Below, in pieces: positions 1-60,288 of a stretch of 60,288 nucleotides of DNA. Positions within the stretch are counted from its first letter, which is position 1; every line of letters starts with the position of its first letter. The DNA comes from an uncultured Clostridia bacterium (GTDB lineage: Bacteria; Bacillota; Clostridia; Christensenellales; Borkfalkiaceae). The stretch lies in assembly GCA_944372525.1 (NCBI GenBank), contig CALVZL010000004.1, forward strand, positions 1 through 60,288. The letters are read 5' to 3'. A program made the position numbers and the translations under genes. The notes under the pieces are model-generated. The model did no database searches and was not told where the DNA came from. It worked only from the letters and a program-made list of their open reading frames with translations.

Positions 1-45
1 GGGGGGGGGGGGGGGGTGTGGGGGGGGGGGGGGGGGGGGGGGGGG
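1..45. other. Poly-G run, probable sequencing or assembly artefact
   Basis: The first 45 bases are G apart from two T residues at 17 and 19. This is not plausible coding or regulatory DNA. It resembles the dark-cycle poly-G of two-colour sequencing kept at a contig end. The minus-strand gene next to it reads straight into the run without a stop codon, so the true 3' end of that gene is missing here. Confidence 0.85.
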
Positions 46-687
46 ACAGTTATTGGATTGCTTTTTTCGCAGAAAGAGGGATAAAACGGAGAGCGCGAAG
101 ACGAAGGCGGAGAAACAAAGAAGCAAAAAAACGGCGCTCGTCGCGGCATACCAAGGAATCATTGCGTCGGAAAAGAACGAATCGGGAAAACTCTCCAGGG
201 TGCGGATCAGCGTTTCCGGCAATAAAAACGCAAAAAAAAGGACGAAAAAGATACAATAGAAGGCGAGTCCGCAGAAAAGCGCGACAAGCTTTGATCCGTG
301 AAAAGAAAAAAACAAGCCATGCCGCGGTTCTTCGGAGGAGGCGGCGCAGACCGAAATCGGAGACAGTACCGTTTCGGAGTAGCCGATCGGCGCAGAATCC
401 AGCAAAAGAGCTGCGACTGTCCCGCAGTCGGCAGAGGACACGGGAGAGAAATCCGCAGGGCGATTTGCTTCCTCGGGGGGAAAAGAAAAATAGTGCGCGA
501 GAAGTTCAGGATAGGGAATTCCGTAGATCGAAGAGAGGGCGAGAAGGATGCGATGATCGGCGCGAGACCGATTGCTTTCGATCCGCGAAAGAGTCTGGCG
601 TGCAATGTACAATTTTTTTGCAAGTTTTTCCTGCGTCAGCTTATTGCGACGGCGCAGTTCCCGCAAGTATTCTCCATGATAATCCAT
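46..687 (-). CDS. XRE-family HTH regulator with C-terminal membrane segments (3' truncated)
   Basis: This minus-strand frame opens at ATG 687 and stays open for more than 210 codons until it enters the poly-G run, so its stop is not in the window. Residues 1-60 form a Cro/C1-type helix-turn-helix, with ELRRRNKLTQEKLAKKL followed by ARQTLSRIESNRS. The middle is low-complexity. Two hydrophobic segments follow (around VALFCGLAFYCIFFVLFF and AVFLLLCFSAFVFALSVL), suggesting a membrane-tethered transcription factor. The start is backed by an AGGGGA ribosome binding site and by its own promoter at 708-736. The DNA target is unknown. The family call is firm; the C-terminal boundary is not known. Confidence 0.75.
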
Positions 688-707
688 TATTTCCCCTACC
701 GTGCTTT

Positions 708-736
708 ATTATAAAACAAATCGGGAAGAAAAGCAA
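708..736 (-). promoter_or_regulatory. Sigma-A promoter of the XRE regulator gene
   Basis: On the minus strand the -35 is TTGCTT (731-736) and the -10 is TATAAT (708-713), with a 17-nt spacer. It lies about 20 nt upstream of ATG 687. Confidence 0.65.
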
Positions 737-867
737 TTTATTTTCCAATAAATTTATAAAAAACAACAAAAAGATTAAAAATAATTATATCAAATTTATA
801 TAAATAAAAAATGTGACATAAAAATGGAAAATGTTACAAAAATGAGCAAAAAACAGCATTAAAATAT

Positions 868-895
868 TTGAGTTTACAAAAAATTTAGATATAAT
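868..895 (+). promoter_or_regulatory. Orphan sigma-A-like promoter
   Basis: TTGAGT (868-873), a 16-nt spacer and TATAAT (890-895) point rightward. The only thing downstream before the convergent HAD gene is about 35 nt and a hairpin with a T-run (930-975), so a transcript would be only about 70 nt. No ORF is present. It may make a short RNA or be fortuitous in this AT-rich stretch. Confidence 0.35.
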
Positions 896-929
896 AAAAA
901 CAGGGTAAAAGCCCTAGCCTAACGGAAAA

Positions 930-975
930 GCGGAGCGTTCGTCAAAGAAATTTGGCGTGCGCTTCGCTTTTTATT
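930..975. terminator. Bidirectional intrinsic terminator after the HAD gene
   Basis: The arms 930-937 (GCGGAGCG) and 960-967 (CGCTTCGC) pair with one G-U. On the plus strand TTTTTATT follows; on the minus strand TTTTCC follows. The hairpin lies directly after the HAD stop codon at 971-973. Confidence 0.6.
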
Positions 976-1690
976 GCGAACAGAGCGGAAGGTGCGGAAA
1001 CGCCGTAAAATAGTCATCGGCCGTAGCGCGCAGCATCGTTTCTTCCGCGGCAGAGGAGGCGTCGTAGACAGCGACGGTAAAAAAGCCGCCGGCTTTTGCG
1101 CTGCATATCCCCAGGGGGACGTCTTCAAAGACGGCGCACTCCGAGGGGGTCAGCGCAAGCCGTTCCGCCGTCTTGAGATAGATATCGGGAAATTCCTTGC
1201 CCCGTCCGATCTCCGCCGTCACGGTAATGGCGGAAAAGAGATCGCGGATCCCCGTGCGCGCGAGGACGGGCAAAAAAAGTTCAGGCACGGAGGAAGTCGA
1301 GATCCCCAGTTTCAAACCTCGCCGTGCGAGCGTGAAAAGAAAGTCCTTGGCACCTGCCTTGAGACAGACCTCTTTTGCGTAGAGCTCCCGCGTCATTTCT
1401 GTCCATTCGTCTACGATTTCCTGCGGCGTTTCGTCGAGACGGAACCGCGCGATCGTATAGTTTGCCGCTTCAAAAAAATGCATTGTTTTCACGGCGTCGG
1501 TATAGTCGGACGGCAGGTCGATGCCCCGTCTTCGGAGAAAGCGGACGTCGACTTCTCGCCAGACGCCCATGGAATCGAAGAGCGTGCCGTCGAGATCGAA
1601 AATTGCTCCCCGAAGGGCGGGGAGCTCTTTTTCAAATGCGGCGCCTTCCGGTTTGACGGCGGGAGGCGTGTGAGATTGGGATTTTATCAT
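971..1690 (-). CDS. HAD-superfamily hydrolase, beta-phosphoglucomutase/phosphatase type
   Basis: A 239-residue HAD subfamily IA protein. Motif I is FDLDGTLFDS (nucleophile Asp32, acid/base Asp34). A helical cap follows, then motif II around LKLGISTSSV, and motif III/IV near GKEFPDIYLKTAERL and CAVFEDVPLGICSAK, where EDV replaces the usual EDS. Such enzymes dephosphorylate or isomerise small sugar phosphates; the substrate cannot be read from sequence. ATG 1690 is preferred over the in-frame ATG at 1741, because 1741 lies inside the terminator hairpin of the upstream transketolase gene. The ribosome binding site is weak (CAGGT), so expression may depend on readthrough from transketolase. Confidence 0.85.
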   Translation of the reverse strand: MIKSQSHTPPAVKPEGAAFEKELPALRGAIFDLDGTLFDSMGVWREVDVRFLRRRGIDLPSDYTDAVKTMHFFEAANYTIARFRLDETPQEIVDEWTEMTRELYAKEVCLKAGAKDFLFTLARRGLKLGISTSSVPELFLPVLARTGIRDLFSAITVTAEIGRGKEFPDIYLKTAERLALTPSECAVFEDVPLGICSAKAGGFFTVAVYDASSAAEETMLRATADDYFTAFPHLPLCSQ

Positions 1691-1729
1691 AACGTACCTG
1701 CAGGATGAGACGGTTTGTCTGAAAAGAAA

Positions 1730-1753
1730 GCGCCGCGCCATGAGGCGCGGCGC
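1730..1753 (-). terminator. Transketolase-operon terminator
   Basis: Perfect 10-bp arms GCGCCGCGCC (1730-1739) and GGCGCGGCGC (1744-1753) with a 4-nt loop. On the minus strand a T-rich tract (TTTCTTTTC) follows. It sits 12 nt after the transketolase stop. Confidence 0.75.
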
Positions 1754-1765
1754 AAAAAATACCGA

Positions 1766-3757
1766 TTACTTTGCGAGGCTCTTCTTTGCTTTTTCCACGA
1801 CGTTTTCTACCGTGAAGCCAAATTTTTTGAAGAGCAGATTTGCGGGACCGCTTGCGCCGAAGGTGTTCATCGCGATGATCTCGCCCTTGTCGCCCGCGTA
1901 TTTATACCAGCTGTAAGGAGAGCCCGCTTCCACGCAGACGCGCGCTTTCACGCCGGAAGGCATGATGCTTTCCTTGTATTCGTCCGGCTGTTTTTCGTAC
2001 TCTTCGAAACAGGGCATGGAGATGACGCGCGCCTTGATCCCTTCTTTGGCAAGCTCCGCTTTTGCTCCGACGCACTGTTCGACTTCCGAACCGCTTGCAA
2101 TGAGCAGGACGTCCGGCGTTCCCTCGCAGTCTTCGAGGACATAGCCGCCCTTGAGTGCCGCCAGACCGCTCGCCGCGTACTGCGGCAGGTTTTGGCGGGT
2201 GAGGACGAGGGCGGTGGGTGCCGTGCCCGTCAACGCGGAAATCCACGCCGCCGCCGTCTCCTTGCCGTCTGCGGGACGGTAGACTTTCATGTTGGGAATG
2301 GAGCGCAGTGCGATGAGCTGTTCCACGGGCTCATGCGTGGGTCCGTCTTCGCCCACGCCGATGGAGTCGTGCGTGAGAATATAGACGACGGGAATGTTCA
2401 TGAGTGCGGACAGACGGATCGCATGCTTGCAGTAGTCGGAGAAGATGAAGAAGGTGGAGCAATAGCACTTGAGTCCGCCGTGCAGCTGCATTCCGTTCGT
2501 GATTGCCGCCATCGCGTGCTCGCGGATGCCGAAGTGCATATTGCGTCCCGCATAGTTGCCCGGCGCAAAATCACCGTAGGTAATCTTGTCCGTATTCTTC
2601 AGGTCGGAGAGGTTGGAGGGCGCAAGGTCTGCCGAACCGCCGATGAGGGAGGGGACGAGTGCGCCGATCTTGTTGAGCACGACGGCGGAAGTCTGACGGG
2701 TCGCCATGGGCTTCTCAAACGCAAACAGGTCGTCGACTTTCGAAAGATCGACCATTTCGCCCGCCATGGCCGCTTTGTATGCCTTTGCAAGTTCGGGATA
2801 TGCCTTTTCGTATTCCGCGAACATCTCCTTCCATGCCTTTTCCTTCTCCGCGCCGCGGGCGCCCGCCTCTGCGGTATGCGCCAGCACTTCAGCGGGGACT
2901 TCGAAGGGTTCCGCGCACGGCCAGCCGAGTTTTTCTTTGGTCTTCTGCAGGTTTTCGACGCCGAGCGGGGACCCGTGGCACTTGTGGCTGCCTTCGAGCG
3001 GAGTTCCGTAGCCGATCTTGGTCTTGCAGATGATGACGGAGGGCTTCTTTTTTTCCGCTTTTGCCAGACGGATCGCCGCGGCGATCAGGCAGACGTCGTC
3101 GGGATTCTGCACGAGATCGACGTTGAGAACCTGCCAGCCCTGTGCCGCAAAGCGCGCGCCGACGTCTTCTTTGAAGGTGATGTCCGTATTCCCCTCGATG
3201 GTGATGTCGTTGTCGTCGTAGAAGAGGATGAGTTTTCCCAGCTCGTGCGTCCCCGCAAAGGAGCACGCCTCATAGGAGATGCCTTCCTCGAGGCAGCCGT
3301 CGCCGCAGAGCGCGTACGTATAGTGATCGACGACGGGGAAGCCTTCGCGGTTGAAGGTCGCGGCGAGGTGCGCCTCGGCGACCGCCATGCCGACGGCGTT
3401 GGCGATGCCCTGCCCGAGCGGACCGGTCGTCGTCTCGATGCCCACCGTGTGACCGTATTCGGGATGTCCCGGCGTTTTGCTGCCGAGCTGACGGAAGTTC
3501 ATCAGATCTTCTTTGGTCAGACCGAATCCGTAGAGATAGAGCAGGGAATAGTCGAGCATGGAGCCGTGCCCCGCGGAGAGAACAAAGCGGTCACGGTCGT
3601 CCCACTTGGGGTCGTTGTTGTTGAATTTGAGAAATTTCTGGAAGATCGTATAGGCGATGGGGGCGGAACCGAGCGGAAGGCCGGGGTGTCCGGAATTCGC
3701 TTTTTGAATTGCTTCTGCCGAAAGAATGCGGATCGCGTTGATGGTAAGCTGTTTCAT
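1766..3757 (-). CDS. tkt: Transketolase
   Basis: A full-length 663-residue cytosolic thiamine-diphosphate enzyme that moves two-carbon units between ketose and aldose phosphates in the non-oxidative pentose phosphate pathway. The N-terminus has NSGHPGLPLG. The ThDP/metal motif GDGCLEEGISYEA is followed by DDNDITIEGNTD, and the pyrimidine-binding half has FGIREHAMAAITNG. The start ATG 3757 is backed by AAGGAG, which overlaps the last codons of the upstream phosphohexomutase (3-nt gap), so the two genes are co-transcribed. No key residue looks altered. Confidence 0.97.
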   Translation of the reverse strand: MKQLTINAIRILSAEAIQKANSGHPGLPLGSAPIAYTIFQKFLKFNNNDPKWDDRDRFVLSAGHGSMLDYSLLYLYGFGLTKEDLMNFRQLGSKTPGHPEYGHTVGIETTTGPLGQGIANAVGMAVAEAHLAATFNREGFPVVDHYTYALCGDGCLEEGISYEACSFAGTHELGKLILFYDDNDITIEGNTDITFKEDVGARFAAQGWQVLNVDLVQNPDDVCLIAAAIRLAKAEKKKPSVIICKTKIGYGTPLEGSHKCHGSPLGVENLQKTKEKLGWPCAEPFEVPAEVLAHTAEAGARGAEKEKAWKEMFAEYEKAYPELAKAYKAAMAGEMVDLSKVDDLFAFEKPMATRQTSAVVLNKIGALVPSLIGGSADLAPSNLSDLKNTDKITYGDFAPGNYAGRNMHFGIREHAMAAITNGMQLHGGLKCYCSTFFIFSDYCKHAIRLSALMNIPVVYILTHDSIGVGEDGPTHEPVEQLIALRSIPNMKVYRPADGKETAAAWISALTGTAPTALVLTRQNLPQYAASGLAALKGGYVLEDCEGTPDVLLIASGSEVEQCVGAKAELAKEGIKARVISMPCFEEYEKQPDEYKESIMPSGVKARVCVEAGSPYSWYKYAGDKGEIIAMNTFGASGPANLLFKKFGFTVENVVEKAKKSLAK

Positions 3758-3760
3758 GAT

Positions 3761-5272
3761 TTACTCCTTATGATAATTTTTGAGTTTTGCGGTGTCCAGG
3801 AAAGAGTACTTTCCGAGGAAGGCGAGCAGTTCCGCAACGATGACTTCCGTCCCGCCCGCACGGTTGCTTTCGACGTTGACGGGCATGATCGGCTCGTGCA
3901 GGCTCATGCGGACGAGCGCCCAGCCCTCGCCGTGGTCTTTGTCGAAGTTGACGCGCACGCCCTCGTAGCTGTCGGGCGCAAGAGAGAGCCCGTCCGTTTC
4001 GGCGACGTATGCCCTGAACTCGTCGAGGACGCCTGCTCCCAGTGATTTGAAGTCGGTCCCCGGCGCAAAGTTGAGACGGATCTCCGCCGCTTCCGCAGGT
4101 TCGGGGAGGTCGGCGATCAGGGCCATGAGGTCTTTTCCCTCTTTCGCGCATCCCGCGAGCGCAATGAGCAGACGGGTGACGAGATAGGCACCGTCGTCGA
4201 GGAAATAGTTCTCTTTGAGCGCAGCGTGACCGCTGGTCTCGATGGCGAGCGGAGAATATTTCCCTTCCGCGTTCAGCCGTTTGCTCTCGTTGATGACATT
4301 TTTATAGCCGCGCTTGAAGCGGTGGTGTATGCCGCCGTGCGCGCGGATGAATTGGGTCAGTCCGTCGCTCGTCACGGAATCGGTGACAATGTATGCGCCC
4401 GGCCGTTCGCGGAGCAAAATCGCCGAAATGAGGGCGATGAGACGGTTGCGGTTGATCTCTTCTCCGTCCGGAGAGACGGCGCCCGCACGGTCTACGTCCG
4501 TGTCGAAGATGATCCCGAAATCAGCGTTGTTGCTGCGGACCGCCTCGCAGACGGAGCGCATCGCCTGTTCGTTTTCGGGATTGGGAATATGGTTGGGAAA
4601 ATTTCCGTCCGGGTCGAGAAATTGCGAACCCGTCGTGTCCGCGCCGAGCGGTTTCAGCACGAGATCGGCGTAAAACCCGCCCGCACCGTTTCCTGCGTCG
4701 ACGACGATCCGTTTTCCGGTGAGCGGCTTCTCTTCCCCGCAGGCGGCACGGACTTTTTTTACCAGATCGGCTGCATATTTTTCGATATAACTGTGCGAAG
4801 AGACGGTTCCCTTCCCCTGCGGGAATGCTCCCTTCGCCGCGAGTTCGAGCACTTCCGCCACGTCCGTGCCTTCGAGACCGCCCTCCTTCAGAAAGAACTT
4901 CAGACCGTTCTTCTGATAGGGGAGGTGGCTTGCCGTGACCATGATCGAAGCGTCCGCCAGTCCCTCTTCCTGCAGCAGCATGAACATGGAGGGCGTGGAG
5001 GAGAGTCCGGTCAGCAAGACGTTTCCGCCGCACGCGGCAATCCCTTCCGCCGCAAGGGAGACGATACGGTCTGCCGAGAGGCGGGAATCGTGTCCGATCG
5101 CGATCGTCGGCGCCGCAACGCCCGTTTTTTGTGCCGCCCATACGCAGAACGCCTTTGCAATGCAAAGAACCGCCTCATCCGTGAGCGTGACGGGGTCGTC
5201 CTTCACGCCGGCGAGGGCGGTGCCCCGCACATCCGTTCCGTTTCTGAGCCTGATAAAATCCTGTTGTGTCAT
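3761..5272 (-). CDS. Phosphoglucomutase/phosphomannomutase family protein
   Basis: A 503-residue alpha-D-phosphohexomutase, which interconverts hexose 1- and 6-phosphates through a phosphoserine. The N-terminal FRLR-like IRLRNGTDVRG is present. The active-site loop is TASHLPYQKNG with Ser115; Leu replaces the usual Asn in TASHNP. The metal loop is DTDVDRAG, and a sugar-recognition stretch ETSGHAALKENYFLDDGAYL follows. It is slightly longer than the usual 450-470 residues. ATG 5272 is chosen because AGGGGG lies just upstream; an in-frame ATG at 5332 overlaps the promoter and is rejected. It is the first gene of an operon with tkt, feeding hexose phosphates to the pentose phosphate pathway or to wall precursors. 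Glucose versus mannose specificity cannot be told. Confidence 0.9.
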   Translation of the reverse strand: MTQQDFIRLRNGTDVRGTALAGVKDDPVTLTDEAVLCIAKAFCVWAAQKTGVAAPTIAIGHDSRLSADRIVSLAAEGIAACGGNVLLTGLSSTPSMFMLLQEEGLADASIMVTASHLPYQKNGLKFFLKEGGLEGTDVAEVLELAAKGAFPQGKGTVSSHSYIEKYAADLVKKVRAACGEEKPLTGKRIVVDAGNGAGGFYADLVLKPLGADTTGSQFLDPDGNFPNHIPNPENEQAMRSVCEAVRSNNADFGIIFDTDVDRAGAVSPDGEEINRNRLIALISAILLRERPGAYIVTDSVTSDGLTQFIRAHGGIHHRFKRGYKNVINESKRLNAEGKYSPLAIETSGHAALKENYFLDDGAYLVTRLLIALAGCAKEGKDLMALIADLPEPAEAAEIRLNFAPGTDFKSLGAGVLDEFRAYVAETDGLSLAPDSYEGVRVNFDKDHGEGWALVRMSLHEPIMPVNVESNRAGGTEVIVAELLAFLGKYSFLDTAKLKNYHKE

Positions 5273-5323
5273 AATCCCCCTTTTTTTCGCGCGTTTGTTT
5301 GATACTCGCGCGTTTCGAATATC

Positions 5324-5352
5324 ATTATACATAGAATTGCGGGTATTTTCAA
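5324..5352 (-). promoter_or_regulatory. Promoter of the phosphohexomutase-tkt operon
   Basis: Minus strand: TTGAAA (5347-5352), 17-nt spacer, TATAAT (5324-5329). It is divergent from the degV promoter, with about 50 nt between the two -35 boxes. Confidence 0.75.
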
Positions 5353-5401
5353 GGGTTTTTTGAAAAAATCCCTAAAAATTGCCCAAAGTTTGAAAACTCT
5401 C

Positions 5402-5430
5402 TTGCGCAGGAAAGGGATTTGTGATATACT
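5402..5430 (+). promoter_or_regulatory. Promoter of the DegV gene
   Basis: TTGCGC (5402-5407), 17-nt spacer, TATACT (5425-5430), 45 nt before ATG 5476. Confidence 0.7.
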
Positions 5431-5475
5431 AAAAAGGAGCCTGCGGAAGACGGGCAAACATCGGAGAGTAAATAT

Positions 5476-6369
5476 ATGCAACTGTTCACCCTGTCTACAG
5501 ATTCGACCTGCGATCTGTATCACGATTTCCTTGCGGAAAATGACATCCCATGTGCTCCGCTCACCTTTACCCTCATCGAGAAAGACGGAAAGATGACGGA
5601 GTATTACGACGATTTCAGAGAATACGGCGAGTATGTGGATTTTTACAACAAACTGCGCAGCGGCGTGACGTCGAAGACGGCCATGCTCAACTACGACGCA
5701 CACGTCAAGCATTTCACGATGCTGGCGCAGAGAGGCGCAAAAGACGTGCTGCACTTCACGATCTCGGGCGGGCTTGCCCGCACCCACGAAGTGGCGGAAC
5801 AGGCGGCGGCGGAGGTCAAGCGGGAATATCCCGAGCTGAACGTGGTCGTTGCGGATCCGCTCACGGCGACGGTGGGACAGGGTGCGCTTGTGCGGCTTGC
5901 GCTCAAATGCCGGAACGAGGGAAAGAGCGTTCAGGAGGCCTACGATTATGTCATGAAGATGCGTCAGCACATCCAGCACTATATCATTGCGGACGATCTC
6001 AATTATCTCTATCGCGGCGGAAGGCTGTCGGCGCTGTCCGCGGCGGTGGGGGGCGTGCTGAACGTGAAGCCCGTGATCTCCTTCGACAAGGAGGGCAAGC
6101 TGTTTACCCTCGACAAAGTGCGCGGTACGAAAAAAGCGATTTCTTACATCAAACAGAAGATGGAAAAGGACAAATTCCTCGAGCCGAAAGCGGTGTTTAT
6201 CGTACATACCGACAACGAACCCGCGGCGAACGAGCTTGCGGATTATGTTCGCGAACGTTTCGGGATCGAGCCGTATGTCTCCATCATGGGACCCGTGATC
6301 GGAACGCATGTCGGACCGAATGCGTTTGCGCTCGGTTACCTTTCCGTTCACGAACGCAACGAGATTTGA
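5476..6369 (+). CDS. DegV family fatty-acid-binding protein
   Basis: A 297-residue DegV-family protein. In Bacillota these bind a fatty acid and, as FakB, present it to the kinase FakA for phospholipid synthesis; no FakA partner is in the window. Supporting segments are STDSTCDL near the N-terminus, GVTSKTAML, HFTISGGLART, ADPLTATVGQG, the helix-rich LNYLYRGGRLS, and the C-terminal GPVIGTHVGPNAFALGY. The ribosome binding site is GGAGAG. It is a single-gene unit with its own promoter and a strong terminator. Confidence 0.92.
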   Translation: MQLFTLSTDSTCDLYHDFLAENDIPCAPLTFTLIEKDGKMTEYYDDFREYGEYVDFYNKLRSGVTSKTAMLNYDAHVKHFTMLAQRGAKDVLHFTISGGLARTHEVAEQAAAEVKREYPELNVVVADPLTATVGQGALVRLALKCRNEGKSVQEAYDYVMKMRQHIQHYIIADDLNYLYRGGRLSALSAAVGGVLNVKPVISFDKEGKLFTLDKVRGTKKAISYIKQKMEKDKFLEPKAVFIVHTDNEPAANELADYVRERFGIEPYVSIMGPVIGTHVGPNAFALGYLSVHERNEI

Positions 6370-6370
6370 G

Positions 6371-6397
6371 AAAACCGCCCCGATACGGGGCGGTTTT
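6371..6397 (+). terminator. DegV terminator
   Basis: An 8-bp stem CCGCCCCG (6375-6382) / CGGGGCGG (6386-6393) is flanked by AAAA upstream and TTTT downstream, right after the stop codon. Confidence 0.85.
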
Positions 6398-6439
6398 CGG
6401 TTTGTCCGCGCGGACGGACGGTGCGCGGCAGAAGAAAAA

Positions 6440-6463
6440 GGGCGGCGGATTTCAAAATCCGCC
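6440..6463 (-). terminator. Terminator-like hairpin after the zinc-ribbon remnant
   Basis: Arms GGCGGATTT (6444-6452) and AAATCCGCC (6455-6463). On the minus strand a T-rich CTTTTTCTTC follows; on the plus strand GTTTTAT follows. It lies just beyond the inferred stop (6467) of the zinc-ribbon gene. Confidence 0.6.
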
Positions 6464-6466
6464 GTT

Positions 6467-6724
6467 TTATATAGAGTCGGAAAAGGGCTCGGTCCCAGGA
6501 TCGGCGCTGATTTTTGGGCAACAGCTTTTCGGCGTCGGACGCATACAGTCTCATAATGCTTCCGCAGTCGCGGCAGGCCCGAGCGTGAACGCCCGCGGCT
6601 TGCATTCCTTTGCCGAGGACGCCGCCGTAAGCGCTCATTTCTCCGTCGATTCGTTCCGTTCCGCCGCAAAAGGGGCACGGTTCGTGAGGCCTTTTTTCGC
6701 GGGGCTGTTCTCTTTGGCGATCAC
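6467..6724 (-). pseudogene. Small zinc-ribbon protein with two compensating frameshifts
   Basis: No single frame gives a full protein. GTG 6724, preceded by GAAGGGG, starts VIAKENSPAKK. After the run of six A (minus strand; plus 6692-6697) the plausible protein continues in another frame as CPFCGG, then ACRDCGSIMRLYASDAEKLL, i.e. two Cys pairs of a zinc ribbon. After the run of five A (plus 6511-6515) the first frame resumes as KISADPGTEPFSDSI and stops at 6467, just before a terminator. The two shifts cancel (258 nt, 86 codons). This is either a decayed gene or two homopolymer errors in the assembly. The function is unknown. Confidence 0.45.
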
Positions 6725-6770
6725 GGGCCCCTTCGGTATGCCGGATCGGAGAAACGGTGCAATAAAATAA

Positions 6771-6815
6771 ATCAGCGCACTTCCCTTGCAGACAAGGGAG
6801 AGTGCGCTGATTTTA
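6771..6815 (-). terminator. Phosphoglycerate kinase terminator (bidirectional)
   Basis: A long near-perfect hairpin, with arms from 6771-6788 and 6793-6811 (core CAGCGCACT / AGTGCGCTG and TCCCTTG / CAAGGGA). On the minus strand it is followed by TTTATTTTATT. It lies 75 nt after the pgk stop. Confidence 0.85.
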
Positions 6816-6888
6816 TCGGTTGTTATACAAAGATTCTTTGCAAAAACGCCTCAGGGAAATCGTAAAAACCCGCGCGAGCCGTTCCGAA

Positions 6889-8211
6889 TTATTCTTTTTC
6901 GTTGAGGCAGGCGATGCCGGGGAGCACCTTCCCTTCGAACAGCTCCAGCGAGGCGCCGCCGCCCGTGGAAATATGCGTGATTTTATCGGCAAAGCCGAGC
7001 TGGGTGCAGGCAGCCGCCGAGTCGCCGCCGCCGACGATGGTCGTCGCGCCCTTCGCGTCGGCGAGCGCCTGTGCGACCGCGACCGTTCCCGCCGCGAGCA
7101 CGGGGTTTTCGAACACGCCCATCGGGCCGTTCCAGATGACCGTCTTTGCGCCTTTGATCTTCTCCGCAAACAGCGCTCTCGTCTTTTCGCCGATGTCGAG
7201 CCCCATCCTGTCGTCGGGGATGTGCATGGAGCAAACTGTTTCGATCTCGACGGGGGCGTCGATGGGATCGGGGAATTCTTTCGTGACGACGGTGTCGACG
7301 GGCAGAAGCAGCTCTTTTCCGAGCGCCTTCGCTTTTTCGATCATGTCCTTGCAATAGCCGAGCTTTTCGTCGTCGACGAGCGACGTGCCGACCGTCCCGC
7401 CCTGTGCCTTGAGGAAGGTATATGCCATGCCGCCGCCGATGATCAGCGTGTCGCATTTTTCAAGCAGGTTGGAGATGACGTTGAGCTTGTCCGCGACTTT
7501 TGCTCCGCCGAGAATGGCGACGAAGGGGCGGACGGGGTGCTCGAGAGAATCTGCCATCACCGTCAGCTCTTTTTCGATGAGGAATCCGCAGACGGCCGTC
7601 TTGACCAGACCGTACTCGACGATCGCCGCCGTGGAAGCGTGCGAACGGTGCGCCGTTCCGAATGCGTCATTGACGTAGATGTCGCAGAAAGAAGCGAGTT
7701 TTTTGCAGAATTCGAGGTCTTTCTTTTCCTCCTCCCAGTGGAAGCGGAGATTTTCGAGCAAGACGCACTCTCCCTCCTTGCACGCCGCGACTTTTGCCTG
7801 CGCGTCGGGTCCGACGACGTCGGTCGCGAAGGTCACCTTTCCGCCGAGCAGTTCGTTGAGGCGCTTGGCGACGGGAGCGAGCGTAAGCTTTTTCAAATCG
7901 TCTTTTTTCGCCTTTTCGATGATCGCCTGTTTTGCGGCAGCCTGTTCCTCGGCGGGAAGCGCTTCGACCTTTGCCTTGTCTTTTTTGTTGAGTTTTACTT
8001 CCTCAGAAAAGATGGAGTGCGGCTTTCCCATGTGCGAACAGAGCACGACTTTTGCGCCCGCGTTCATCAGATATTCGATAGTGGGCAATGCGCCGAGGAT
8101 ACGGTTCTCGTCGGTGATCACGCCGTCTTTCATGGGGACGTTGAAATCGCAGCGCACGAGCACGCGTTTGCCTTTCCAGTCTTTCACGTCTTTTACGGTC
8201 ATCTTGTTCAT
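6889..8211 (-). CDS. pgk: Phosphoglycerate kinase
   Basis: A 440-residue glycolytic kinase (1,3-bisphosphoglycerate + ADP to 3-phosphoglycerate + ATP). Signatures include [58 protein letters not shown] and the nucleotide-binding GGGDSAAA plus STGGGASLE. It is about 45 residues longer than usual bacterial Pgk; the extra residues lie after CSHMGKP (around residues 65-115) and are rich in Lys, Glu and Ala. ATG 8211 has AAGGA 6 nt upstream; a second ATG at 8202 is possible. It is monocistronic, with a consensus promoter and a strong terminator. Confidence 0.97.
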
Positions 8212-8249
8212 AAATTATCCTTAACTCCTTACCTTTTTTATCCTTCCCT

Positions 8250-8278
8250 ATCATACCCTTTTTTTCTCAATTTGTCAA
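8250..8278 (-). promoter_or_regulatory. Consensus sigma-A promoter of pgk
   Basis: Minus strand: TTGACA (8273-8278), 17-nt spacer, TATGAT (8250-8255). Confidence 0.85.
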
Positions 8279-8281
8279 CAC

Positions 8282-8640
8282 CCGCGTGCGAAAATTCTTG
8301 ATTGCGGTTAAAATTTTCCGCAGGAGGAGAGGGCCTTGTGCGGGGTTCGGAGGGCGGCTTCTGGAACGCGGAACTTTAGAGGAGCGCGATCCCGACGGAC
8401 GGGCGGCGCCGCCCGTCCGTCTTTCCGAAACGCGGCAGGCGACTTCGGGGGGAGCGGTTTTTCGGAGAGCGGCGTGCTTCGCGCGAAAAAACCGCGGGCA
8501 AGCATCCGTTTGTTCCGCAGGGAAAAACCAAGTCCGAGGAGACCGTTCTGCCGGATCGGGCACACGGCACGGCGAAGGGCTCGGTTCCGATCCCCCGCGC
8601 GTCGGAACGGCGGTTCGCTGTGCCCGGATCGGCGGCAAAT
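8282..8640. other. GC-rich intergenic stretch with strong inverted repeats, no convincing gene
   Basis: No ORF here has protein-like composition. Visible structure: a perfect 14-bp-arm palindrome at 8394-8421, followed by TTTCC; arms GCGGTTTTT / AAAAACCGC around 8454-8490; and a nested stem with pairs 8558-8564/8619-8625 (GGGCACA/TGTGCCC), 8572-8576/8614-8618 and 8584-8590/8602-8608. It could be a structured RNA or part of the rpsL upstream region. I see no clear promoter for it. Confidence 0.4.
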
Positions 8641-8674
8641 GCGCAAAAAATTTACAAAACATCCTTATAAACGT

Positions 8675-8703
8675 TTGACAAACGGGCAATCATTTGTTAA
8701 AAT
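8675..8703 (+). promoter_or_regulatory. Promoter of the rpsL-rpsG-fusA operon
   Basis: TTGACA (8675-8680), 17-nt spacer, TAAAAT (8698-8703). It leaves a leader of about 120 nt before rpsL. Confidence 0.85.
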
Positions 8704-8771
8704 ATGTTTCGCTCGCCGAAAAGGCGCTCTTTTTGCGTGCAAAAAAATTCGGCGGAAAATACGTTTCTTTG

Positions 8772-8791
8772 AATTGCGGCGCGCAATTTTT
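8772..8791 (+). promoter_or_regulatory. Attenuator-like hairpin in the rpsL leader
   Basis: AATTGCG (8772-8778) and CGCAATT (8782-8788) form a 7-bp stem with a 3-nt loop, followed by TTT. It lies within the leader between promoter and rpsL, so it could attenuate the operon. The short stem makes this tentative. Confidence 0.3.
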
Positions 8792-8829
8792 AAGAATATT
8801 CCGAAAATAAGAACAAAGGAGGGAACAAA

Positions 8830-9201
8830 ATGCCTACGATCAATCAGCTCATCAAGAAGGGTCGCGAGAGAGAAGCGTTCAAGTCCAAGTGCCCCATTTT
8901 GGATCGGTGTCCGCAGAAGCGCGGCGTTTGCCTTTCCGTGACGACGACGTCTCCCAAGAAGCCCAACTCGGCTCTGAGAAAGATCGCGAGGGTGAGACTC
9001 ACCAACAAGCAGGAAGGTACGGTGTACATTCCCGGCGAGGGTCACAACCTGCAGGAGCACAGCTCGGTGCTCATTCGCGGCGGAAGAGTCAAGGATCTGC
9101 CCGGCGTGCGCTATCACGTCATTCGCGGCGCGCTGGATACTGCCGGCGTTGCGAAGCGCAAACAGGCGCGCAGCAAATACGGCGCAAAACGTCCTAAGTA
9201 A
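8830..9201 (+). CDS. rpsL: 30S ribosomal protein S12
   Basis: A 123-residue uS12 that sits at the decoding centre of the 30S subunit. The diagnostic loop [16 protein letters not shown] is intact, with unaltered lysines at the positions where streptomycin-resistance changes usually occur. The C-terminus has [12 protein letters not shown] and [11 protein letters not shown]. The N-terminal part carries three Cys (KCP, RCP and GVC), and GVCLSV replaces the common GVCTRV. It has a strong AAAGGAGG ribosome binding site. It is the first gene of the str operon. Confidence 0.98.
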
Positions 9202-9385
9202 GAACGGCGGACAAAAACGGACCTACTTATTTTCGGAATTACAGCCCGATGAAGTAGGCAGTATTCCCCTGAGAACGGGGGAGAAGGTTCGCTACCGTTT
9301 CGGCGGCAAGCGATAGCCTAACCGAGGGCGATGAGGCACGCCCGCGCGGGGAACGCCCCGCAATCAATTCAAGGAGGATGAAAAC
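9202..9385 (+). promoter_or_regulatory. Long structured rpsL-rpsG intercistronic region, possible S7 autoregulatory site
   Basis: A 184-nt gap separates two normally close genes. It contains a stem CCTACTT (9222-9228) / AAGTAGG (9252-9258), a CCCC/GGGG hairpin around 9275-9290, and further GC-rich pairs up to the rpsG ribosome binding site (AAGGAGG). In E. coli the equivalent gap binds S7 for translational feedback. A similar role here is inferred from position and structure only. Confidence 0.4.
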
Positions 9386-9856
9386 ATGCCCAGAAGAGGA
9401 GGAGTTCCCAAAAGAGACGTGCTCCCCGATCCCGTATACGGCAGCAAGGTCGTCGCCAAGCTCATCAATCAGATCATGCTCGACGGCGAAAAGAGCGTTG
9501 CACAGCGGATCGTGTACGACGCATTCTCTTTCATGGGAGAAAAAATGAACATGGATCCGATGGAGATCTTCAAGCAGGCGCTTGCAAACGTCACCCCGCT
9601 CGTCGAAGTCAAGGCGCGGCGCGTGGGCGGCGCAAACTATCAGGTCCCCATCGAAATCAGACCGGAACGCCGTCAGACGCTGGCGATCCGCTGGCTTGTG
9701 CTGAACACAAGAAAGAGGAGCGAGCGCGAGATGAGCAAGCGCCTTGCGGCGGAGCTGATGGACGCGTATAACAACACGGGCGGCTCGGTCAAGAAAAAAG
9801 AGGAAACGCACAGAATGGCGGAGGCAAACAAGGCGTTCGCTCATTTCAGATTCTGA
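9386..9856 (+). CDS. rpsG: 30S ribosomal protein S7
   Basis: A 156-residue uS7, the primary head-assembly protein of the 30S subunit. Recognisable segments are MPRRG at the start, [22 protein letters not shown], the central [23 protein letters not shown], and the C-terminal [21 protein letters not shown]. Length is normal. The start follows AAGGAGGATGAAAAC. It sits between rpsL and fusA, 12 nt before fusA. Confidence 0.98.
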
Positions 9857-9868
9857 GAGGTATAGAGC

Positions 9869-11953
9869 ATGCCCAGAGAATACGACTTAAAGCATACGAG
9901 AAATTTCGGGATCATGGCGCACATCGACGCCGGAAAGACGACGACGACCGAACGCATTTTGTTCTACACGGGCAAGACGCACAAGATCGGCGAAGTTCAC
10001 GACGGCGCGGCGACGATGGACTGGATGGTCCAGGAGCAGGAGCGGGGGATCACGATCACATCCGCCGCGACGACCTGCATTTGGAAGGGCCATCGGTTCA
10101 ATATCATCGATACGCCGGGACACGTCGACTTCACGGTGGAAGTCGAACGGTCTTTGCGCGTTCTCGACGGCGCGGTCGCGACTTTCTGCGCGAAGGGCGG
10201 CGTGGAGCCGCAGTCCGAGACGGTCTGGCGTCAGGCGGACAAGTATAAAGTTCCCCGCATCGCCTATGTAAACAAAATGGACATCAACGGCGCGGACTTT
10301 TTCCGCGTAGAGAAGATGATCCGCGAGCGGCTCGGCGCGAATCCCGTTCCGATCGAGCTGCCGATCGGCAAGGAGGATTCCTTCCGGGGGATCGTGGACC
10401 TCATCCGCATGGAGGCAGAGATCTATTACGACGACCTCGGCAAGGATTTCCGCAAGGAAGCGATCCCTGCGGAGATGGAGGGAGTCGTGAGCGAATACCG
10501 TGCGAAGCTCGTCGAGGAAGCGGCGTCCGCAAACGATGCGCTCATGGAGAAGTTTTTCGAAGAAGGCGACCTCTCCGAGGAGGACATCATCTCGGGTCTG
10601 CGCGAGCGCTGCCTGAGAACGGAAGCCATCCCCATGCTCTGCGGATCGTCCTATAAGAACAAGGGCGTACAGTTCCTGCTCGATGCCGTCATCAACTTCC
10701 TTCCCAGCCCGCTCGACGTCGATCACGTCAGGGGCATCAATCCCAAGACGGGGGAGGAAGAGGTGAGAAAGACCTCGGACGAAGAGCCCTTCGCGGGTCT
10801 TGCGTTCAAGATCGCGACCGATCCCTTTGTCGGATCGCTCGCCTATTTCCGCGCTTATTCGGGCGTGCTGGAGGCGGGCTCCTATGTGTACAACTCCACG
10901 AAGGAAAAGAAGGAGCGCGTCGGTCGGTTGGTGCAGATGCATTCCAACGAGCGCAAGGATATCGATTGCATCTATTCGGGAGATATCTGCGCGATCGTCG
11001 GTCTCAAAAATACGACGACGGGCGATACCCTCTGCGACGAGAAGCATCCCATCATTCTCGAAAAGATGGAATTCCCCGATCCCGTGATCCAGCTCTCCCT
11101 GGAGCCCAAGACCAAGGCAGGCCAGGAAAAGATGACGCTTGCGCTCGTCAAGCTTGCGGAAGAAGATCCCACGTTCAAGACCTATACGGACAAGGAGACG
11201 GGGCAGACGATCATCGCCGGCATGGGCGAGCTGCATCTGGATATCATCGTCGACAGGCTTCTGCGTGAGTTCCACGTCGAAGCGAACGTCGGCGCGCCGC
11301 AGGTCGCCTACCGCGAGACCTTCAAGAAGGCCGTGGACGCGGAGGGAATGTACAAGCGTCAGTCGGGCGGCAAGGGCCAGTACGGACATTGCAAGATCCA
11401 TCTGATTCCTCAGGAGCCGGGCAAGGGATACGAATTCGAAGATCTCACCGTCGGCGGGTCCATTCCCAAGGAATATATTCCCGCGATCGACAAGGGCATT
11501 CAGGAAGCGGCGAAAAACGGATTTCTTGCGGGATATGAGGTCGTGGACTTCAAAGTGCAGGTCTACGACGGAAGCTATCACGAGGTCGACTCGTCGGAAA
11601 TGGCATTCAAGATCGCAGGCTCCATGGCGTTCAAAAACGGAATGGAAAAGGCGGGTGCCGTGCTTCTCGAGCCGATCATGAAGGTGGAGATCGTCACGCC
11701 GGAGGACTATTTCGGCGATCTGATGGGCAACGTCTCCTCCCGCCGCGGCACGATTTTGGGAACGGACGACCGCAGCGGCGTCAAAGTGATCGACGCCGAA
11801 GTCCCGCTGTCCGAGATGTTCGGCTATGCAACAGAGCTTCGTTCCCGCACGCAGGGAAGAGGACAGTTTACGATGCAGTTCGATCATTATTCCGAGGTTC
11901 CCAAGAGCATTTCCGAAAAAATCATCACGACGCGCGCGAAGAAAGAGGGTTGA
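9869..11953 (+). CDS. fusA: Elongation factor G
   Basis: A 694-residue translocation GTPase. The G motifs are [13 protein letters not shown] (P-loop), RGITITSAA (switch I), DTPGHVDF (switch II) and NKMD. Domains II to V follow, with the domain IV stretch [13 protein letters not shown] and the late [15 protein letters not shown]. It catalyses tRNA-mRNA translocation and, with RRF, ribosome recycling. It is the third gene of the str operon. No truncation or unusual substitution is seen. Confidence 0.98.
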
Positions 11954-12012
11954 TTTTTGCGCTTTTTCGGGCAAATATCGGGAAGTTTTCGGAAAAAACT
12001 TTCGGAAAGTGA

Positions 12013-12041
12013 TTGCAAAAATTTTTGTTATCGGTTATAAT
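12013..12041 (+). promoter_or_regulatory. Promoter of tuf
   Basis: TTGCAA (12013-12018), 17-nt spacer, TATAAT (12036-12041). It makes tuf independent of fusA and leaves a leader of about 100 nt with a TTCCGGA / TCCGGAA inverted repeat. Confidence 0.85.
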
Positions 12042-12150
12042 AATAGCCGTTAGGCAAAATCAGCTGAATATCAATGTTTGATAGATAGCTGCGATTCCGG
12101 AGCATTCCGGAAAAAGTTATCAAAAAATAAAATCGGAGGATTGTTTCAAA

Positions 12151-13368
12151 ATGGCTAAAGCAAAATTCGACAGAAGTAAGCCGCACGTCAACATCGGAAC
12201 CATCGGACACGTTGACCACGGCAAGACCACTTTGACCGCAGCTATCACCATGGTTATGGCATGCAAAGGTCAGGCACAGAAGATGCGTTATGATGAAATC
12301 GATAAGGCGCCCGAAGAGAAGGCGCGCGGAATTACGATCAATACCGCTCACGTCGAGTATGAGACGGACAAGCGTCACTATGCGCACGTCGACTGCCCGG
12401 GACACGCGGACTACGTCAAGAACATGATCACGGGTGCAGCGCAGATGGACGGTGCGATCCTCGTCGTTGCGGCGACGGACGGCCCCATGCCGCAGACTCG
12501 CGAGCACATTCTGCTCGCCCGTCAGGTCGGTGTGCCCTATATCGTCGTGTTCCTGAACAAGATCGATCAGCTCGACGATCCCGAACTTCTTGAACTCGTC
12601 GAGATGGAAGTCAGAGAGTTGCTTTCTTCTTACGAATTCCCCGGCGACGACATTCCGATCATCAAGGGCTCCGCGCTCAAGGCGCTGGAGAAGGCGACGA
12701 GCGGCGCATCGAACGAAGAGATCCTTGCAGCTCCCGAATGCCAGTGCATTCTCGAGCTCATGGATACGATCGATCAGTATATCCCTACGCCCGAGCGTGA
12801 CGACAAGAAGCCCTTCCTGCTTCCCGTCGAGGACGTGTTCACCATTTCCGGCCGCGGCACGGTCGCCACGGGCAGAGTGGAGAGAGGCGTTGCGCACGTC
12901 GGCGATCCCGCGGAGATCGTCGGACTCATTCTCAAACCCAAGACCACGACGATCACCGGTCTCGAGATGTTCCACAAGTCCCTGGACGAAGCGATGGCGG
13001 GCGACAACGTCGGCGCGCTGCTTCGCGGCATCAACCGTACGGACATCGAGAAAGGGCAGGTCATCGCGAAACCCGGCACGGTGCCCACCGCTATGAAATT
13101 CCAGGCGCAGGTCTATGTCCTGACCAAGGAAGAGGGCGGCCGTCATACGGCATTCTTCAATCACTATCGTCCTCAGTTCTTCATCAGAACGACGGACGTC
13201 ACCGGTTCCATCGATCTTCCCGAAGGAGTCGAGATGGTCATGCCCGGCGACCATGTCACGATCACGGTCGAGCTGATCAAGCCCGTCGCAATCGAGGAAG
13301 GACTTCGTTTTGCAATCCGTGAGGGCGGCAGAACGGTCGGATCCGGCGTCGTTTCCAAGATTCTGTAA
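12151..13368 (+). CDS. tuf: Elongation factor Tu
   Basis: A 405-residue GTPase that carries aminoacyl-tRNA to the ribosome. The G motifs are [32 protein letters not shown] and NKID (I replaces the usual V/C of NKxD). Domains II and III follow, ending [20 protein letters not shown]. It is a few residues longer than most bacterial EF-Tu. Ribosome binding site GGAGGA. It has its own promoter and a strong terminator. Confidence 0.98.
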
Positions 13369-13392
13369 TCGGATCGAATCTACCAAAGAGGA

Positions 13393-13420
13393 AAAAGCCG
13401 CGGCTTTCGCCGCGGCTTTT
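13393..13420 (+). terminator. tuf terminator
   Basis: AAAGCCGCGGC (13394-13404) and GCCGCGGCTTT (13409-13419) form an 11-bp stem with a T-tract, 12 nt before the next gene's ATG. Confidence 0.9.
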
Positions 13421-13432
13421 GATTATCTATTT

Positions 13433-14614
13433 ATGAGTTCAAACAGCAAACAGACGGTCGGGGCCTGCTTCGTCGGCTATGTCGTGCAGGCGGCGATCAA
13501 CAATTTTCTTCCGCTTTTGTTCGTTACCTTTCAAACGGAATACGGCATCACTCTGGCGCAGATCACGCTGCTCGTGACGCTGAATTTCTCCGTTCAGCTC
13601 TGCGTCGATCTGCTTTCCGCATTTTTTGTCGATCGGATCGGATATCGGCGGGCGATCGTGACGGCGCATGCGTTTGCGGCCGCGGGATTTCTTTTGCTTG
13701 CTTTTTTGCCCGATCTGCTCGGATTTTGGGGGCTGCTGCTCTGTGTGGTCGTCTATGCGATCGGCGGCGGGCTCATCGAAGTGCTTGTGAGCCCGATCGC
13801 GGAAGCATGTCCCACAAAGAACAAGACGAGGACGATGGGGCTGTTGCATTCCTTTTACTGCTGGGGTTGCGTGACGGTCGTGGGAATTTCTACGCTTTAT
13901 TTTTCGTGGTTCGGGGCTGTCGGCTGGAGGATGCTCGCCTTGCTCTGGGCGGCGCTTCCGCTCGGGAATCTCCTTGCGTTTACCCGCGTTCCGCTTGTTC
14001 CGCTCGGGAAGGAAGGGGAGCGGGGAATGCGTCCGACGCAGCTTCTGAAAGAGCGGACGATGTGGCTCTTTTTTCTCATCATCTTCTGTGCGGGGGCGTG
14101 CGAGCTTGCCGTGGGGCAGTGGGCGTCTGCCTTTGCGGAGCGGGGGTTGGGGATCTCCAAAACGGCGGGAGATCTCGCGGGCCCCATGCTCTTTGCCGCA
14201 TTGATGGGGATCTCCCGCATACTTTACGGCGTATTTTCGGAAAAGATCGATCTCTGTGCGGGCATGCTGGCGGGCGGCGTCCTGTGCCTGTCCGGATATT
14301 TGCTCATTGCCTTCGGAGAGACGGCGGTGCTCGGATTGTGCGGCGTGGGACTGAGCGGGTTTGCCGTGGGGATCCTTTGGCCGGCGACCTTTTCGCTCGC
14401 GGCGCGCCGAATCGAGGGGGGCGGAACGGCGATGTTCGCGCTTTTGGCGCTGGGCGGGGACCTGGGCTGTTCTGCGGGGCCCGCGCTTGCGGGACTCGGG
14501 GCGAGCGCGAACGGAGATTCCCTTGCGGTCGGCATGCTGTGGGCATCGGCGTTTCCGATCTTGCTGCTTGCCGCTCTCGGCGTGCTTGCGCTTTTGCTGC
14601 GGAAAAGAAAATAA
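13433..14614 (+). CDS. Major facilitator superfamily transporter
   Basis: A 393-residue integral membrane protein with about twelve hydrophobic segments in two six-helix halves and a charged central loop around LGKEGERGMRPTQLLKERT. The cytoplasmic loop motif VDRIGYRR after helix 2 is the MFS signature. The overall pattern (NNFLPLLFVTFQ at the start, GGGLIEVLVSPIAEACP, LHSFYCWG) resembles sugar-type permeases, but the substrate is unknown. The start ATG 13433 lies just after the tuf terminator and lacks a clear Shine-Dalgarno site or promoter. An upstream in-frame ATG inside tuf is rejected because it would span the terminator. Confidence 0.85.
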   Translation: MSSNSKQTVGACFVGYVVQAAINNFLPLLFVTFQTEYGITLAQITLLVTLNFSVQLCVDLLSAFFVDRIGYRRAIVTAHAFAAAGFLLLAFLPDLLGFWGLLLCVVVYAIGGGLIEVLVSPIAEACPTKNKTRTMGLLHSFYCWGCVTVVGISTLYFSWFGAVGWRMLALLWAALPLGNLLAFTRVPLVPLGKEGERGMRPTQLLKERTMWLFFLIIFCAGACELAVGQWASAFAERGLGISKTAGDLAGPMLFAALMGISRILYGVFSEKIDLCAGMLAGGVLCLSGYLLIAFGETAVLGLCGVGLSGFAVGILWPATFSLAARRIEGGGTAMFALLALGGDLGCSAGPALAGLGASANGDSLAVGMLWASAFPILLLAALGVLALLLRKRK

Positions 14615-14619
14615 TTGAA

Positions 14620-14650
14620 AACGCCTCCCCGTCGGGGGAGGCGTTGGGTT
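14620..14650 (+). terminator. MFS gene terminator
   Basis: AACGCCTCCCC (14620-14630) and GGGGAGGCGTT (14635-14645) form an 11-bp stem followed by GGGTTTTT. It also lies next to the convergent DeoR-family gene. Confidence 0.85.
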
Positions 14651-14664
14651 TTTCGGGACAGCCG

Positions 14665-15423
14665 TCACATGACGACGATGTTTTTCTGCGTGAACATCTC
14701 CTTGAGCTCGGCGGGGAAATTGCTGTCTGTGATCAGGACGTTGATGTCCTCCAGCCGCGCGAAGGTATAGGGCATGATCTTGCCGATCTTGGAGCTGTCC
14801 AGCATCATATACATGGCGCGCGCCTTCTTTCGGATCCCCTGGAGCAGATCCGCCTCCGTCTGCGAACCGCAGGAGAAGCCGTCTTCGGGGGTAAAGGCGG
14901 ACGCGGAGATGATAGCGAGTTCAAAATTGGTGTTTTCGAAGTAAGAACGTGCAACGGGAGAAGCGGTGGAGAGGTTGTCCTTCATGAGCTGTCCGCCGAG
15001 CAGCGTGATGTTGATCTGCTTTTTTTGCGCGAGCTCGATCGCTACGGCCAGCCCGTTGGTGAATACGTGAATATTGATGTCGGGGGTTTCCTTTGCCAAA
15101 TACATTGCGGTGGTCCCGCCGTCCATGAAGAGGGAACAATTCTCCTCGATGAGGCTCGCGGCTTTTTGGGCGATTTCTATTTTTTCGTCGGTATGGGTCA
15201 CCGTCTTTTTTGCATACGGTTCACCGGACACCTTCTGCACTTCTTTGACGGACATGGCACCGCCGCGGACGCGAATGATGCGTCCGAGTTGTTCGAGTTG
15301 CAGCAGATCCCTCCGCAAGGTCATCTGCGAGACGTTGGGAAAATATTCGTCCAACTGCTCGAGAGTCAGCTTGCCGCGCTTGTCCAGCAGTTCCGCTATT
15401 TCTTCGATCCGTTCTTTTTTCAT
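14665..15423 (-). CDS. DeoR/GlpR-family transcriptional regulator
   Basis: A 252-residue sugar-metabolism repressor. Residues 1-57 form a DeoR winged helix (RIEEIAELLDKRGKLTLEQL, then SQMTLRRDLLQLEQLGRIIRVRGGA). The C-terminal sugar-phosphate-sensing domain has LFMDGGTTAMYLA, VFTNGLAVAIELA, LLGGQL and LLDSSKIGK. ATG 15423 is chosen because the HTH begins there and AAGGGGA lies upstream; longer in-frame ATGs run through the promoter. It is convergent with the MFS gene, which it may control, though no operator is identified. Confidence 0.92.
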   Translation of the reverse strand: MKKERIEEIAELLDKRGKLTLEQLDEYFPNVSQMTLRRDLLQLEQLGRIIRVRGGAMSVKEVQKVSGEPYAKKTVTHTDEKIEIAQKAASLIEENCSLFMDGGTTAMYLAKETPDINIHVFTNGLAVAIELAQKKQINITLLGGQLMKDNLSTASPVARSYFENTNFELAIISASAFTPEDGFSCGSQTEADLLQGIRKKARAMYMMLDSSKIGKIMPYTFARLEDINVLITDSNFPAELKEMFTQKNIVVM

Positions 15424-15454
15424 AAAAATCCCCTTATTTTTCATCGTCTGTAAA

Positions 15455-15483
15455 ATTATAACATATTTTTTAATGAATTGCAA
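15455..15483 (-). promoter_or_regulatory. Promoter of the DeoR-family gene
   Basis: Minus strand: TTGCAA (15478-15483), 17-nt spacer, TATAAT (15455-15460). Confidence 0.75.
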
Positions 15484-15584
15484 GCAAATATCACAGAAAC
15501 TTTGGGGTAAAATGAAAAAACGGAAAAAACAGGGCAAAAATTTTTATTTTTGAAAAAAGATTTGTGCTTTTTTCGGAAAACGCT

Positions 15585-15612
15585 TTGCTTTTTTTGCCGC
15601 ACATGATAAAAT
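15585..15612 (+). promoter_or_regulatory. Promoter placed for a leaderless mRNA
   Basis: TTGCTT (15585-15590), 16-nt spacer, TAAAAT (15607-15612). The ATG at 15619 lies only 6 nt beyond the -10, about where transcription should begin. Confidence 0.5.
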
Positions 15613-15618
15613 ACCGGT

Positions 15619-16248
15619 ATGGAGTACGATTATCTGAAGGCGCTCGACGAATTTTTCTGTTCGCATTATACCGACTATTCCAAGCTGGGGGCAATCGAAG
15701 GCTATCGGATGCCCGAGCTCATTTCGCTCGGCCCGAACGGCGTGATTGAACGAAGAAGCTCAGATTGCATGAAATTGTGTTATCAACCCGATTGCGACGA
15801 ACTTTTGCGCCGCTTTAAGGAAAAGCTGGTCGACACGAATTTCACGTTCGGATTTTCTCTTCCTTCTTTTTCCGATCGGATCGGCGACCGTTTCCGCAAG
15901 CACACCTTCTCGAAACTTCTGCCTGCGGTGCTGGTCCGTTCCAAAGAGACGGCGGAGAGCGCGGGAGCGAAGCTCACGCTCGACGGGAAGATCTGGAAGG
16001 GGATCGTGAAGGGGACGCTGTATCCGCAGAAGAGCGTTCTGCTGGCGCTTGCGCTTGTCTGCCGCATGAACGCGGAGGACGTGAGTGACCTTTTCGCCGT
16101 GACGGGCTACAATTTTTCGAGCGAAAACGTGCGCGACGTAGTCGCGGAATATCTGCTTTCGCAAAAAATTTTCAATGCGCAGATGCGCGATCGCTGTCTT
16201 GCGGAGTACCGCATCGACTCCCTTCCCATTCGCAAGGGAGAAAATTAA
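15619..16248 (+). CDS. Uncharacterised protein with an XRE-like C-terminal helical domain
   Basis: A 209-residue soluble protein with no signal or membrane segment. I do not recognise the first 90 residues. The second half (TFSKLL, then GKIWKGIVKGTLYPQKSVLLALAL, then EDVSDLFAVTGYNFS and RDVVAEYLL) has the spacing of the divergent helix-turn-helix seen in many clostridial proteins loosely labelled sigma-70-like or Xre antitoxin, where a residue pattern SKI..G..YPSK precedes a LALAL helix and a GY motif. That suggests nucleic-acid or partner binding, by inference only. No Shine-Dalgarno sequence precedes the ATG, in keeping with a leaderless transcript. Confidence 0.7.
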   Translation: MEYDYLKALDEFFCSHYTDYSKLGAIEGYRMPELISLGPNGVIERRSSDCMKLCYQPDCDELLRRFKEKLVDTNFTFGFSLPSFSDRIGDRFRKHTFSKLLPAVLVRSKETAESAGAKLTLDGKIWKGIVKGTLYPQKSVLLALALVCRMNAEDVSDLFAVTGYNFSSENVRDVVAEYLLSQKIFNAQMRDRCLAEYRIDSLPIRKGEN

Positions 16249-16267
16249 ACCGACGCGCAAAAAATGC

Positions 16268-16296
16268 TTGACGGCTGTCTGCCGATGTGGTAAAAT
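16268..16296 (+). promoter_or_regulatory. Promoter of the cysE-cysS T-box operon
   Basis: TTGACG (16268-16273), 17-nt spacer, TAAAAT (16291-16296), with an extended TGG before the -10. About 300 nt of leader follows. Confidence 0.8.
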
Positions 16297-16302
16297 TCCG
16301 AA

Positions 16303-16537
16303 AAACGAATATGAGCCGAGGAACAGAAAGAGTACTCCCCCGCTCCGTCTCAAGAGAGGCCGCCGCATGCTGGAAGGCGCCGTCGGAAGGGGAGGAAGGT
16401 GCGTCTGTTCCGTTTGAGGCGCGGAGCAATGTCCGCGGTGGATCCGCCGTTATCGGAAAAAAGAGGGGAGAGATCCCGAAGTAAAGTGGAACAGCGTGAA
16501 AGATGCCTTTATATGATGATAGGGGCGTCTTTTTTGT
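16303..16537 (+). promoter_or_regulatory. T-box riboswitch specific for tRNA-Cys
   Basis: The stem I base is GGAACAGA (16320-16327) paired with TCTGTTCC (16404-16411). The specifier loop GAAGGTGCG holds TGC (16400-16402), a cysteine codon. The T-box sequence AAAGTGGAACAGCG is at 16483-16496; its TGGA bulge would pair with the UCCA end of tRNA-Cys, whose discriminator is U. A terminator follows, with arms AGATGCCTT (16501-16509) / GGGGCGTCT (16522-16530) and six T. Uncharged tRNA-Cys should favour the antiterminator and switch on cysE-cysS. Both tRNA contacts agree on cysteine, so the call is strong. Confidence 0.88.
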
Positions 16538-16598
16538 TGAAGAGGCAGTACGGGCGCCGCGCATTCCTGCGCGGACGCGGAGAACGGGAGGGAAGAGC

Positions 16599-17270
16599 AT
16601 GTTTTTTGCGAGACTGAGAAAGGACATCGCCGCCGCCAAGCGCAACGATCCTGCGGCGCGCAGCAAATTTGAGATTCTGCTTACCTATTCGGGCGTACAT
16701 GCGCTGAGCTGGCACCGATGGGCGAACCGCCTGTATCGGATGCATCTGAAATTGCTTGCCCGCATGACTTCGCAATTTGCGAAGTGGCTGACGGGCATCG
16801 AGATCCATCCCGCGGCAAAGATTGCGCCCGGCGTGTTCATCGACCACGGAACGGGCGTCGTCATCGGAGAGACCGCGGAAGTGGAAGAGGGAGTCGTCAT
16901 CTATCAGGGCGTGACCCTGGGCGGGACGGGCAAACAGCTCGGGAAGCGGCATCCCACCGTAAAGCGCAACGCGACCATCTCCTGCGGGGCAAAAGTGCTC
17001 GGAGGGTTCACCGTCGGCGAAGGGGCGCGGATCGGTGCCGGCGCCGTCGTGCTCCGCGAAGTCCCGGCGTTTGCGACCGTCGTGGGCGTGCCGGGCAGAG
17101 TGGTGCGCATCAACGGAGAAAAGACGGCGCCCGATCTTCTTCCCGACAAAGAAGATCCCATTCTCAAGGAGGTCTGCTCGCTTCGGGAGCGGCTGTACGA
17201 GCTGGAAGATCGGTTGGAAAAGATCGCGGCGAGAGAAAAGCCTTCGGACGGCGCGCCGCAGGAGAGATAA
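16599..17270 (+). CDS. cysE: Serine O-acetyltransferase
   Basis: A 223-residue left-handed beta-helix acyltransferase that makes O-acetylserine, the precursor of cysteine. Early residues ILLTYSGVHALSWHRWANRLY match the short (EpsC/CysE) clostridial form. Hexapeptide repeats run from IEIHPAAKIAPG, with the catalytic HGTGVVIGETAEV and the CoA-binding GGTGKQ, then VGVPGRVVR. The C-terminal extension is a charged coiled coil. ATG 16599 is chosen for GGAGGG upstream and the family N-terminus; the longer in-frame ATG at 16503 lies within the T-box terminator. It is the first gene of the T-box operon with cysS. Confidence 0.94.
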   Translation: MFFARLRKDIAAAKRNDPAARSKFEILLTYSGVHALSWHRWANRLYRMHLKLLARMTSQFAKWLTGIEIHPAAKIAPGVFIDHGTGVVIGETAEVEEGVVIYQGVTLGGTGKQLGKRHPTVKRNATISCGAKVLGGFTVGEGARIGAGAVVLREVPAFATVVGVPGRVVRINGEKTAPDLLPDKEDPILKEVCSLRERLYELEDRLEKIAAREKPSDGAPQER

Positions 17271-17281
17271 GGAGAAGAGAA

Positions 17282-18667
17282 ATGAAGATCTACAATTCGC
17301 TGACCAGAAGAAAGGAAGAGTTTATTCCGCTCGAGGCGGGAAAGGTCAAGATGTACGCCTGCGGGATCACCGTATCGGGAGAAGCGCACGTCGGACACGG
17401 TTTTCAGGCGCTTCTTTACGATATTTTCCGCAAGTTTCTTGAAAAACAGGGCTATGAAGTGACGTATGCCCGCAATTATACGGACGTCGACGATAAGATC
17501 ATCGCGCGTTCCCGCGAGACGGGGATCCCCGCGGACGTCTATGCGAAGCAGATGATCGAAAAGATCAATGCGGTCATGCGGAAAATGAACGTCGACGAGC
17601 CGACGATCTGGCTGAAGGCGACGGAGAATATGGACAACATCATTCGATTTGTCGAGGAGCTCGTCGCGAGCGGACATGCCTATGCCGCGGAAAACGGGGA
17701 TGTCTACTTTGACGTGGACACCTTTCCCGCGTACGGACAGCTTTCGGGCAGGTCGAAGGAGGACATGCTCGACGGCGTGCGGGTGGAGAACGATGAGCGG
17801 AAGAAAAATCCGTACGATTTTGCGCTGTGGAAAGCGGCGAAGGAGGGAGAGATCAGCTGGCCTTCTCCCTGGGGAAGAGGGAGACCCGGCTGGCACATCG
17901 AATGCTCCGCGATGAACCGCGCGGCATTCGGCGATCAGATCGACATTCACGGCGGCGGCAGAGATCTCATCTTCCCGCATCATGAAAATGAGATCGCACA
18001 GACGGAGGCGCTCACGGGAAAACGCTTCGTGCGGTATTGGACGCACAACGGACTGATCAAAGTCAACGGACAGAAGATGAGCAAATCCCTCGGCAACAGC
18101 CTGATGCTGGAGGATCTTCTGGAAAAGTATTCGGACGAGGCGATCAAGTTTGCCCTGCTCTCCAAGGGATACCGCGGCGACATCAACATCACGGACAACC
18201 TCTTTCCGGAGGCGGAGGAGCATCTGGTCCGCTTCTACACGCTGATTGCGGCGGCGGAGCGGGCGTTCCCCGACGAACAGGGCGGCGACGAAGAGATCGA
18301 CCGCGCGTTTGACGCGGCGATGAGCGATGACTTCAACACGGCGCTCGCGCTCTCCGAACTGTATGCACGGTTCCGCGACGTCTCTCGGCGGCTTGCCGCA
18401 AAGGATCCTGCGGCGCGGCGCATGACCAACCAGATTCGCAAGACCTATTCGCTTTTGGGCTTGTTCCGCAAGGACGCGGAAGTCTATCTCGCCGGGTACG
18501 CAAAGGCAGAGGAGATCGCTCCGGAGATCAAGGAGATCGCGGAGGAACGGCAGCGGGCGCGCGCCGCGAAGGACTGGAAGAAATCGGATGAGCTGCGCGA
18601 TCGGCTCAGATCGCTCGGATACCTCATCCGCGACGGGAAAGACGGCTATACGCTGGAAAAGATCTGA
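17282..18667 (+). CDS. cysS: Cysteinyl-tRNA synthetase
   Basis: A 461-residue class I synthetase charging tRNA-Cys. The zinc and HIGH region reads MYACGITVSGEAHVGHG, where HVGHG stands for HIGH. Further zinc ligands lie at WHIECSAM and HHENEIAQ. The class I loop is KMSKSLGN. The C-terminal anticodon-binding domain ends RDGKDGYTLEKI. It starts 11 nt after cysE with AAGGAG upstream. Co-control with cysE by one Cys T-box matches cysteine supply to charging demand. Confidence 0.97.
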   Translation: MKIYNSLTRRKEEFIPLEAGKVKMYACGITVSGEAHVGHGFQALLYDIFRKFLEKQGYEVTYARNYTDVDDKIIARSRETGIPADVYAKQMIEKINAVMRKMNVDEPTIWLKATENMDNIIRFVEELVASGHAYAAENGDVYFDVDTFPAYGQLSGRSKEDMLDGVRVENDERKKNPYDFALWKAAKEGEISWPSPWGRGRPGWHIECSAMNRAAFGDQIDIHGGGRDLIFPHHENEIAQTEALTGKRFVRYWTHNGLIKVNGQKMSKSLGNSLMLEDLLEKYSDEAIKFALLSKGYRGDINITDNLFPEAEEHLVRFYTLIAAAERAFPDEQGGDEEIDRAFDAAMSDDFNTALALSELYARFRDVSRRLAAKDPAARRMTNQIRKTYSLLGLFRKDAEVYLAGYAKAEEIAPEIKEIAEERQRARAAKDWKKSDELRDRLRSLGYLIRDGKDGYTLEKI

Positions 18668-18689
18668 CTGCACAGACAGGCAAAATCGG

Positions 18690-18718
18690 TTGACAAAGCG
18701 CGCCGTGCGCATTACAAT
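18690..18718 (+). promoter_or_regulatory. Promoter of alaS
   Basis: TTGACA (18690-18695), 17-nt spacer, TACAAT (18713-18718), 28 nt before the alaS ATG. Confidence 0.8.
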
Positions 18719-18746
18719 GAACGGAAGTCGTTCGGGAGTCGAAATC

Positions 18747-20558
18747 ATGAAAATCACATCCAAAGAACTCAGAACCAAGTGGCTCTCCTTTTATGAGAGC
18801 AAAGGTCATCTCAACATCGGCGCCGTCTCCCTCATCGGGGACGGAAGCACGGGGGTCATGTTCAACGTCGCGGGGATGCAGCCGCTCATGCCCTATCTGC
18901 TGGGGAAGCCGCATCCGTCGGGAAAGACGAGGCTCTGCAACGTGCAGGGCTGCGTGCGCACGGTGGATATCGACTCCGTGGGCGACGCCTCTCATTTTAC
19001 TTTTTTTGAGATGATGGGGAACTGGTCGCTCGGCGATTATTTCAAGAAAGAAAAGACGGCGTGGACCTATGAGCTGCTCACGAAGGAATTCGGACTGGAC
19101 GGAGAAAAGATCTGCGCCACCGTGTTCGAAGGGAACGAGAGCGTTCCCCGCGACGAAGAGACGGCTGCCTATCTCCGGCAGCTCGGCATAGCGCCCGACC
19201 GCATCTTTTATCTTCCCAAGTCAGACAACTGGTGGGAGCTGGAAGGGACGTCCGATACCCCTTGCGGACCGGACAACGAATGGTTTTATCCCATTTGCGG
19301 GACAGAAGGCCGATTTCCCGAGGACTATGTCGAAATCGGGAACGATGTCTATATGCAATACCGCAAGACGGCGGAGGGAGGCTATGTCCCGCTTGAGCAC
19401 AAAAACGTGGATACGGGCTTCGGACTGGACCGCCTGCTGCTCTTTTTGAACGGACTGAAGGACGGATATCGGACCGATTTGTTCTTGCCCGTCATCGGGA
19501 AGCTGGAGGAGATCGCGGGAAAAAGTTACGACGATGACGAGACCGTCCGAAAGGCAATGCGCATCGTTGCCGACCATACGCGAACGGCGGTCATGCTGAT
19601 CGGCGACGTCAACGGGATCCTTCCTTCCAACACGGGAGCGGGCTACATCCTGCGCCGCCTCGTCCGCCGCGCGATACGGTACTGCCGCGTTCTTGCGATC
19701 TCCTCGGCAAGTTTGTGCGAGATCGCAAAGATCTTCATCGAGGAGATCTACGGCGAGGCGTATCCGCTTCTGCGGGAAAAAGAGGAGTACATCCTCACGG
19801 AACTCAGCAACGAAGCGGTCCGGTTCGAAGCGACGCTCGAGAAGGGGATGAAGGAGTTCGAAAAATGCCTTGCGGGGATCGCGCGCAAAAACGAATTCAT
19901 GAAGAAAAACAATCCCGACTACGCCGAAGAGACGCTCATCGGCGGCAAACAGGCGTTCCGTCTCTACGATACCTATGGGTTCCCGCTTGAGCTGACGAAA
20001 GAGCTTGCGGCGGAGCAGGGTTATACGGTGGACGAAGAGGGATTCGAAGCGGCGTTCCGCGAGCATCAGGAGAAGAGCAAGGCGGTGCCCGCGGGTGAGT
20101 TCAAAGGCGGACTGGAGAGCCATTCCGCTGCGGCGGTCCGCTATCATACGGCGACCCATCTGCTCAACGCGGCGCTCAAAACAGTGCTTTCTCCCGATTG
20201 CAACCAAAAGGGGAGCAACATTACGGACGAGCGCCTGCGGTTCGATTTCAATTTCGAACGGCCCATGACCGCGGAGGAGATCGCGGCGGTAGAAGCACTC
20301 GTGAACGAGAAGATCGCCGAAGACCTTCCCGTGGTCTGCCGCGAGATGAGCCTCGAAGAGGCGCGCGCACAGCAGTTCGTGGGGGTGTTCGACGGAAAAT
20401 ACGGCGACGTCGTGAAGACGTATTCGATCGGGGAGTTCTCCAAAGAGATGTGCGGCGGGCCGCACGTCGGCAGCACGGGCGAGCTGGGAAAGTTCCGCAT
20501 CGTCAAGGAGCAGTCCTCGTCGGCGGGAGTGCGCCGCATCAAGGCAGTGCTCGAATGA
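18747..20558 (+). CDS. alaS: Alanyl-tRNA synthetase, short form lacking the C-Ala domain
   Basis: A 603-residue class II synthetase. The catalytic core is complete: FNVAGMQPLMPYLLG, SHFTFFEMMGNWSLGDYF, and GFGLDRLL. The tRNA-binding middle has LIGDVNGILPSNTGAGYILRR. The editing domain keeps its metal ligands HTATH and CGGPHV, and the protein stops at GVRRIKAVLE. Ordinary bacterial AlaRS has about 270 further residues, including the C-Ala domain, which are absent here; no continuation is visible in any frame after 20558. ATG 18747 follows GGGAG and the promoter. Short forms are known in some lineages, so this is probably functional. Confidence 0.93.
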   Translation: MKITSKELRTKWLSFYESKGHLNIGAVSLIGDGSTGVMFNVAGMQPLMPYLLGKPHPSGKTRLCNVQGCVRTVDIDSVGDASHFTFFEMMGNWSLGDYFKKEKTAWTYELLTKEFGLDGEKICATVFEGNESVPRDEETAAYLRQLGIAPDRIFYLPKSDNWWELEGTSDTPCGPDNEWFYPICGTEGRFPEDYVEIGNDVYMQYRKTAEGGYVPLEHKNVDTGFGLDRLLLFLNGLKDGYRTDLFLPVIGKLEEIAGKSYDDDETVRKAMRIVADHTRTAVMLIGDVNGILPSNTGAGYILRRLVRRAIRYCRVLAISSASLCEIAKIFIEEIYGEAYPLLREKEEYILTELSNEAVRFEATLEKGMKEFEKCLAGIARKNEFMKKNNPDYAEETLIGGKQAFRLYDTYGFPLELTKELAAEQGYTVDEEGFEAAFREHQEKSKAVPAGEFKGGLESHSAAAVRYHTATHLLNAALKTVLSPDCNQKGSNITDERLRFDFNFERPMTAEEIAAVEALVNEKIAEDLPVVCREMSLEEARAQQFVGVFDGKYGDVVKTYSIGEFSKEMCGGPHVGSTGELGKFRIVKEQSSSAGVRRIKAVLE

Positions 20559-20701
20559 GGGGAACGGCGGAAGAAAAGGGGGGCGGAAGGGAAAAAAAGA
20601 GGGGATGTTCCCGATTTCGTGCGGGACCTTAGCCGTGCGGGCGTGTGTGAAAAATTTTTGTATTTTTCCGAAAAAATCTTAAAAACCCAACTCAAAACAG
20701 C

Positions 20702-20730
20702 TTGACGGAACTTTTTCTATCGCCTATAAT
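20702..20730 (+). promoter_or_regulatory. Promoter of rplM-rpsI
   Basis: TTGACG (20702-20707), 17-nt spacer, TATAAT (20725-20730). The 20559-20701 stretch before it holds no gene or clear terminator that I can see. Confidence 0.85.
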
Positions 20731-20736
20731 GAAGAA

Positions 20737-20819
20737 GTAATTTTCGGGAAGCGTGTCCGAAAGGCGGATGCGGTGCCGAAAAGGACAGCGGTCTTAAGGA
20801 TGCAAGGAGTACCCAGAAT
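20737..20819 (+). promoter_or_regulatory. Candidate L13-type leader of rplM
   Basis: An 83-nt leader precedes rplM and includes TGTCC near 20755 pairing with GGACA near 20783, plus internal GCC/GGC pairs. Bacillota commonly carry an autoregulatory L13 leader here. I assign it by position and foldability, not by a full consensus match. Confidence 0.4.
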
Positions 20820-21251
20820 ATGAAAACCTACATGGCAAATGCGCAGACGGTCGAACGGAAATGGTATGTGATCGATGCGGAAGGAATTCCGCTCGGGAGG
20901 CTTGCCTCCAAGGTCGCATCGATTCTGCGCGGAAAGAATAAACCTACGTTTACTCCCAATGTCGACACGGGCGATTTTGTGATCATTGTCAACAGCGATA
21001 AGGTCGTGCTTACGGGTAAGAAACTCGAGGACAAATATTATCGCTATCATACGGGATACATCGGCGGGCTCAAAGAGATCTCTTACGGCAAGCTGATGGC
21101 GGAGCGGAGCGATCTCGCCGTCTACGAAGCGGTGAAGGGAATGCTTCCGAAGAATTCCCTCGGCAGGCAGATGATCAAAAAGCTCAGAGTGTACAAGGGC
21201 GCCGAGCACAACCACGCGGCACAGAAACCCGAAGTACTGAAATTATTTTGA
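20820..21251 (+). CDS. rplM: 50S ribosomal protein L13
   Basis: A 143-residue uL13, an early assembly protein of the 50S subunit. Diagnostic stretches are [50 protein letters not shown], and [31 protein letters not shown]. The ribosome binding site is AAGGAG. It is co-transcribed with rpsI, 13 nt downstream. Confidence 0.98.
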
Positions 21252-21264
21252 TTGAGGTAGCGAC

Positions 21265-21678
21265 ATGGCGAAAGCGAATTTGAAGAAAAAATTGCAATAT
21301 TGGGGCACGGGCCGCAGAAAGAAGGCGATCGCCCGCGTCCGTCTGATTCCTTCCGGCAGCGGCGAGATCGTCATCAACGACAGAACGCTCGAAGACTATT
21401 TCCCGATGGGAACGCTGCAATACATCGTCAAGCAGCCTCTGAAAGAAGTGGAAGCGGAGGGGAAATACGACGTGTTCGTCAATGTGATCGGCGGCGGCTA
21501 TACCGGGCAGGCAGGCGCGATCCGTCTGGGGATCGCCCGTGCGCTTCTCCAGTCCGAGCCGGAGACGAGGGCGGCGCTCAAGAAAGCAGGGTTCCTCACG
21601 AGGGATCCCCGCGTCAAAGAGAGAAAGAAATACGGCTTGAAAAAGGCACGCAGAGCACCGCAGTTCTCCAAGAGATAA
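21265..21678 (+). CDS. rpsI: 30S ribosomal protein S9
   Basis: A 137-residue uS9 of the 30S head. It has [15 protein letters not shown], the central [19 protein letters not shown], and the basic tail [12 protein letters not shown], whose last residues reach the P-site tRNA. Length and order are normal. It is the second gene of the rplM operon and ends at a bidirectional terminator. Confidence 0.98.
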
Positions 21679-21689
21679 GATCGAAAAAG

Positions 21690-21717
21690 CCCCCCGCCCG
21701 ACAGGGCGGGGGATTTT
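21690..21717. terminator. Bidirectional terminator between rpsI and a small convergent gene
   Basis: CCCCCGCCC (21691-21699) / GGGCGGGGG (21704-21712) with TTTT on the plus side and GCTTTTTC on the minus side. Confidence 0.85.
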
Positions 21718-21728
21718 GCGTCATTCGG

Positions 21729-21971
21729 TCATTTTTTCTTTTCGTCGATTTTTCGGACGATGGCGTCGTGGCGCGCGAGGAAGGCGGAGAGTGCTTCGCC
21801 TCCTTCTTCCGTTCCGGGGGAATCGGGGTTCCGTTCCTGTTTCGGCGAAACGGGGGCAGCGTAGTCGGGCGGACGATATGCCGCGTCGTCGGGGGCGGGC
21901 TTGTTCCCTTCGTTCTGTGCGGTCAGCGCCGAGAGGGCGTCCAAAAGCTCAAAGATACCGAATTTTTCCAT
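21729..21971 (-). CDS. Small conserved-looking hypothetical protein
   Basis: An 80-residue protein starting MEKFGIFELLDALSAL, with a Pro-rich middle and the ending FLARHDAIVRKIDEKKK. It has no membrane segment. ATG 21971 is supported by GGGAG 8 nt upstream. The hydrophobic N-terminal helix and charged C-terminal helix suggest a small helical partner protein. It is convergent with rpsI and shares its terminator. I recognise no function. Confidence 0.6.
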   Translation of the reverse strand: MEKFGIFELLDALSALTAQNEGNKPAPDDAAYRPPDYAAPVSPKQERNPDSPGTEEGGEALSAFLARHDAIVRKIDEKKK

Positions 21972-22031
21972 GAAAGATGCTCCCGTCTGCAAAATTTCTC
22001 AAAGAAAAGTGCAAGTTCAGCAGGTTTTTGA

Positions 22032-22060
22032 TTGCCAAAAACCTTGTTTTAGTATATAAT
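22032..22060 (+). promoter_or_regulatory. Promoter of the dual-anchored lipoprotein gene
   Basis: TTGCCA (22032-22037), 17-nt spacer, TATAAT (22055-22060). Confidence 0.75.
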
Positions 22061-22115
22061 TGGAAACGTATCGTTAGAACAGAAAATTTCCGAACAAAAC
22101 ACGAGGGATCCTCTT

Positions 22116-24347
22116 ATGCGTACAATGTTGAAAAAAATTGTGACAATCTGCACGGCGGCTGTCCTTACGGCGAGTGCGGTTTCGCTTTCCGGATGCGGGT
22201 ATGAGTTTACGCCGCTCGACGGCGATTACTCTTCGGGGACGGTCAGTTCCAACGGCGGATTCGTCGTGGAAAAGGGCGAATATCTCTATTTCATCAACGG
22301 AGTGGAGACGTATACGTCAGACAACGCATACGGCACGCCGGTCAAGGGCGCGCTGATGCGCATCGCAAAAGATGAAGTGACGAAGGGCGGCGAGGCGGAG
22401 ACGGTCGTTCCCTCCCTGATGGTCGCGGGAGATTATACTTCCGGCATCTTCCTCTACGGCGACCGAGTGTACTATGCGACGCCGAACAACATCAAGAACA
22501 CTTCGGGGACGATCGAGAACGATTACCTCGATTTCAAGAGCGCGAAGTTGGATGGCAGCGATATTCAGAGTTATTTCAACCTTTCCGACAATGCGACGGT
22601 CTATCGCTATACAGAAGTGGACGGGACCGTCTATCTCATTTATGAGCAGGATTCCGAATTGCATTCTTACAATACGGCAACGGAGACAGACACCCTTTTG
22701 GCGAAGAATATCGTCGAATATGTCGTCGACAGTTCGGACAAGACCAATCCCTATATTTACTATACGATGACCGTGACGCTGGACATTGACGTGACGGACG
22801 GCGCTTTGGAGCGGGAATACAATCAGGTCTACCGCGTCCGCGCCGATGCGACGGAAGCTCCCTACGAATATGCGTATGACGAGAAATTCCTGGAAGAAAA
22901 CGACGGCGAGGTCCCTTATCTCAACCTCGGGACCATCGTTCTTGACGGGATCGGCGCGCTCTATCAGGATTCCCCCACACAGTTTACGCACGATCTGAAA
23001 GAGGGCGTTACTCCGCTTTCCGCCGCGGGCTATACCTATACGTTGCAGTCGTACGCCAACGGCGGGCTGTATTTTACCCGTTCCGATCTTGCGACGACTT
23101 CGACGACGGGGGAGAGCGGCTGGCTGTACTACCTCTCCGAAGAGAAGCTCGGCGCAGGCTGGAACTCCGTTTCGGGGAATGCGACGGAGAACTTTACCGC
23201 CATTGCGCAGAACACGACGTATGCGAGCACGTCTGCAATTTTCTATCTTGAAAACGGAACGCACCATTATCTCTATGTGAGCGATTCCAATATGTTCCGT
23301 GCCGACGTGCGCACGGACAACAGCGGCCTTTCCGACGTCACGCTGATTGCGCGCGATGTGAGCGGCGCGACCTTGTGTTTCATTGACAACACATCGGACG
23401 AAATCTATCATTACGTCTATTACACCAACAGCGGCACGGTGGAACGCGCGGTCTATAACGGCACGGCGGAGGACTATAAGACGCTCGGATACGAGGACAA
23501 CGCTCCTTATCGGCCCGTGCAGGTGCTTGCGGTCTCCCACGCGTCCAGCTGGTATCCTTACGAAGTCATCGACGGCGTTCTGTATTTTGCGGATGCGGAG
23601 AGCATCGGATCCTCGGCTTACAACTATATCGCCTGCGTGGATCTCAACGGCGCGGACGGCAAGCTCATGGACAATACGGAGATCGAAGCGCTCAACGACA
23701 AGTATGAGTCGATCATGGGCGGGGACGATACGGACGGATATTTGACCGAACTTACGAACGACGATCGGGGTCTGCTTTCGACGGCGCTCAAATATTATTT
23801 CTATACGGGCGAGACCGAACAGTTCGATAAGAATATTCAGGAAGCGATCGACGCAGGCAAGAAGCCGACCTACCTTTACAGCAAGCAGGATCAGGATGAC
23901 TTTAAGGCGTTCACCTCCGGAGAAGGGGATGCAATGAAGTTTGTCGACGAAAACGGCGTATCCTATTTCTCCCGCAGCTATTTCATCAAGCCGCTCGGCG
24001 TCAAAAACGAGGCAGATACGGAAGCGATCGCCGATTACTGGACAACAGCGCTGGCAAATTACGCGCAGGAGGAGCCGACGGAGACGCTTCCGACTTGGGC
24101 GTGGGTACTCATCGGCGTGGGGATCGGCGTGCTGGTCGTCGGGATCGGACTTGCGGTGTTCTTTGTCCTGCGTGCGCGCAAGAACCGTTTTGCGGACGAG
24201 GAAGAGGAGGAGAAGATGTTCGTCGATACGACGGACGATCGCAGCGTAGACGTCTATGCTGACGAGGAGAGCGCGGAAGAACCTGCTCCCGCGCAGGAGA
24301 CTGCGTCGGAAGAGACCGACGGTGCTTCCGAAGAAGAGGACCGCTGA
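22116..24347 (+). CDS. Cell-surface lipoprotein with a C-terminal transmembrane helix
   Basis: A 743-residue exported protein. A signal peptide ends in the lipobox LSGC (Cys27 region). The ectodomain has repeated strand-rich units of the type GEYLYFINGVE, LYGDRVYYATPNN and GVLYFADAES, like the DUF5050/beta-propeller proteins of clostridia. Near the C-terminus WAWVLIGVGIGVLVVGIGLAV is a membrane helix followed by RARKNR and a tail of about 60 mostly acidic residues on the inside. Having both a lipid anchor and a C-terminal helix is unusual. It is a single gene with its own promoter and terminator. The function is unknown; a ligand-sensing or scaffold role is possible. Confidence 0.8.
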   Translation: MRTMLKKIVTICTAAVLTASAVSLSGCGYEFTPLDGDYSSGTVSSNGGFVVEKGEYLYFINGVETYTSDNAYGTPVKGALMRIAKDEVTKGGEAETVVPSLMVAGDYTSGIFLYGDRVYYATPNNIKNTSGTIENDYLDFKSAKLDGSDIQSYFNLSDNATVYRYTEVDGTVYLIYEQDSELHSYNTATETDTLLAKNIVEYVVDSSDKTNPYIYYTMTVTLDIDVTDGALEREYNQVYRVRADATEAPYEYAYDEKFLEENDGEVPYLNLGTIVLDGIGALYQDSPTQFTHDLKEGVTPLSAAGYTYTLQSYANGGLYFTRSDLATTSTTGESGWLYYLSEEKLGAGWNSVSGNATENFTAIAQNTTYASTSAIFYLENGTHHYLYVSDSNMFRADVRTDNSGLSDVTLIARDVSGATLCFIDNTSDEIYHYVYYTNSGTVERAVYNGTAEDYKTLGYEDNAPYRPVQVLAVSHASSWYPYEVIDGVLYFADAESIGSSAYNYIACVDLNGADGKLMDNTEIEALNDKYESIMGGDDTDGYLTELTNDDRGLLSTALKYYFYTGETEQFDKNIQEAIDAGKKPTYLYSKQDQDDFKAFTSGEGDAMKFVDENGVSYFSRSYFIKPLGVKNEADTEAIADYWTTALANYAQEEPTETLPTWAWVLIGVGIGVLVVGIGLAVFFVLRARKNRFADEEEEEKMFVDTTDDRSVDVYADEESAEEPAPAQETASEETDGASEEEDR

Positions 24348-24374
24348 GGCAGGAAAACGGAATAAGACGAGACA

Positions 24375-24413
24375 GCGGGCTTTTCGCCAAACAGGCGGAA
24401 CGCCCGCTTTTTT
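24375..24413 (+). terminator. Lipoprotein gene terminator
   Basis: GCGGGC (24375-24380) pairs with GCCCGC (24402-24407), with an inner CGCC/GGCG pairing and a run of six T after it. Confidence 0.75.
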
Positions 24414-24473
24414 GCGGGCGAAAGAAAATTTTATAAATTCTTCTCTTTTTTTGCAAAAGGCATAAAAAAACGG

Positions 24474-24502
24474 TTTACAAAAAAAATAATTACTAATATA
24501 AT
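24474..24502 (+). promoter_or_regulatory. Promoter of the zinc-ribbon/comF operon
   Basis: TTTACA (24474-24479), 17-nt spacer, TATAAT (24497-24502). Confidence 0.75.
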
Positions 24503-24556
24503 TTATTAGCCGTATCGCAGTGTGCGAAGGGGCGGAAGGAGGAAAGCCGTAGAATC

Positions 24557-25045
24557 ATGGTACGCTATATCAAGTGCCCGCGCTGCGAACTCAATTATAT
24601 CGACGCGGAAAAACAGGAATATTGCGACGTCTGTCTGAAAGAAATGAAGGGGATCAGGACAGATTCCGACGAGATCGAAGAAGAGGAGACGGCAGAGCTT
24701 CCGACGGAGCTTTGTCCCGTCTGCGGGGAAAATATGATGCGCGCCGGCGAGCAGATGTGCGAGGAATGCCGGAAAAAGACAGAGCGGGAAGAGGATGAAG
24801 CGGATCCCGAAAACGAGGACGACGACGAGTGGCGGGAATATCTCGACGACGACACCGACGAACTCGATGCGGACATCGAAGGGATCGACGAGAGTTTCGA
24901 CGAGGAGTTTGACGACGAGATCGCCGAAGAAGAGGAGTATCAGAACGAAGAAGACGATCTTGACTACGTCACAGAGGACGAGATCTATGCGCTCGGCGGA
25001 GACGACGACGAAGAGGACGACGAAGAGGATGAGGACGATTTTTGA
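24557..25045 (+). CDS. Zinc-ribbon protein with a very acidic C-terminal tail
   Basis: A 162-residue protein. The N-terminus has two Cys-x2-Cys pairs (CPRC and CDVC), and a second ribbon reads CPVCGENM then CEEC. From residue 75 on it is almost entirely Glu and Asp (for example DEEFDDEIAEEEE and DDDEEDDEEDEDDF), which would be disordered and highly negative. It lies 66 nt before comF, probably in one transcript. The tail could mimic nucleic acid or bind a basic partner; this is speculation. The family is not recognised beyond the zinc ribbons. Confidence 0.75.
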   Translation: MVRYIKCPRCELNYIDAEKQEYCDVCLKEMKGIRTDSDEIEEEETAELPTELCPVCGENMMRAGEQMCEECRKKTEREEDEADPENEDDDEWREYLDDDTDELDADIEGIDESFDEEFDDEIAEEEEYQNEEDDLDYVTEDEIYALGGDDDEEDDEEDEDDF

Positions 25046-25111
25046 GTGTCCTGATCCGAAGATCGGATCCCTTGCGGCGGTTCCGGGAACGGAGCGAAAG
25101 GAGCGACCGGC

Positions 25112-25906
25112 ATGAAAAAACACCAGCTGGGCTCGCTCTTTTCTTTTTTGTCGGATGCGCTCCGCCGCTGGGACGAGACGCATAATTTTACTTGCGATGT
25201 CTGCGGGAAAGAGGTGTTTTCGGCCGAGCGAATGTGTGAAAGCTGCCGAAAAAACCTTCCTTACAACGACGGTCCGGTCTGTCCGCTCTGCGGCAGAAAA
25301 GTGGGAGAACCGGGCATCTGTCTCGAGTGCAAGGACCGCCCGCTCGAAGTGCGGAAGGCGCGTGCCTGTTTTTCGCATGAGAAAGAGGCGGCGCGATTGG
25401 TGCTTCGGTATAAACGAGGCGAGAAATATCTCTTTCGCACGCTTGCCGATTGTCTTGTTCCTCTTCTGATGTCGGAATTTTCGGACGCGGACGCCCTCGT
25501 CTTTGTCCCCATGACCGTCCGCGCGGAGAAAAAGAGGGGATACAATCAGTCCCGCCTGCTCGCCGAAGAGCTGTCGCGTCGGACGGGGAAACCGTTGATC
25601 GACGCCGTAACCAAACAGCGGGAGACCGAGCAACAGAAGGCACTCGGCCGCCGCGCGAGGGAAGAGAATCTCAGGGGCTGTTTTCATGTCTTTTCGCGGG
25701 TCTCGGTGCGCGGGAAACGGCTTCTGATCGTGGATGACACCATGACGACGGGAGCGACCGCAAGCGAGTTGGCGCGGACGCTGTGCCATGCGGGAGCAGA
25801 ACGGGCAGACCTGCTCGCGGTGACCTGCGTACAGAAAAAATATCCGTTCGGAAAACCGCCCGAGGGGAAGAGACAAGAAAAAAGAACAGAAAAAACGGAC
25901 GCATAA
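25112..25906 (+). CDS. comF: ComF family protein (phosphoribosyltransferase fold)
   Basis: A 264-residue ComF/GntX-like protein. An N-terminal four-Cys zinc module (CDVCGKE, CESC, CPLCGRK and CLEC) precedes a type I PRTase domain with the PRPP-binding LLIVDDTMTTGATASE and the conserved KKRGYNQSRLLAEEL. In naturally competent Bacillota ComF helps import single-stranded DNA; outside competence its role is unclear. No comFA is present nearby. The stop codon TAA lies in the loop of its own terminator. It is slightly longer than B. subtilis ComFC because of a basic tail. Confidence 0.9.
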   Translation: MKKHQLGSLFSFLSDALRRWDETHNFTCDVCGKEVFSAERMCESCRKNLPYNDGPVCPLCGRKVGEPGICLECKDRPLEVRKARACFSHEKEAARLVLRYKRGEKYLFRTLADCLVPLLMSEFSDADALVFVPMTVRAEKKRGYNQSRLLAEELSRRTGKPLIDAVTKQRETEQQKALGRRAREENLRGCFHVFSRVSVRGKRLLIVDDTMTTGATASELARTLCHAGAERADLLAVTCVQKKYPFGKPPEGKRQEKRTEKTDA

Positions 25907-25920
25907 CTGCGTCCGTTTTT
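25891..25920 (+). terminator. comF terminator overlapping the stop codon
   Basis: AAAAACGGACGCA (25891-25903) / TGCGTCCGTTTTT (25908-25920), a 13-bp stem with the stop codon in the loop. Confidence 0.9.
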
Positions 25921-26042
25921 TCATATGGATAGAGCGAAAACGGACTGCGTTCCGACGATGCGGTTTCGACGCAAAATGACGAAAAGCGTCAAAATTCCCC
26001 TTAAAAATCCAAGGGAAATAATTTATCATATAGGAGTAAGGA

Positions 26043-26807
26043 ATGCGGCTTTTGACTATTCGGATCAGGTATGTCGTCATGGCGGCGGCGCTTCTCGCCG
26101 CTGCGGCGCTCGGGTGTGCCGCAGCGGATGCTGCGGGAGCGGAAGCAGTCTATTGGAGCGGAGCGCGTTCGCTGCCCATTTATTCGGTTGAGCGCTCGGA
26201 CAACAAGATCGCCATCTCCTTCGATTGCGCTTGGGGGACAGATCACACGCAAGAAATTTTAGAGCATCTGGCATCTGCCGGAGTGCGGGCAACGTTTTTT
26301 ATGGTCCAATTTTGGACGGAAAAATATCCCGAATATGTGCGGAAAATCGATGAGGCGGGGCATGAGATCGGCACACACAGCGCCACGCATTCGCATATGG
26401 CAGCGTTGAACGAACAGGAAATCACAGCGGAGCTGACCGCTTCTTCGGAGGCAATCGCAAAGATCACGGGGAAATCTGTCGAACTGTTTCGCGCACCCTT
26501 CGGCGAATACGACAATTTGCTCGTGGATACGGCAAAAGTCATGGGATTGTACACCGTGCAATGGGATGTCGATTCTCTGGACTGGAAGGATCTTTCTGCC
26601 TCTGAAATTGCATCGCGCATTGTTTCGAAGGTTCGGAGCGGGTCGATCATACTGTGTCACAACAACGGATTGCATACGGCGGAGGCGTTGCCTATCGTCA
26701 TCGATACGCTGCGCGCAAAGGGGTACGAATTTGTTCCGATCGGAGAACTCATCTATCGGGACAACTATACGATCGATCCGACGGGCAGGCAGCGCGCCGG
26801 ATCCTGA
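26043..26807 (+). CDS. Polysaccharide deacetylase, PdaB-like
   Basis: A 254-residue exported NodB-homology deacetylase. The N-terminal signal has RYVVMAAALLAAAALG. Motif 1 is SFDCAWGTDHT, where FDCAWG replaces TFDDG as in the PdaB sporulation family (FDxAWG). Motif 2 is HSATHSH (zinc His), motif 3 is RAPFGEYD, and the end is PIGELIY. It probably deacetylates peptidoglycan or spore cortex. The start has AGGAGTAAGGA upstream. A sporulation role is inferred from the PdaB-like motif 1 and the spore genes elsewhere in the window. Confidence 0.88.
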   Translation: MRLLTIRIRYVVMAAALLAAAALGCAAADAAGAEAVYWSGARSLPIYSVERSDNKIAISFDCAWGTDHTQEILEHLASAGVRATFFMVQFWTEKYPEYVRKIDEAGHEIGTHSATHSHMAALNEQEITAELTASSEAIAKITGKSVELFRAPFGEYDNLLVDTAKVMGLYTVQWDVDSLDWKDLSASEIASRIVSKVRSGSIILCHNNGLHTAEALPIVIDTLRAKGYEFVPIGELIYRDNYTIDPTGRQRAGS

Positions 26808-26841
26808 TGCGGAAATACAAGTACGGAGGTATGGTTCACAT

Positions 26842-27531
26842 ATGGATTACAGTTCGGAGAAAAACAACAGGGTGTATCTGATGGGCGAAATCGTTTCGGA
26901 AGCGACGTTTTCGCATGAAGTGTACGGAGAGGGCTTTTACGAATTGTTTGTAAAAGTTCTGCGCCTTTCGGGGCAGGCAGACGTGCTTCCCGTCACGATC
27001 TCGGAGCGGCTTATCCGCACCAACGATCTCAAGCGCGGCAGTGCGCTGTGCGCTTTGGGACAATTTCGCAGTTATAATAAGCTGGAAAACGGGCGCTCGC
27101 GCCTCATGCTCACCGTATTCGTTCGGGAGATCCTCAAAGAGGTTCCGTCGGAAAACCCCAACAACATCATTCTTTCGGGATATCTCTGCAAACAGCCCGT
27201 GTATCGTACGACTCCGTTCAATCGTGAGATCGCGGATATGCTCGTCGCGGTCAACCGTGCCTATAATAAATCCGATTATATTCCCTGCATCGCGTGGGGC
27301 AGAAACGCCCGCTTTGTGCAGAATCTGAAAGTGGGGGACCGCATTGCGTTGTCGGGCAGGATCCAGAGCCGCGAATACCAGAAACGGCTTTCGGAAGACA
27401 ACACGGTCACCATGACAGCTTATGAAGTCTCCGTCTCCAAACTTGCCGCGTTCGACGAAGAGGAACCGTTCGACGCGGAGAGCGAATTCCGGCTGTATGC
27501 CGCGCCCGCCTCTGCTCCCACACAATATTAA
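26842..27531 (+). CDS. Single-stranded DNA-binding protein with two OB folds
   Basis: A 229-residue protein with two OB-fold halves. The first runs from NRVYLMGEIVSEATFSHEV to about residue 95. The second begins NNIILSGYLCKQPVYRTTP and holds FNREIADMLVAVNRAYNKSDYIPCIAWGRNARF and IALSGRIQSREYQK, the SSB/PriB-like core. The end lacks the classical acidic DDDIPF tip of bacterial SSB. Start ATG 26842 follows GGAGGT by 11 nt, a little far; no better in-frame start exists nearby. It is likely an accessory ssDNA-binding protein rather than the main SSB. Confidence 0.82.
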   Translation: MDYSSEKNNRVYLMGEIVSEATFSHEVYGEGFYELFVKVLRLSGQADVLPVTISERLIRTNDLKRGSALCALGQFRSYNKLENGRSRLMLTVFVREILKEVPSENPNNIILSGYLCKQPVYRTTPFNREIADMLVAVNRAYNKSDYIPCIAWGRNARFVQNLKVGDRIALSGRIQSREYQKRLSEDNTVTMTAYEVSVSKLAAFDEEEPFDAESEFRLYAAPASAPTQY

Positions 27532-27559
27532 CCTCTATGCAAAATCAAAGCGCTTATGC

Positions 27560-27588
27560 TTGACAGCGCGCTGCCGATCGGGTAAAAT
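27560..27588 (+). promoter_or_regulatory. Promoter of the acyltransferase gene
   Basis: TTGACA (27560-27565), 17-nt spacer, TAAAAT (27583-27588). The spacer carries CTGCCGAT in the same place as the T-box operon promoter at 16268. Confidence 0.8.
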
Positions 27589-27609
27589 AGAGCAAGAGAA
27601 GGCACACGA

Positions 27610-28434
27610 ATGAAGAAACGGACCAAACAGGAACGCAGAGAAAAAATTCAGGAGGTGCTTGAGGGATATCGCAGGTTTGACTATGACTATATTCCCTTCG
27701 GCACGCATTGGAAAAATCCGGATGAAACGTATCGTTATCGCGGGAATGCGGCAGATCACGTTGCCACGGGGTTCTGGCGAACGGTGACGTTTTTGCTCGC
27801 CTATCCCGCAATGCGGCTGCTCTACGGCGTGAAGATCACGGGCAAAGAAAATCTGCGTGCGCTGGGAAAGAAACAGGGGGCGATCTGCGTCTGCAATCAT
27901 TTCAGTCTGCTTGACACCCTTTTTGTGCGGCTTGCCGTGGGGCATTACCGCTCTTTCCATACGATGGCGCCCCAGAACAACAAGACAGGCCTGGGCGGGC
28001 ACATCATCCGTCATGGCGGGATGCTCCCGTTTTCTCCAAATCTCTCCGCGATGCGAAATCTGAACGCGGAGATGGGGCGGCTTTTGCAGAAGGGGAAGAT
28101 CGTCAATATCTATTCCGAACAGGCAATGTGGATCAATTACCGCAAGCCTCGGCCCATGAAGGACGGCGTGTTTTTCTATGCGGCGAAGCACTCTGTTCCC
28201 GTTCTTCCCATTTTCTGTACGTTCGAAAAGACGGCGCGCGGGAGAATGAAAAAACTCCGCATTCATATTCTTCCTGCCGTATGGACAGACGAAACGCTTC
28301 CCAAAAAACAGCGCATGGCGGAGATGCGCCGCGCGGCGGAAGGGGCATGGAAGGAATGCTACGAGCGCGCATACGGGATCCCGCTGGAATATCTTCCGGA
28401 CCGCAGGAAAAATGCGCCGAAGGCGCGGCAATAA
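27610..28434 (+). CDS. 1-acyl-sn-glycerol-3-phosphate acyltransferase family protein
   Basis: A 274-residue PlsC-domain protein. The acyltransferase box is NHFSLLDTLF (His and Asp of NHx4D). A second block is GLGGHIIRHGGMLPF, and the third is IYSEQAMW in place of the usual EGTR; the last block is VPVLPIFC. One membrane segment lies around FWRTVTFLLAYPAM. It should acylate lysophosphatidate in phospholipid synthesis, but the altered third block leaves the acceptor open. Single gene with promoter and terminator. Confidence 0.87.
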   Translation: MKKRTKQERREKIQEVLEGYRRFDYDYIPFGTHWKNPDETYRYRGNAADHVATGFWRTVTFLLAYPAMRLLYGVKITGKENLRALGKKQGAICVCNHFSLLDTLFVRLAVGHYRSFHTMAPQNNKTGLGGHIIRHGGMLPFSPNLSAMRNLNAEMGRLLQKGKIVNIYSEQAMWINYRKPRPMKDGVFFYAAKHSVPVLPIFCTFEKTARGRMKKLRIHILPAVWTDETLPKKQRMAEMRRAAEGAWKECYERAYGIPLEYLPDRRKNAPKARQ

Positions 28435-28445
28435 GCGAAAAAACA

Positions 28446-28469
28446 CCCGAATGTTTCGGGAGTTTTTTT
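28446..28469 (+). terminator. Acyltransferase gene terminator
   Basis: CCCGAA (28446-28451) / TTCGGG (28455-28460) followed by AGTTTTTTT. Confidence 0.8.
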
Positions 28470-28490
28470 ATAATAATAAGATTCACTATA

Positions 28491-28516
28491 TTGACTTAAA
28501 AAAAGTGTGATAAAAT
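28491..28516 (+). promoter_or_regulatory. Candidate extended -10 promoter of the pilin-like gene
   Basis: TAAAAT (28511-28516) preceded by TGA as an extended -10. TTGACT (28491-28496) lies at a short 14-nt spacing, so the -35 contribution is doubtful. The leader to ATG 28652 is about 130 nt. Confidence 0.45.
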
Positions 28517-28552
28517 TATTTTAGAAGCTGTCTTTGAAAAGGCCGACGAGTC

Positions 28553-28591
28553 GAAAGGGCTAGCCCTTTCTTGCGTTGAAACAACGCAAGA
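28553..28591 (+). promoter_or_regulatory. Tandem inverted repeats in the pilin-like gene leader
   Basis: A perfect palindrome GAAAGGGCTAGCCCTTTC (28553-28570) is followed directly by CTTGCGTTG / CAACGCAAG arms around an AAA loop. There is no T-tract, so this is not a terminator. It could shape the mRNA leader or bind a protein. Confidence 0.4.
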
Positions 28592-28651
28592 AAAAAGATC
28601 TATGAGAAGGCCGCGAAAATCGGGAAATCCATATGGGATAAGGAGAAATTT

Positions 28652-28744
28652 ATGAGACGGTTTGCAGACAAAAAGAAACGGGCGTTTACGATCACGGAGC
28701 TTGTCATTGTGATCGCGGTGATCGCAATTCTTGCCGCCGGCTGA
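28652..28744 (+). pseudogene. N-terminal prepilin fragment cut off by a frameshift
   Basis: ATG 28652 with AAGGAG upstream starts a short cytoplasmic leader ending KKKRA, then the hydrophobic type IV prepilin helix FTITELVIVIAVIAILAA. The frame hits TGA at 28742. One base appears missing at 28739-28741 (GG where GTG, Val, is expected). The next frame continues as LIPTFTSLIRKANLSADKAS, the natural continuation of such a helix. The prepilin cleavage position has Ala before Phe, not the usual Gly. Confidence 0.8.
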
Positions 28745-28800
28745 TTCCAACGTTTACCAGCCTGATCCGCAAAGCGAATCTTTCTGCGGATAAGGCATCG

Positions 28801-30294
28801 GTGCGCGACATGAATACGGCGTTGGTGAGCGACGAGATCTTAAACGGAAAGCCTGCCAGCGTATTGGACGCCATGCTTCGCATGGAAGAAAACGGATATA
28901 GTTTTGAAAACTATAAGCCGCTTTCCGATGATTGTATGTTTTTATGGCATAAGGACACTAACCGCATTTTGCTCGTCAAAGTCACGGACGGCGGCTATTC
29001 GGTGGAATTTCCCGAAGGCTATGAAGAGATAGAGATCAACGACAGTCTGATCGGTCCCTCCAACGCCTTTCAAACGCTCTATCTTGTGGATATCGGAACG
29101 GATAAGGAGAGCGTGGAGTCTCTTTTGTCCGGAGAGGATGCGGTTGTCGTCGATCAGAACGGAGCTCCCGCGCAGAGGGCGCTGGAGAATGCGACGGAAA
29201 GCAAGCCTCTCACCGTCGATTTAAGCGCAATCAGCGACAATGCGGCAGTGGTGCGCTATCTCTCTTCTGTGGCGGCGATCGTAAACGGTACGTTTGAAGA
29301 TCCGCTTCCTCTGGAATATGTCACGCTGAAGCTTCCCGAAACAGTCAATGTGGAGGGCAGCATTTGGGTTCCCATCGGGGATTCTCTCAAATCTCCCTTT
29401 GCCGGGAGCGTCGTAGGAGCGGAAGGAGGAACGACAATTTCCGGTCTCAATTCGGAAGGATACATCGGACCGATGGACAAAGCGCTGGTACTGGCCTCCG
29501 GACAAGTCGGCGTTACCTACGGGTTTATCGGGGCGATGAGCAGCGGAACGGTGAAGAATATCACGTTGACCGATGTAAAAATCGATATGTCTGCTTCCGG
29601 TGTGGAAATGGGCGGTTTGATCGGGCTGATCAACGGGCAGGAATCGGTCGCCGCCGAATATGCGGGTGCGATTGTCATCGAAAATTGTCAGGTGGGCACA
29701 AAAGACGACGGTTCGTATGTCAAAGGGCAAAGCAAAGTCGGCGGTATTGTGGGCGCGATCGAGCCTGCCGCAAGACAGTCCGTGCTCATACAGAATTGCA
29801 CCAATTACGCGGCCGTTACGGCAACTTCGACGGGAAACAACGTGCGCGCCGGCGGGATCGTCGGAGCTTGGTTGGTTGCCGATGGCGGAGGAGACGAGTT
29901 TGACGAACAGAAAATGATCGAGTGCGTCAATTACGGCGCCGTTTCCGCCCAAAATTTTGCGGCGGGTCTGTGCGCACATTTGTACTGCGGATATCATGGT
30001 CCGGTCACCGTCTACTTTGAAGGTTGCCAAAGCAACGGGACGGTCACCGTGACATCCGGAGAAAAGACGGGCGGACATCTTGTGGCATACTGGTTCGAGT
30101 CTCAGAATATCGTTGTAGAGGATTGCTCTGTGAACGGAACGACGATTGTCGACGTGGGAAAAGAAGGCTGGCTCATCGGCGGAGGCAGCGATTCATCTTC
30201 TAGTGCGACCCTTACCATCATAGTGGAGGGAGTGACGAAAGTCGTAACGAACAAGGAAAAGATTTTGGAAACCTGGAAGGGCGTCGGCGCCTGA
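28801..30294 (+). CDS. Pilin-like surface protein with GLUG-type beta-helix repeats (body of the frameshifted gene)
   Basis: The open frame really begins at 28741 and continues the prepilin fragment at 28652; GTG 28801 is just the first start codon in frame. After a mixed domain (about 150 residues) come glycine-rich repeats of the GLUG/right-handed beta-helix kind: GFIGAMSSGTVKNITLTDV, EMGGLIGLING, KVGGIVGAIEP, RAGGIVGAWLV, GGHLVAYW, each with an NC or EDC turn. The whole would be a secreted or pilus-associated adhesin anchored by its prepilin helix. With the one-base gap, export would fail. It is either an assembly error, phase variation or a recent pseudogene. Confidence 0.75.
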   Translation: MRDMNTALVSDEILNGKPASVLDAMLRMEENGYSFENYKPLSDDCMFLWHKDTNRILLVKVTDGGYSVEFPEGYEEIEINDSLIGPSNAFQTLYLVDIGTDKESVESLLSGEDAVVVDQNGAPAQRALENATESKPLTVDLSAISDNAAVVRYLSSVAAIVNGTFEDPLPLEYVTLKLPETVNVEGSIWVPIGDSLKSPFAGSVVGAEGGTTISGLNSEGYIGPMDKALVLASGQVGVTYGFIGAMSSGTVKNITLTDVKIDMSASGVEMGGLIGLINGQESVAAEYAGAIVIENCQVGTKDDGSYVKGQSKVGGIVGAIEPAARQSVLIQNCTNYAAVTATSTGNNVRAGGIVGAWLVADGGGDEFDEQKMIECVNYGAVSAQNFAAGLCAHLYCGYHGPVTVYFEGCQSNGTVTVTSGEKTGGHLVAYWFESQNIVVEDCSVNGTTIVDVGKEGWLIGGGSDSSSSATLTIIVEGVTKVVTNKEKILETWKGVGA

Positions 30295-30301
30295 AAAAAA
30301 C

Positions 30302-30326
30302 GGGGAGCGGAACCGCTCCCCTGTTT
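30302..30326 (+). terminator. Pilin-like gene terminator
   Basis: GGGGAGCGG (30302-30310) / CCGCTCCCC (30313-30321), then TGTTTG. Confidence 0.75.
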
Positions 30327-30336
30327 GATGGAAGAA

Positions 30337-30366
30337 ACGCGCTCCCGCGATCAGGCGGGGGCGCGT
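30337..30366 (-). terminator. Terminator of the zinc-ribbon DUF4190-like gene
   Basis: ACGCGCTCCCGC (30337-30348) pairs imperfectly with GGCGGGGGCGCGT (30354-30366). On the minus strand TTTCTTCC follows. Confidence 0.65.
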
Positions 30367-30411
30367 CTTTGTTTGAATGAAAACAGATCTGCGTTCGGAC
30401 AAGTCCGAAGG

Positions 30412-30708
30412 TCAGTTGGCAAACAAAGACAGAGAAAGGATCATCGAAAGACAGCTGATGACGATTCCGGCAATTGCCAAGCCCTTTCCTTTCCCGTTAT
30501 ATTGGGGCGCCTTGCTCAAGCCGATGATCGAGCAGATAAGTCCGGCAAGACCGATGAAAAAAGACAGGACAAAGCCGACAATGGCGATCGCGTTGGTGGC
30601 GGTCTTCTGCTGATCGTTGGCGAGTTTATCCTGATTGACGGCGACGCCGCAGTTCGGACAGAAGTCGGCGTTGTCATCGAGGGCAGCCCCGCAGTTTTTG
30701 CAAAACAT
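30412..30708 (-). CDS. Zinc-ribbon membrane protein, DUF4190-like
   Basis: A 98-residue protein. The N-terminal zinc ribbon CKNCGAALDDNADFCPNCG (two CxxC pairs) is followed by a linker and two membrane helices (IAIVGFVLSFFIGLAGLICSIIGL and GLAIAGIVISCLSMILSLSL) in the DUF4190 style, joined by the APQYNGKGKG loop. It is common and uncharacterised in Bacillota. It has its own consensus promoter. The ribosome binding site is GAGAGGTGGAAACATT. Confidence 0.85.
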   Translation of the reverse strand: MFCKNCGAALDDNADFCPNCGVAVNQDKLANDQQKTATNAIAIVGFVLSFFIGLAGLICSIIGLSKAPQYNGKGKGLAIAGIVISCLSMILSLSLFAN

Positions 30709-30737
30709 AATGTTTCCACCTCTCTTGTTTTTTATTC

Positions 30738-30766
30738 AGTATAGTAAAAATCAGGCCGATTGTCAA
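30738..30766 (-). promoter_or_regulatory. Promoter of the DUF4190-like gene
   Basis: Minus strand: TTGACA (30761-30766), 17-nt spacer, TATACT (30738-30743). Confidence 0.8.
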
Positions 30767-30801
30767 GAATTTTTACGGAATTTCAAAAACCATCTGTTAT
30801 T

Positions 30802-32202
30802 TCAGAGCTGCGTACGATTGCGCGTCTCTTTTCTGTTTTTGCGGATGTTTTTTGCGACGGCAACTCTCAGGCGAAAATATTGCCGGATTTTGTCATACTG
30901 CGAACGGCGGCGCCGTTCGGGTTGTTTCCGATAGGAGACGCGTCGGGTGGGTTTCCAGTCCGCCTCCCGATGGAAGAGCATCAAAATCTGCGCATGTACA
31001 TAGAGAGGGAAATATTCGAACATGAACAGCGGCGCAAAGAGGAGTGTTCCCAGCTTTTCGCGGAAGGAGAGGGGGGCGAACACGTCGCGGTAGGCGCGCA
31101 TTGCGAGCGCGCAGTAGGAAAGCTCCAAGAGATACATGATCGCAAGAGGCAGCAGGGCGGGCAGCAACGCAAAGCTCCACAGCGGATCGCCGAGCAGGGC
31201 GCAGGCGATCGTGAGCGCGATGCCCGCGAGCGAAGTCAGCAGAGTGACGACGATAAAGAAGATGACGGGAACGAGCGAGAAGAAGCAATCGTAGCGCGCA
31301 AAGAAGGACGCGCCCTCCCGCTTCATCTTGTTTCGGATCTCCTTCTTATATTTTCTGTCGCACTGCGTATATCCCGTCACCCAGCGCAGACGGCGTGCGT
31401 ATTCGTCCCGGTGCCGCACGACTTCTTCGGTGTAGAGCACGGCGTAGGGATAATACATGGAAGTAAAGCCCTGCAAATAACTGTCGAGCCGAAGTTCGTT
31501 GTCCTCCGTGAGCGTGCGGTAGGGCCAGCCGCCGACGCGCTGAATGACCTCTTTGCGGACCATCAGCCCCTGCCCGCAGAGATTGGAGGGAACGCCTTTG
31601 AGGCGGCGGTAGTTGTTTCCGCAGTCGTCTACGACGGGATAATTGAGCGCCGAACAGTTGCAGAATACCGAGCGCGCGCCTCTGTCTCCGAGATAGTTCT
31701 TGATGTTCTTGCGGGTCGTGAAGATGTGGCAGTCATATTCGAGGGCATTGTTGAGCTCTTCGACATAGTCGGGCGTGAGGACGGCGTCGGCATCGATGAT
31801 GACAAACGCCGCATAGCCCTCGGTCTGCTCCTGCGTGAGCGAATGGAAATAGCCGTCGAGCGCCTCTCCCTTGCAGGTCTGATCGGGCACGACGACCCAG
31901 CGGTAGCCCCGCGATTCCGCCATTTTTACGGTGAGATCGTCCGACTGCGCGACGATCACCGTCACATCGAAATATTCCCGATCGTAGGTCTGTTTTTCGA
32001 TGGAGGAAAAGAGGTCTTCGATGACATGACTCTCATTCCGCGCGGGAACGACGAGGGAGATCTTTCTCTTTTGCGAGGCATGTCTGCGCCGGCAGGGACG
32101 GAAGGTGTGTCCGAATTGGATGTATTTGGGAATATAGAAAAGCGCTGCGATCGCGGCGAGGCAGCCGTAGACGATGAGAAGCGCCGAAAGGATCGTATGC
32201 AT
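30802..32202 (-). CDS. Membrane glycosyltransferase, GT2 family
   Basis: A 466-residue processive-type GT2 enzyme. An N-terminal helix (ILSALLIVYGCLAAIAALFYI) precedes the catalytic domain: ISLVVPARNESHVI, the DxD in IIDADAVL, TEDNELRLDSYLQG, and the QxxRW-like RRLRWVTGYTQ. Three or four C-terminal membrane helices follow (FFSLVPVIFFIVVTLLTS, LPALLPLAIMYLLELSYCALA). It should polymerise a sugar across the membrane; the donor is unknown. ATG 32202 has AGGAGATAAT upstream. No other exopolysaccharide genes flank it. The promoter carries an operator-like palindrome. Confidence 0.88.
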   Translation of the reverse strand: MHTILSALLIVYGCLAAIAALFYIPKYIQFGHTFRPCRRRHASQKRKISLVVPARNESHVIEDLFSSIEKQTYDREYFDVTVIVAQSDDLTVKMAESRGYRWVVVPDQTCKGEALDGYFHSLTQEQTEGYAAFVIIDADAVLTPDYVEELNNALEYDCHIFTTRKNIKNYLGDRGARSVFCNCSALNYPVVDDCGNNYRRLKGVPSNLCGQGLMVRKEVIQRVGGWPYRTLTEDNELRLDSYLQGFTSMYYPYAVLYTEEVVRHRDEYARRLRWVTGYTQCDRKYKKEIRNKMKREGASFFARYDCFFSLVPVIFFIVVTLLTSLAGIALTIACALLGDPLWSFALLPALLPLAIMYLLELSYCALAMRAYRDVFAPLSFREKLGTLLFAPLFMFEYFPLYVHAQILMLFHREADWKPTRRVSYRKQPERRRRSQYDKIRQYFRLRVAVAKNIRKNRKETRNRTQL

Positions 32203-32224
32203 ATTATCTCCTGTTTTTTCTTCA

Positions 32225-32253
32225 ATTATAGTCTGCCATGACAGACTTGTCAA
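32225..32253 (-). promoter_or_regulatory. Glycosyltransferase promoter with an operator-like palindrome in the spacer
   Basis: Minus strand: TTGACA (32248-32253), 17-nt spacer, TATAAT (32225-32230). The spacer region is a dyad: AGTCTG and CAGACT, 6 nt apart, around the near-palindromic TCATGG. A repressor sitting there would block RNA polymerase. The palindrome is plain; the regulator is unknown. Confidence 0.7.
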
Positions 32254-32306
32254 GAAAAAAGCGGAAATTTATCATATGTTTTTATGACAAGCGGATTTTT
32301 TGTATG

Positions 32307-32337
32307 ACAAAACCGCCCGCACAGAGGTGCGGGCGGT
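32307..32337 (-). terminator. glyS terminator
   Basis: ACCGCCCGCAC (32312-32322) / GTGCGGGCGGT (32327-32337). TTTTGTC follows on the minus strand. Confidence 0.85.
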
Positions 32338-32353
32338 CAAAGGCGGCGGAAAT

Positions 32354-33730
32354 TCAGAACGCCGTTTTCTCAAAGAGGAACGCGGAAATTTTTTCCGCAG
32401 GCAGACGGATCTGCTGCATGCTGTCGCGGTCGCGTACGGTGACCGTCCCGTCCTGCAGGGTATCGAAATCCACCGTGATGCAGTAGGGAGTGCCGATCTC
32501 GTCCTGGCGCCGATAGCGCTTGCCGATCGAACCTGCCTCGTCGTAGGAGACGGAAAATTGCTTTTTCAGCCGGCCGAGCAGCTCTTTTGCCTGCGGCGCA
32601 AGGTTTTTCTGAAGCGGAAGCACGGCAGCCTGATAGGCGGCGATTGCGGGATGGAAATGCATGACGTTGCGCACGTCTCCGTCTTCGAGCGTCTCTTCGT
32701 CGTATGCCTCGGCGAGGACGGCGAGCATGAGCCGATCCGCGCCGATGGAATATTCGATGACATAGGGGATATAGCGTTCTCCCGAGACGGGATCGACGTA
32801 AGTCAGGCTCTTTCCCGAAAATTCCTGATGGCGGGAAAGGTCGTAATCGGTGCGGTTGTGAATGCCGTTGAGTTCGGACCATCCCATGGGGTATTCGTAT
32901 TGGATATCGCATGCCGCTTTGGCATAGTGTGCGAGTTTATCGTGGTCCTTAAAGCGCAGGTGTTCGGGGGCGAAGCCGAGATCGAGCAAAAACTGCATGG
33001 CGCGGGTTTTGAACTGTTCGTAATATTCGCCGTCTGTTCCCTCTTTGCAGAACCACTGGTGTTCCATTTGTTCGAATTCAATGGTGCGGAAGATGAAATT
33101 TCCGGGCGTGATCTCGTTGCGGAAGGCCTTCCCGATCTGTGCGATGCCGAAGGGGACTTTTGCCCGTGCGGCGCGCTGAACGTTGAGGAAATTCACGAAT
33201 TCTCCCTGCGCCGTTTCGGGGCGGAGGTAGATCTTGTTCTGGTTTTCGTCCGTTACGCCGCGGGAAGTTTCAAACATGAGGTTGAAGGTGCGGATGCCCG
33301 TCCAGTTGAACTTTCCGCAGATGGGACAGCATATGCGATGCTCCCGAATGTAAGTTTCCATCTCTTCGTTGGACATGAGGTCGGGATTGACTTTCCCCTT
33401 GGAATGCGCCTCGATGAGGTTGTCCGCGCGATGGCGGCTCTTGCATTCCTTGCAGTCCATTTTGGGATCGGAGAAGGAAGTCGTATGGCCGCTCGCCTCC
33501 CACACGCGGGAATTCATCAGGATCGCCGCGTCGACGCCGAAAGAATTTTCGCTCTCCTGCACAAATCGCTTCCACCAGGCGCGTTTGATGTTGTTTTTGA
33601 TCTCTACTCCGACGGGACCGTAGTCCCAGGTATTGCCCATGCCGCCGTATATTTCGCTTCCGGGGAAGACGATCCCCCTGTTTTTGCACAATGCGACGAG
33701 TTTTTCCATCGTCACCGCTCTCTTTGCCAT
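32354..33730 (-). CDS. glyS: Glycyl-tRNA synthetase, homodimeric type
   Basis: A 458-residue class II alpha2-type GlyRS, as in Gram-positives. Motif 1 region GGMGNTWDYGPVGVEIKNNIK; a zinc ligand set CKEC plus CPICG; motif 2 FRNEITPGNFIFRTIEFEQMEHQWF; motif 3 SIGADRLMLAVL. The C-terminal anticodon-binding domain holds LAPQAKELLGRLKKQF. Start ATG 33730 follows GGGAGAA by about 7 nt. Length is normal. Single gene with promoter and terminator. Confidence 0.96.
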   Translation of the reverse strand: MAKRAVTMEKLVALCKNRGIVFPGSEIYGGMGNTWDYGPVGVEIKNNIKRAWWKRFVQESENSFGVDAAILMNSRVWEASGHTTSFSDPKMDCKECKSRHRADNLIEAHSKGKVNPDLMSNEEMETYIREHRICCPICGKFNWTGIRTFNLMFETSRGVTDENQNKIYLRPETAQGEFVNFLNVQRAARAKVPFGIAQIGKAFRNEITPGNFIFRTIEFEQMEHQWFCKEGTDGEYYEQFKTRAMQFLLDLGFAPEHLRFKDHDKLAHYAKAACDIQYEYPMGWSELNGIHNRTDYDLSRHQEFSGKSLTYVDPVSGERYIPYVIEYSIGADRLMLAVLAEAYDEETLEDGDVRNVMHFHPAIAAYQAAVLPLQKNLAPQAKELLGRLKKQFSVSYDEAGSIGKRYRRQDEIGTPYCITVDFDTLQDGTVTVRDRDSMQQIRLPAEKISAFLFEKTAF

Positions 33731-33763
33731 AAAAAAGTTCTCCCGATCATCTCTTTTCGCTCT

Positions 33764-33792
33764 ATCTTATCATTTTGCCCGCGATTCGTCAA
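33764..33792 (-). promoter_or_regulatory. Promoter of glyS
   Basis: Minus strand: TTGACG (33787-33792), 17-nt spacer, TAAGAT (33764-33769). Confidence 0.75.
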
Positions 33793-33821
33793 GTATCCGC
33801 AGGGCAATGCGGAAAATTCGC

Positions 33822-34667
33822 TCAAATTTTCAGCAGACGGAAGAGTGCCTGCGCGCCCGCGGTCGCCCCGCCCGCCGCGAGAAAATAGCGGAGCAGGGAA
33901 AAGCCGTCCCCATCCGGAAAGAGCAGGCAGAGGGCAAACACGGCTCCCGCCGCCGCGGCGCCGACTACGATGCGGAAATATTTGCGGCAGGAACGGGGAA
34001 GGGGAGGCGCATAGAGAGCGCTCAGAGGCAAAAAAGCGGCAACGCCGGCGAGCAGGCCCGTCGGCATGACGTTGTCGTGTGCGGGGAGCAGGGCAAATCC
34101 GACGAGCGCGGCGGCGCCGAGCGCCGCGAGCAGGTAAAATCTTTTTTCATAGGCCTTTTCGTAGACCGCGGCCCAGAGTGCGGCAAGCAGCATCCCGAGC
34201 AATGCGCCCGCAAGGACGTCGCTCGGGTAGTGCACGCCGAAATACAGGCGGGACAGGGCGATGAGGAGGATACAGAGCATACAGACTGCCGTTATGCTCT
34301 TTTTGCGCTTGCGCACAGAGAAGGCAAAGAGCAGCGCCGACGTGGATTGCGCGTGTCCGCTCGGAAAGGAGACGAAGTCTCCGAGATCGCGCGTGGAACA
34401 GAGCGGGGTGTCGAAATCCAGGCGCGACACAACGCCCGCCGCGTACGGACGCGGACGGGAGACCGCCGTCTTGAGCAGGGAGTTGACGGGAAAGGAAGTT
34501 ACGGTGACGACGGCGAGCAGTTCGCCTGTTTTTCCGCCCAGCCAATAGAAGAGGATCGCGCACAGCGCGACAGGTCCGCCCTCGCCCAGCAGGGAAAAAA
34601 ACGCAAAAATCTGTGTGCACGCGGGACAGCGAATTTGCTCAAAAAATTGCAAGATAATCGATTCCAT
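33822..34667 (-). CDS. PAP2-family membrane phosphatase
   Basis: A 281-residue membrane protein with about seven helices. The three phosphatase motifs are KTAVSRPRP, SFPSGHAQS and SRLYFGVHYPSDVL, with the catalytic His pair intact. Such enzymes remove phosphate from lipid carriers such as undecaprenyl pyrophosphate or from phosphatidate. The second half (LLAALGAAALVGFALLP and on) adds helices beyond the core. The ATG coincides with the expected transcription start, so the mRNA seems leaderless. It is divergent from glnS. Confidence 0.9.
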   Translation of the reverse strand: MESIILQFFEQIRCPACTQIFAFFSLLGEGGPVALCAILFYWLGGKTGELLAVVTVTSFPVNSLLKTAVSRPRPYAAGVVSRLDFDTPLCSTRDLGDFVSFPSGHAQSTSALLFAFSVRKRKKSITAVCMLCILLIALSRLYFGVHYPSDVLAGALLGMLLAALWAAVYEKAYEKRFYLLAALGAAALVGFALLPAHDNVMPTGLLAGVAAFLPLSALYAPPLPRSCRKYFRIVVGAAAAGAVFALCLLFPDGDGFSLLRYFLAAGGATAGAQALFRLLKI

Positions 34668-34673
34668 ACCGAA

Positions 34674-34702
34674 ATTATAGCATATTTTCCCCGAATATGA
34701 AA
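34674..34702 (-). promoter_or_regulatory. Extended -10 promoter giving a leaderless PAP2 transcript
   Basis: Minus strand: TATAAT (34674-34679) preceded by TGC; the -35 is weak (TTTCAT, 34697-34702). ATG 34667 begins 6 nt after the -10, where transcription should start, and no Shine-Dalgarno site is present. Confidence 0.6.
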
Positions 34703-34730
34703 GAAATCCCTATCATTTTTTTGCGGAATG

Positions 34731-34739
34731 TGCTATAAT
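34731..34739 (+). promoter_or_regulatory. Extended -10 promoter of glnS
   Basis: TGC plus TATAAT (34734-34739), with no good -35 at 17 nt. It is divergent from the PAP2 promoter and uses the same TGCTATAAT core. Confidence 0.55.
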
Positions 34740-34786
34740 CGAGGTCAGCGGAAAAAGAGAGAGTTCCGCACGGAGGAATGTTTGTT

Positions 34787-36412
34787 ATGGCGGAGGCAGA
34801 AAATTTCATTCAGCAGATCATCGATCAGGATATCGCGGAGGGAAAAGTGACCGCGATCCGCACCCGCTTCCCCCCCGAGCCCAACGGATATCTGCATATC
34901 GGGCATGCCAAAAGTCTGTTCGTCAATTTCGGGACGGCGCTGCGGTATGGAGGAAAATGCAATCTCTTTTTTGACGACACCAACCCTTCCAAGGAAAAGA
35001 CGGAATACGTCGACGCCATCCGCGAAGATATCCGCTGGATGGGGTACGAATGGGACAGGGAGGTGTATGCGTCGGATTTTTTCGATCAGATCTATGAGTA
35101 TGCCGAGCGGCTGATCGCCGAGGGAAAGGCGTTTGTCTGCGACTTATCCGCGGAGGAGATCCGATGCACGCGGGGAACGCTCACCGAGCCGGGAACGGAA
35201 AGTCCCTATCGGAACCGCTCTCCGCAGGAAAATTTGAAGCTCTTTCGGGAGATGAAAGCGGGCGCCTATGAGGACGGAAGCCGCTGTCTTCGCGCGAAGA
35301 TCGACATGACCTCTCCCAACCTCAATCTGCGCGATCCTGTCATCTACCGCATTTTGCGTGCGACGCATCACAGGACGGGCGACCGTTGGTGCATTTATCC
35401 CATGTACGATTACGCTCATCCGATCTGCGATTTTCTGCAAGGCGTGACCCATTCTCTTTGTACGCTCGAGTTTGAGGATCATCGTCCGCTCTACGACTGG
35501 GTGGGATATTCTCTCGGATTTTCCCCCAAGCCCAGGCAGATCGAATTTGCACGGCTGAACGTCACCAATCTCGTCATGAGCAAGCGCTATTTGAAGAAAC
35601 TTGTCGAGGACGGAAGCGTTCACGGCTGGGACGATCCGAGGATGCCGACGCTCGCGGGGTTGCGCAACCGCGGGATTCCGCCGGAAGCGATCCGCGATTT
35701 TTGCGCCCGAGCGGGCGTGGCGAAAGCGAATTCGGAATGCGAGATCTGTTATTTTGAAGCGGTCGTACGCGAAGATCTGAACGCGCGGGCCCCCCGTGCC
35801 ATGGCGGTCCTCGATCCGCTCAAACTGACGATCGTCAATTACGAGGGAGAAGAGGAGATCGATTTTGAGATCAACCAGACGGCGCCGGACGCCGGCACGC
35901 GCAAAGTGCGGTTCGGGAAAACGCTGTACATCGAGCGCGGGGATTTCTCGCTCGATCCTCCGCCCAAATACTACCGATTGAAACCGGGCGGCGTCGTGCG
36001 GCTGAAAAATGCCTATATCGTGCGCTGCGAAGAGGTTGTGCAAAGAGAGGACGGTACGGTCGAAGAGGTGCGGTGCAGCTATCTTCCCGACTCTCGCAGC
36101 GGGGCAGACACGAGCGGCGTCAAGGCGAAGGGAGTCATCCAGTGGGTGAACGCGAAGACCTGCATCGATGCGGAGATCGTCCAATACGACCATCTCCTGC
36201 GCGATGCGGACTATGCCGGGCAGGATTTTTCCGAGCGCCTGAATTCGGACAGCGAACACATCTTTCGCGGCAAAGCGGAGCCCTATCTCGCGGAGGCGAA
36301 CGAGAACGAGGCGTTCCAGCTCATGCGGACGGGATATTACAAGAAATGTACGCGGGAGGGCGTGCTTGTCCTTTCGGAGATCGTCTCTTTGAAAGACAAC
36401 TTTAACAAATGA
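34787..36412 (+). CDS. glnS: Glutaminyl-tRNA synthetase
   Basis: A 541-residue class I enzyme that charges tRNA-Gln directly. It has RFPPEPNGYLHIGHAK (HIGH), TNPSKEKTEYVDAI, the Gln-specific YPMYDYAHPICDFLQGVTHS, LEFEDHRPLYDW, and VMSKR in place of KMSKS. The C-terminal beta-barrel anticodon domains run to about 540. Two in-frame ATGs exist; 34787 is chosen because GGAGGA then lies 9 nt upstream, while 34778 leaves no room. The enzyme is typical of Proteobacteria and is found in some clostridia and Bacteroidetes by transfer. Confidence 0.95.
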   Translation: MAEAENFIQQIIDQDIAEGKVTAIRTRFPPEPNGYLHIGHAKSLFVNFGTALRYGGKCNLFFDDTNPSKEKTEYVDAIREDIRWMGYEWDREVYASDFFDQIYEYAERLIAEGKAFVCDLSAEEIRCTRGTLTEPGTESPYRNRSPQENLKLFREMKAGAYEDGSRCLRAKIDMTSPNLNLRDPVIYRILRATHHRTGDRWCIYPMYDYAHPICDFLQGVTHSLCTLEFEDHRPLYDWVGYSLGFSPKPRQIEFARLNVTNLVMSKRYLKKLVEDGSVHGWDDPRMPTLAGLRNRGIPPEAIRDFCARAGVAKANSECEICYFEAVVREDLNARAPRAMAVLDPLKLTIVNYEGEEEIDFEINQTAPDAGTRKVRFGKTLYIERGDFSLDPPPKYYRLKPGGVVRLKNAYIVRCEEVVQREDGTVEEVRCSYLPDSRSGADTSGVKAKGVIQWVNAKTCIDAEIVQYDHLLRDADYAGQDFSERLNSDSEHIFRGKAEPYLAEANENEAFQLMRTGYYKKCTREGVLVLSEIVSLKDNFNK

Positions 36413-36470
36413 TCGGACGTCGGAATTTTCTCCCCCGAAAACGCAAATAATAGTGCGGCGGAGAAGTTTC

Positions 36471-36857
36471 ATGCTGGATCAACGAACGAGCCTGCTCCTT
36501 GCGCGGATCGACGAACTCTGCGGAGCGGGCGGATACAAAATTGCCGAGGAAGGGGAATTGCTGGCGGCGTTCCCAGAAGGAGAACGTCCGGACGGGGCGG
36601 AGTTGCGCCGTCTGCTCGGCTATCTCTGTGAGCATGCCTTTATCGACATGCGTTATGCGGAGGAAGGGATGTATTGCGTCTGTCCTTTGCCGGACGGACG
36701 GCTGTACTTCGAACAAGAGCGTTCCGAACAGGCGCGGGCCCGGCGCAGCCGCCGCGAAGGACTGCTTTTTTCCGCGCTCGGCGGGCTTGCCGGCGGACTG
36801 TTCGGAGGGTTTTTGGCGGCGCTGCTGCGGATCGCGTTTTCCTCGGGGGGCGTATGA
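36471..36857 (+). CDS. Predicted winged-helix protein with C-terminal membrane segment (paralogue 1)
   Basis: A 128-residue protein. Residues 1-75 look like a winged helix (LLLARIDELCGAGGYKIAEE, then ELRRLLGYLCEHAFIDMRY, then a beta-wing MYCVCPLPDGRLY). A basic linker ARRSRREG precedes a glycine-rich membrane helix LLFSALGGLAGGLFGGFLAALL. The next gene starts inside its stop codon (ATGA overlap) and has the same architecture. Ribosome binding site GGAG, 8 nt before ATG 36471. The function is unknown. Confidence 0.7.
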   Translation: MLDQRTSLLLARIDELCGAGGYKIAEEGELLAAFPEGERPDGAELRRLLGYLCEHAFIDMRYAEEGMYCVCPLPDGRLYFEQERSEQARARRSRREGLLFSALGGLAGGLFGGFLAALLRIAFSSGGV

Positions 36858-37231
36858 TCAGCGACAGACTCAGCCGCAGGGAAAGCGAAGTCATGTGCGC
36901 CGTCTATCGCCTTTCGGAGGGGAAAGAGCGCTTTCTCGTGTTTCCGTATGAGATCGCCGCGCTTCTGCCGTCGGGAAGAAATTACAGAGAAGAGGAGATC
37001 GAAGACATTCTCCGCGCATTGGAGATGGACGGATATTTCGAGTTTGTCCTTTCGGACAGAAAGGGCGAGAAGACCTATGTGGTCCGCATGCGGACGGCAG
37101 GGCTTTCCTATCGCCGTGCAGATGCGCAGAGAAAGAGAGGGGCGTGGTTCCGTCTTGCGTTCACCGCCGTCGGCGCGGTCGTCACCTTTTTGATCGGCGT
37201 TGTTCTGCGCCTGATTTTTCAAAGCGGATAA
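36854..37231 (+). CDS. Predicted winged-helix protein with C-terminal membrane segment (paralogue 2)
   Basis: A 125-residue protein with the same layout as its neighbour: an N-terminal winged-helix-like region (ESEVMCAVYRLSEGKERF, EEEIEDILRALEMDGYFEFVLSDR), a basic linker RRADAQRKRGAW, then a membrane helix LAFTAVGAVVTFLIGVVLRLIF at the very end. Translation is coupled by the 4-nt overlap. The pair may act as a heterodimer at the membrane. It is followed 77 nt later by uvrB; co-transcription is likely but unproven. Confidence 0.7.
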   Translation: MISDRLSRRESEVMCAVYRLSEGKERFLVFPYEIAALLPSGRNYREEEIEDILRALEMDGYFEFVLSDRKGEKTYVVRMRTAGLSYRRADAQRKRGAWFRLAFTAVGAVVTFLIGVVLRLIFQSG

Positions 37232-37308
37232 AACGGATTTGTTCGGAAAAAGCCGATCGCGTTGCCGCTTTCAAATGATTTTTTCCGAGGGTTCCTTGGG
37301 AGGGAAAG

Positions 37309-39270
37309 ATGGAACATCACGAATTTCGGCTGCACGCTCCCTTTGCTCCGACGGGGGATCAGCCGGAGGCGATCAGAAAACTTACGGAAGGCGTCGAGGA
37401 TGGGATCCGCACGCAGGTGCTGGTCGGCGTGACGGGAAGCGGCAAGACATTTACAATGGCGAATGTCATCCGCAACGTCGGAAGACCGACACTCGTGATC
37501 GCGCACAACAAGACGCTGGCGGCGCAGCTGTGCAACGAATTCAGGGAGTTCTTTCCCGAAAACCGTGTGGAATACTTTGTCTCCTATTACGACTATTATC
37601 AGCCGGAGAGCTATATTCCGTCGACGGATACTTATATCGAAAAAGATCTTTCGATGAACGATGAGATCGATAAGCTGCGCAACGCGGCGACTTGTTCGCT
37701 GGGAGAGCGGGACGACGTGATCGTCGTCTCCTCCGTTTCGTGCATCTACGGTCTCGGCGCACCCGAGGAATTTTTCCGCCTCGGGGTCTCCTTGCGGCCG
37801 GGGCAGGAACTTGCGCGGGAAGAGCTGTTGCGCCGCCTCGTGGAAATCCATTATTCCCGCAACGATACCGACTTCAAACGTTCCACGTTCCGCGTGCGGG
37901 GAGACGTTGTGGAGATCTTTCCGGCCTCCAATTCCGAGGTGGCGATCCGCGTCGAATTTTTCGGCGACGAGATCGAATCGATCGGCGAGGAGGACGTCGT
38001 CACGGGAAAAGTGATCTCCTCTCTTTCGCATGCGGTCGTTTTTCCCGCGAGCCACTATGCCGTCGGAAGCGAAAAGCTGCAGCACGCTCTCGCGATGATC
38101 GAGGAAGATCTGCAGGGAGAGGTGAAGGCCTTTGAAGAACAGGGAAAACTGCTCGAAGCGCAGCGGCTGTCCCAGCGCACCGAGCACGATCTCGAGATGC
38201 TGCGGGAGATCGGCTATTGCTCCGGGGTGGAAAATTATTCCCGTTATTTTGACGGACGAAGTCCCGGGCAGCCTTCTTTCACGCTTCTCGACTATTTTCC
38301 GAAGAATTTTCTTGTCTTCATCGACGAAAGCCATATGACTATTCCGCAGATCCGCGCCATGTACAACGGCGACCTCTCGCGCAAGATCAATCTGGTCGAT
38401 TACGGGTTTCGCATGCGTTCCGCCTACGACAACCGTCCGCTCACCTTTGAGGAATTCGATGCGCGCGTTCCGCAGCTGATCTGCGTCTCCGCGACGCCTG
38501 CTCCTTACGAACTTTCGCAGGCGGGACAGGTCGTGGAACAGCTCATCCGTCCGACCGGTCTTTTGGATCCCGTCGTGACGATCCGTCCGACCAAGGGGCA
38601 GATCGACGACCTTTTGTCCGAAATCCGCACGGTGACGCAGCGGGAGGGGCGGGTGCTCGTGACCACGCTGACCAAGCGCATGGCGGAGAGTCTGACCGAT
38701 TATCTGAAAGAGAACGGCGTAAAGGTGCGCTATATGCATTCGGATATCGACGCGCTCGAGCGCATCGACATCGTCAACGGGCTGCGTTCGGGGGAATTCG
38801 ACGTCCTGTGCGGCATCAATCTGCTGCGCGAAGGACTGGACCTTCCCGAAGTCAAGCTGGTCGCCATTTTGGATGCGGACAAGGAGGGATTTCTCAGGAG
38901 CGAAACTTCGCTGGTGCAGACGATCGGGCGGGCGGCGCGCAACGCCGAAGGACGGGTCGTCATGTATGCGGACGAGATCACGGGAAGCATGCGCCGCGCG
39001 ATCGACGAGACCGATCGCCGCCGCGCGATCCAGGACAAGTACAATCGGGAACACGGCATTGTACCGAAGACGATCGTCAAAGACGTGCGCTCTTCGCTGA
39101 AGATCACGGGAAAGACGCGGGCGACGGAAAACGTTGCCATCAAGGACATTCCCGCCGAGATCGAGAGTCTGAAAGCGTTGATGAAAGTTGCGTCTGCGCA
39201 GCTCGATTTTGAGCGAGCCATCGAATTGCGCGAGGCGATCGCGGAATTGCGCAAACGGATGCGCCGCTGA
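37309..39270 (+). CDS. uvrB: Excinuclease ABC subunit B
   Basis: A 653-residue helicase-like subunit of UvrABC nucleotide excision repair. Walker A is [13 protein letters not shown]; the damage-probing beta-hairpin is [20 protein letters not shown]; Walker B is FIDESH; helicase motifs include [32 protein letters not shown] and QTIGRAARN. The C-terminal UVR motif lies in [20 protein letters not shown]. Ribosome binding site GGGAGGG. It heads a run with a HAD-GNAT gene, uvrA and an aminotransferase. Confidence 0.98.
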
Positions 39271-39295
39271 AGCGCGGGCGCGGAAGGAGGAAAAA

Positions 39296-40588
39296 ATGAA
39301 GATCGCAGTCGATCTTGACGATACGCTGAGCATGGTAGATCGGGCGAGGGGCGCCGGGGCGTACATCGCACGGAACGGGCTGCCTTTCCGTCTGAAGGAC
39401 GCGGACGCACCCAAGCTGGCGGAGGTATATGACTGGACAGAGGAGGACGCGCTTGCCTTCGTGCGCGACGGGGGCATTGCGCTGTTTACAGACGCCAAGG
39501 CGCGCAAAGGTGCGCGCGAAGCGCTCGCCGGTTGGCGCACAGCCGGGCACGGAGTCGTCGTCCTCACTGCGCGCATGAAAGAATGGTTTGTCAATCCCGA
39601 GCCGGTGAGCCGAGATTGGCTGGAAAAACGGCGGATTCCGTTTGATGAAGTCGTTTCCGATGTGCCTGCGGCGGAAAAAGGGAAGTATTGTGCGCGCAGC
39701 GGTATCTCTGTATTGGTCGACGACAACGCCGAGGCGTGTCTGTCGGCGCAGCGGTGCGGCGTGTACGCAGTACTTGCGCTGAGGAAATACAATCTTGCCC
39801 GCGCAAAAGAGATCGCATTCGGCGGCGGGAACTGGGCAGGCATCGACGCGGCGGTGCGGCGGATCGCGGAGATCTCCGCACTGGAAGAGGAATTTTATCG
39901 CAGCTGTCTTTCTCGCAGGAGAGAGTCTTACGAAGGCTGGGAATTGCGCTTTGACGACTGTGAGGACAGGCGTTGCAATCATATCCGTCCCGTTGCCCCC
40001 TCTTTTCTTTCGGCGGAAGAAAAGCTGATGCTCTGTGAAATGTGTTATCGGACGGAGGGGAAGGCCTGTCGGTTTCGGCTGACGGATCTCGACGGTGCGC
40101 TCGACGCGGTTTTGACCGCGTGCGGATATCGGGAGGAAGCGCGGGGCGAATGTCTCATTCTCCGCAATGTTCCCGTATTGTCTTATCCTGCGGGGATCGA
40201 AATAAACGATCTTGCCCGTTGGAAGGAGGCATTCCGTTCCGTGACCGGGGAAGAGAAGCTGCGTCCGCTGAGCAGGATCGAGGGAAGAAGCACGTTTCTT
40301 TCTGTCTGCGAAGAGGGTCGTCCCGTTGCCGTCGGCATGGTGACGGTCGAGGGAGCGAGCGCGTGGATCGGCGATCTGCGGGTTCGGGCAGACCGGCGCG
40401 GCATGGGGTACGGGAAAAAACTGACGGCGGGTCTGCTCGCCGCCTGCGGCAAGGCGGGCGCGGCGCGGGTATGCGTTCAGGTCGCGTCGGAGGACACGGC
40501 GGCGCGTTCTCTGTTCCGCCTGTTCGGGTTCGGCAAGGCATACGGCTATGCGTATAAGACGCTTGACGCCGTCGACGGAGTATTTTAA
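39296..40588 (+). CDS. HAD-like hydrolase / GNAT acetyltransferase fusion
   Basis: A 430-residue two-domain protein. Residues 1-190 form a HAD nucleotidase-like unit: DLDDTLS (nucleophile Asp in motif I), VVVLTARMKEW (motif II Thr) and SVLVDDNAEACLSA (motif IV). A linker with several Cys (CEDRRCNHI, CEMCYRTEGKACRF) follows; it could bind metal. Residues about 280-430 are a GNAT domain with WIGDLRVRADRRGMGYGKKLTAGLL (acetyl-CoA loop) and SLFRLFGFGKAYGYAYK. ATG 39296 has AAGGAGG upstream. It stands between uvrB and uvrA, 5 nt before the latter. Substrates are unknown; nucleotide pool cleaning is one guess. Confidence 0.8.
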   Translation: MKIAVDLDDTLSMVDRARGAGAYIARNGLPFRLKDADAPKLAEVYDWTEEDALAFVRDGGIALFTDAKARKGAREALAGWRTAGHGVVVLTARMKEWFVNPEPVSRDWLEKRRIPFDEVVSDVPAAEKGKYCARSGISVLVDDNAEACLSAQRCGVYAVLALRKYNLARAKEIAFGGGNWAGIDAAVRRIAEISALEEEFYRSCLSRRRESYEGWELRFDDCEDRRCNHIRPVAPSFLSAEEKLMLCEMCYRTEGKACRFRLTDLDGALDAVLTACGYREEARGECLILRNVPVLSYPAGIEINDLARWKEAFRSVTGEEKLRPLSRIEGRSTFLSVCEEGRPVAVGMVTVEGASAWIGDLRVRADRRGMGYGKKLTAGLLAACGKAGAARVCVQVASEDTAARSLFRLFGFGKAYGYAYKTLDAVDGVF

Positions 40589-40593
40589 GGGGC

Positions 40594-43449
40594 ATGAAAG
40601 AAGAGATCTTTGTCAAGGGCGCAAAAGAAAACAATCTGAAAAACATCGACGTGCATATTCCGCGCGGCTCGCTCACCGTGTTTACGGGGCTGTCCGGTTC
40701 GGGGAAAAGCACGCTCGCATTCGATACCATTTTTGCAGAGGGACAGAGGCGGTATATGGAGAGCCTCTCCTCATACGCACGCCAGTTTCTCGGCATGATG
40801 GAGAAGCCGGACGTCGAGATGATCGACGGGCTTTCGCCTGCCATCTCCATCGATCAGAAGACGACGTCGCACAATCCCCGCTCCACGGTGGGAACGGTGA
40901 CGGAAATTTACGATTACCTGCGGCTGCTCTATGCGCGGGTGGGGGTGCCGCACTGCCCGAAATGCGGACGGGAGATCCGCCGCCAAACAGTCGACGAGAT
41001 TGCCGACCGCGTCATGGAACTGCCTGCGGGGAGCAAGATCCTCATCGACGCTCCCGTCGTGCGGGGGCGGAAGGGGGAGTTCGTCAAAGAGCTGGCGGGC
41101 TATCGGAAGAGCGGCTATGGAAGGGTCAAGGTCGACGGGATCGTTTACGATTTGCAGGAAGAGATCCGCTTGGATAAAAACGTAAAACACACGGTGAGCG
41201 TCGTGGTGGACCGTCTTGTCGTCAAAGAGGGAATCTTAAAGCGTCTCACGGACAGTTTGGAGACGGCGCTCAAACTTGCGGACGGGCTGGTGATCGTCGA
41301 TCGGGAAGGAGAGGAGACCCTCTTTTCCGCGCGCTATGCCTGTCCGGACTGCAACATCTCCATCGAAGAGATCGAGCCGCGTCTGTTTTCGTTCAACACG
41401 CCCTGGGGGGCCTGTCCCGAATGCGCGGGATTGGGGTTCCGTCAGCGGGTGGACGCCGATCTTATCTGTCCCGACAAGAGCAAATCTCTGCGCGAGGGCG
41501 CGATCCGGATCAGCGGATGGAATCTCGACTCTTCCTCGGTGACGCAGATGTATCTGGAGGCGCTCTCCCGCCACTATCGGTTTTCACTGGATGTGCCCGT
41601 CGCGGAACTGCCGAAAGAAATTTACGATCTGCTCATGTACGGGAACGGCGGAGAAAAAATCGATCTCGAATATCGGACGAGGACCTTTCAGAGCAGTTAT
41701 AAGAGCGCGTGGGAGGGGTTTGTGAACAACCTGCAGCGCCGATATTCCCAGACCGCTTCGGAAGGAGTCAAGTGGGATATCGAACGGTATATGCGCACGT
41801 CGGACTGTCCCGTCTGCAGAGGGAAACGTCTGAAAAAAGAGGCGCTTGCCGTCACCGTCGGAGGGAAGAACATCGCCGAGGCATGCGAGATGCCCGTGAC
41901 GGGGCTGCTCTCCTTTTTGGACGGATTAGAGCTCACGCCCACGCAGCATAAGATCGCGGACGCGATCCTCAAAGAGATCCGGAATCGGGTCGGCTTTCTC
42001 GTCAACGTCGGATTGGAATATCTCACTCTTTCGCGGAGCGCCGCCACGCTTTCGGGCGGGGAGAGTCAGCGCATCCGCCTTGCCACGCAGATCGGCAGTG
42101 CGCTCACGGGCGTGCTGTATATTCTCGACGAGCCGAGCATCGGATTGCATCAGAGGGACAACGAAAAACTGCTGGCTTCCCTCAAAGGGCTTCGAGATTT
42201 GGGCAATACGCTCATCGTGGTCGAACACGACGAGGATACGATGCGCGCGGCAGATTATCTTGTGGACATCGGCCCCATGGCGGGCATTCACGGGGGGGAG
42301 GTCGTCGCCTGCGGAAGCGTGCAGGACCTCATCGGCGAGCCGCGTTCCATCACGGGCGATTTTCTTGCGGGGCGGAGAAAAATCGCGGTGCCTGCGCGGA
42401 GAAAATCCTGCGACGGACGGTTTTTCCGCGTGGAAGACTGCCGGCAGAACAATCTCAAGGGGATCACGGCGGAGATCCCCGTCGGGCTCATCACCGTAGT
42501 CACGGGGGTGAGCGGGTCGGGAAAATCTTCTCTCGTCAACGAAGTCATGCTTCCCATTCTCTCCAACAACCTCGGAGGCGCCCGCCTGCCTCTGGGCAAG
42601 AGCGGCGCTTTTTCCGGGATAGAATATTTCGATAAAGTCATCGCGATCGATCAGTCGCCCATCGGCAGGACGCCCCGTTCCAATCCCGCGACTTATACGG
42701 GGGTATTTACGACCATTCGCGAATTGTTTGCCGCCACGCAGGACGCAAAGGCGATGGGGTTCAAGGCGGGCAGATTTTCCTTCAACGTCGCGGGAGGACG
42801 GTGCGAACACTGCTCGGGCGACGGCATCATGAAAATCGAAATGCACTTTCTGCCCGACATCTACGTTCCCTGTGAGGTGTGCGGCGGCAAACGGTACAAC
42901 CGCGAGACCCTCGAGGTGCGTTATAAGGGGAAGAGTATTTCCGATGTGCTCGACATGACGGTGGAGGAGGCGTGCGAGTTTTTCCGTCCCGTTCCCTCCG
43001 TTTTCCACAAGATTTCCACGCTCAACGAAGTGGGGCTGGGCTATATCAAGCTGGGACAGAGCTCGACGACGCTCTCGGGGGGAGAGGCGCAGCGGGTCAA
43101 GCTCGCGGCGGAGCTGTCCAAGCGTTCGACGGGGCGGACGGTGTATATCCTCGATGAGCCGACGACGGGGCTGCACAGCTACGATGTGGATAAACTGGTA
43201 CAGATCTTGCTTCGCCTGCGGGAGAGCGGGAACACCGTGATCGTCATCGAACACAATCTCGATGTCATCAAGGTTGCCGATCACATCATCGATCTGGGAC
43301 CCGAGGGCGGGGACGGCGGGGGAGAGATCCTCTGTACGGGTACGCCCGAGGAGATCGCCCGGGCAGAGGACAGTTATACGGGAATTTTTTTGAAAAAAGC
43401 GCTTCGTGAGGGGCGCGGGGAGGAGAGCGATGAAGAACAAACTGAATGA
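40594..43449 (+). CDS. uvrA: Excinuclease ABC subunit A
   Basis: A 951-residue damage-sensing ATPase of UvrABC. Two ABC modules: the first has FTGLSGSGKSTLAFDTIF and a zinc finger CPKCG, the second VTGVSGSGKSSLVNEV. ABC signatures are TLSGGESQRIRLATQIGS and TLSGGEAQRVKLAAEL. Zinc ligands of the second module are CEHCSGDG and CEVCGGK. It starts 5 nt after the HAD-GNAT stop and overlaps the aminotransferase start by 20 nt, so the genes are co-transcribed. Confidence 0.98.
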   Translation: MKEEIFVKGAKENNLKNIDVHIPRGSLTVFTGLSGSGKSTLAFDTIFAEGQRRYMESLSSYARQFLGMMEKPDVEMIDGLSPAISIDQKTTSHNPRSTVGTVTEIYDYLRLLYARVGVPHCPKCGREIRRQTVDEIADRVMELPAGSKILIDAPVVRGRKGEFVKELAGYRKSGYGRVKVDGIVYDLQEEIRLDKNVKHTVSVVVDRLVVKEGILKRLTDSLETALKLADGLVIVDREGEETLFSARYACPDCNISIEEIEPRLFSFNTPWGACPECAGLGFRQRVDADLICPDKSKSLREGAIRISGWNLDSSSVTQMYLEALSRHYRFSLDVPVAELPKEIYDLLMYGNGGEKIDLEYRTRTFQSSYKSAWEGFVNNLQRRYSQTASEGVKWDIERYMRTSDCPVCRGKRLKKEALAVTVGGKNIAEACEMPVTGLLSFLDGLELTPTQHKIADAILKEIRNRVGFLVNVGLEYLTLSRSAATLSGGESQRIRLATQIGSALTGVLYILDEPSIGLHQRDNEKLLASLKGLRDLGNTLIVVEHDEDTMRAADYLVDIGPMAGIHGGEVVACGSVQDLIGEPRSITGDFLAGRRKIAVPARRKSCDGRFFRVEDCRQNNLKGITAEIPVGLITVVTGVSGSGKSSLVNEVMLPILSNNLGGARLPLGKSGAFSGIEYFDKVIAIDQSPIGRTPRSNPATYTGVFTTIRELFAATQDAKAMGFKAGRFSFNVAGGRCEHCSGDGIMKIEMHFLPDIYVPCEVCGGKRYNRETLEVRYKGKSISDVLDMTVEEACEFFRPVPSVFHKISTLNEVGLGYIKLGQSSTTLSGGEAQRVKLAAELSKRSTGRTVYILDEPTTGLHSYDVDKLVQILLRLRESGNTVIVIEHNLDVIKVADHIIDLGPEGGDGGGEILCTGTPEEIARAEDSYTGIFLKKALREGRGEESDEEQTE

Positions 43450-44620
43450 AGAAATGCTGCGTTTGGGGAAGGAGCGTTCCGCGATCCGCGAGCTGTTCGA
43501 ATACGGCAGACAGCGGGCGAAAGAGATCGGCGCGGAAAATGTGTTCGATTTTTCGCTCGGAAATCCCAGCGTGCCCGCTCCCGTTTCCGTGACAAAAGAG
43601 GCGGAACGGCTGCTGCGGGAAGTCCCTGCGGAACAGTTGCACGGCTACACTTCGGCGGCGGGCGCGCCCGAAGTGCGCGCCGCAGTGGCGGAATATATCG
43701 GAAAGACCTTTTCCGTCCCGCAGAAGGCGGAACACATCTACATGACCTGCGGCGCGGCAGCGTCGCTCACCGTTTTGCTTGGCGCGCTCTGTACGCCGGG
43801 AGACGAGATCGTCGTCATCGCACCCTATTTTCCGGAATACCGCGTCTTCATCGAGCGGGCGGGCGGAAAGGTGCGGGAAGTGCCTGCGGCGGAAGATTTT
43901 CATCTCGATCTCGGCGCGCTCGAAGAGGCGATCGGAGCGCAGACCAAGGCGGTATTGTATAATTCCCCCAACAATCCGACGGGCGCGGTGTACGGGGAGG
44001 AGGAACTTCGCGGGCTTGCCCGCCTGCTGGAGCGCAAGTCGCGGGAGCGCGGGACGCCCGTCTATCTGATCGCGGACGAGCCGTATCGCGAGCTGAGTTA
44101 CGGGGCGCCCGTCCCCTATGCGATGAACCTCTACGATCATGCGATCGTGTGTTATTCCTTTTCCAAGTCGCTCTCGCTGGCGGGAGAACGCATCGGCTAT
44201 CTCGCGGTGAGTCCCCGCTGCGCGGACGCGGACGCGCTGTTTGCCGCCGTCTGCGGGGCGGGCAGGGCGCTGGGCTATGTCTGCGCGCCCGCGCTCTTTC
44301 AGAGGGTGATCGCCGCAAACCTCGGGAAGGCGTCCGACGTCTCCGTCTACCGCGCCAACCGCGACCTTCTCTGCGAAGAAATGCGCGCGTGCGGATTTTC
44401 CTATGTTGCGCCCGAAGGCGCGTTCTATTTGTTCGTAAAATCCCCCGAACCCGACGCGAAGGCGTTCTGCGAGCGGGCAAAGGGGCACGAACTGCTGCTC
44501 GTTCCCTCCGACAGTTTCGGGATCGGGGGATACGTGCGCGTGTCCTACTGCGTGCCGCGGCAGACGATCGAGCGCGCGCTGCCTGCGTTTGCGGCGTTGG
44601 CAAGGGAATACGGACTTTGA
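43430..44620 (+). CDS. Pyridoxal-phosphate aminotransferase, class I/II
   Basis: A 396-residue fold-type I aminotransferase of the aspartate aminotransferase group. The N-terminal FDFSLGNPSVPAP, the GYTSAAGAPEVRAAVAEYI region, YNSPNNPTGAVY, IADEPYRELSY and the PLP lysine in YSFSKSLSLAGERIGYLA are all present. The C-terminus has VPSDSFGIGGYVRVSYC (substrate Arg). The amino-acid substrate cannot be fixed. ATG 43430 has AGGAG upstream and lies inside uvrA. It is the last gene of the uvrB-uvrA run. Confidence 0.92.
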   Translation: MKNKLNEEMLRLGKERSAIRELFEYGRQRAKEIGAENVFDFSLGNPSVPAPVSVTKEAERLLREVPAEQLHGYTSAAGAPEVRAAVAEYIGKTFSVPQKAEHIYMTCGAAASLTVLLGALCTPGDEIVVIAPYFPEYRVFIERAGGKVREVPAAEDFHLDLGALEEAIGAQTKAVLYNSPNNPTGAVYGEEELRGLARLLERKSRERGTPVYLIADEPYRELSYGAPVPYAMNLYDHAIVCYSFSKSLSLAGERIGYLAVSPRCADADALFAAVCGAGRALGYVCAPALFQRVIAANLGKASDVSVYRANRDLLCEEMRACGFSYVAPEGAFYLFVKSPEPDAKAFCERAKGHELLLVPSDSFGIGGYVRVSYCVPRQTIERALPAFAALAREYGL

Positions 44621-44637
44621 TTCGGAGCAACTTCAGA

Positions 44638-44677
44638 CAGAGCGCAGGACGCGGAAGATCCCGCGTCCTGCGCTCTG
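44638..44677 (+). terminator. Long perfect hairpin after the aminotransferase gene
   Basis: A 17-bp perfect stem (44638-44654 with 44661-44677) and a 6-nt loop. No T-tract follows on the plus strand (CATAAAAAAAGCC does), so it may end transcription weakly or protect the 3' end. Confidence 0.5.
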
Positions 44678-44683
44678 CATAAA

Positions 44684-44764
44684 AAAAGCCCTGCGCAAGC
44701 CGCGTTCCGTCGGCGGCGCGGGGCTTATTTATGCAAAAACTCCCGCCGGAAGATCCGGCGGGAG
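44684..44764 (-). terminator. Two tandem terminators after tRNA-Ser
   Basis: Minus strand: first CTCCCGCCGG / CCGGCGGGAG (44737-44764) with TTTTTGC, then a longer imperfect GC-rich hairpin (44690-44730) ending AGGGCT with TTTTTTT. Confidence 0.75.
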
Positions 44765-44765
44765 C

Positions 44766-44856
44766 TGGCGCAGAAGACGAGATTCGAACTCGTGCTACCT
44801 GTAACGGTACTACTCCCTTAGCAGGGGAGCCCCTTGAGCCTCTTGGGTACTTCTGC
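44766..44856 (-). tRNA. tRNA-Ser (anticodon GCU)
   Basis: The minus strand folds as a class II tRNA. Acceptor GCAGAAG (44850-44856) pairs with CTTCTGC; discriminator G and an encoded CCA end at 44766. The anticodon stem CTCCC/GGGAG holds the loop with GCT (44820-44822). A long variable arm (TAGTACCGTTACAGGTA) and the T-arm ACGAG TTCGAAT CTCGT follow. GCU reads AGC and AGU serine codons; G73 and the long variable arm fit serine identity. It has its own promoter and terminators. Confidence 0.97.
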
Positions 44857-44901
44857 ACAAGGTTCTGCTGCCAAACGGCACAGTTGTTTTTGCTTTCGTC
44901 C

Positions 44902-44930
44902 ACTATACCATAAATCGCCGCGGTTGTCAA
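44902..44930 (-). promoter_or_regulatory. Promoter of tRNA-Ser
   Basis: Minus strand: TTGACA (44925-44930), 17-nt spacer, TATAGT (44902-44907). Confidence 0.85.
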
Positions 44931-44981
44931 AGTATATTTCCCTCAAAACGAAAAAAAACAAAAAAAATTTATTTGCATGCC

Positions 44982-45010
44982 TTGCAGAACGTCTGTAATT
45001 ATGGTAAAAT
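44982..45010 (+). promoter_or_regulatory. Promoter of the pyrophosphatase gene
   Basis: TTGCAG (44982-44987), 17-nt spacer, TAAAAT (45005-45010) with a TGG extension. Confidence 0.75.
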
Positions 45011-45036
45011 AGATTGTGAAATCAAGGAGGAAGGCT

Positions 45037-45567
45037 ATGAATATCTGGCACGACATCGATCCGTCGCGAATCAAACCCAGTTCTTTTGAGGCGCTCATCG
45101 AAATCCCCAAAGGATGCAAGGCGAAATATGAGCTGGACAAGGAGACGGGGCTGCTCAAACTCGACCGTGTTCTCTATACGTCTACCGTATATCCTGCCAA
45201 TTACGGCTTTATTCCCCGCACGCTTGCGGATGACGGGGACCCGCTGGACGTGCTTGTGCTCTGCAACGAAGTGATCTATCCCATGACGCTCATCAACTGT
45301 TTTCCCGTCGGCGTCATCAAGATGATCGACAGCGGCGCGCTCGACGAGAAGATCATCGCGATCCCTTTTAAAGATCCCACGTATAATTCCTATTACGACA
45401 TTCACGAACTTCCCAAGCATATTTTCGACGAAATGATGCACTTTTTCGAAGTGTATAAGACGCTTGAACATAAGAAGACGACGGTGCGGGAGATCGCGCA
45501 CCGCGATGACGCGGTCGAGATCGTGAAAAAATGCATCAAGGCATATCAGGACCGGTTCGGAGGCTGA
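45037..45567 (+). CDS. ppa: Inorganic pyrophosphatase, family I
   Basis: A 176-residue soluble family I pyrophosphatase that hydrolyses PPi to drive biosynthesis. It has ALIEIPKGCKAKYELDK, YPANYGFIPRTLADDGDPLDVLVL (the metal-binding DGDPLD signature), and KDPTYNSYYDIHELP. Normal length. ATG 45037 has AAGGAGGAAGG upstream. It is likely co-transcribed with the SGNH hydrolase 12 nt downstream. Confidence 0.96.
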   Translation: MNIWHDIDPSRIKPSSFEALIEIPKGCKAKYELDKETGLLKLDRVLYTSTVYPANYGFIPRTLADDGDPLDVLVLCNEVIYPMTLINCFPVGVIKMIDSGALDEKIIAIPFKDPTYNSYYDIHELPKHIFDEMMHFFEVYKTLEHKKTTVREIAHRDDAVEIVKKCIKAYQDRFGG

Positions 45568-45579
45568 GCAGGAGGGACG

Positions 45580-46188
45580 ATGAAGATTTTATTTTTCGGA
45601 GATTCGATCACGGATGCTTCCCGAGATCGCGCGGATCCTGCCGATCTCGGCGTCGGTTACGTGAAGATCGCGGCGGGGAAGCTGAGACTGCTCTATCCCG
45701 ATCTTCCCCTGGAGTTCGTCAATCGGGGCGTGGGGGGAGACAGAACGGCGGAATTGCTGGCGCGCGTGGATGAGGACGTTGTGGCGGAACGTCCCGATGT
45801 CGTCGTTTTGCAGGTTGGCATCAACGACGTGTGGTGCCGTTTTTCCCTCGGCGAGGTCGTCTCTCCCGAGCAGTTCCGCGAGAATTATCTCACGCTGGTG
45901 AAAAAGATCAAGGCGACGGGCGCGAAGCTTCTTCTCGTGCAGCCCTTCGTGCTTTCCATGGGGGACAAGTCGCGGTTTCGTCCCTATGTCAGACAGTTCA
46001 ATACGATCATTCGCGAGATCGCAACGGAAGAAGGGGTTCCGTTCGTTCCGACCGACGAGATCTTCGACGGGCTGGTGCAGGACATCGCGCCGTCTCAGTT
46101 CGCGACGGACGGCGTGCATCCCACGCATCGCGGATGCCGTTATATTGCCGATCTCGTCATCAAAGAGCTGAAGAAAAATTTGGCATGA
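45580..46188 (+). CDS. SGNH/GDSL-type esterase
   Basis: A 202-residue cytoplasmic hydrolase. Block I is LFFGDSITD (catalytic Ser), block II NRGVGGDRT (Gly), block III VGINDVW (Asn) and block V DGVHPTHRG (Asp and His), so all catalytic residues are present. There is no signal peptide. Likely acts on an ester or acetyl group of an unknown substrate. The ribosome binding site is GGAGGG. Confidence 0.92.
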   Translation: MKILFFGDSITDASRDRADPADLGVGYVKIAAGKLRLLYPDLPLEFVNRGVGGDRTAELLARVDEDVVAERPDVVVLQVGINDVWCRFSLGEVVSPEQFRENYLTLVKKIKATGAKLLLVQPFVLSMGDKSRFRPYVRQFNTIIREIATEEGVPFVPTDEIFDGLVQDIAPSQFATDGVHPTHRGCRYIADLVIKELKKNLA

Positions 46189-46211
46189 GCGCGCTTGCGG
46201 GCGCAAAAAAA

Positions 46212-46252
46212 GAGACGGGGCAGAGCGCAAAAGCTCTGCCCCGTCTCTTTTT
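46212..46252. terminator. Bidirectional terminator between the SGNH gene and spoIIE
   Basis: A 15-bp perfect stem (GAGACGGGGCAGAGC at 46212-46226 with its complement 46233-46247) with TTTTT on the plus side and TTTTTTT on the minus side. Confidence 0.92.
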
Positions 46253-46256
46253 CGTG

Positions 46257-48533
46257 TTAAGCGGTCTTCATGAGTTTTACGGCAAGGACGGTCATGTCGT
46301 CCTGTGCCGTTCCCTGATGACGGGCGAGGGCGTTTCCCAAAATTTCTTCCGCAAGCGATTGCGGATTGAGCGGCCGCAGAGCGCTGAGGTAAGAGTACAG
46401 CTCCGCTGCCGAGCCGAACGCCGCCGTCACGCCGTCGCTCATGAAGATCATGAAGTCGTTTGCCTTCATATCCGCCTGCATGGTGGCGGGGTGGATGGCG
46501 TCGAGCATGCCCATCGGAAGAGATTCTCCTTCCAGCACCCGCATTTCGTCGTCCGAAAGGATGAACCCGACGGGCGCGCCGATTTTTACGATATCGGCTT
46601 CCCCCGTATCGAGATCGACGGCGGCGAGGTCGAGGCAGGCGAACATCTCGTCCGAAGAATAGGAGATGAGGCGGTTGACGGTGGAGAGCACTGTTTCGGA
46701 GGGCATCTTTGCCTTATAAAAGCTTTCCAGGAGCGTAAGCGTACGATCGGAGATCTCCCGCGCGCCCGCGCCGCTGCCCATTCCGTCGGACAGCGCGACG
46801 AGAAAGCGGCGTTCGTCGATCTTGAGCACGGAGTAGGTGTCGCCGTTTGCGCTTTCTCCGTCCTTGCAGCGCGAAGCGATTCCGAAGGCGGCGTCAAAGG
46901 CGGGCTTGCGTTTGAGGACGTAACAGGAGCGGCCGGGAGAGAGCGGGATCTTTTCGGAAAGGGAAAGGGGAATGCCGAGCGCTTCTCCCGCAACCGTGCT
47001 GAGCAGTTTTCCGTTTACGTCTTTAGTCAGGGTGAGGCTCACGGTCAGGGTGTTTCCCTCTCCGTAGACAAAGATCTCGGAGCTGAGGATCCCTGCCGTT
47101 GCCAGTGCGCGGGAGAGGGCCTGTTCTCCGTCGGAAAAGACGAATTCTTCGCTCTGTTCGAGGGCGATATCCCGCAGGATCTCGCTCACGCCGTGCGCCT
47201 GTTCCGCGAGCAGACGCCGGCTCTCTCTTGCGCTCTCCGACTCCTGTGCCGCGCCGCGGTATTGGGCAAGCAGACGGTTGAGCGCAAAGAGCAGTCCCGC
47301 CGCATTTCCGCAAATGTTGAGATCGGAGGGCAGATCGACAAGGGTGACCTGCCCCTTTGCGCATCCGACGGCCACGAGCTTGTTCATGGCGGAAAAGGCG
47401 TTGGAATTTTCGCATTTTTTGCGCCCGGGACAGGAGGCGCACAGCGTCTGCCGAAGCTGACGGCACAGTTGGCTCCCGAAATCAGCACGGTCAGATTCGG
47501 GCGAAAAGGCGCCTTCGATTTCGCGGAAAAGGGAGGAAACTTCATAAAGGCGCTCTCCCACGGCCCGGCGGTTTCGGTTGATCGCAATGCGCGGCAGAGA
47601 GCGCTCCCGATAAAAGAGCAGGCTTTCTCTCACGCGGGAATACAGTTTTTCGGGAAGACAGGCACAGAGCAGGACGGGCAGAAGTCCGCTCAGAAGGGTG
47701 AAGACGATCTCCGTTCCTCCTTCGGCGTACAGTCCGGAGAGAAAGCGTGCGACAAGGAAACAGGGGAGCAGGGCGAAGGCGGAGGCAAGTTTTCCGTACG
47801 GACAAAAGAGCAGACAGATGCAGGAGAAAAGCGCATATTCCGCAACGGGAAGGGCACTTCCCCAATAAAGACACAGCGGGAGAGAGAGAATGACTGCAAA
47901 GGGGACGGCAGAGGCATTTTTCAGCAGGACGGCAGAGAGAAGCAGCATCGTGAGGGAAAGCGCAAAGAAGACCTTGTCTCCGAGCGCGTTGCAGACGCCC
48001 AGCCCGCCGAAGATCCAAAGGAGGGAGAGTTCGGTGAGCTGTCCTGCAGGCAGGCGGCAGCGAAAAACGCGGTGTTGCAGGGCGTCAATGGCGCCCTCAA
48101 AGAGGACGGAGAGCAAAAAAATGAGGACGGAAAGCAAAACTTTCTGCCAGACCACGGGCAGGGGGAGAAATCCGTATCCCGTATGCGGGAAGAGAAAGAC
48201 GAAAGGAATTTGCGCAAGCGCAAGGATTGCTGCTCGCTCCAGTCCGGGTTTTCTGTGAAAGCGGCGGTACAAAAGGGAGGCGAGCAGCAGGATCGCCGCC
48301 TGTATGGCGGCAGAGAGCGTCGCGGCGGCGGAGAGCGGGACGGCGGAGAGGACGAGATATTCCGCCGCGCAGACAAGCGGATGAAAGCCGCAGAAGATCG
48401 CGGCGGAAAAGAGCGCGAAAGAGAGCGGTTCCCGTTGGGGCAGGGCAAAGTGCAGCAAAAGCATGCCGAGAAAGAGCGCGCAGTACTTGCCCGCCTCCTT
48501 TTTGGAGAGGGAGGAAAGCCGGAGATGTTTCAT
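46257..48533 (-). CDS. spoIIE: Stage II sporulation protein E-like phosphatase
   Basis: A 758-residue protein. The N-terminal ~320 residues hold about ten membrane helices (YCALFLGMLLLHFALP, LFSAAIFCGFHPLVCAAEYL and on). A central regulatory region carries a CASCPGRKKC Cys cluster. The C-terminal PP2C (SpoIIE/RsbU type) domain has SANGDTYSVLKI, ALSDGMGSGAGAREIS, and FMSDGVTAAFG, with metal-binding Asp residues kept. In B. subtilis SpoIIE dephosphorylates SpoIIAA to release sigma-F in the forespore and marks the polar septum. Single gene with an apparent Spo0A-dependent promoter. Confidence 0.93.
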   Translation of the reverse strand: MKHLRLSSLSKKEAGKYCALFLGMLLLHFALPQREPLSFALFSAAIFCGFHPLVCAAEYLVLSAVPLSAAATLSAAIQAAILLLASLLYRRFHRKPGLERAAILALAQIPFVFLFPHTGYGFLPLPVVWQKVLLSVLIFLLSVLFEGAIDALQHRVFRCRLPAGQLTELSLLWIFGGLGVCNALGDKVFFALSLTMLLLSAVLLKNASAVPFAVILSLPLCLYWGSALPVAEYALFSCICLLFCPYGKLASAFALLPCFLVARFLSGLYAEGGTEIVFTLLSGLLPVLLCACLPEKLYSRVRESLLFYRERSLPRIAINRNRRAVGERLYEVSSLFREIEGAFSPESDRADFGSQLCRQLRQTLCASCPGRKKCENSNAFSAMNKLVAVGCAKGQVTLVDLPSDLNICGNAAGLLFALNRLLAQYRGAAQESESARESRRLLAEQAHGVSEILRDIALEQSEEFVFSDGEQALSRALATAGILSSEIFVYGEGNTLTVSLTLTKDVNGKLLSTVAGEALGIPLSLSEKIPLSPGRSCYVLKRKPAFDAAFGIASRCKDGESANGDTYSVLKIDERRFLVALSDGMGSGAGAREISDRTLTLLESFYKAKMPSETVLSTVNRLISYSSDEMFACLDLAAVDLDTGEADIVKIGAPVGFILSDDEMRVLEGESLPMGMLDAIHPATMQADMKANDFMIFMSDGVTAAFGSAAELYSYLSALRPLNPQSLAEEILGNALARHQGTAQDDMTVLAVKLMKTA

Positions 48534-48563
48534 AGATCGTTACCTCTTGCGGTTTTTTCCTCC

Positions 48564-48620
48564 ATTATAGAGAAAATCCCGCGGAAAACGGGCGGATAAT
48601 TCGTCTGTGTTTGTCGAAAA
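48564..48620 (-). promoter_or_regulatory. spoIIE promoter with an upstream Spo0A box
   Basis: Minus strand: TATAAT (48564-48569), no good -35 at 17 nt. TTTGTCGAAA lies at 48611-48620 and matches the Spo0A box (TGTCGAA), about 59 nt before the expected start. A poor -35 with an upstream 0A box is the pattern of Spo0A-activated sigma-A promoters. The position fits; binding is not shown. Confidence 0.55.
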
Positions 48621-48811
48621 AAAGAAGATAGGATCTCTTTCATTTTGTCACAGAGTTGTCTTTCTCCGCATCTCTGTTTTCACAACATCTGCGAATTTTT
48701 GCAAAGAAGCGATCGCCCGGAACAGCGGGAAGGGTGCATCAAACGCAGAGGAGCCGCCGCACCGAGCGAGAAAGACCATCGCCTCAGACAAAAGCCGCCG
48801 CACCGAACGCA

Positions 48812-48843
48812 AAAAAGCGCCCCTCCGCAAAGTGCGGAGGGGG
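48812..48843 (-). terminator. Terminator of the tiny-peptide transcription unit
   Basis: CCCCTCCGCA (48821-48830) / TGCGGAGGGG (48834-48843) with GCGCTTTTTTG on the minus strand. Confidence 0.85.
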
Positions 48844-48951
48844 AAAGTTTGTTCTCATTCAGTTGTATGGGACCTTCCGTCGTATTCCTCTCGTTTTGTC
48901 CGGATAATTCCATGCGGCTCTCAGATCCTGCCGCGCACAGTCTGATCGATT

Positions 48952-48984
48952 TTAACGTTCAGTCCCTGTCATTTCGTTGTACAT
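48952..48984 (-). CDS. Ten-residue ORF with a strong ribosome binding site
   Basis: ATG 48984 encodes MYNEMTGTER and stops TAA at 48952. AGGAGGG lies just upstream, overlapping the end of the previous tiny ORF, so translation may be coupled. It is the second ORF of the isolated transcription unit between gerC and spoIIE. The peptide matches nothing I know. The SD strength is the main evidence. Confidence 0.4.
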   Translation of the reverse strand: MYNEMTGTER

Positions 48985-48996
48985 TGGTCTGCCCTC

Positions 48997-49083
48997 CTAT
49001 TCGCTGAGCGTTACCGCTCCAAAGGAAATAAACTTTAACATATCGTAATACCTCCTTTGAGAATAGATTTTTTTTGGAGACAT
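48997..49083 (-). CDS. Tiny ORF with two in-frame starts and near-perfect ribosome binding sites
   Basis: ATG 49083, with GGAGGAAGAA upstream, starts MSPKKIYSQRRYYD; an internal in-frame ATG 49041 has AAAGGAGG 9 nt upstream and starts MLKFISFGAVTLSE. The stop is TAG at 48997. The long form is 28 residues, the short form 14. The Shine-Dalgarno of the short form is itself read as codons of the long form (QRR), and the 49083 start lies in the hairpin GGAGACA / TGTCTCC. So the leader could toggle which form is made. No homologue is recognised. Confidence 0.5.
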   Translation of the reverse strand: MSPKKIYSQRRYYDMLKFISFGAVTLSE

Positions 49084-49217
49084 TTCTTCCTCCGCCTGTC
49101 TCCCTGCGATTGCGGACGTTCCTGTCCGCCTTCTCGTTGCCCTTACGTTGGAGTTAAGAAATCATTGGAGTAATCTCCCGTTCCAAAGTTGCTTTTGAAG
49201 GGTTTTCTCCCTTCTGC
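49084..49217 (-). promoter_or_regulatory. Structured leader of the tiny-peptide transcription unit
   Basis: From the expected start near 49217 the RNA can form GAAGGG / CCCTTC, GGAG / CTCC around ATTA, GCGGAC / GTCCGC, and GGAGACA / TGTCTCC, the last sequestering the 49083 start. No known riboswitch consensus is matched. Confidence 0.4.
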
Positions 49218-49223
49218 ACTTAT

Positions 49224-49251
49224 ATTATAACACAAAAATGGTATTTGTCAA
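49224..49251 (-). promoter_or_regulatory. Consensus promoter of the tiny-peptide transcription unit
   Basis: Minus strand: TTGACA (49246-49251), 16-nt spacer, TATAAT (49224-49229), 40 nt after the gerC stop. Confidence 0.85.
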
Positions 49252-49290
49252 CACTTTTCGTAAAAATTTTTCTGTTTTATTATAGGTTTT

Positions 49291-50478
49291 TTAATTTACG
49301 CTCTCTGCCTGTACCGAAAAATCGGGTTGAAGCGCAAAAAGCAGGGTTTTGTTCCATTCCCGGTATTTTTCGGGCGAGCTGCGGTAGAGGGTTCGGTTGA
49401 GGCGGAAGAGATCGCAGCCTCCCAAGACACTTTTTTCCCAAAGAGAAGAGAACAGATCGGTCAGGGTGCGTTCCGCTTTGTCGAGCTCTTCGCGGGAAAG
49501 GATCCCTTCGGTGATGTCTCCGACGGGGGAGGCGCTCGCACGGTCGTTTGTACGGAGCACGACGCGCAGGGTCAGGGAGACGGAGGGAAATCCGTCGATG
49601 TTTAACCGAACCTTTCCCTTTTCGCGCAGGACCGTAAAAGAACGTGCTTCCTCCCCCTGTTTGGCGGTAAAAGAACCCGTCGAGACGTTGTTTTCGAGAA
49701 GGGCATAGAGAAAGGTCTCTTCGGAGGAGAGCAGTGCGACCATCTTTCCTTTGGAAAAGAGCGCCGTTTGTGCCGCGCTGTAGATTTTTTCCGTTTGCGC
49801 GACGTTTTGTTTTCCGCCTTCCGCCGTTTCTTGCGCGGAGCCATCGGTTCCGCTCGCCTGATCGAGCGCGTGCACATAGGGCATATATCCGCTCTCGTCC
49901 GCGCCGTAATAGCCGACGGCAAATTCCCGGAGCGTCGTCTTCATCACGGTGCCCGCGTTTTTTGCCGCGTCCGAAAAGAGTTTTTCGAGAGCGAGAGAGG
50001 CGGCGTCGTCGATGGCGCTCGCAGAAGAGAGCAACTCCTTTGCGCTTCCTTCGCAGGCGGCGATCAGGCTGCTGTCCGGCATATATTCATTTCTCAGGAA
50101 AAAATCGAGCGCGCAGAATACGTCTTCCCGCACCAGACTCTCGCCCAGCAGAATGAGGTTGCAAAAGACAAATTTCGGAACCCAGCCTGTCTTATAATAG
50201 ATCTGTTCGATGCAGTCGGAGATGGTCTTTCCCTTTCCTTCGATCTCTACGGCGGAAGTGCCTCCCGTCGTGCGGTCGTTCCCCTTGGGGACGGCGATCT
50301 GTGCGGTGACGGAAAAGGTCTCCTCCGCGCGATCTACGCCGACGGCAAGGATCACGGCGGTCTTTTGTATGTCTACGAGTCCGAAGTCGTTATAAAAGAA
50401 GGAGATCAGCAGTGCGGCGCCGAGAAAGAGATATAATTTCAAGGGAATGCGTCCGAGCGTTCGTTTAAAATTTTTCAT
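49291..50478 (-). CDS. Ger(x)C-family spore germination protein without a lipobox
   Basis: A 395-residue germinant-receptor C subunit. The N-terminus is a membrane helix (LYLFLGAALLISFFY) followed by FGLVDIQKTAVILAVGVDRAEE, where family members usually have a lipoprotein Cys-Trp (LxGCWD) and LAIVTGLGID. No Cys is present there, so it seems to be anchored by the helix. GKTISDCIEQI, KFVFCNLILLGESL and the later LRNEYMPDSSLIA and LTDLFSSLWEKSVLGGCDLF match the GerC fold. It overlaps gerB by 14 nt. Ribosome binding site GGAGGA. Confidence 0.88.
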   Translation of the reverse strand: MKNFKRTLGRIPLKLYLFLGAALLISFFYNDFGLVDIQKTAVILAVGVDRAEETFSVTAQIAVPKGNDRTTGGTSAVEIEGKGKTISDCIEQIYYKTGWVPKFVFCNLILLGESLVREDVFCALDFFLRNEYMPDSSLIAACEGSAKELLSSASAIDDAASLALEKLFSDAAKNAGTVMKTTLREFAVGYYGADESGYMPYVHALDQASGTDGSAQETAEGGKQNVAQTEKIYSAAQTALFSKGKMVALLSSEETFLYALLENNVSTGSFTAKQGEEARSFTVLREKGKVRLNIDGFPSVSLTLRVVLRTNDRASASPVGDITEGILSREELDKAERTLTDLFSSLWEKSVLGGCDLFRLNRTLYRSSPEKYREWNKTLLFALQPDFSVQAESVN

Positions 50479-51541
50479 GCGGGGTCCTCCGTAAAAAGAC
50501 AGACAGCACGGGCAGCAGCAGACAGAAGAGAAGAAAGATCCAGAACAGCTTGTAAAGGATCACCTCGCCGGTCCGCAGGAAAGAGAGGTTGAGCAGAACG
50601 GTCAGGGAAAACATGACGGCGTTTACGGCGGCAGAATAGAGAGGGGTCTTGACCTTTCCGTCTCCGAAGAGCAGGTTGGCGCATTCCACGCATGCATGGA
50701 GGGGAAGAGAACAATAGAAGGCCATGACGAAAGCGAGCAGATAGATAAAGAGGAAATCGATCCTGCCCAGCACCGTGATGCCCGAAAAATATTTGGAGAT
50801 CTTGGTGAAGGCGAAGATCTGCCGCAGGGCGATATCCGAAAAGACCCCGTAAAATACGGCGAGAAAGAGCAGAACTGCCGCGCCTCCGAGCAGATAAAAG
50901 AGCATGCCGCGCAATGCAATCCCTTTGCGGTATTCGAGCTTTCCGAGAAGGACGAGCAAAATGGCGGAATCGCAGAACCAGCCCAGGGAACGGGCGGCAC
51001 CCTTGAAAATACTGCCGACGCCGGAAATCCCGGCGGGAAGAAGCGCACCGAAGTCCGCTTGTCCCACGGAAAAGGCGAGCACGCCGACAAAGGCGACGAT
51101 CGCAAGCGGACCGAGCAGATCCCAAAGTCTTCCGCGGCAGGAAAGAGGTTTTGCGCACAGGAAAAGAGAGAAAAGAAAGAAGGGGGCAAATGTGAGCACG
51201 GAGGGCAGAGTGTCGTAAAAAATATTCTGGACCAGGAGCGACTGTTCAAGTATCGGCATGATCGCGGCATAGAACAGAAAGAGCATGAGGAGGGCGAGAA
51301 TGATTTTTGCGGCGGCACGGCCCGCCCGTTCTGCCACCAGGGTGTAAAAGCTCTTCTGCGAACGGACAAGCGTCAGCACGCAAAAGACGGCGCCGGACTG
51401 CAAAAGGCAGTTGATCGCAGCGGGGAAGAGAAGGTCGTTTCCCACGTCGTGCACGAGCTGAGCGGGCATCAGAACGAGTTTTCCGACGGGAGCGATGCAG
51501 GCGAGGAAAAAAAAGAGCTGACGTGCGGAAATCCGATTCAT
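50465..51541 (-). CDS. Spore germination permease, GerAB family
   Basis: A 358-residue membrane protein with about ten helices, the GerAB/endospore germination family related to amino-acid permeases. Examples are ISARQLFFFLACIAPVGKLVLMPAQL, KIILALLMLFLFYAAIMP and VLAFSVGQADFGALLP. It binds or transports the germinant in the inner spore membrane receptor. It overlaps gerA by the ATGA stop/start and has AGAGGAGG upstream. Confidence 0.9.
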   Translation of the reverse strand: MNRISARQLFFFLACIAPVGKLVLMPAQLVHDVGNDLLFPAAINCLLQSGAVFCVLTLVRSQKSFYTLVAERAGRAAAKIILALLMLFLFYAAIMPILEQSLLVQNIFYDTLPSVLTFAPFFLFSLFLCAKPLSCRGRLWDLLGPLAIVAFVGVLAFSVGQADFGALLPAGISGVGSIFKGAARSLGWFCDSAILLVLLGKLEYRKGIALRGMLFYLLGGAAVLLFLAVFYGVFSDIALRQIFAFTKISKYFSGITVLGRIDFLFIYLLAFVMAFYCSLPLHACVECANLLFGDGKVKTPLYSAAVNAVMFSLTVLLNLSFLRTGEVILYKLFWIFLLFCLLLPVLSVFLRRTPHEKF

Positions 51542-52986
51542 GCATGCCTCCTCTTGTTGCGCGAACGCAGCGCCACGGGTCGACGGGACAGGGCGTCGAA
51601 GTCATATTTTACGAGAGCGTCCCGCAGATCGTGCTTTATGAGCGGAGAGAGCGGTGCGAGCAGAGGGGCTCCGTAGTTTTCGGTCGTGACAAGACATACG
51701 AGCAGGTAGGCGGTGAACAAGATGATCCCGTATGTTCCGATGCTTCCCGCAATCAGAAGCATGATGAGACGGAGCGTGCTCGTCGTTTCGATGAGGTTGG
51801 GAACGGCATACAGCCCGATCCCGCTGAATGCGATGATGATGATCGCAGGCGTGGAGACAAATCCCGCGCTCACCGCCGTTTCGCCGAGGACGAGCGCTCC
51901 CACGACGGAGAGAGCCATGCCGACGTATTTGGGCATGCGGATACTTGCTTCGTTGATAACTTCGAGGACGAAGAGCACGAGCAGCATTTCGAGAGAGGGA
52001 GAGAGCGGGATGTCCTGGATGCTTCCCGCGATGGTGAGGAGAAGTTTGACGGGAAACAGCTGCAGCTTGAACAGCTGCGCCGCAATGTAAAAGGCGGGCA
52101 GATAAATGGCGCAGAAGAGGGCGAGCAGACGCAGGATGCGGGTAAAACTTGCGCGGTTGGAGGGAACAAAGTAGTCTTCGCTCGACTGAAAGTCTTCGAC
52201 AAGCAGATAGGGGAGGGTGAGGGCGATGGGGGAGCCGTCCGCCAGGATCCCGACTCTCCCTTCCGCGATCTTGGCGCAGAAAATGTCCGGTTTCTCCGTC
52301 GTTCCCACCTGTTTCAGAAGGGAGTGAGGACGGGAAATGAGGAAGTGGGTGAGATAAGAGGAGTCGGGCAAAATGTCGATGTCGATGCGGCGCAGTTTGC
52401 TTCGGATCTCGTCCACCGTCTTCTGCGGGGTGATCCCGTCCAGCCAGCAGAGGGCGACAAAGGTATGCGAACGGCGCCCCACGTTCAGCATTTCGATACG
52501 CAGAGCGGGCGTTTTCAAACGGCGGCGGATCAGGGAGGTGTTGATCTTGATGTCCTCGATGAATCCTTCGCGCGGACCTTTGACGGCGACGTCGGTGGTC
52601 GGTTCCGCGATCGCGCGTACAAATACTTTTTTGGTTCCGACGACGAGCGCTTTGTCCATTCCCTCCCAGAGCAGAACGGGGTTTCCCGCAAGGACCTCTT
52701 CCGCAAGTTTGTCCAATGCGGATTCCGCGCGCCGTTCGGGAGCGGTCAGGTTTTCTCCGACTTGGGCCGCCGCAGGCGTTCCTTCGTAGCGGAGCAGAGG
52801 GCGCACGACTTGCTCGCCGAGCAACTCTTTGTCCGTGAGCGGATCGGCAAAAAAGACCAAAAAGCGGATCCCCCGTTCCGAACGGAAGGGGAAAGAAAAG
52901 ATGTCCTGTGCCGGCAGTTTTCTGCGAAGGGCGTCTGCATCCGTGTCAAGATTTCCCGTGACGGCGGTCTGTGTTGCGCTGTTCAT
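51538..52986 (-). CDS. Spore germination protein, GerAA family
   Basis: A 482-residue receptor A subunit. The soluble N-terminal half has DIFSFPFRSERGIRFLVFF, LLWEGMDKALVVGTKK and the family block PTTDVAVKGPREGFIEDIKINTSLIRRRL. The membrane half has TLPYLLVEDFQSSEDYF, SLEMLLVLFVLEVINEASIRMP and the conserved GALVLGETAVSAGFVS. ATG 52986 is preferred over 53073, which lies in the upstream terminator; no Shine-Dalgarno site precedes it. It is the first gene of a gerA-gerB-gerC operon read from a sigma-G-like promoter. Confidence 0.92.
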   Translation of the reverse strand: MNSATQTAVTGNLDTDADALRRKLPAQDIFSFPFRSERGIRFLVFFADPLTDKELLGEQVVRPLLRYEGTPAAAQVGENLTAPERRAESALDKLAEEVLAGNPVLLWEGMDKALVVGTKKVFVRAIAEPTTDVAVKGPREGFIEDIKINTSLIRRRLKTPALRIEMLNVGRRSHTFVALCWLDGITPQKTVDEIRSKLRRIDIDILPDSSYLTHFLISRPHSLLKQVGTTEKPDIFCAKIAEGRVGILADGSPIALTLPYLLVEDFQSSEDYFVPSNRASFTRILRLLALFCAIYLPAFYIAAQLFKLQLFPVKLLLTIAGSIQDIPLSPSLEMLLVLFVLEVINEASIRMPKYVGMALSVVGALVLGETAVSAGFVSTPAIIIIAFSGIGLYAVPNLIETTSTLRLIMLLIAGSIGTYGIILFTAYLLVCLVTTENYGAPLLAPLSPLIKHDLRDALVKYDFDALSRRPVALRSRNKRRHA

Positions 52987-52991
52987 GGAAA

Positions 52992-53020
52992 AAGTATGGG
53001 GATGCGTGCGATTTTTATGC
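52992..53020 (-). promoter_or_regulatory. Sigma-G-like promoter of the germination operon
   Basis: Minus strand: GCATA (53016-53020), 17-nt spacer, CATACTT (52992-52998). These match the sigma-G (forespore) -35 GYATR and -10 CATnnTA elements apart from the last base. The ATG is 5 nt after the -10, so the mRNA may be leaderless. B. subtilis gerA is also sigma-G controlled. Confidence 0.55.
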
Positions 53021-53031
53021 GGTCTGCCGGA

Positions 53032-53077
53032 AAACAAAAGAGGCGGTGCGCTCTCTTTGAAAAGAAAGCGCACCGCC
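53032..53077 (-). terminator. Terminator between the membrane-protein gene and gerA
   Basis: GGCGGTGCGCT (53042-53052) / AGCGCACCGCC (53067-53077), followed on the minus strand by TCTTTTGTTTTC. It separates the 53089 gene from the ger operon. Confidence 0.85.
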
Positions 53078-53088
53078 CGAAAAGACGC

Positions 53089-53637
53089 TCAGTCTGTCTC
53101 CCGGCGCAGGGAGAGCAGAAATTCTTCCACGAGTTTTGCAAGCGCGTCGAACTGACCGCGGGATACGCCGGAGGAGACGTATTTTCCCAGTGTCTCTTCG
53201 ACGAAGGCGTACAGGCCGTCGTCGGGGATCTCCGCGCTTCCCTCATAGAGTTCCAGTGCCGCCTCCTCCCGCTTGCTCTCGGCGACATAGCCTTCGAGCA
53301 GGGGATAGACGGGGGAGAGCTCAACGCTCTCCCGGTTGCGGAAGAACTGTTCCCAAATGACATAGTAGAGCGTTGCGGCACAGCCGCAGGCGAATCCTCC
53401 TTCGAGCGTTGCGCCGAATCCGCTCGTCAGCGGCGAGATGCTCGTCGTGACGATCATGCGGAATACGGCATAGAAGAGAATGCCCAGCCCGAAAGGAAGA
53501 AACACGTAGACCTTGTTCTGCACGTTTTTGAGCAGCGTCTTTTTCAGAAGGGAAGTGGCAAGCGTCACCCCCAGTGCGAGAAGCAGAACTTCCGAGCTGT
53601 AGAGCCGGAAAGTACTCAGGTATTGCATCATTGTCAT
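53089..53637 (-). CDS. Uncharacterised membrane protein
   Basis: A 182-residue protein with three membrane segments in the first 95 residues (EVLLLALGVTLATSLL, VYVFLPFGLGILFYAVF, GFACGCAATLYYVIW) and a charged soluble C-terminal half ending QFDALAKLVEEFLLSLRRE. ATG 53637 is chosen for GAGAGG upstream; a GTG six bases earlier is in frame. It precedes the ger operon but is cut off from it by a terminator. I do not recognise the family. Confidence 0.72.
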   Translation of the reverse strand: MTMMQYLSTFRLYSSEVLLLALGVTLATSLLKKTLLKNVQNKVYVFLPFGLGILFYAVFRMIVTTSISPLTSGFGATLEGGFACGCAATLYYVIWEQFFRNRESVELSPVYPLLEGYVAESKREEAALELYEGSAEIPDDGLYAFVEETLGKYVSSGVSRGQFDALAKLVEEFLLSLRRETD

Positions 53638-53724
53638 AGTCACCTCTCAATACCCGTCGCAATTTTATCATAGCACGGAAACGGGCGTTTTGAGGCGGTT
53701 TATGACGCAAATTTGGCGATTTGC

Positions 53725-53753
53725 TTGCAAATCTTTGCAAAACGTGATATAAT
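53725..53753 (+). promoter_or_regulatory. Promoter of the beta-helix surface protein gene
   Basis: TTGCAA (53725-53730), 17-nt spacer, TATAAT (53748-53753). Confidence 0.75.
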
Positions 53754-53785
53754 CTCTGCGGACTCTGATTCGGAGGGCTTTGGGA

Positions 53786-55939
53786 ATGGAAATATATCGG
53801 CGGAGGAAGACGGCGGGGATCGCCCTGCTCCTGGTTCTTCTCCTTCCCGCGCTCTTTCTGCTGCTGCGTACGGAGAAGACGGTACGGGCGGAAGGCGGCG
53901 TTGCCGCCGTCACGGCACAGTCGGGCGAAACGGCGGAATATCTCACTTTGAGCGGCGCTCTTGCCGATTGGACGGCAGGGAGCACGCTCAGGCTGCTCGC
54001 GGATTGCGTTGCAGACGCGACGATCTCCGTTTCGGAGGAAAAGACGCTTGATCTGAACGGATTCCGTCTCTCCTTTACGGGCGCCGGAAGGACGGTGACC
54101 GTGCAGACGGAAGGGGATCTGACGATTACGGACACCGCTTCCCGCGCGGAGGGCGTGCTCTCGGGCGGCGGCGTGCGCGTGAGAGGGATGCTGACCCTTT
54201 CGGCGGGAAATCTCTCCGAAAATGCGGCGGAGGACGGCGGCGGCGTGTATGTCGACGAGGGCGGTTCCTTTGTCATGCAGGGGGGGAGCGTTTCGGAAAA
54301 CACCGCCACGGGGAACGGCGGCGGCGTATATGTCCACGCCGGCGGGTCTTTCACGATGCAGGGAGGAAACATCTCTTCCAATACCGCCGCGGGGAACGGA
54401 GGCGGCGTGTATTTGGGCGGGAGCCTCCGTCTGGGCGCGGGCGCGCGCATCGCGGAGAACCGCGGCGCGCGGGGAGAACGGTGCAACCTGTATCTTCCCG
54501 TCGGAGCGAATGTGTTTGCGGAAGAGGGCTTTTCGGGCAGCGTCGGTGTCTCCATGGCGTCGGTCGGCGTGTTTGCACAGAGCGGATCCGCAAAATGTTT
54601 TTATGCGGACGATTTGACGTATGCCGTGAAGGAGTCGGACGGAACGCTGTCGCTCGGACTGAGCCCGCTTGCATCCGTGACGGCAGAATGCGAGCCAGAG
54701 GAGACGATCTTTCCGCGGTCTTCGGCGGATACGATCGAAAAATATCTCTCTCTTGTCGGCGTGAACGAGAACGGCGCGCCCTATCCTGCGGAAAAGCTCC
54801 TGTTTGCCCTCTCTTTGCCGGAAGGAGGACTTGCGGTCGGGGAAAACGAATTGCTTGTTACGGCGACGGGCGAAGACGGAGAACAGGTACAGACAAGCGT
54901 TTTTGTCTCGGTTGCCGCTCCCGTGCTGACAGGCATTACCGTGCAGTTTGAACCGGGAGAGAAGCTCTTCTATTTTGACGACGGGATCGCCTCTTTGCAG
55001 GAATATCTCACGGTGACGGGAAGCTATACGGACGGCTATTCCCGGCCGCTCGGCAGAACTGCGCAGGAGACGTCGGAAGGTTGCGGAGAAAGTTATATCG
55101 TCGATTTCTGCGAATTGCCGGAGGGGACGCTTGCAGAGGCACTGCAGGAGCCCGGGCTTGCAGTCGTGACCGTGACGGCAGGGGAATATTCCGCCAAGTT
55201 CCGGGTGGATGTGTCCAAATATGTTTTGAACGCATCCGATATGGTTGTGCAAAACGTGACGATCGTGGAGGGCGCAGGCGTTGAAGCGCGCGATTTTGTG
55301 CCTTCGCTTCCCGCGGGGATCACGCCTGTCGTCTCGCTTTCGGACGGAGCGGAACTCACAGCGCCCGCGGCAGGGAATTATACTGCGACGATCACGTTCG
55401 AGGTCGCCGATCCCGACAACTATGAGCCGGTGGAAGGCAGTCTGACGGCGGAGCTCACCGTCCTTCGCGCGGAGCTGTCCTGCGGAGACGGGACGTGTGT
55501 GCTTTCTTCGAAAAACGGGATTCCTCCGGAATGGGAACTTTCCGTCAAGGATGTCACGGATTCTGCCGAGGCTCCCGCATTGGGAAGTGAACTCGATTGC
55601 AAGCAGATTTATGAATTTTTGCTCCGCGACGACGGGGAGATCGTGAACGGCGCGACGGAGCAAAGTTATACCGTGCGGATTCTGCTGTCCGAAGAACTGC
55701 GAGGAAAGGACGTGCGCCTTTACCGCGTGCTGTCTGACGGCACCGTCACGGAGATTGAGGCGGTGCGGGACGGAGACTGGCTGAGCTTCGAGTGTTCTCG
55801 TTTTACGGCGCGGTATGCCGTTGCGACGGACAGCGGATTCGGCGCCTATCTCGCGCTCACCATTCTCTTTGGCGTCGTCTGCGTGGCAGGCGCGGGACTG
55901 CTTCTGTGGTTTTTCCGTGTCAGACGCAAATTGAAGTGA
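53786..55939 (+). CDS. Surface protein with beta-helix repeats and C-terminal membrane anchor
   Basis: A 717-residue exported protein. A signal helix (AGIALLLVLLLPALFLLL) is followed by a beta-helix region, including three near-identical repeats around residues 150-225 of the GGGVYV..GGSF.MQGG.IS.NTA type known from clostridial and Chlamydia polymorphic surface proteins. Beyond residue 290 are Ig-like strand-rich modules (for example LTGITVQFEPGEKLFYFDDG and NYTATITFEVADPDNY). The C-terminal helix LALTILFGVVCVAGAGLLLWF with RVRRKLK anchors it. No LPxTG is seen. ATG 53786 follows GGAGG; a TTG two codons earlier is in frame. Confidence 0.83.
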   Translation: MEIYRRRKTAGIALLLVLLLPALFLLLRTEKTVRAEGGVAAVTAQSGETAEYLTLSGALADWTAGSTLRLLADCVADATISVSEEKTLDLNGFRLSFTGAGRTVTVQTEGDLTITDTASRAEGVLSGGGVRVRGMLTLSAGNLSENAAEDGGGVYVDEGGSFVMQGGSVSENTATGNGGGVYVHAGGSFTMQGGNISSNTAAGNGGGVYLGGSLRLGAGARIAENRGARGERCNLYLPVGANVFAEEGFSGSVGVSMASVGVFAQSGSAKCFYADDLTYAVKESDGTLSLGLSPLASVTAECEPEETIFPRSSADTIEKYLSLVGVNENGAPYPAEKLLFALSLPEGGLAVGENELLVTATGEDGEQVQTSVFVSVAAPVLTGITVQFEPGEKLFYFDDGIASLQEYLTVTGSYTDGYSRPLGRTAQETSEGCGESYIVDFCELPEGTLAEALQEPGLAVVTVTAGEYSAKFRVDVSKYVLNASDMVVQNVTIVEGAGVEARDFVPSLPAGITPVVSLSDGAELTAPAAGNYTATITFEVADPDNYEPVEGSLTAELTVLRAELSCGDGTCVLSSKNGIPPEWELSVKDVTDSAEAPALGSELDCKQIYEFLLRDDGEIVNGATEQSYTVRILLSEELRGKDVRLYRVLSDGTVTEIEAVRDGDWLSFECSRFTARYAVATDSGFGAYLALTILFGVVCVAGAGLLLWFFRVRRKLK

Positions 55940-55944
55940 GGACA

Positions 55945-55972
55945 AAAGTTCCGCCGCGGCGGAACTTTTTTT
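55945..55972 (+). terminator. Surface protein gene terminator
   Basis: AAAGTTCCGCC (55945-55955) / GGCGGAACTTT (55958-55968) followed by TTTT. Confidence 0.9.
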
Positions 55973-55997
55973 CGGTGCGGGCGCGTGCGGTATTTGG

Positions 55998-56026
55998 TTG
56001 ACCGCGCTCCGGATTTGTGCTATAAT
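55998..56026 (+). promoter_or_regulatory. Promoter of pdxS-pdxT-queH
   Basis: TTGACC (55998-56003), 17-nt spacer, TATAAT (56021-56026), with TGC before the -10. Confidence 0.85.
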
Positions 56027-56064
56027 GAGCAAAATTCGGTCGATTTTATTTTCAGAGGTGTTTT

Positions 56065-56946
56065 ATGAACGAGAAAAACAAGCGCTTCGAATTGAATAAA
56101 AACCTCGCGCAGATGCTGAAAGGCGGAGTCATCATGGACGTCACGACGCCCGAACAGGCAAAGATCGCGGAAGAGGCGGGTGCGTGCGCCGTCATGGCGC
56201 TCGAGCGTATCCCCGCGGATATCCGTGCGGCGGGCGGCGTGTCGAGGATGTCCGATCCCAAGATGATCAAGGGGATCCAGCAGGCGGTTTCCATTCCCGT
56301 TATGGCAAAATGCCGAATCGGTCATATTGCGGAGGCGCAGATCTTGCAGGCGATCGAGATCGATTACATCGACGAAAGCGAAGTCCTCTCCCCCGCGGAC
56401 GATAAATATCATATCGACAAGACGGCGTTCGACGTTCCCTTTGTCTGCGGCGCGCGGGATCTGGGCGAAGCGCTTCGCCGGATCGCGGAGGGCGCGTCGA
56501 TGATCCGCACCAAGGGAGAGCCCGGTACGGGCGACGTGGTCCAGGCGGTGCGCCATATGCGTCTGATGATGAGCGAGATCCGCAAGGTGGTTTCCATGCG
56601 GGAGGACGAACTCTACGAGGAGGCGAAATTGCTGCAGGTTCCCTATGATTTGGTCGTCTATGTGCATGAAAACGGAAGGCTTCCTGTCGTCAATTTTGCG
56701 GCGGGCGGCGTGGCGACGCCTGCGGATGCGGCGCTCATGATGCAGCTCGGCGCGGAGGGGGTTTTCGTGGGGAGCGGCATTTTCAAGTCGGGAAACCCCG
56801 CAAAACGCGCCCGCGCGATCGTACAGGCGGTCACCAACTACGACAATCCCAAGATCTTGGCGGAGCTTTCGGAAGATCTGGGCGAGGCAATGGTCGGCAT
56901 CAACGAACAGGAGATCGCGCTTCTGATGGCGGAGCGCGGCAAATAA
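56065..56946 (+). CDS. pdxS: Pyridoxal 5'-phosphate synthase lyase subunit PdxS
   Basis: A 293-residue (beta/alpha)8 enzyme that makes PLP from ribose 5-phosphate, glyceraldehyde 3-phosphate and ammonia. [21 protein letters not shown], the catalytic lysine in [32 protein letters not shown] and [20 protein letters not shown] are all present. It works as a dodecamer with PdxT, encoded 30 nt downstream. Confidence 0.98.
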
Positions 56947-56976
56947 ACGACGGGAAGAGCGAAAAAGGAAGGGACC

Positions 56977-57549
56977 ATGAAGATCGGCGTGCTTGCCCTG
57001 CAGGGGGCGTTTGTCGAACACGAGGCCGCGTTGGCGGCTCTTGGCGCAGAGACGGTGGAGATCCGCCGTCTCTCCCATTTTACGGACGGGCTGGACGGGC
57101 TTGTCCTCCCCGGCGGGGAATCCACCGTCCAGGGAAAGCTGCTGCGCGAGAGCGGGTTGTTTCAGCCCGTAAAGGAGGCGATTTCGGGGGGGATGCCCGT
57201 TTTTGCCACCTGTGCGGGCCTGATTTTGCTCGCCGAACGGCTTTCCAACGACGATGCCGTTTGGCTGGGGCTTCTCGACGTGACGGTGCGCCGCAATGCA
57301 TACGGCAGGCAGCTCGGTTCCTTTCGCGCCGAATTGAAGGTCGGCGGGATCGAAAAATTTCCCGCCGTCTTTATTCGGGCGCCTTATGTGGAGCAGGCGG
57401 GGAGAGAGACGGAAATTCTTGCCCGTGCCGAGGAGAAGATCGTGGCGGTGCGACAGAAAAACATGCTTGCGACGGCGTTTCATCCCGAGCTGACGGACGA
57501 TCTGCGTCTGCATCGGTTCTTTCTCGAACAGATCGGAGGGGCAAAGTGA
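56977..57549 (+). CDS. pdxT: Pyridoxal 5'-phosphate synthase glutaminase subunit PdxT
   Basis: A 190-residue class I glutaminase giving ammonia to PdxS. MKIGVLALQGAFVEHEAAL, LVLPGGEST, the nucleophile in FATCAGLILLA, and the His/Glu pair in ATAFHPEL complete the catalytic triad. RNAYGRQLGSF is the PdxS-contact region. Its stop overlaps the GTG start of queH. Confidence 0.97.
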   Translation: MKIGVLALQGAFVEHEAALAALGAETVEIRRLSHFTDGLDGLVLPGGESTVQGKLLRESGLFQPVKEAISGGMPVFATCAGLILLAERLSNDDAVWLGLLDVTVRRNAYGRQLGSFRAELKVGGIEKFPAVFIRAPYVEQAGRETEILARAEEKIVAVRQKNMLATAFHPELTDDLRLHRFFLEQIGGAK

Positions 57550-58196
57550 ACGCGGTCAATTACGACAGAATGATGCAGGAGACGATCCGAGACAACGAAG
57601 GGAAACGGCTGCTCTTGCATTGTTGCTGCGCGCCCTGCGCTTCGCACTGCCTCTTCGAGGCGGCGGAGCGGATGGAGGTCACCGTCTTTTTCTATAATCC
57701 GAATCTGGACTGCGAGGCGGAATATCTTCTGAGGAAGAGGGAACTCGTGCGTTTTTTGGAAGAAACGGGGCTTGCTCGGATGCGGGACTGCGACTATTTG
57801 CCCGAAGAGTTTGCCGCGGCGGCAAGGGGACTGGAGGGCGAGCCGGAGGGCGGAGCGCGCTGTCGGAACTGTTTCGAACTCCGTCTGCGTCGCACGGCGC
57901 GGGAGGCACGGGAAAACGCATTCGACTTTTTCGCGACGACGCTCACGCTTTCCCCCCTCAAAAACGCTCGGCTCATCAACGAAATCGGCTTTTCTCTGCA
58001 GGAGAGCGAGGGGGTGAGCTATCTTCCGAGCGATTTCAAAAAACGCGGGGGATATTCCGATTCCGTGCGTCTTTCCCGAGAATTCGGGTTGTACCGTCAA
58101 AATTACTGCGGCTGCACTTTTTCCAAAACGGCACGGAAACGGGAGCAAAAAGGGGTTGGGCAAAATATACAAGGATCAAGCAAAACTTTGTTATGA
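57546..58196 (+). CDS. queH: Epoxyqueuosine reductase QueH
   Basis: A 216-residue enzyme that makes queuosine from epoxyqueuosine at the tRNA wobble position, the non-orthologous replacement of QueG. The QueH signature is clear: LLLHCCCAPCA, FFYNPNLDCEAEY, CRNCFELRL, the SPLKNARLINEIG region, FKKRGGYSDSVRLSREFGLYRQNYCGC. The Cys residues bind an iron-sulfur cluster. The start is GTG 57546, overlapping pdxT by 4 nt, with GGAGGGG upstream. Confidence 0.94.
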   Translation: MNAVNYDRMMQETIRDNEGKRLLLHCCCAPCASHCLFEAAERMEVTVFFYNPNLDCEAEYLLRKRELVRFLEETGLARMRDCDYLPEEFAAAARGLEGEPEGGARCRNCFELRLRRTAREARENAFDFFATTLTLSPLKNARLINEIGFSLQESEGVSYLPSDFKKRGGYSDSVRLSREFGLYRQNYCGCTFSKTARKREQKGVGQNIQGSSKTLL

Positions 58197-58203
58197 TTGC
58201 CTA

Positions 58204-58232
58204 TTGACATTTTTTTGCGGATTGTGTAAAAT
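58204..58232 (+). promoter_or_regulatory. Promoter of the ABC ATPase gene
   Basis: TTGACA (58204-58209), 17-nt spacer, TAAAAT (58227-58232). Confidence 0.85.
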
Positions 58233-58267
58233 AAGGATACTATTTTGATTTTGATTTGGAGGGAGTT

Positions 58268-59641
58268 ATGTCAGGTCTTTTGCTCAAAGGAATCAACAAG
58301 ATCTATCCCGGCGGGAATCAGGCGGTGTTTGATTTCTGTTTGGAGATCAGGGATAAGGAGTTCGTCGTGTTTGTCGGTCCTTCCGGCTGCGGAAAGTCCA
58401 CGACTCTTCGTATGATCGCCGGTCTCGAAGAGATTTCTTCGGGTGAGCTCTATATCGACGGCAAACTTGTCAACGACGTCGTTCCCAAGGACAGAGATAT
58501 CGCAATGGTGTTCCAGAACTACGCGCTCTATCCCCACATGTCCGTCTATGACAACATGGCGTTCGGTCTCAAACTGAGAAAGGTACCCAAGGAAGTCATC
58601 GACGAGAAAGTCAAAGCGGCGGCGGAGATTCTCGGAATCACCGACTACCTCTCCCGTAAGCCGAAGGCTTTGTCCGGCGGTCAGCGCCAGCGTGTCGCGC
58701 TCGGAAGAACGATCGTCCGCGAGCCCAAAGTATTCCTTTTGGACGAGCCTCTGTCCAACCTCGACGCAAAGCTCCGTGCACAGATGAGAACGGAAATTTC
58801 CAAGCTGCACGCACGTCTTGCGACTACTTTCATCTATGTCACGCACGACCAGATCGAAGCAATGACCATGGGAACGCGCATCGTCGTCATGAAGGACGGA
58901 TTCATGCAGCAGGTCGATACGCCGCAGAACCTTTACGATTATCCCATCAACCTGTTCGTCGCAGGCTTTATCGGGACCCCTCAGATGAACTTCTTCCGCA
59001 AATCCACGCTCACGCAGGAGAACGGAAAGGTCTATGTCAACTTCATCGGCGGGAACCGCATCGCTCTGCCCAAATCGATGGTCGCAAAGATCAAGAACGT
59101 CGACGAGTATCTGAACACGGGCAAGGAAGTCACCCTCGGCGTTCGTCCCGAAGACATTCATGAAGACGATCTTTTCATTTCCAATTCGCCCGATACGATC
59201 GTCAAAGCGAAGATCGAAGTCATCGAAAAACTCGGCGCGGAGACGCAGATCTACTGCGATCTGGACTATGAAAGCAACAAGCAGACAATTGTCGACAACG
59301 CTGCGCAGATGATCGCGAAGATCTCCTCCCGTGCGATCGTCGAACTCAACGAAGTCGTCGAGCTAGCGTTTGACGCGCATCACATTCACCTGTTTGACGG
59401 CTATACCGAGGCGACGATGCTGGAGCGCGACGAGCACTACGACGTCATTCCCGAAAACGCGGAAGGCGCTGCGTTCGTACCTCCCACACCGCAGGAAATG
59501 CAGGCGAAGATCGACGCCGCAAGAGTCGTGACCAAAGAGATGAAGAAGCAGGCAAAACACGACGCGAAGATGGAAGAAAAGAGAAAGGCGGCTGCCGCGG
59601 CGGCGGAGAAGCCCGAAGAAGAGAAGAAAGACGAAGAATAA
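58268..59641 (+). CDS. ABC transporter ATP-binding protein, MsmK/UgpC-like
   Basis: A 457-residue sugar-importer ATPase of the MalK group. Walker A GPSGCGKSTT, the Q-loop FQNYALYPHMSVYDNM, the signature ALSGGQRQRVALGR, Walker B VFLLDEPLSNLDA and THDQIEAMTMG. A C-terminal regulatory TOBE-like domain follows (FVAGFIGTPQMNFF, LGVRPEDIH). After residue 390 a Lys/Ala/Glu-rich tail (KMEEKRKAAAAAAEK) is added. No permease or binding protein lies nearby, so it may be a shared ATPase serving several importers. ATG 58268 has GGAGGG upstream. Confidence 0.92.
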   Translation: MSGLLLKGINKIYPGGNQAVFDFCLEIRDKEFVVFVGPSGCGKSTTLRMIAGLEEISSGELYIDGKLVNDVVPKDRDIAMVFQNYALYPHMSVYDNMAFGLKLRKVPKEVIDEKVKAAAEILGITDYLSRKPKALSGGQRQRVALGRTIVREPKVFLLDEPLSNLDAKLRAQMRTEISKLHARLATTFIYVTHDQIEAMTMGTRIVVMKDGFMQQVDTPQNLYDYPINLFVAGFIGTPQMNFFRKSTLTQENGKVYVNFIGGNRIALPKSMVAKIKNVDEYLNTGKEVTLGVRPEDIHEDDLFISNSPDTIVKAKIEVIEKLGAETQIYCDLDYESNKQTIVDNAAQMIAKISSRAIVELNEVVELAFDAHHIHLFDGYTEATMLERDEHYDVIPENAEGAAFVPPTPQEMQAKIDAARVVTKEMKKQAKHDAKMEEKRKAAAAAAEKPEEEKKDEE

Positions 59642-59656
59642 AAGAAGTCTTTACCA

Positions 59657-59690
59657 AAGAGCGCTTATCGAGAGATAAGCGCTCTTTTTC
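59657..59690 (+). terminator. ABC ATPase gene terminator
   Basis: AAAGAGCGCTTATC (59657-59670) / GATAAGCGCTCTTT (59675-59688), a 14-bp stem with a TT tail. Confidence 0.9.
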
Positions 59691-59694
59691 GGAT

Positions 59695-60288
59695 AAGGTA
59701 AATTATACTATTAAGTGCAACAGTAGAAGAAAAAAAGGAGTTCATACAAATCTGTGGTAAAATAGAGTTGCAAAACCAAAATTTTGCCAAGAGATCTGTA
59801 TGAACTACAAACATTTTACCATAGAAGAGTGCTGCCCACTACGAGAATACTATGTAAAAGGGAAAAGTTATCAGGAAATAGTAAGACTTTTCGGCAGAAA
59901 TGTGAGTTCGGTTTCTAGAGAATTACGGCGGAACTGTATACTTTTTTCAGGGATATACCGAGATATTATCCGAATACGGCGCAAAAGAAAAGCAACTTGC
60001 GAAACAGTTACCGTCACCGAGGAATGCTCTGGAAACAAGAAGTATTGGAATACACAGACGAAAAGCTGTCACAAACGTGGTCTCCCGAACAGATCGCAAA
60101 AACACCTTGCGGGATGAAGATACCGTCATTCAAGACGATATATCGCTGGATAGATAAGAAATATTTGCGTTCTACCCTAAAGAATCTGCTCAGGAAGGGA
60201 AAACACGTAAAAGAGCAGGGAACGGCGGAAGATTCACGTCCATCGTCTGAGAAAGTAGATTTACTATTGGAACAACGAGAGAATATCT
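59695..60288 (+). mobile_element. IS30-family insertion sequence, left part
   Basis: The left end is probably near 59700-59725 (TACTATTAAGTGCAACAGTAG, similar to the ends of IS30 relatives), followed about 75 nt later by the transposase start. The right end is beyond the window, so target duplications cannot be checked. Confidence 0.65.
59800..60288 (+). pseudogene. IS30-family transposase, frameshifted and cut by the window edge
   Basis: ATG 59800 encodes the N-terminal helix-turn-helix of IS30 transposases (FTIEECCPLREYYVKGKSYQE, VSSVSRELRRN). At the run of six T (59942-59947) the frame is lost. The protein continues in another frame as FRDIPRYYPNTAQKK, RHRGMLWKQEVLEYTDEKLS, WSPEQIAK and FKTIYRWIDKKYL, all typical of the family. 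That second frame stays open to 60288. A single extra or missing T, or programmed slippage, explains it. The DDE catalytic region lies outside the window. Confidence 0.82.

Follow-up and report, generated by a model that had tools for sequence, protein, structure and literature searches.

Very short reading frames on RNA are known from several settings. The lambda bar minigenes consist of a Shine-Dalgarno (SD) sequence followed by ATG, one or two codons and a stop, and they act in cis. Dual-function small RNAs such as SR1/SR1P and RNAIII are free-standing, possess their own promoter and terminator and carry one open reading frame (ORF) of tens of codons. Antibiotic and amino-acid leader-peptide attenuators place tiny ORFs with strong SD sequences in hairpins ahead of a terminator, and in insects tarsal-less/polished rice is one short RNA with several very small ORFs that share a peptide motif. 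In axe-txe the two-codon mini-ORF mg2 is reported to load ribosomes, to shield the RNA in cis and to act on the downstream cistron in a way that depends on frame and distance (PMC8708949). Scans of intergenic regions report sORF and uORF motifs by comparative genomics (PMC6429828).

The unit described here lies on the minus strand of DNA from an uncultured Clostridia bacterium, within a stretch of 60,288 nucleotides that was analysed as a whole (the window). With SR1/SR1P and RNAIII it has in common that it is a small free-standing RNA with its own promoter and terminator and a short ORF, and sequence comparison alone places it among free-standing RNA genes with an sORF. Unlike these RNAs with their single ORF of tens of codons, however, it has at least three tandem ORFs of 2-19 codons. 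Like the leader-peptide attenuators it combines tiny ORFs, strong SD sequences in RNA hairpins and a terminator after them, but it has no consistent co-directional downstream gene and is inverted in 17 of 92 units. Several very small ORFs on one short RNA are also found in tarsal-less/polished rice, which is eukaryotic, unrelated and built on a shared motif, whereas the ORFs A, B and C of the unit differ from one another. The succession of SD, ATG, one or two codons and stop is that of axe-txe mg2 (PMC8708949); that minigene acts on behalf of an ordinary protein gene, while the whole transcript of the unit would be made of mini-ORFs. With the motifs reported in PMC6429828 the unit shares intergenic tiny ORFs recognized by comparative genomics, and it differs from sORFs or uORFs of a downstream gene in being position-independent and polycistronic.

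Searches with the Rfam 15 covariance models gave no family at gathering score on the unit (best chance matches at E 0.65 and 0.94) and no match in 14 related loci, and a limited open-access literature search found no description of it, which does not by itself show absence in print. Kept in most members of its genus and recurring in relatives, the unit suggests a translated small RNA of a kind not described before, a novelty that is judged from the Rfam result and this literature search. Bacteria would thereby gain an RNA type that consists of mini-cistrons alone. Two known RNAs were tried as candidates and rejected. A separate tmRNA scores over the cut-off in 36 of 41 genomes, including contig 27 of genome G000, and a separate 6S-like match at E<=0.001 is present in 33 of the 41, 17 of them over the cut-off; the 6S-like match of G000 (contig 23, 38.6 bits) is below it.

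Layout of the unit in the window

The whole unit spans 48811-49251 on the minus strand, as do all its elements given below, and runs from the promoter through a 5' hairpin, the three ORFs and their hairpins to a ACAACTGAAT box and the terminator. The initial annotation had proposed a stand-alone unit whose tiny ORFs lie in a structured RNA between a consensus promoter and a strong terminator, and these elements were found in their places. The promoter (TTGACA-16-TATAAT, 49224-49251) has 12 of 12 consensus bases and the TG of an extended -10; a promoter scan of 48400-49700 gave three promoter-like sites against 0.6 expected, and one weak antisense promoter-like site (9/12) was seen in the window, where a type I toxin-antitoxin pair would call for a conserved antisense promoter. 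The intrinsic terminator (48811-48842, stem 48820-48842) has a stem of ten pairs followed by a T run, and its hairpin was found again in relatives; terminator-like sites in the stretch as such show no excess (3 against a chance value of 1.9, sd 1.6). The RNA between the two (48812-49215) folds at -128.8 kcal/mol, better than all of 100 dinucleotide shuffles, which average -101.8 kcal/mol (z -4.7), and the tiny ORFs are kept in relatives.

Downstream of the promoter lies the 5' hairpin AGAAGGG...CCCTTC (49197-49215), seen in the fold and in the alignment, at a position where many relatives have a hairpin of the AATAAC/GTTATT type. The SD of ORF A sits in a GGAG/CTCC mini-hairpin directly 5' of the ATG (49167-49179, read from the sequence), and ORF A itself (49154-49165) is ATG ATT TCT TAA, encoding MIS, and is recognized by its start context in relatives. 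Hairpin H2, GGCGGACAGGAACGTCCGC (49112-49130), is defined by pairing over 33 sequences. It is followed by hairpin H3, GGAGACA...TGTCTCC (49076-49103), which in the window holds the upstream ATG of a 28-residue form of ORF B, as had been claimed from the sequence. The SD of ORF B (49050-49058; alignment A4, helix 2) precedes the 14-residue ORF B, MLKFISFGAVTLSE (48997-49041), which is assigned from its frame and spacing in relatives and from its cationic bias. The SD and start context of ORF C, AGGAGGGCAGACCA (48985-48998), overlaps the last two bases of the ORF B stop and ranks in the alignments with the best-conserved parts of the unit. ORF C encodes MYNEMTGTER (48952-48984, supported by its codon count in relatives). 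A variable structured 3' region (48867-48951), which in relatives contains stems of the GCGGC/CCGC and GGG/CCC types, leads to the ACAACTGAAT box (48857-48866), located directly 5' of the terminator and assigned by pattern search in relatives. ORF A and this box are additions to the elements that the initial annotation had listed. Elsewhere in the window, a tRNA-Ser (GCT) lies at 44766-44856 on the minus strand and is the sole tRNA found there.

Distribution and genomic place

Relatives were initially collected by BLAST of 61 genomes, the window genome included, in which weak matches are mostly chance; in the window's own genome one match is full-length and three others cover 16-23 bases. A sequence-only model, R1, was built from 14 aligned sequences that are themselves genus members and match by construction. 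At E<=0.01 it finds the unit in 95 of 103 genomes of the window's genus, and in 57 of the 60 better assemblies. There is one strong match per genome in 94 of the 95 and two in G005; other second matches have E > 0.001. Eight genus genomes were missed by R1. Among them G090 has a divergent copy, found by a second model, R2 (built from 41 sequences), and read by eye, and the R2 match in G064 resembles an ordinary gene. In G064, a genus genome in which no unit was found, a C-like start context was noted by eye 5' of a putative zinc-ribbon protein gene (L240/L205).

For the comparisons below, 92 distinct units were obtained by parsing 142 loci; 88 of the units belong to the genus and four to other genera (L074-L077). 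Identical cores were merged, the false matches L078 and L080 were dropped (L080 covering the same match range), L079, L081 and L082 did not reach the threshold of the local search, and the set leaves out four genus matches with low scores (G036, G086, G103, G120). The promoter has 12/12 consensus bases in 78 of these units and 11/12 in 13, and was not found in one, at a contig end; the TG of the extended -10 is present in 90. A terminator hairpin was assigned in 84 of the 92, a few of them low-scoring, and the unit length according to the box and terminator assignments is 325-913 nt (median 417, 83 units).

Beyond the genus, R2 at E<=0.1 matches 162 of 201 family genomes, many weakly. Copies in genera g26, g28, g29, g143, g145, g147 and g149 show, by eye, mini-ORFs, a box-like sequence and a terminator, and also the promoter wherever the printed stretch reached it. 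Order-wide, R2 at E<=0.01 matches 68 of 396 genomes, 30 of these within the family; of the 38 from other families 14 were inspected, several by automatic lists, and G142 (f13), G044 (f9) and G193 (f29) were convincing. Class-wide, 22 of 371 genomes match at E<=0.002, 17 of them outside the family, 15 of these with loci, and G862 (f82, from another order) was convincing. Among 20 other genomes of the G862 family, one carries the unit at 87% identity and 19 gave no match. Judged by eye and at weak scores, divergent copies occur in three more families of the order and in a second order; because model scores are weak there (E about 3e-4 to 5e-3), these assignments are made on architecture. Several loci were rejected as false matches on their sequence (L235, L238-L241, L257, L262, L264, L265, L078, and further L263, L267, L269, L273, L276) and others were dismissed on automatic mini-ORF, promoter and box lists alone (L243-L246, L248, L250, L252-L256, L270-L272, L274, L275). 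L268, L247, L251 and G735 were called neither true nor false. A blastn search (E<=0.01) of 50,697 phage records and 72,556 plasmid records with the 440-base window unit gave no match. By these comparisons the unit is real and strongly conserved. Ordinary gene finding would miss it because its ORFs are so short, and an RNA kept in 95/103 genomes of a genus and recurring across several Clostridia families is likely to matter to the cell.

With regard to its place, gerC and/or spoIIE lie beside the unit in the same orientation in 63 of the 92 units and inverted in 17, and 12 units show neither of the two within the flanks that were fetched, a few of these flanks being short. Since gerC also adjoins the unit in genera g29 and g145, some link of place is old. 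At seven loci elsewhere, in other genera or another family, ten flanking proteins are mutually unrelated: a FAD-dependent protein, a List_Bact repeat protein, a pyrimidine phosphorylase, a SNF symporter, an FtsH-like protease, a SAICAR synthetase, a TMEM164-like protein, a nucleoside phosphorylase, MgtE and a Na/H exchanger. The proposal of the initial annotation that the neighbours hint at a peptide signal for sporulation or germination is not supported, because the unit stands in either orientation to gerC and spoIIE and elsewhere beside unrelated genes. A cis-acting leader-peptide attenuator, which requires the same co-directional downstream gene, was likewise rejected on the 17 inverted units, the 12 with neither gene in the fetched flanks and the unrelated neighbours at the seven loci elsewhere. 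The inverted copies argue that the unit is independent of its neighbours, and we take it, as compared across these loci, as an independent, position-independent gene. The same annotation had made its proposal depend on conservation in relatives that keep the gerC-spoIIE neighbourhood; these were compared, and the ORFs are conserved.

The reading frames and their predicted products

The arrangement of ORFs B and C is held within narrow limits. The B stop lies 6-18 nt 5' of the C start in 86 of 92 units, and at exactly 15 nt in 71, while off-frame controls of B reach the same stop spacing in 0/92 and 1/92. ORF C reads for 8-13 codons in all 92 units; its off-frame controls fall within 7-14 codons in 10/92 and 37/92, the latter value, for C+2, being the weakest contrast. 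The C start codon is ATG in 77, GTG in nine and ACG in six of the 92 units, and codon 2 is TAC in 91. The distance from B to C is in frame in 84 units. Seven of the eight out-of-frame units still have the B stop 14-17 nt before C; L076, the remaining one, has it overlapping the C start. The two in-frame starts of ORF B, 28 or 14 residues, that had been read from the sequence are present in the window, but an upstream in-frame ATG occurs in only nine of the 92 units and is missing before B in 83, so that a dual-form gene is not what relatives preserve.

Natural fusions of B and C bear on whether the C start is used. In five units of similar sequence, grouped without a tree, the B stop is lost, B reads through C in frame and the C start is ACG; the fused product is MTNFIPREARKISDKEDRPTYNFTEGAQS and variants. 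In g28, upstream cassettes in three genomes have fused ORFs (MICVTLQKIDTEEGTPTYT, MTRTVKEDTPTYEC and MTSTASKGDTPTV, each followed by a stop) with the same ATG->ACG swap within the fused ORF, perhaps from one event. That the internal ATG is ACG in the fusions suggests that the ATG is a true start when unfused, and the pattern points to retention of ATG at starts and its elimination from internal positions. There are counter-examples: ACG occurs in L136 and G090 although their ORFs are unfused, and L258 retains ATG in its fused ORF. Taken across the relatives, the comparison shows that the frames, lengths and spacing of the ORFs are under selection as ORFs, as are the promoter, the terminator and the independence of position. 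We infer from this that the unit is transcribed and translated, and a translated autonomous unit is a reading in which we have high confidence.

Mini-ORF A is shorter and more variable. A-type sites, called from start context alone, number 97 in 78 of the 92 units; a few of them, for example MQL followed by stop, may be chance ATGs, and 14 units have no A start by this pattern. The stop follows after 2-6 codons in 89 of the 97 sites, whereas the position of the first stop varies widely in +1 and +2, being immediate in +1 for 22/97. With 63 sites of three codons and nine of two, 72 of the 97 are minigenes in the sense of an SD with an ORF of two to few codons. The peptides, such as MG, MY, MH and MNR, are short and variable. 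ORF density as a whole is high: at least three SD-preceded ORFs of up to 16 codons per 600 bp are found in 71 of 92 units against one of 174 control tiles, the latter being 600-bp tiles from 19 other loci that were unmatched in coding content. The copy number of A varies among relatives, with tandem A-type mini-ORFs in L206 (G090; MGHDF, MGQILT, MGR), in L113 (MCT, MHN, MTM), L114, L119, L120 and L125, and in L136.

The strong SD sequences and minimal ORFs could also mean that the RNA is a sponge that sequesters ribosomes or initiation factors, or causes peptidyl-tRNA drop-off, and thereby tunes translation globally. The consensus promoter, the several SDs and the 2-3-codon ORFs at 72 of 97 A sites would fit; yet a single strong match in 94 of 95 genomes (two in G005) is little for such a task, and a sponge has no need for precise B-C spacing or for the longer B and C ORFs, and we consider it unlikely. 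A purine-rich element of the GGA/TCC type stands just 5' of the short A sites in 69 of 89 cases, the pattern being broad. CsrB-like RNAs are near 400 nt in length and have many GGA motifs and a terminator. The unit has a similar length, a terminator and many GGA motifs, seen but uncounted against a control, which would allow a sponge of an RNA-binding protein of the CsrB/CsrC/RsmZ kind. CsrA, however, was matched in none of 31 genomes by a search that was positive in 3 of 14 named control genomes, and this reading was rejected as highly improbable.

A further reading is that the unit is a peptide gene cluster, in which the cationic B and the C peptides are products, acting in the cell or as signals, and the RNA is their mRNA. 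The B peptides have a net charge of +2.6 against 0.83 +- 0.19 (63 distinct peptides, 200 composition-keeping shuffles), often carry K/R at positions 2-3 and, in 76% of the 63, are hydrophobic at position 4. Among 80 distinct C peptides, Y2 is present in 79, G7 in 52, A8 in 70 and E9 in 58. In 17 units that were selected by a shared B ending, FISQGLKIS, the three codon positions of B are 98, 94 and 90% identical, against 39 and 48% for two stretches of their flanks, and a comparison of the five mini-ORFs between two f82 genomes shows four synonymous changes and one non-synonymous change, counted by eye from the alignment. On the other hand, many A peptides are too short and variable for products, and the third codon positions of B in the 17 units are 90% identical too, which argues for constraint at the RNA level as well. 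The nearest-pair pN/pS is 0.55 for B against 0.73 and 1.11 off-frame, and 0.82 for C against 1.24 and 0.72. Because it is only mildly below the controls for B, and not for C, the residue constraint is mild and a peptide function unproven. We hold the peptide gene cluster to be a reasonable possibility that falls short of being probable. Between the peptide and the act of translation as the part that counts, the odds appear about even. The natural variants, namely the fusions, the ATG->ACG exchanges, the tandem A copies and the inversions, make this question directly testable.

RNA structure, the 3' box and a proposed mechanism

H2 is paired in 92.4% of cells over 33 sequences, with changes on both sides at four of six pairs. 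In many relatives ORF B has a hairpin, CATATC/GATATG, with the SD in the loop and the B start codon in the 3' arm; it is paired in 86.5% of cells over 33 sequences, with one pair changed on both sides, and is weak in the window itself. For H2 and the B hairpin together, 17 cells are changed on both sides against 5.3 in shuffles (0/500 reach this value), and the covariation score is 0.195 against 0.132 (0/500). Two of five structure measures are no better than shuffles, namely both-side pairs (5 against 3.5, 99/500) and pair types (260/500), and it has to be considered that the shuffle controls leave relatedness in and that a single row served to draw the structure, which gives it an advantage on the slide control. 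On the 33-sequence alignment RNAalifold predicted H2 alone. Owing to the mixed shuffle results, the single-row drawing and the RNAalifold result, we regard the structure as moderately supported for H2 and weakly for the B hairpin. H3 was rejected as a conserved hairpin and excluded from the structure count, its column-wise pairing in the alignment being poor.

The ACAACTGAAT box was matched exactly in 62 of 92 units by pattern search and as a variant in 24, of which at least two look misassigned (L076 and L102, the latter with an exact box further upstream); the six units without a pattern match show close variants by eye. From the C start to the assigned box the distance is about 111 to 610 nt across relatives. 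In L010 the 3' domain is expanded (704 nt unit), and by eye a tandem GACTCCGCGGTAGCG-type repeat seems to lie between C and the box.

The box figures in a reading of the unit as a translation-sensing regulatory RNA, in which translation of the mini-ORFs would set the fold or stability of the 3' region and expose the box for pairing with a target RNA. The ORF architecture is more conserved than the residues, starts are often within hairpins and the box is conserved just 5' of the terminator, all of which is consistent with this idea. Against it, no target emerged for the box where it was compared, with the unit's own 5' end, the 16S rRNA and the spacer. Pairing with the 5' end has inconsistent helices and a small excess (mean 9.2 against 6.9-7.6 for shuffled partners). 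Complementarity to 16S rRNA is unconvincing: the best site within 16S matches the box complement at 9/11 (G009, G021), with 8/11 at that site in G019. We see this sensing role as conceivable and would not yet call it probable. In the 16S-23S spacer of G009 and G019 (L212, L214) a sequence, ACAACTGCATA, resembles the ACAACTGAAT box at 10/11; the likeness may be fortuitous, or the two may have in common an element for processing or antitermination.

The reading that we prefer, and hold to be slightly better than an even bet, is an autonomous mini-polycistronic RNA gene in which translation would pass along the tiny cistrons as a coupled chain. The strong consensus promoter would yield a structured mini-polycistronic RNA on which ribosomes start at A (2-6 codons), B (8-19 codons) and C (about 10 codons), the SD of B being displayed in a hairpin loop in many relatives. 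ORF A may act as a cis minigene that loads ribosomes and shields the RNA, in analogy to what is reported for axe-txe mg2 (PMC8708949). As the B stop codon lies at the SD of C, we propose that termination at B feeds initiation at C. The output would be this coupled B-C translation, which could yield a small cationic B peptide, determine how the 3' domain folds, or do both; that domain, ending in the ACAACTGAAT box, may be the effector part. The cationic character of B is a point at which the coupled-chain reading is less secure, since the K/R share of B exceeds that of its +1 frame only slightly (0.28 against 0.23, with 0.11 in +2). A bolder version, which we put forward as speculation and think rather improbable, is that the unit is an ancient free-standing Clostridia RNA whose function is being translated: with A repeats followed by B and C, ribosome occupancy would report ribosome availability or termination efficiency and switch the 3' fold, and internal starts would tend to be erased by selection upon fusion.

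Two observations were made at other loci. The near match L265 (G781, minus strand), which is outside the unit family count, has a C-like start, GGAGGAAACGCCAATGTACAAT, that opens an ORF of 50-odd residues and by eye looks like an AgrD-type peptide precursor. At L026, on contig 16 of G006, repeats of the TGGCTAACTTTTGCC...ACCTAATGAGGGGGT type are present.
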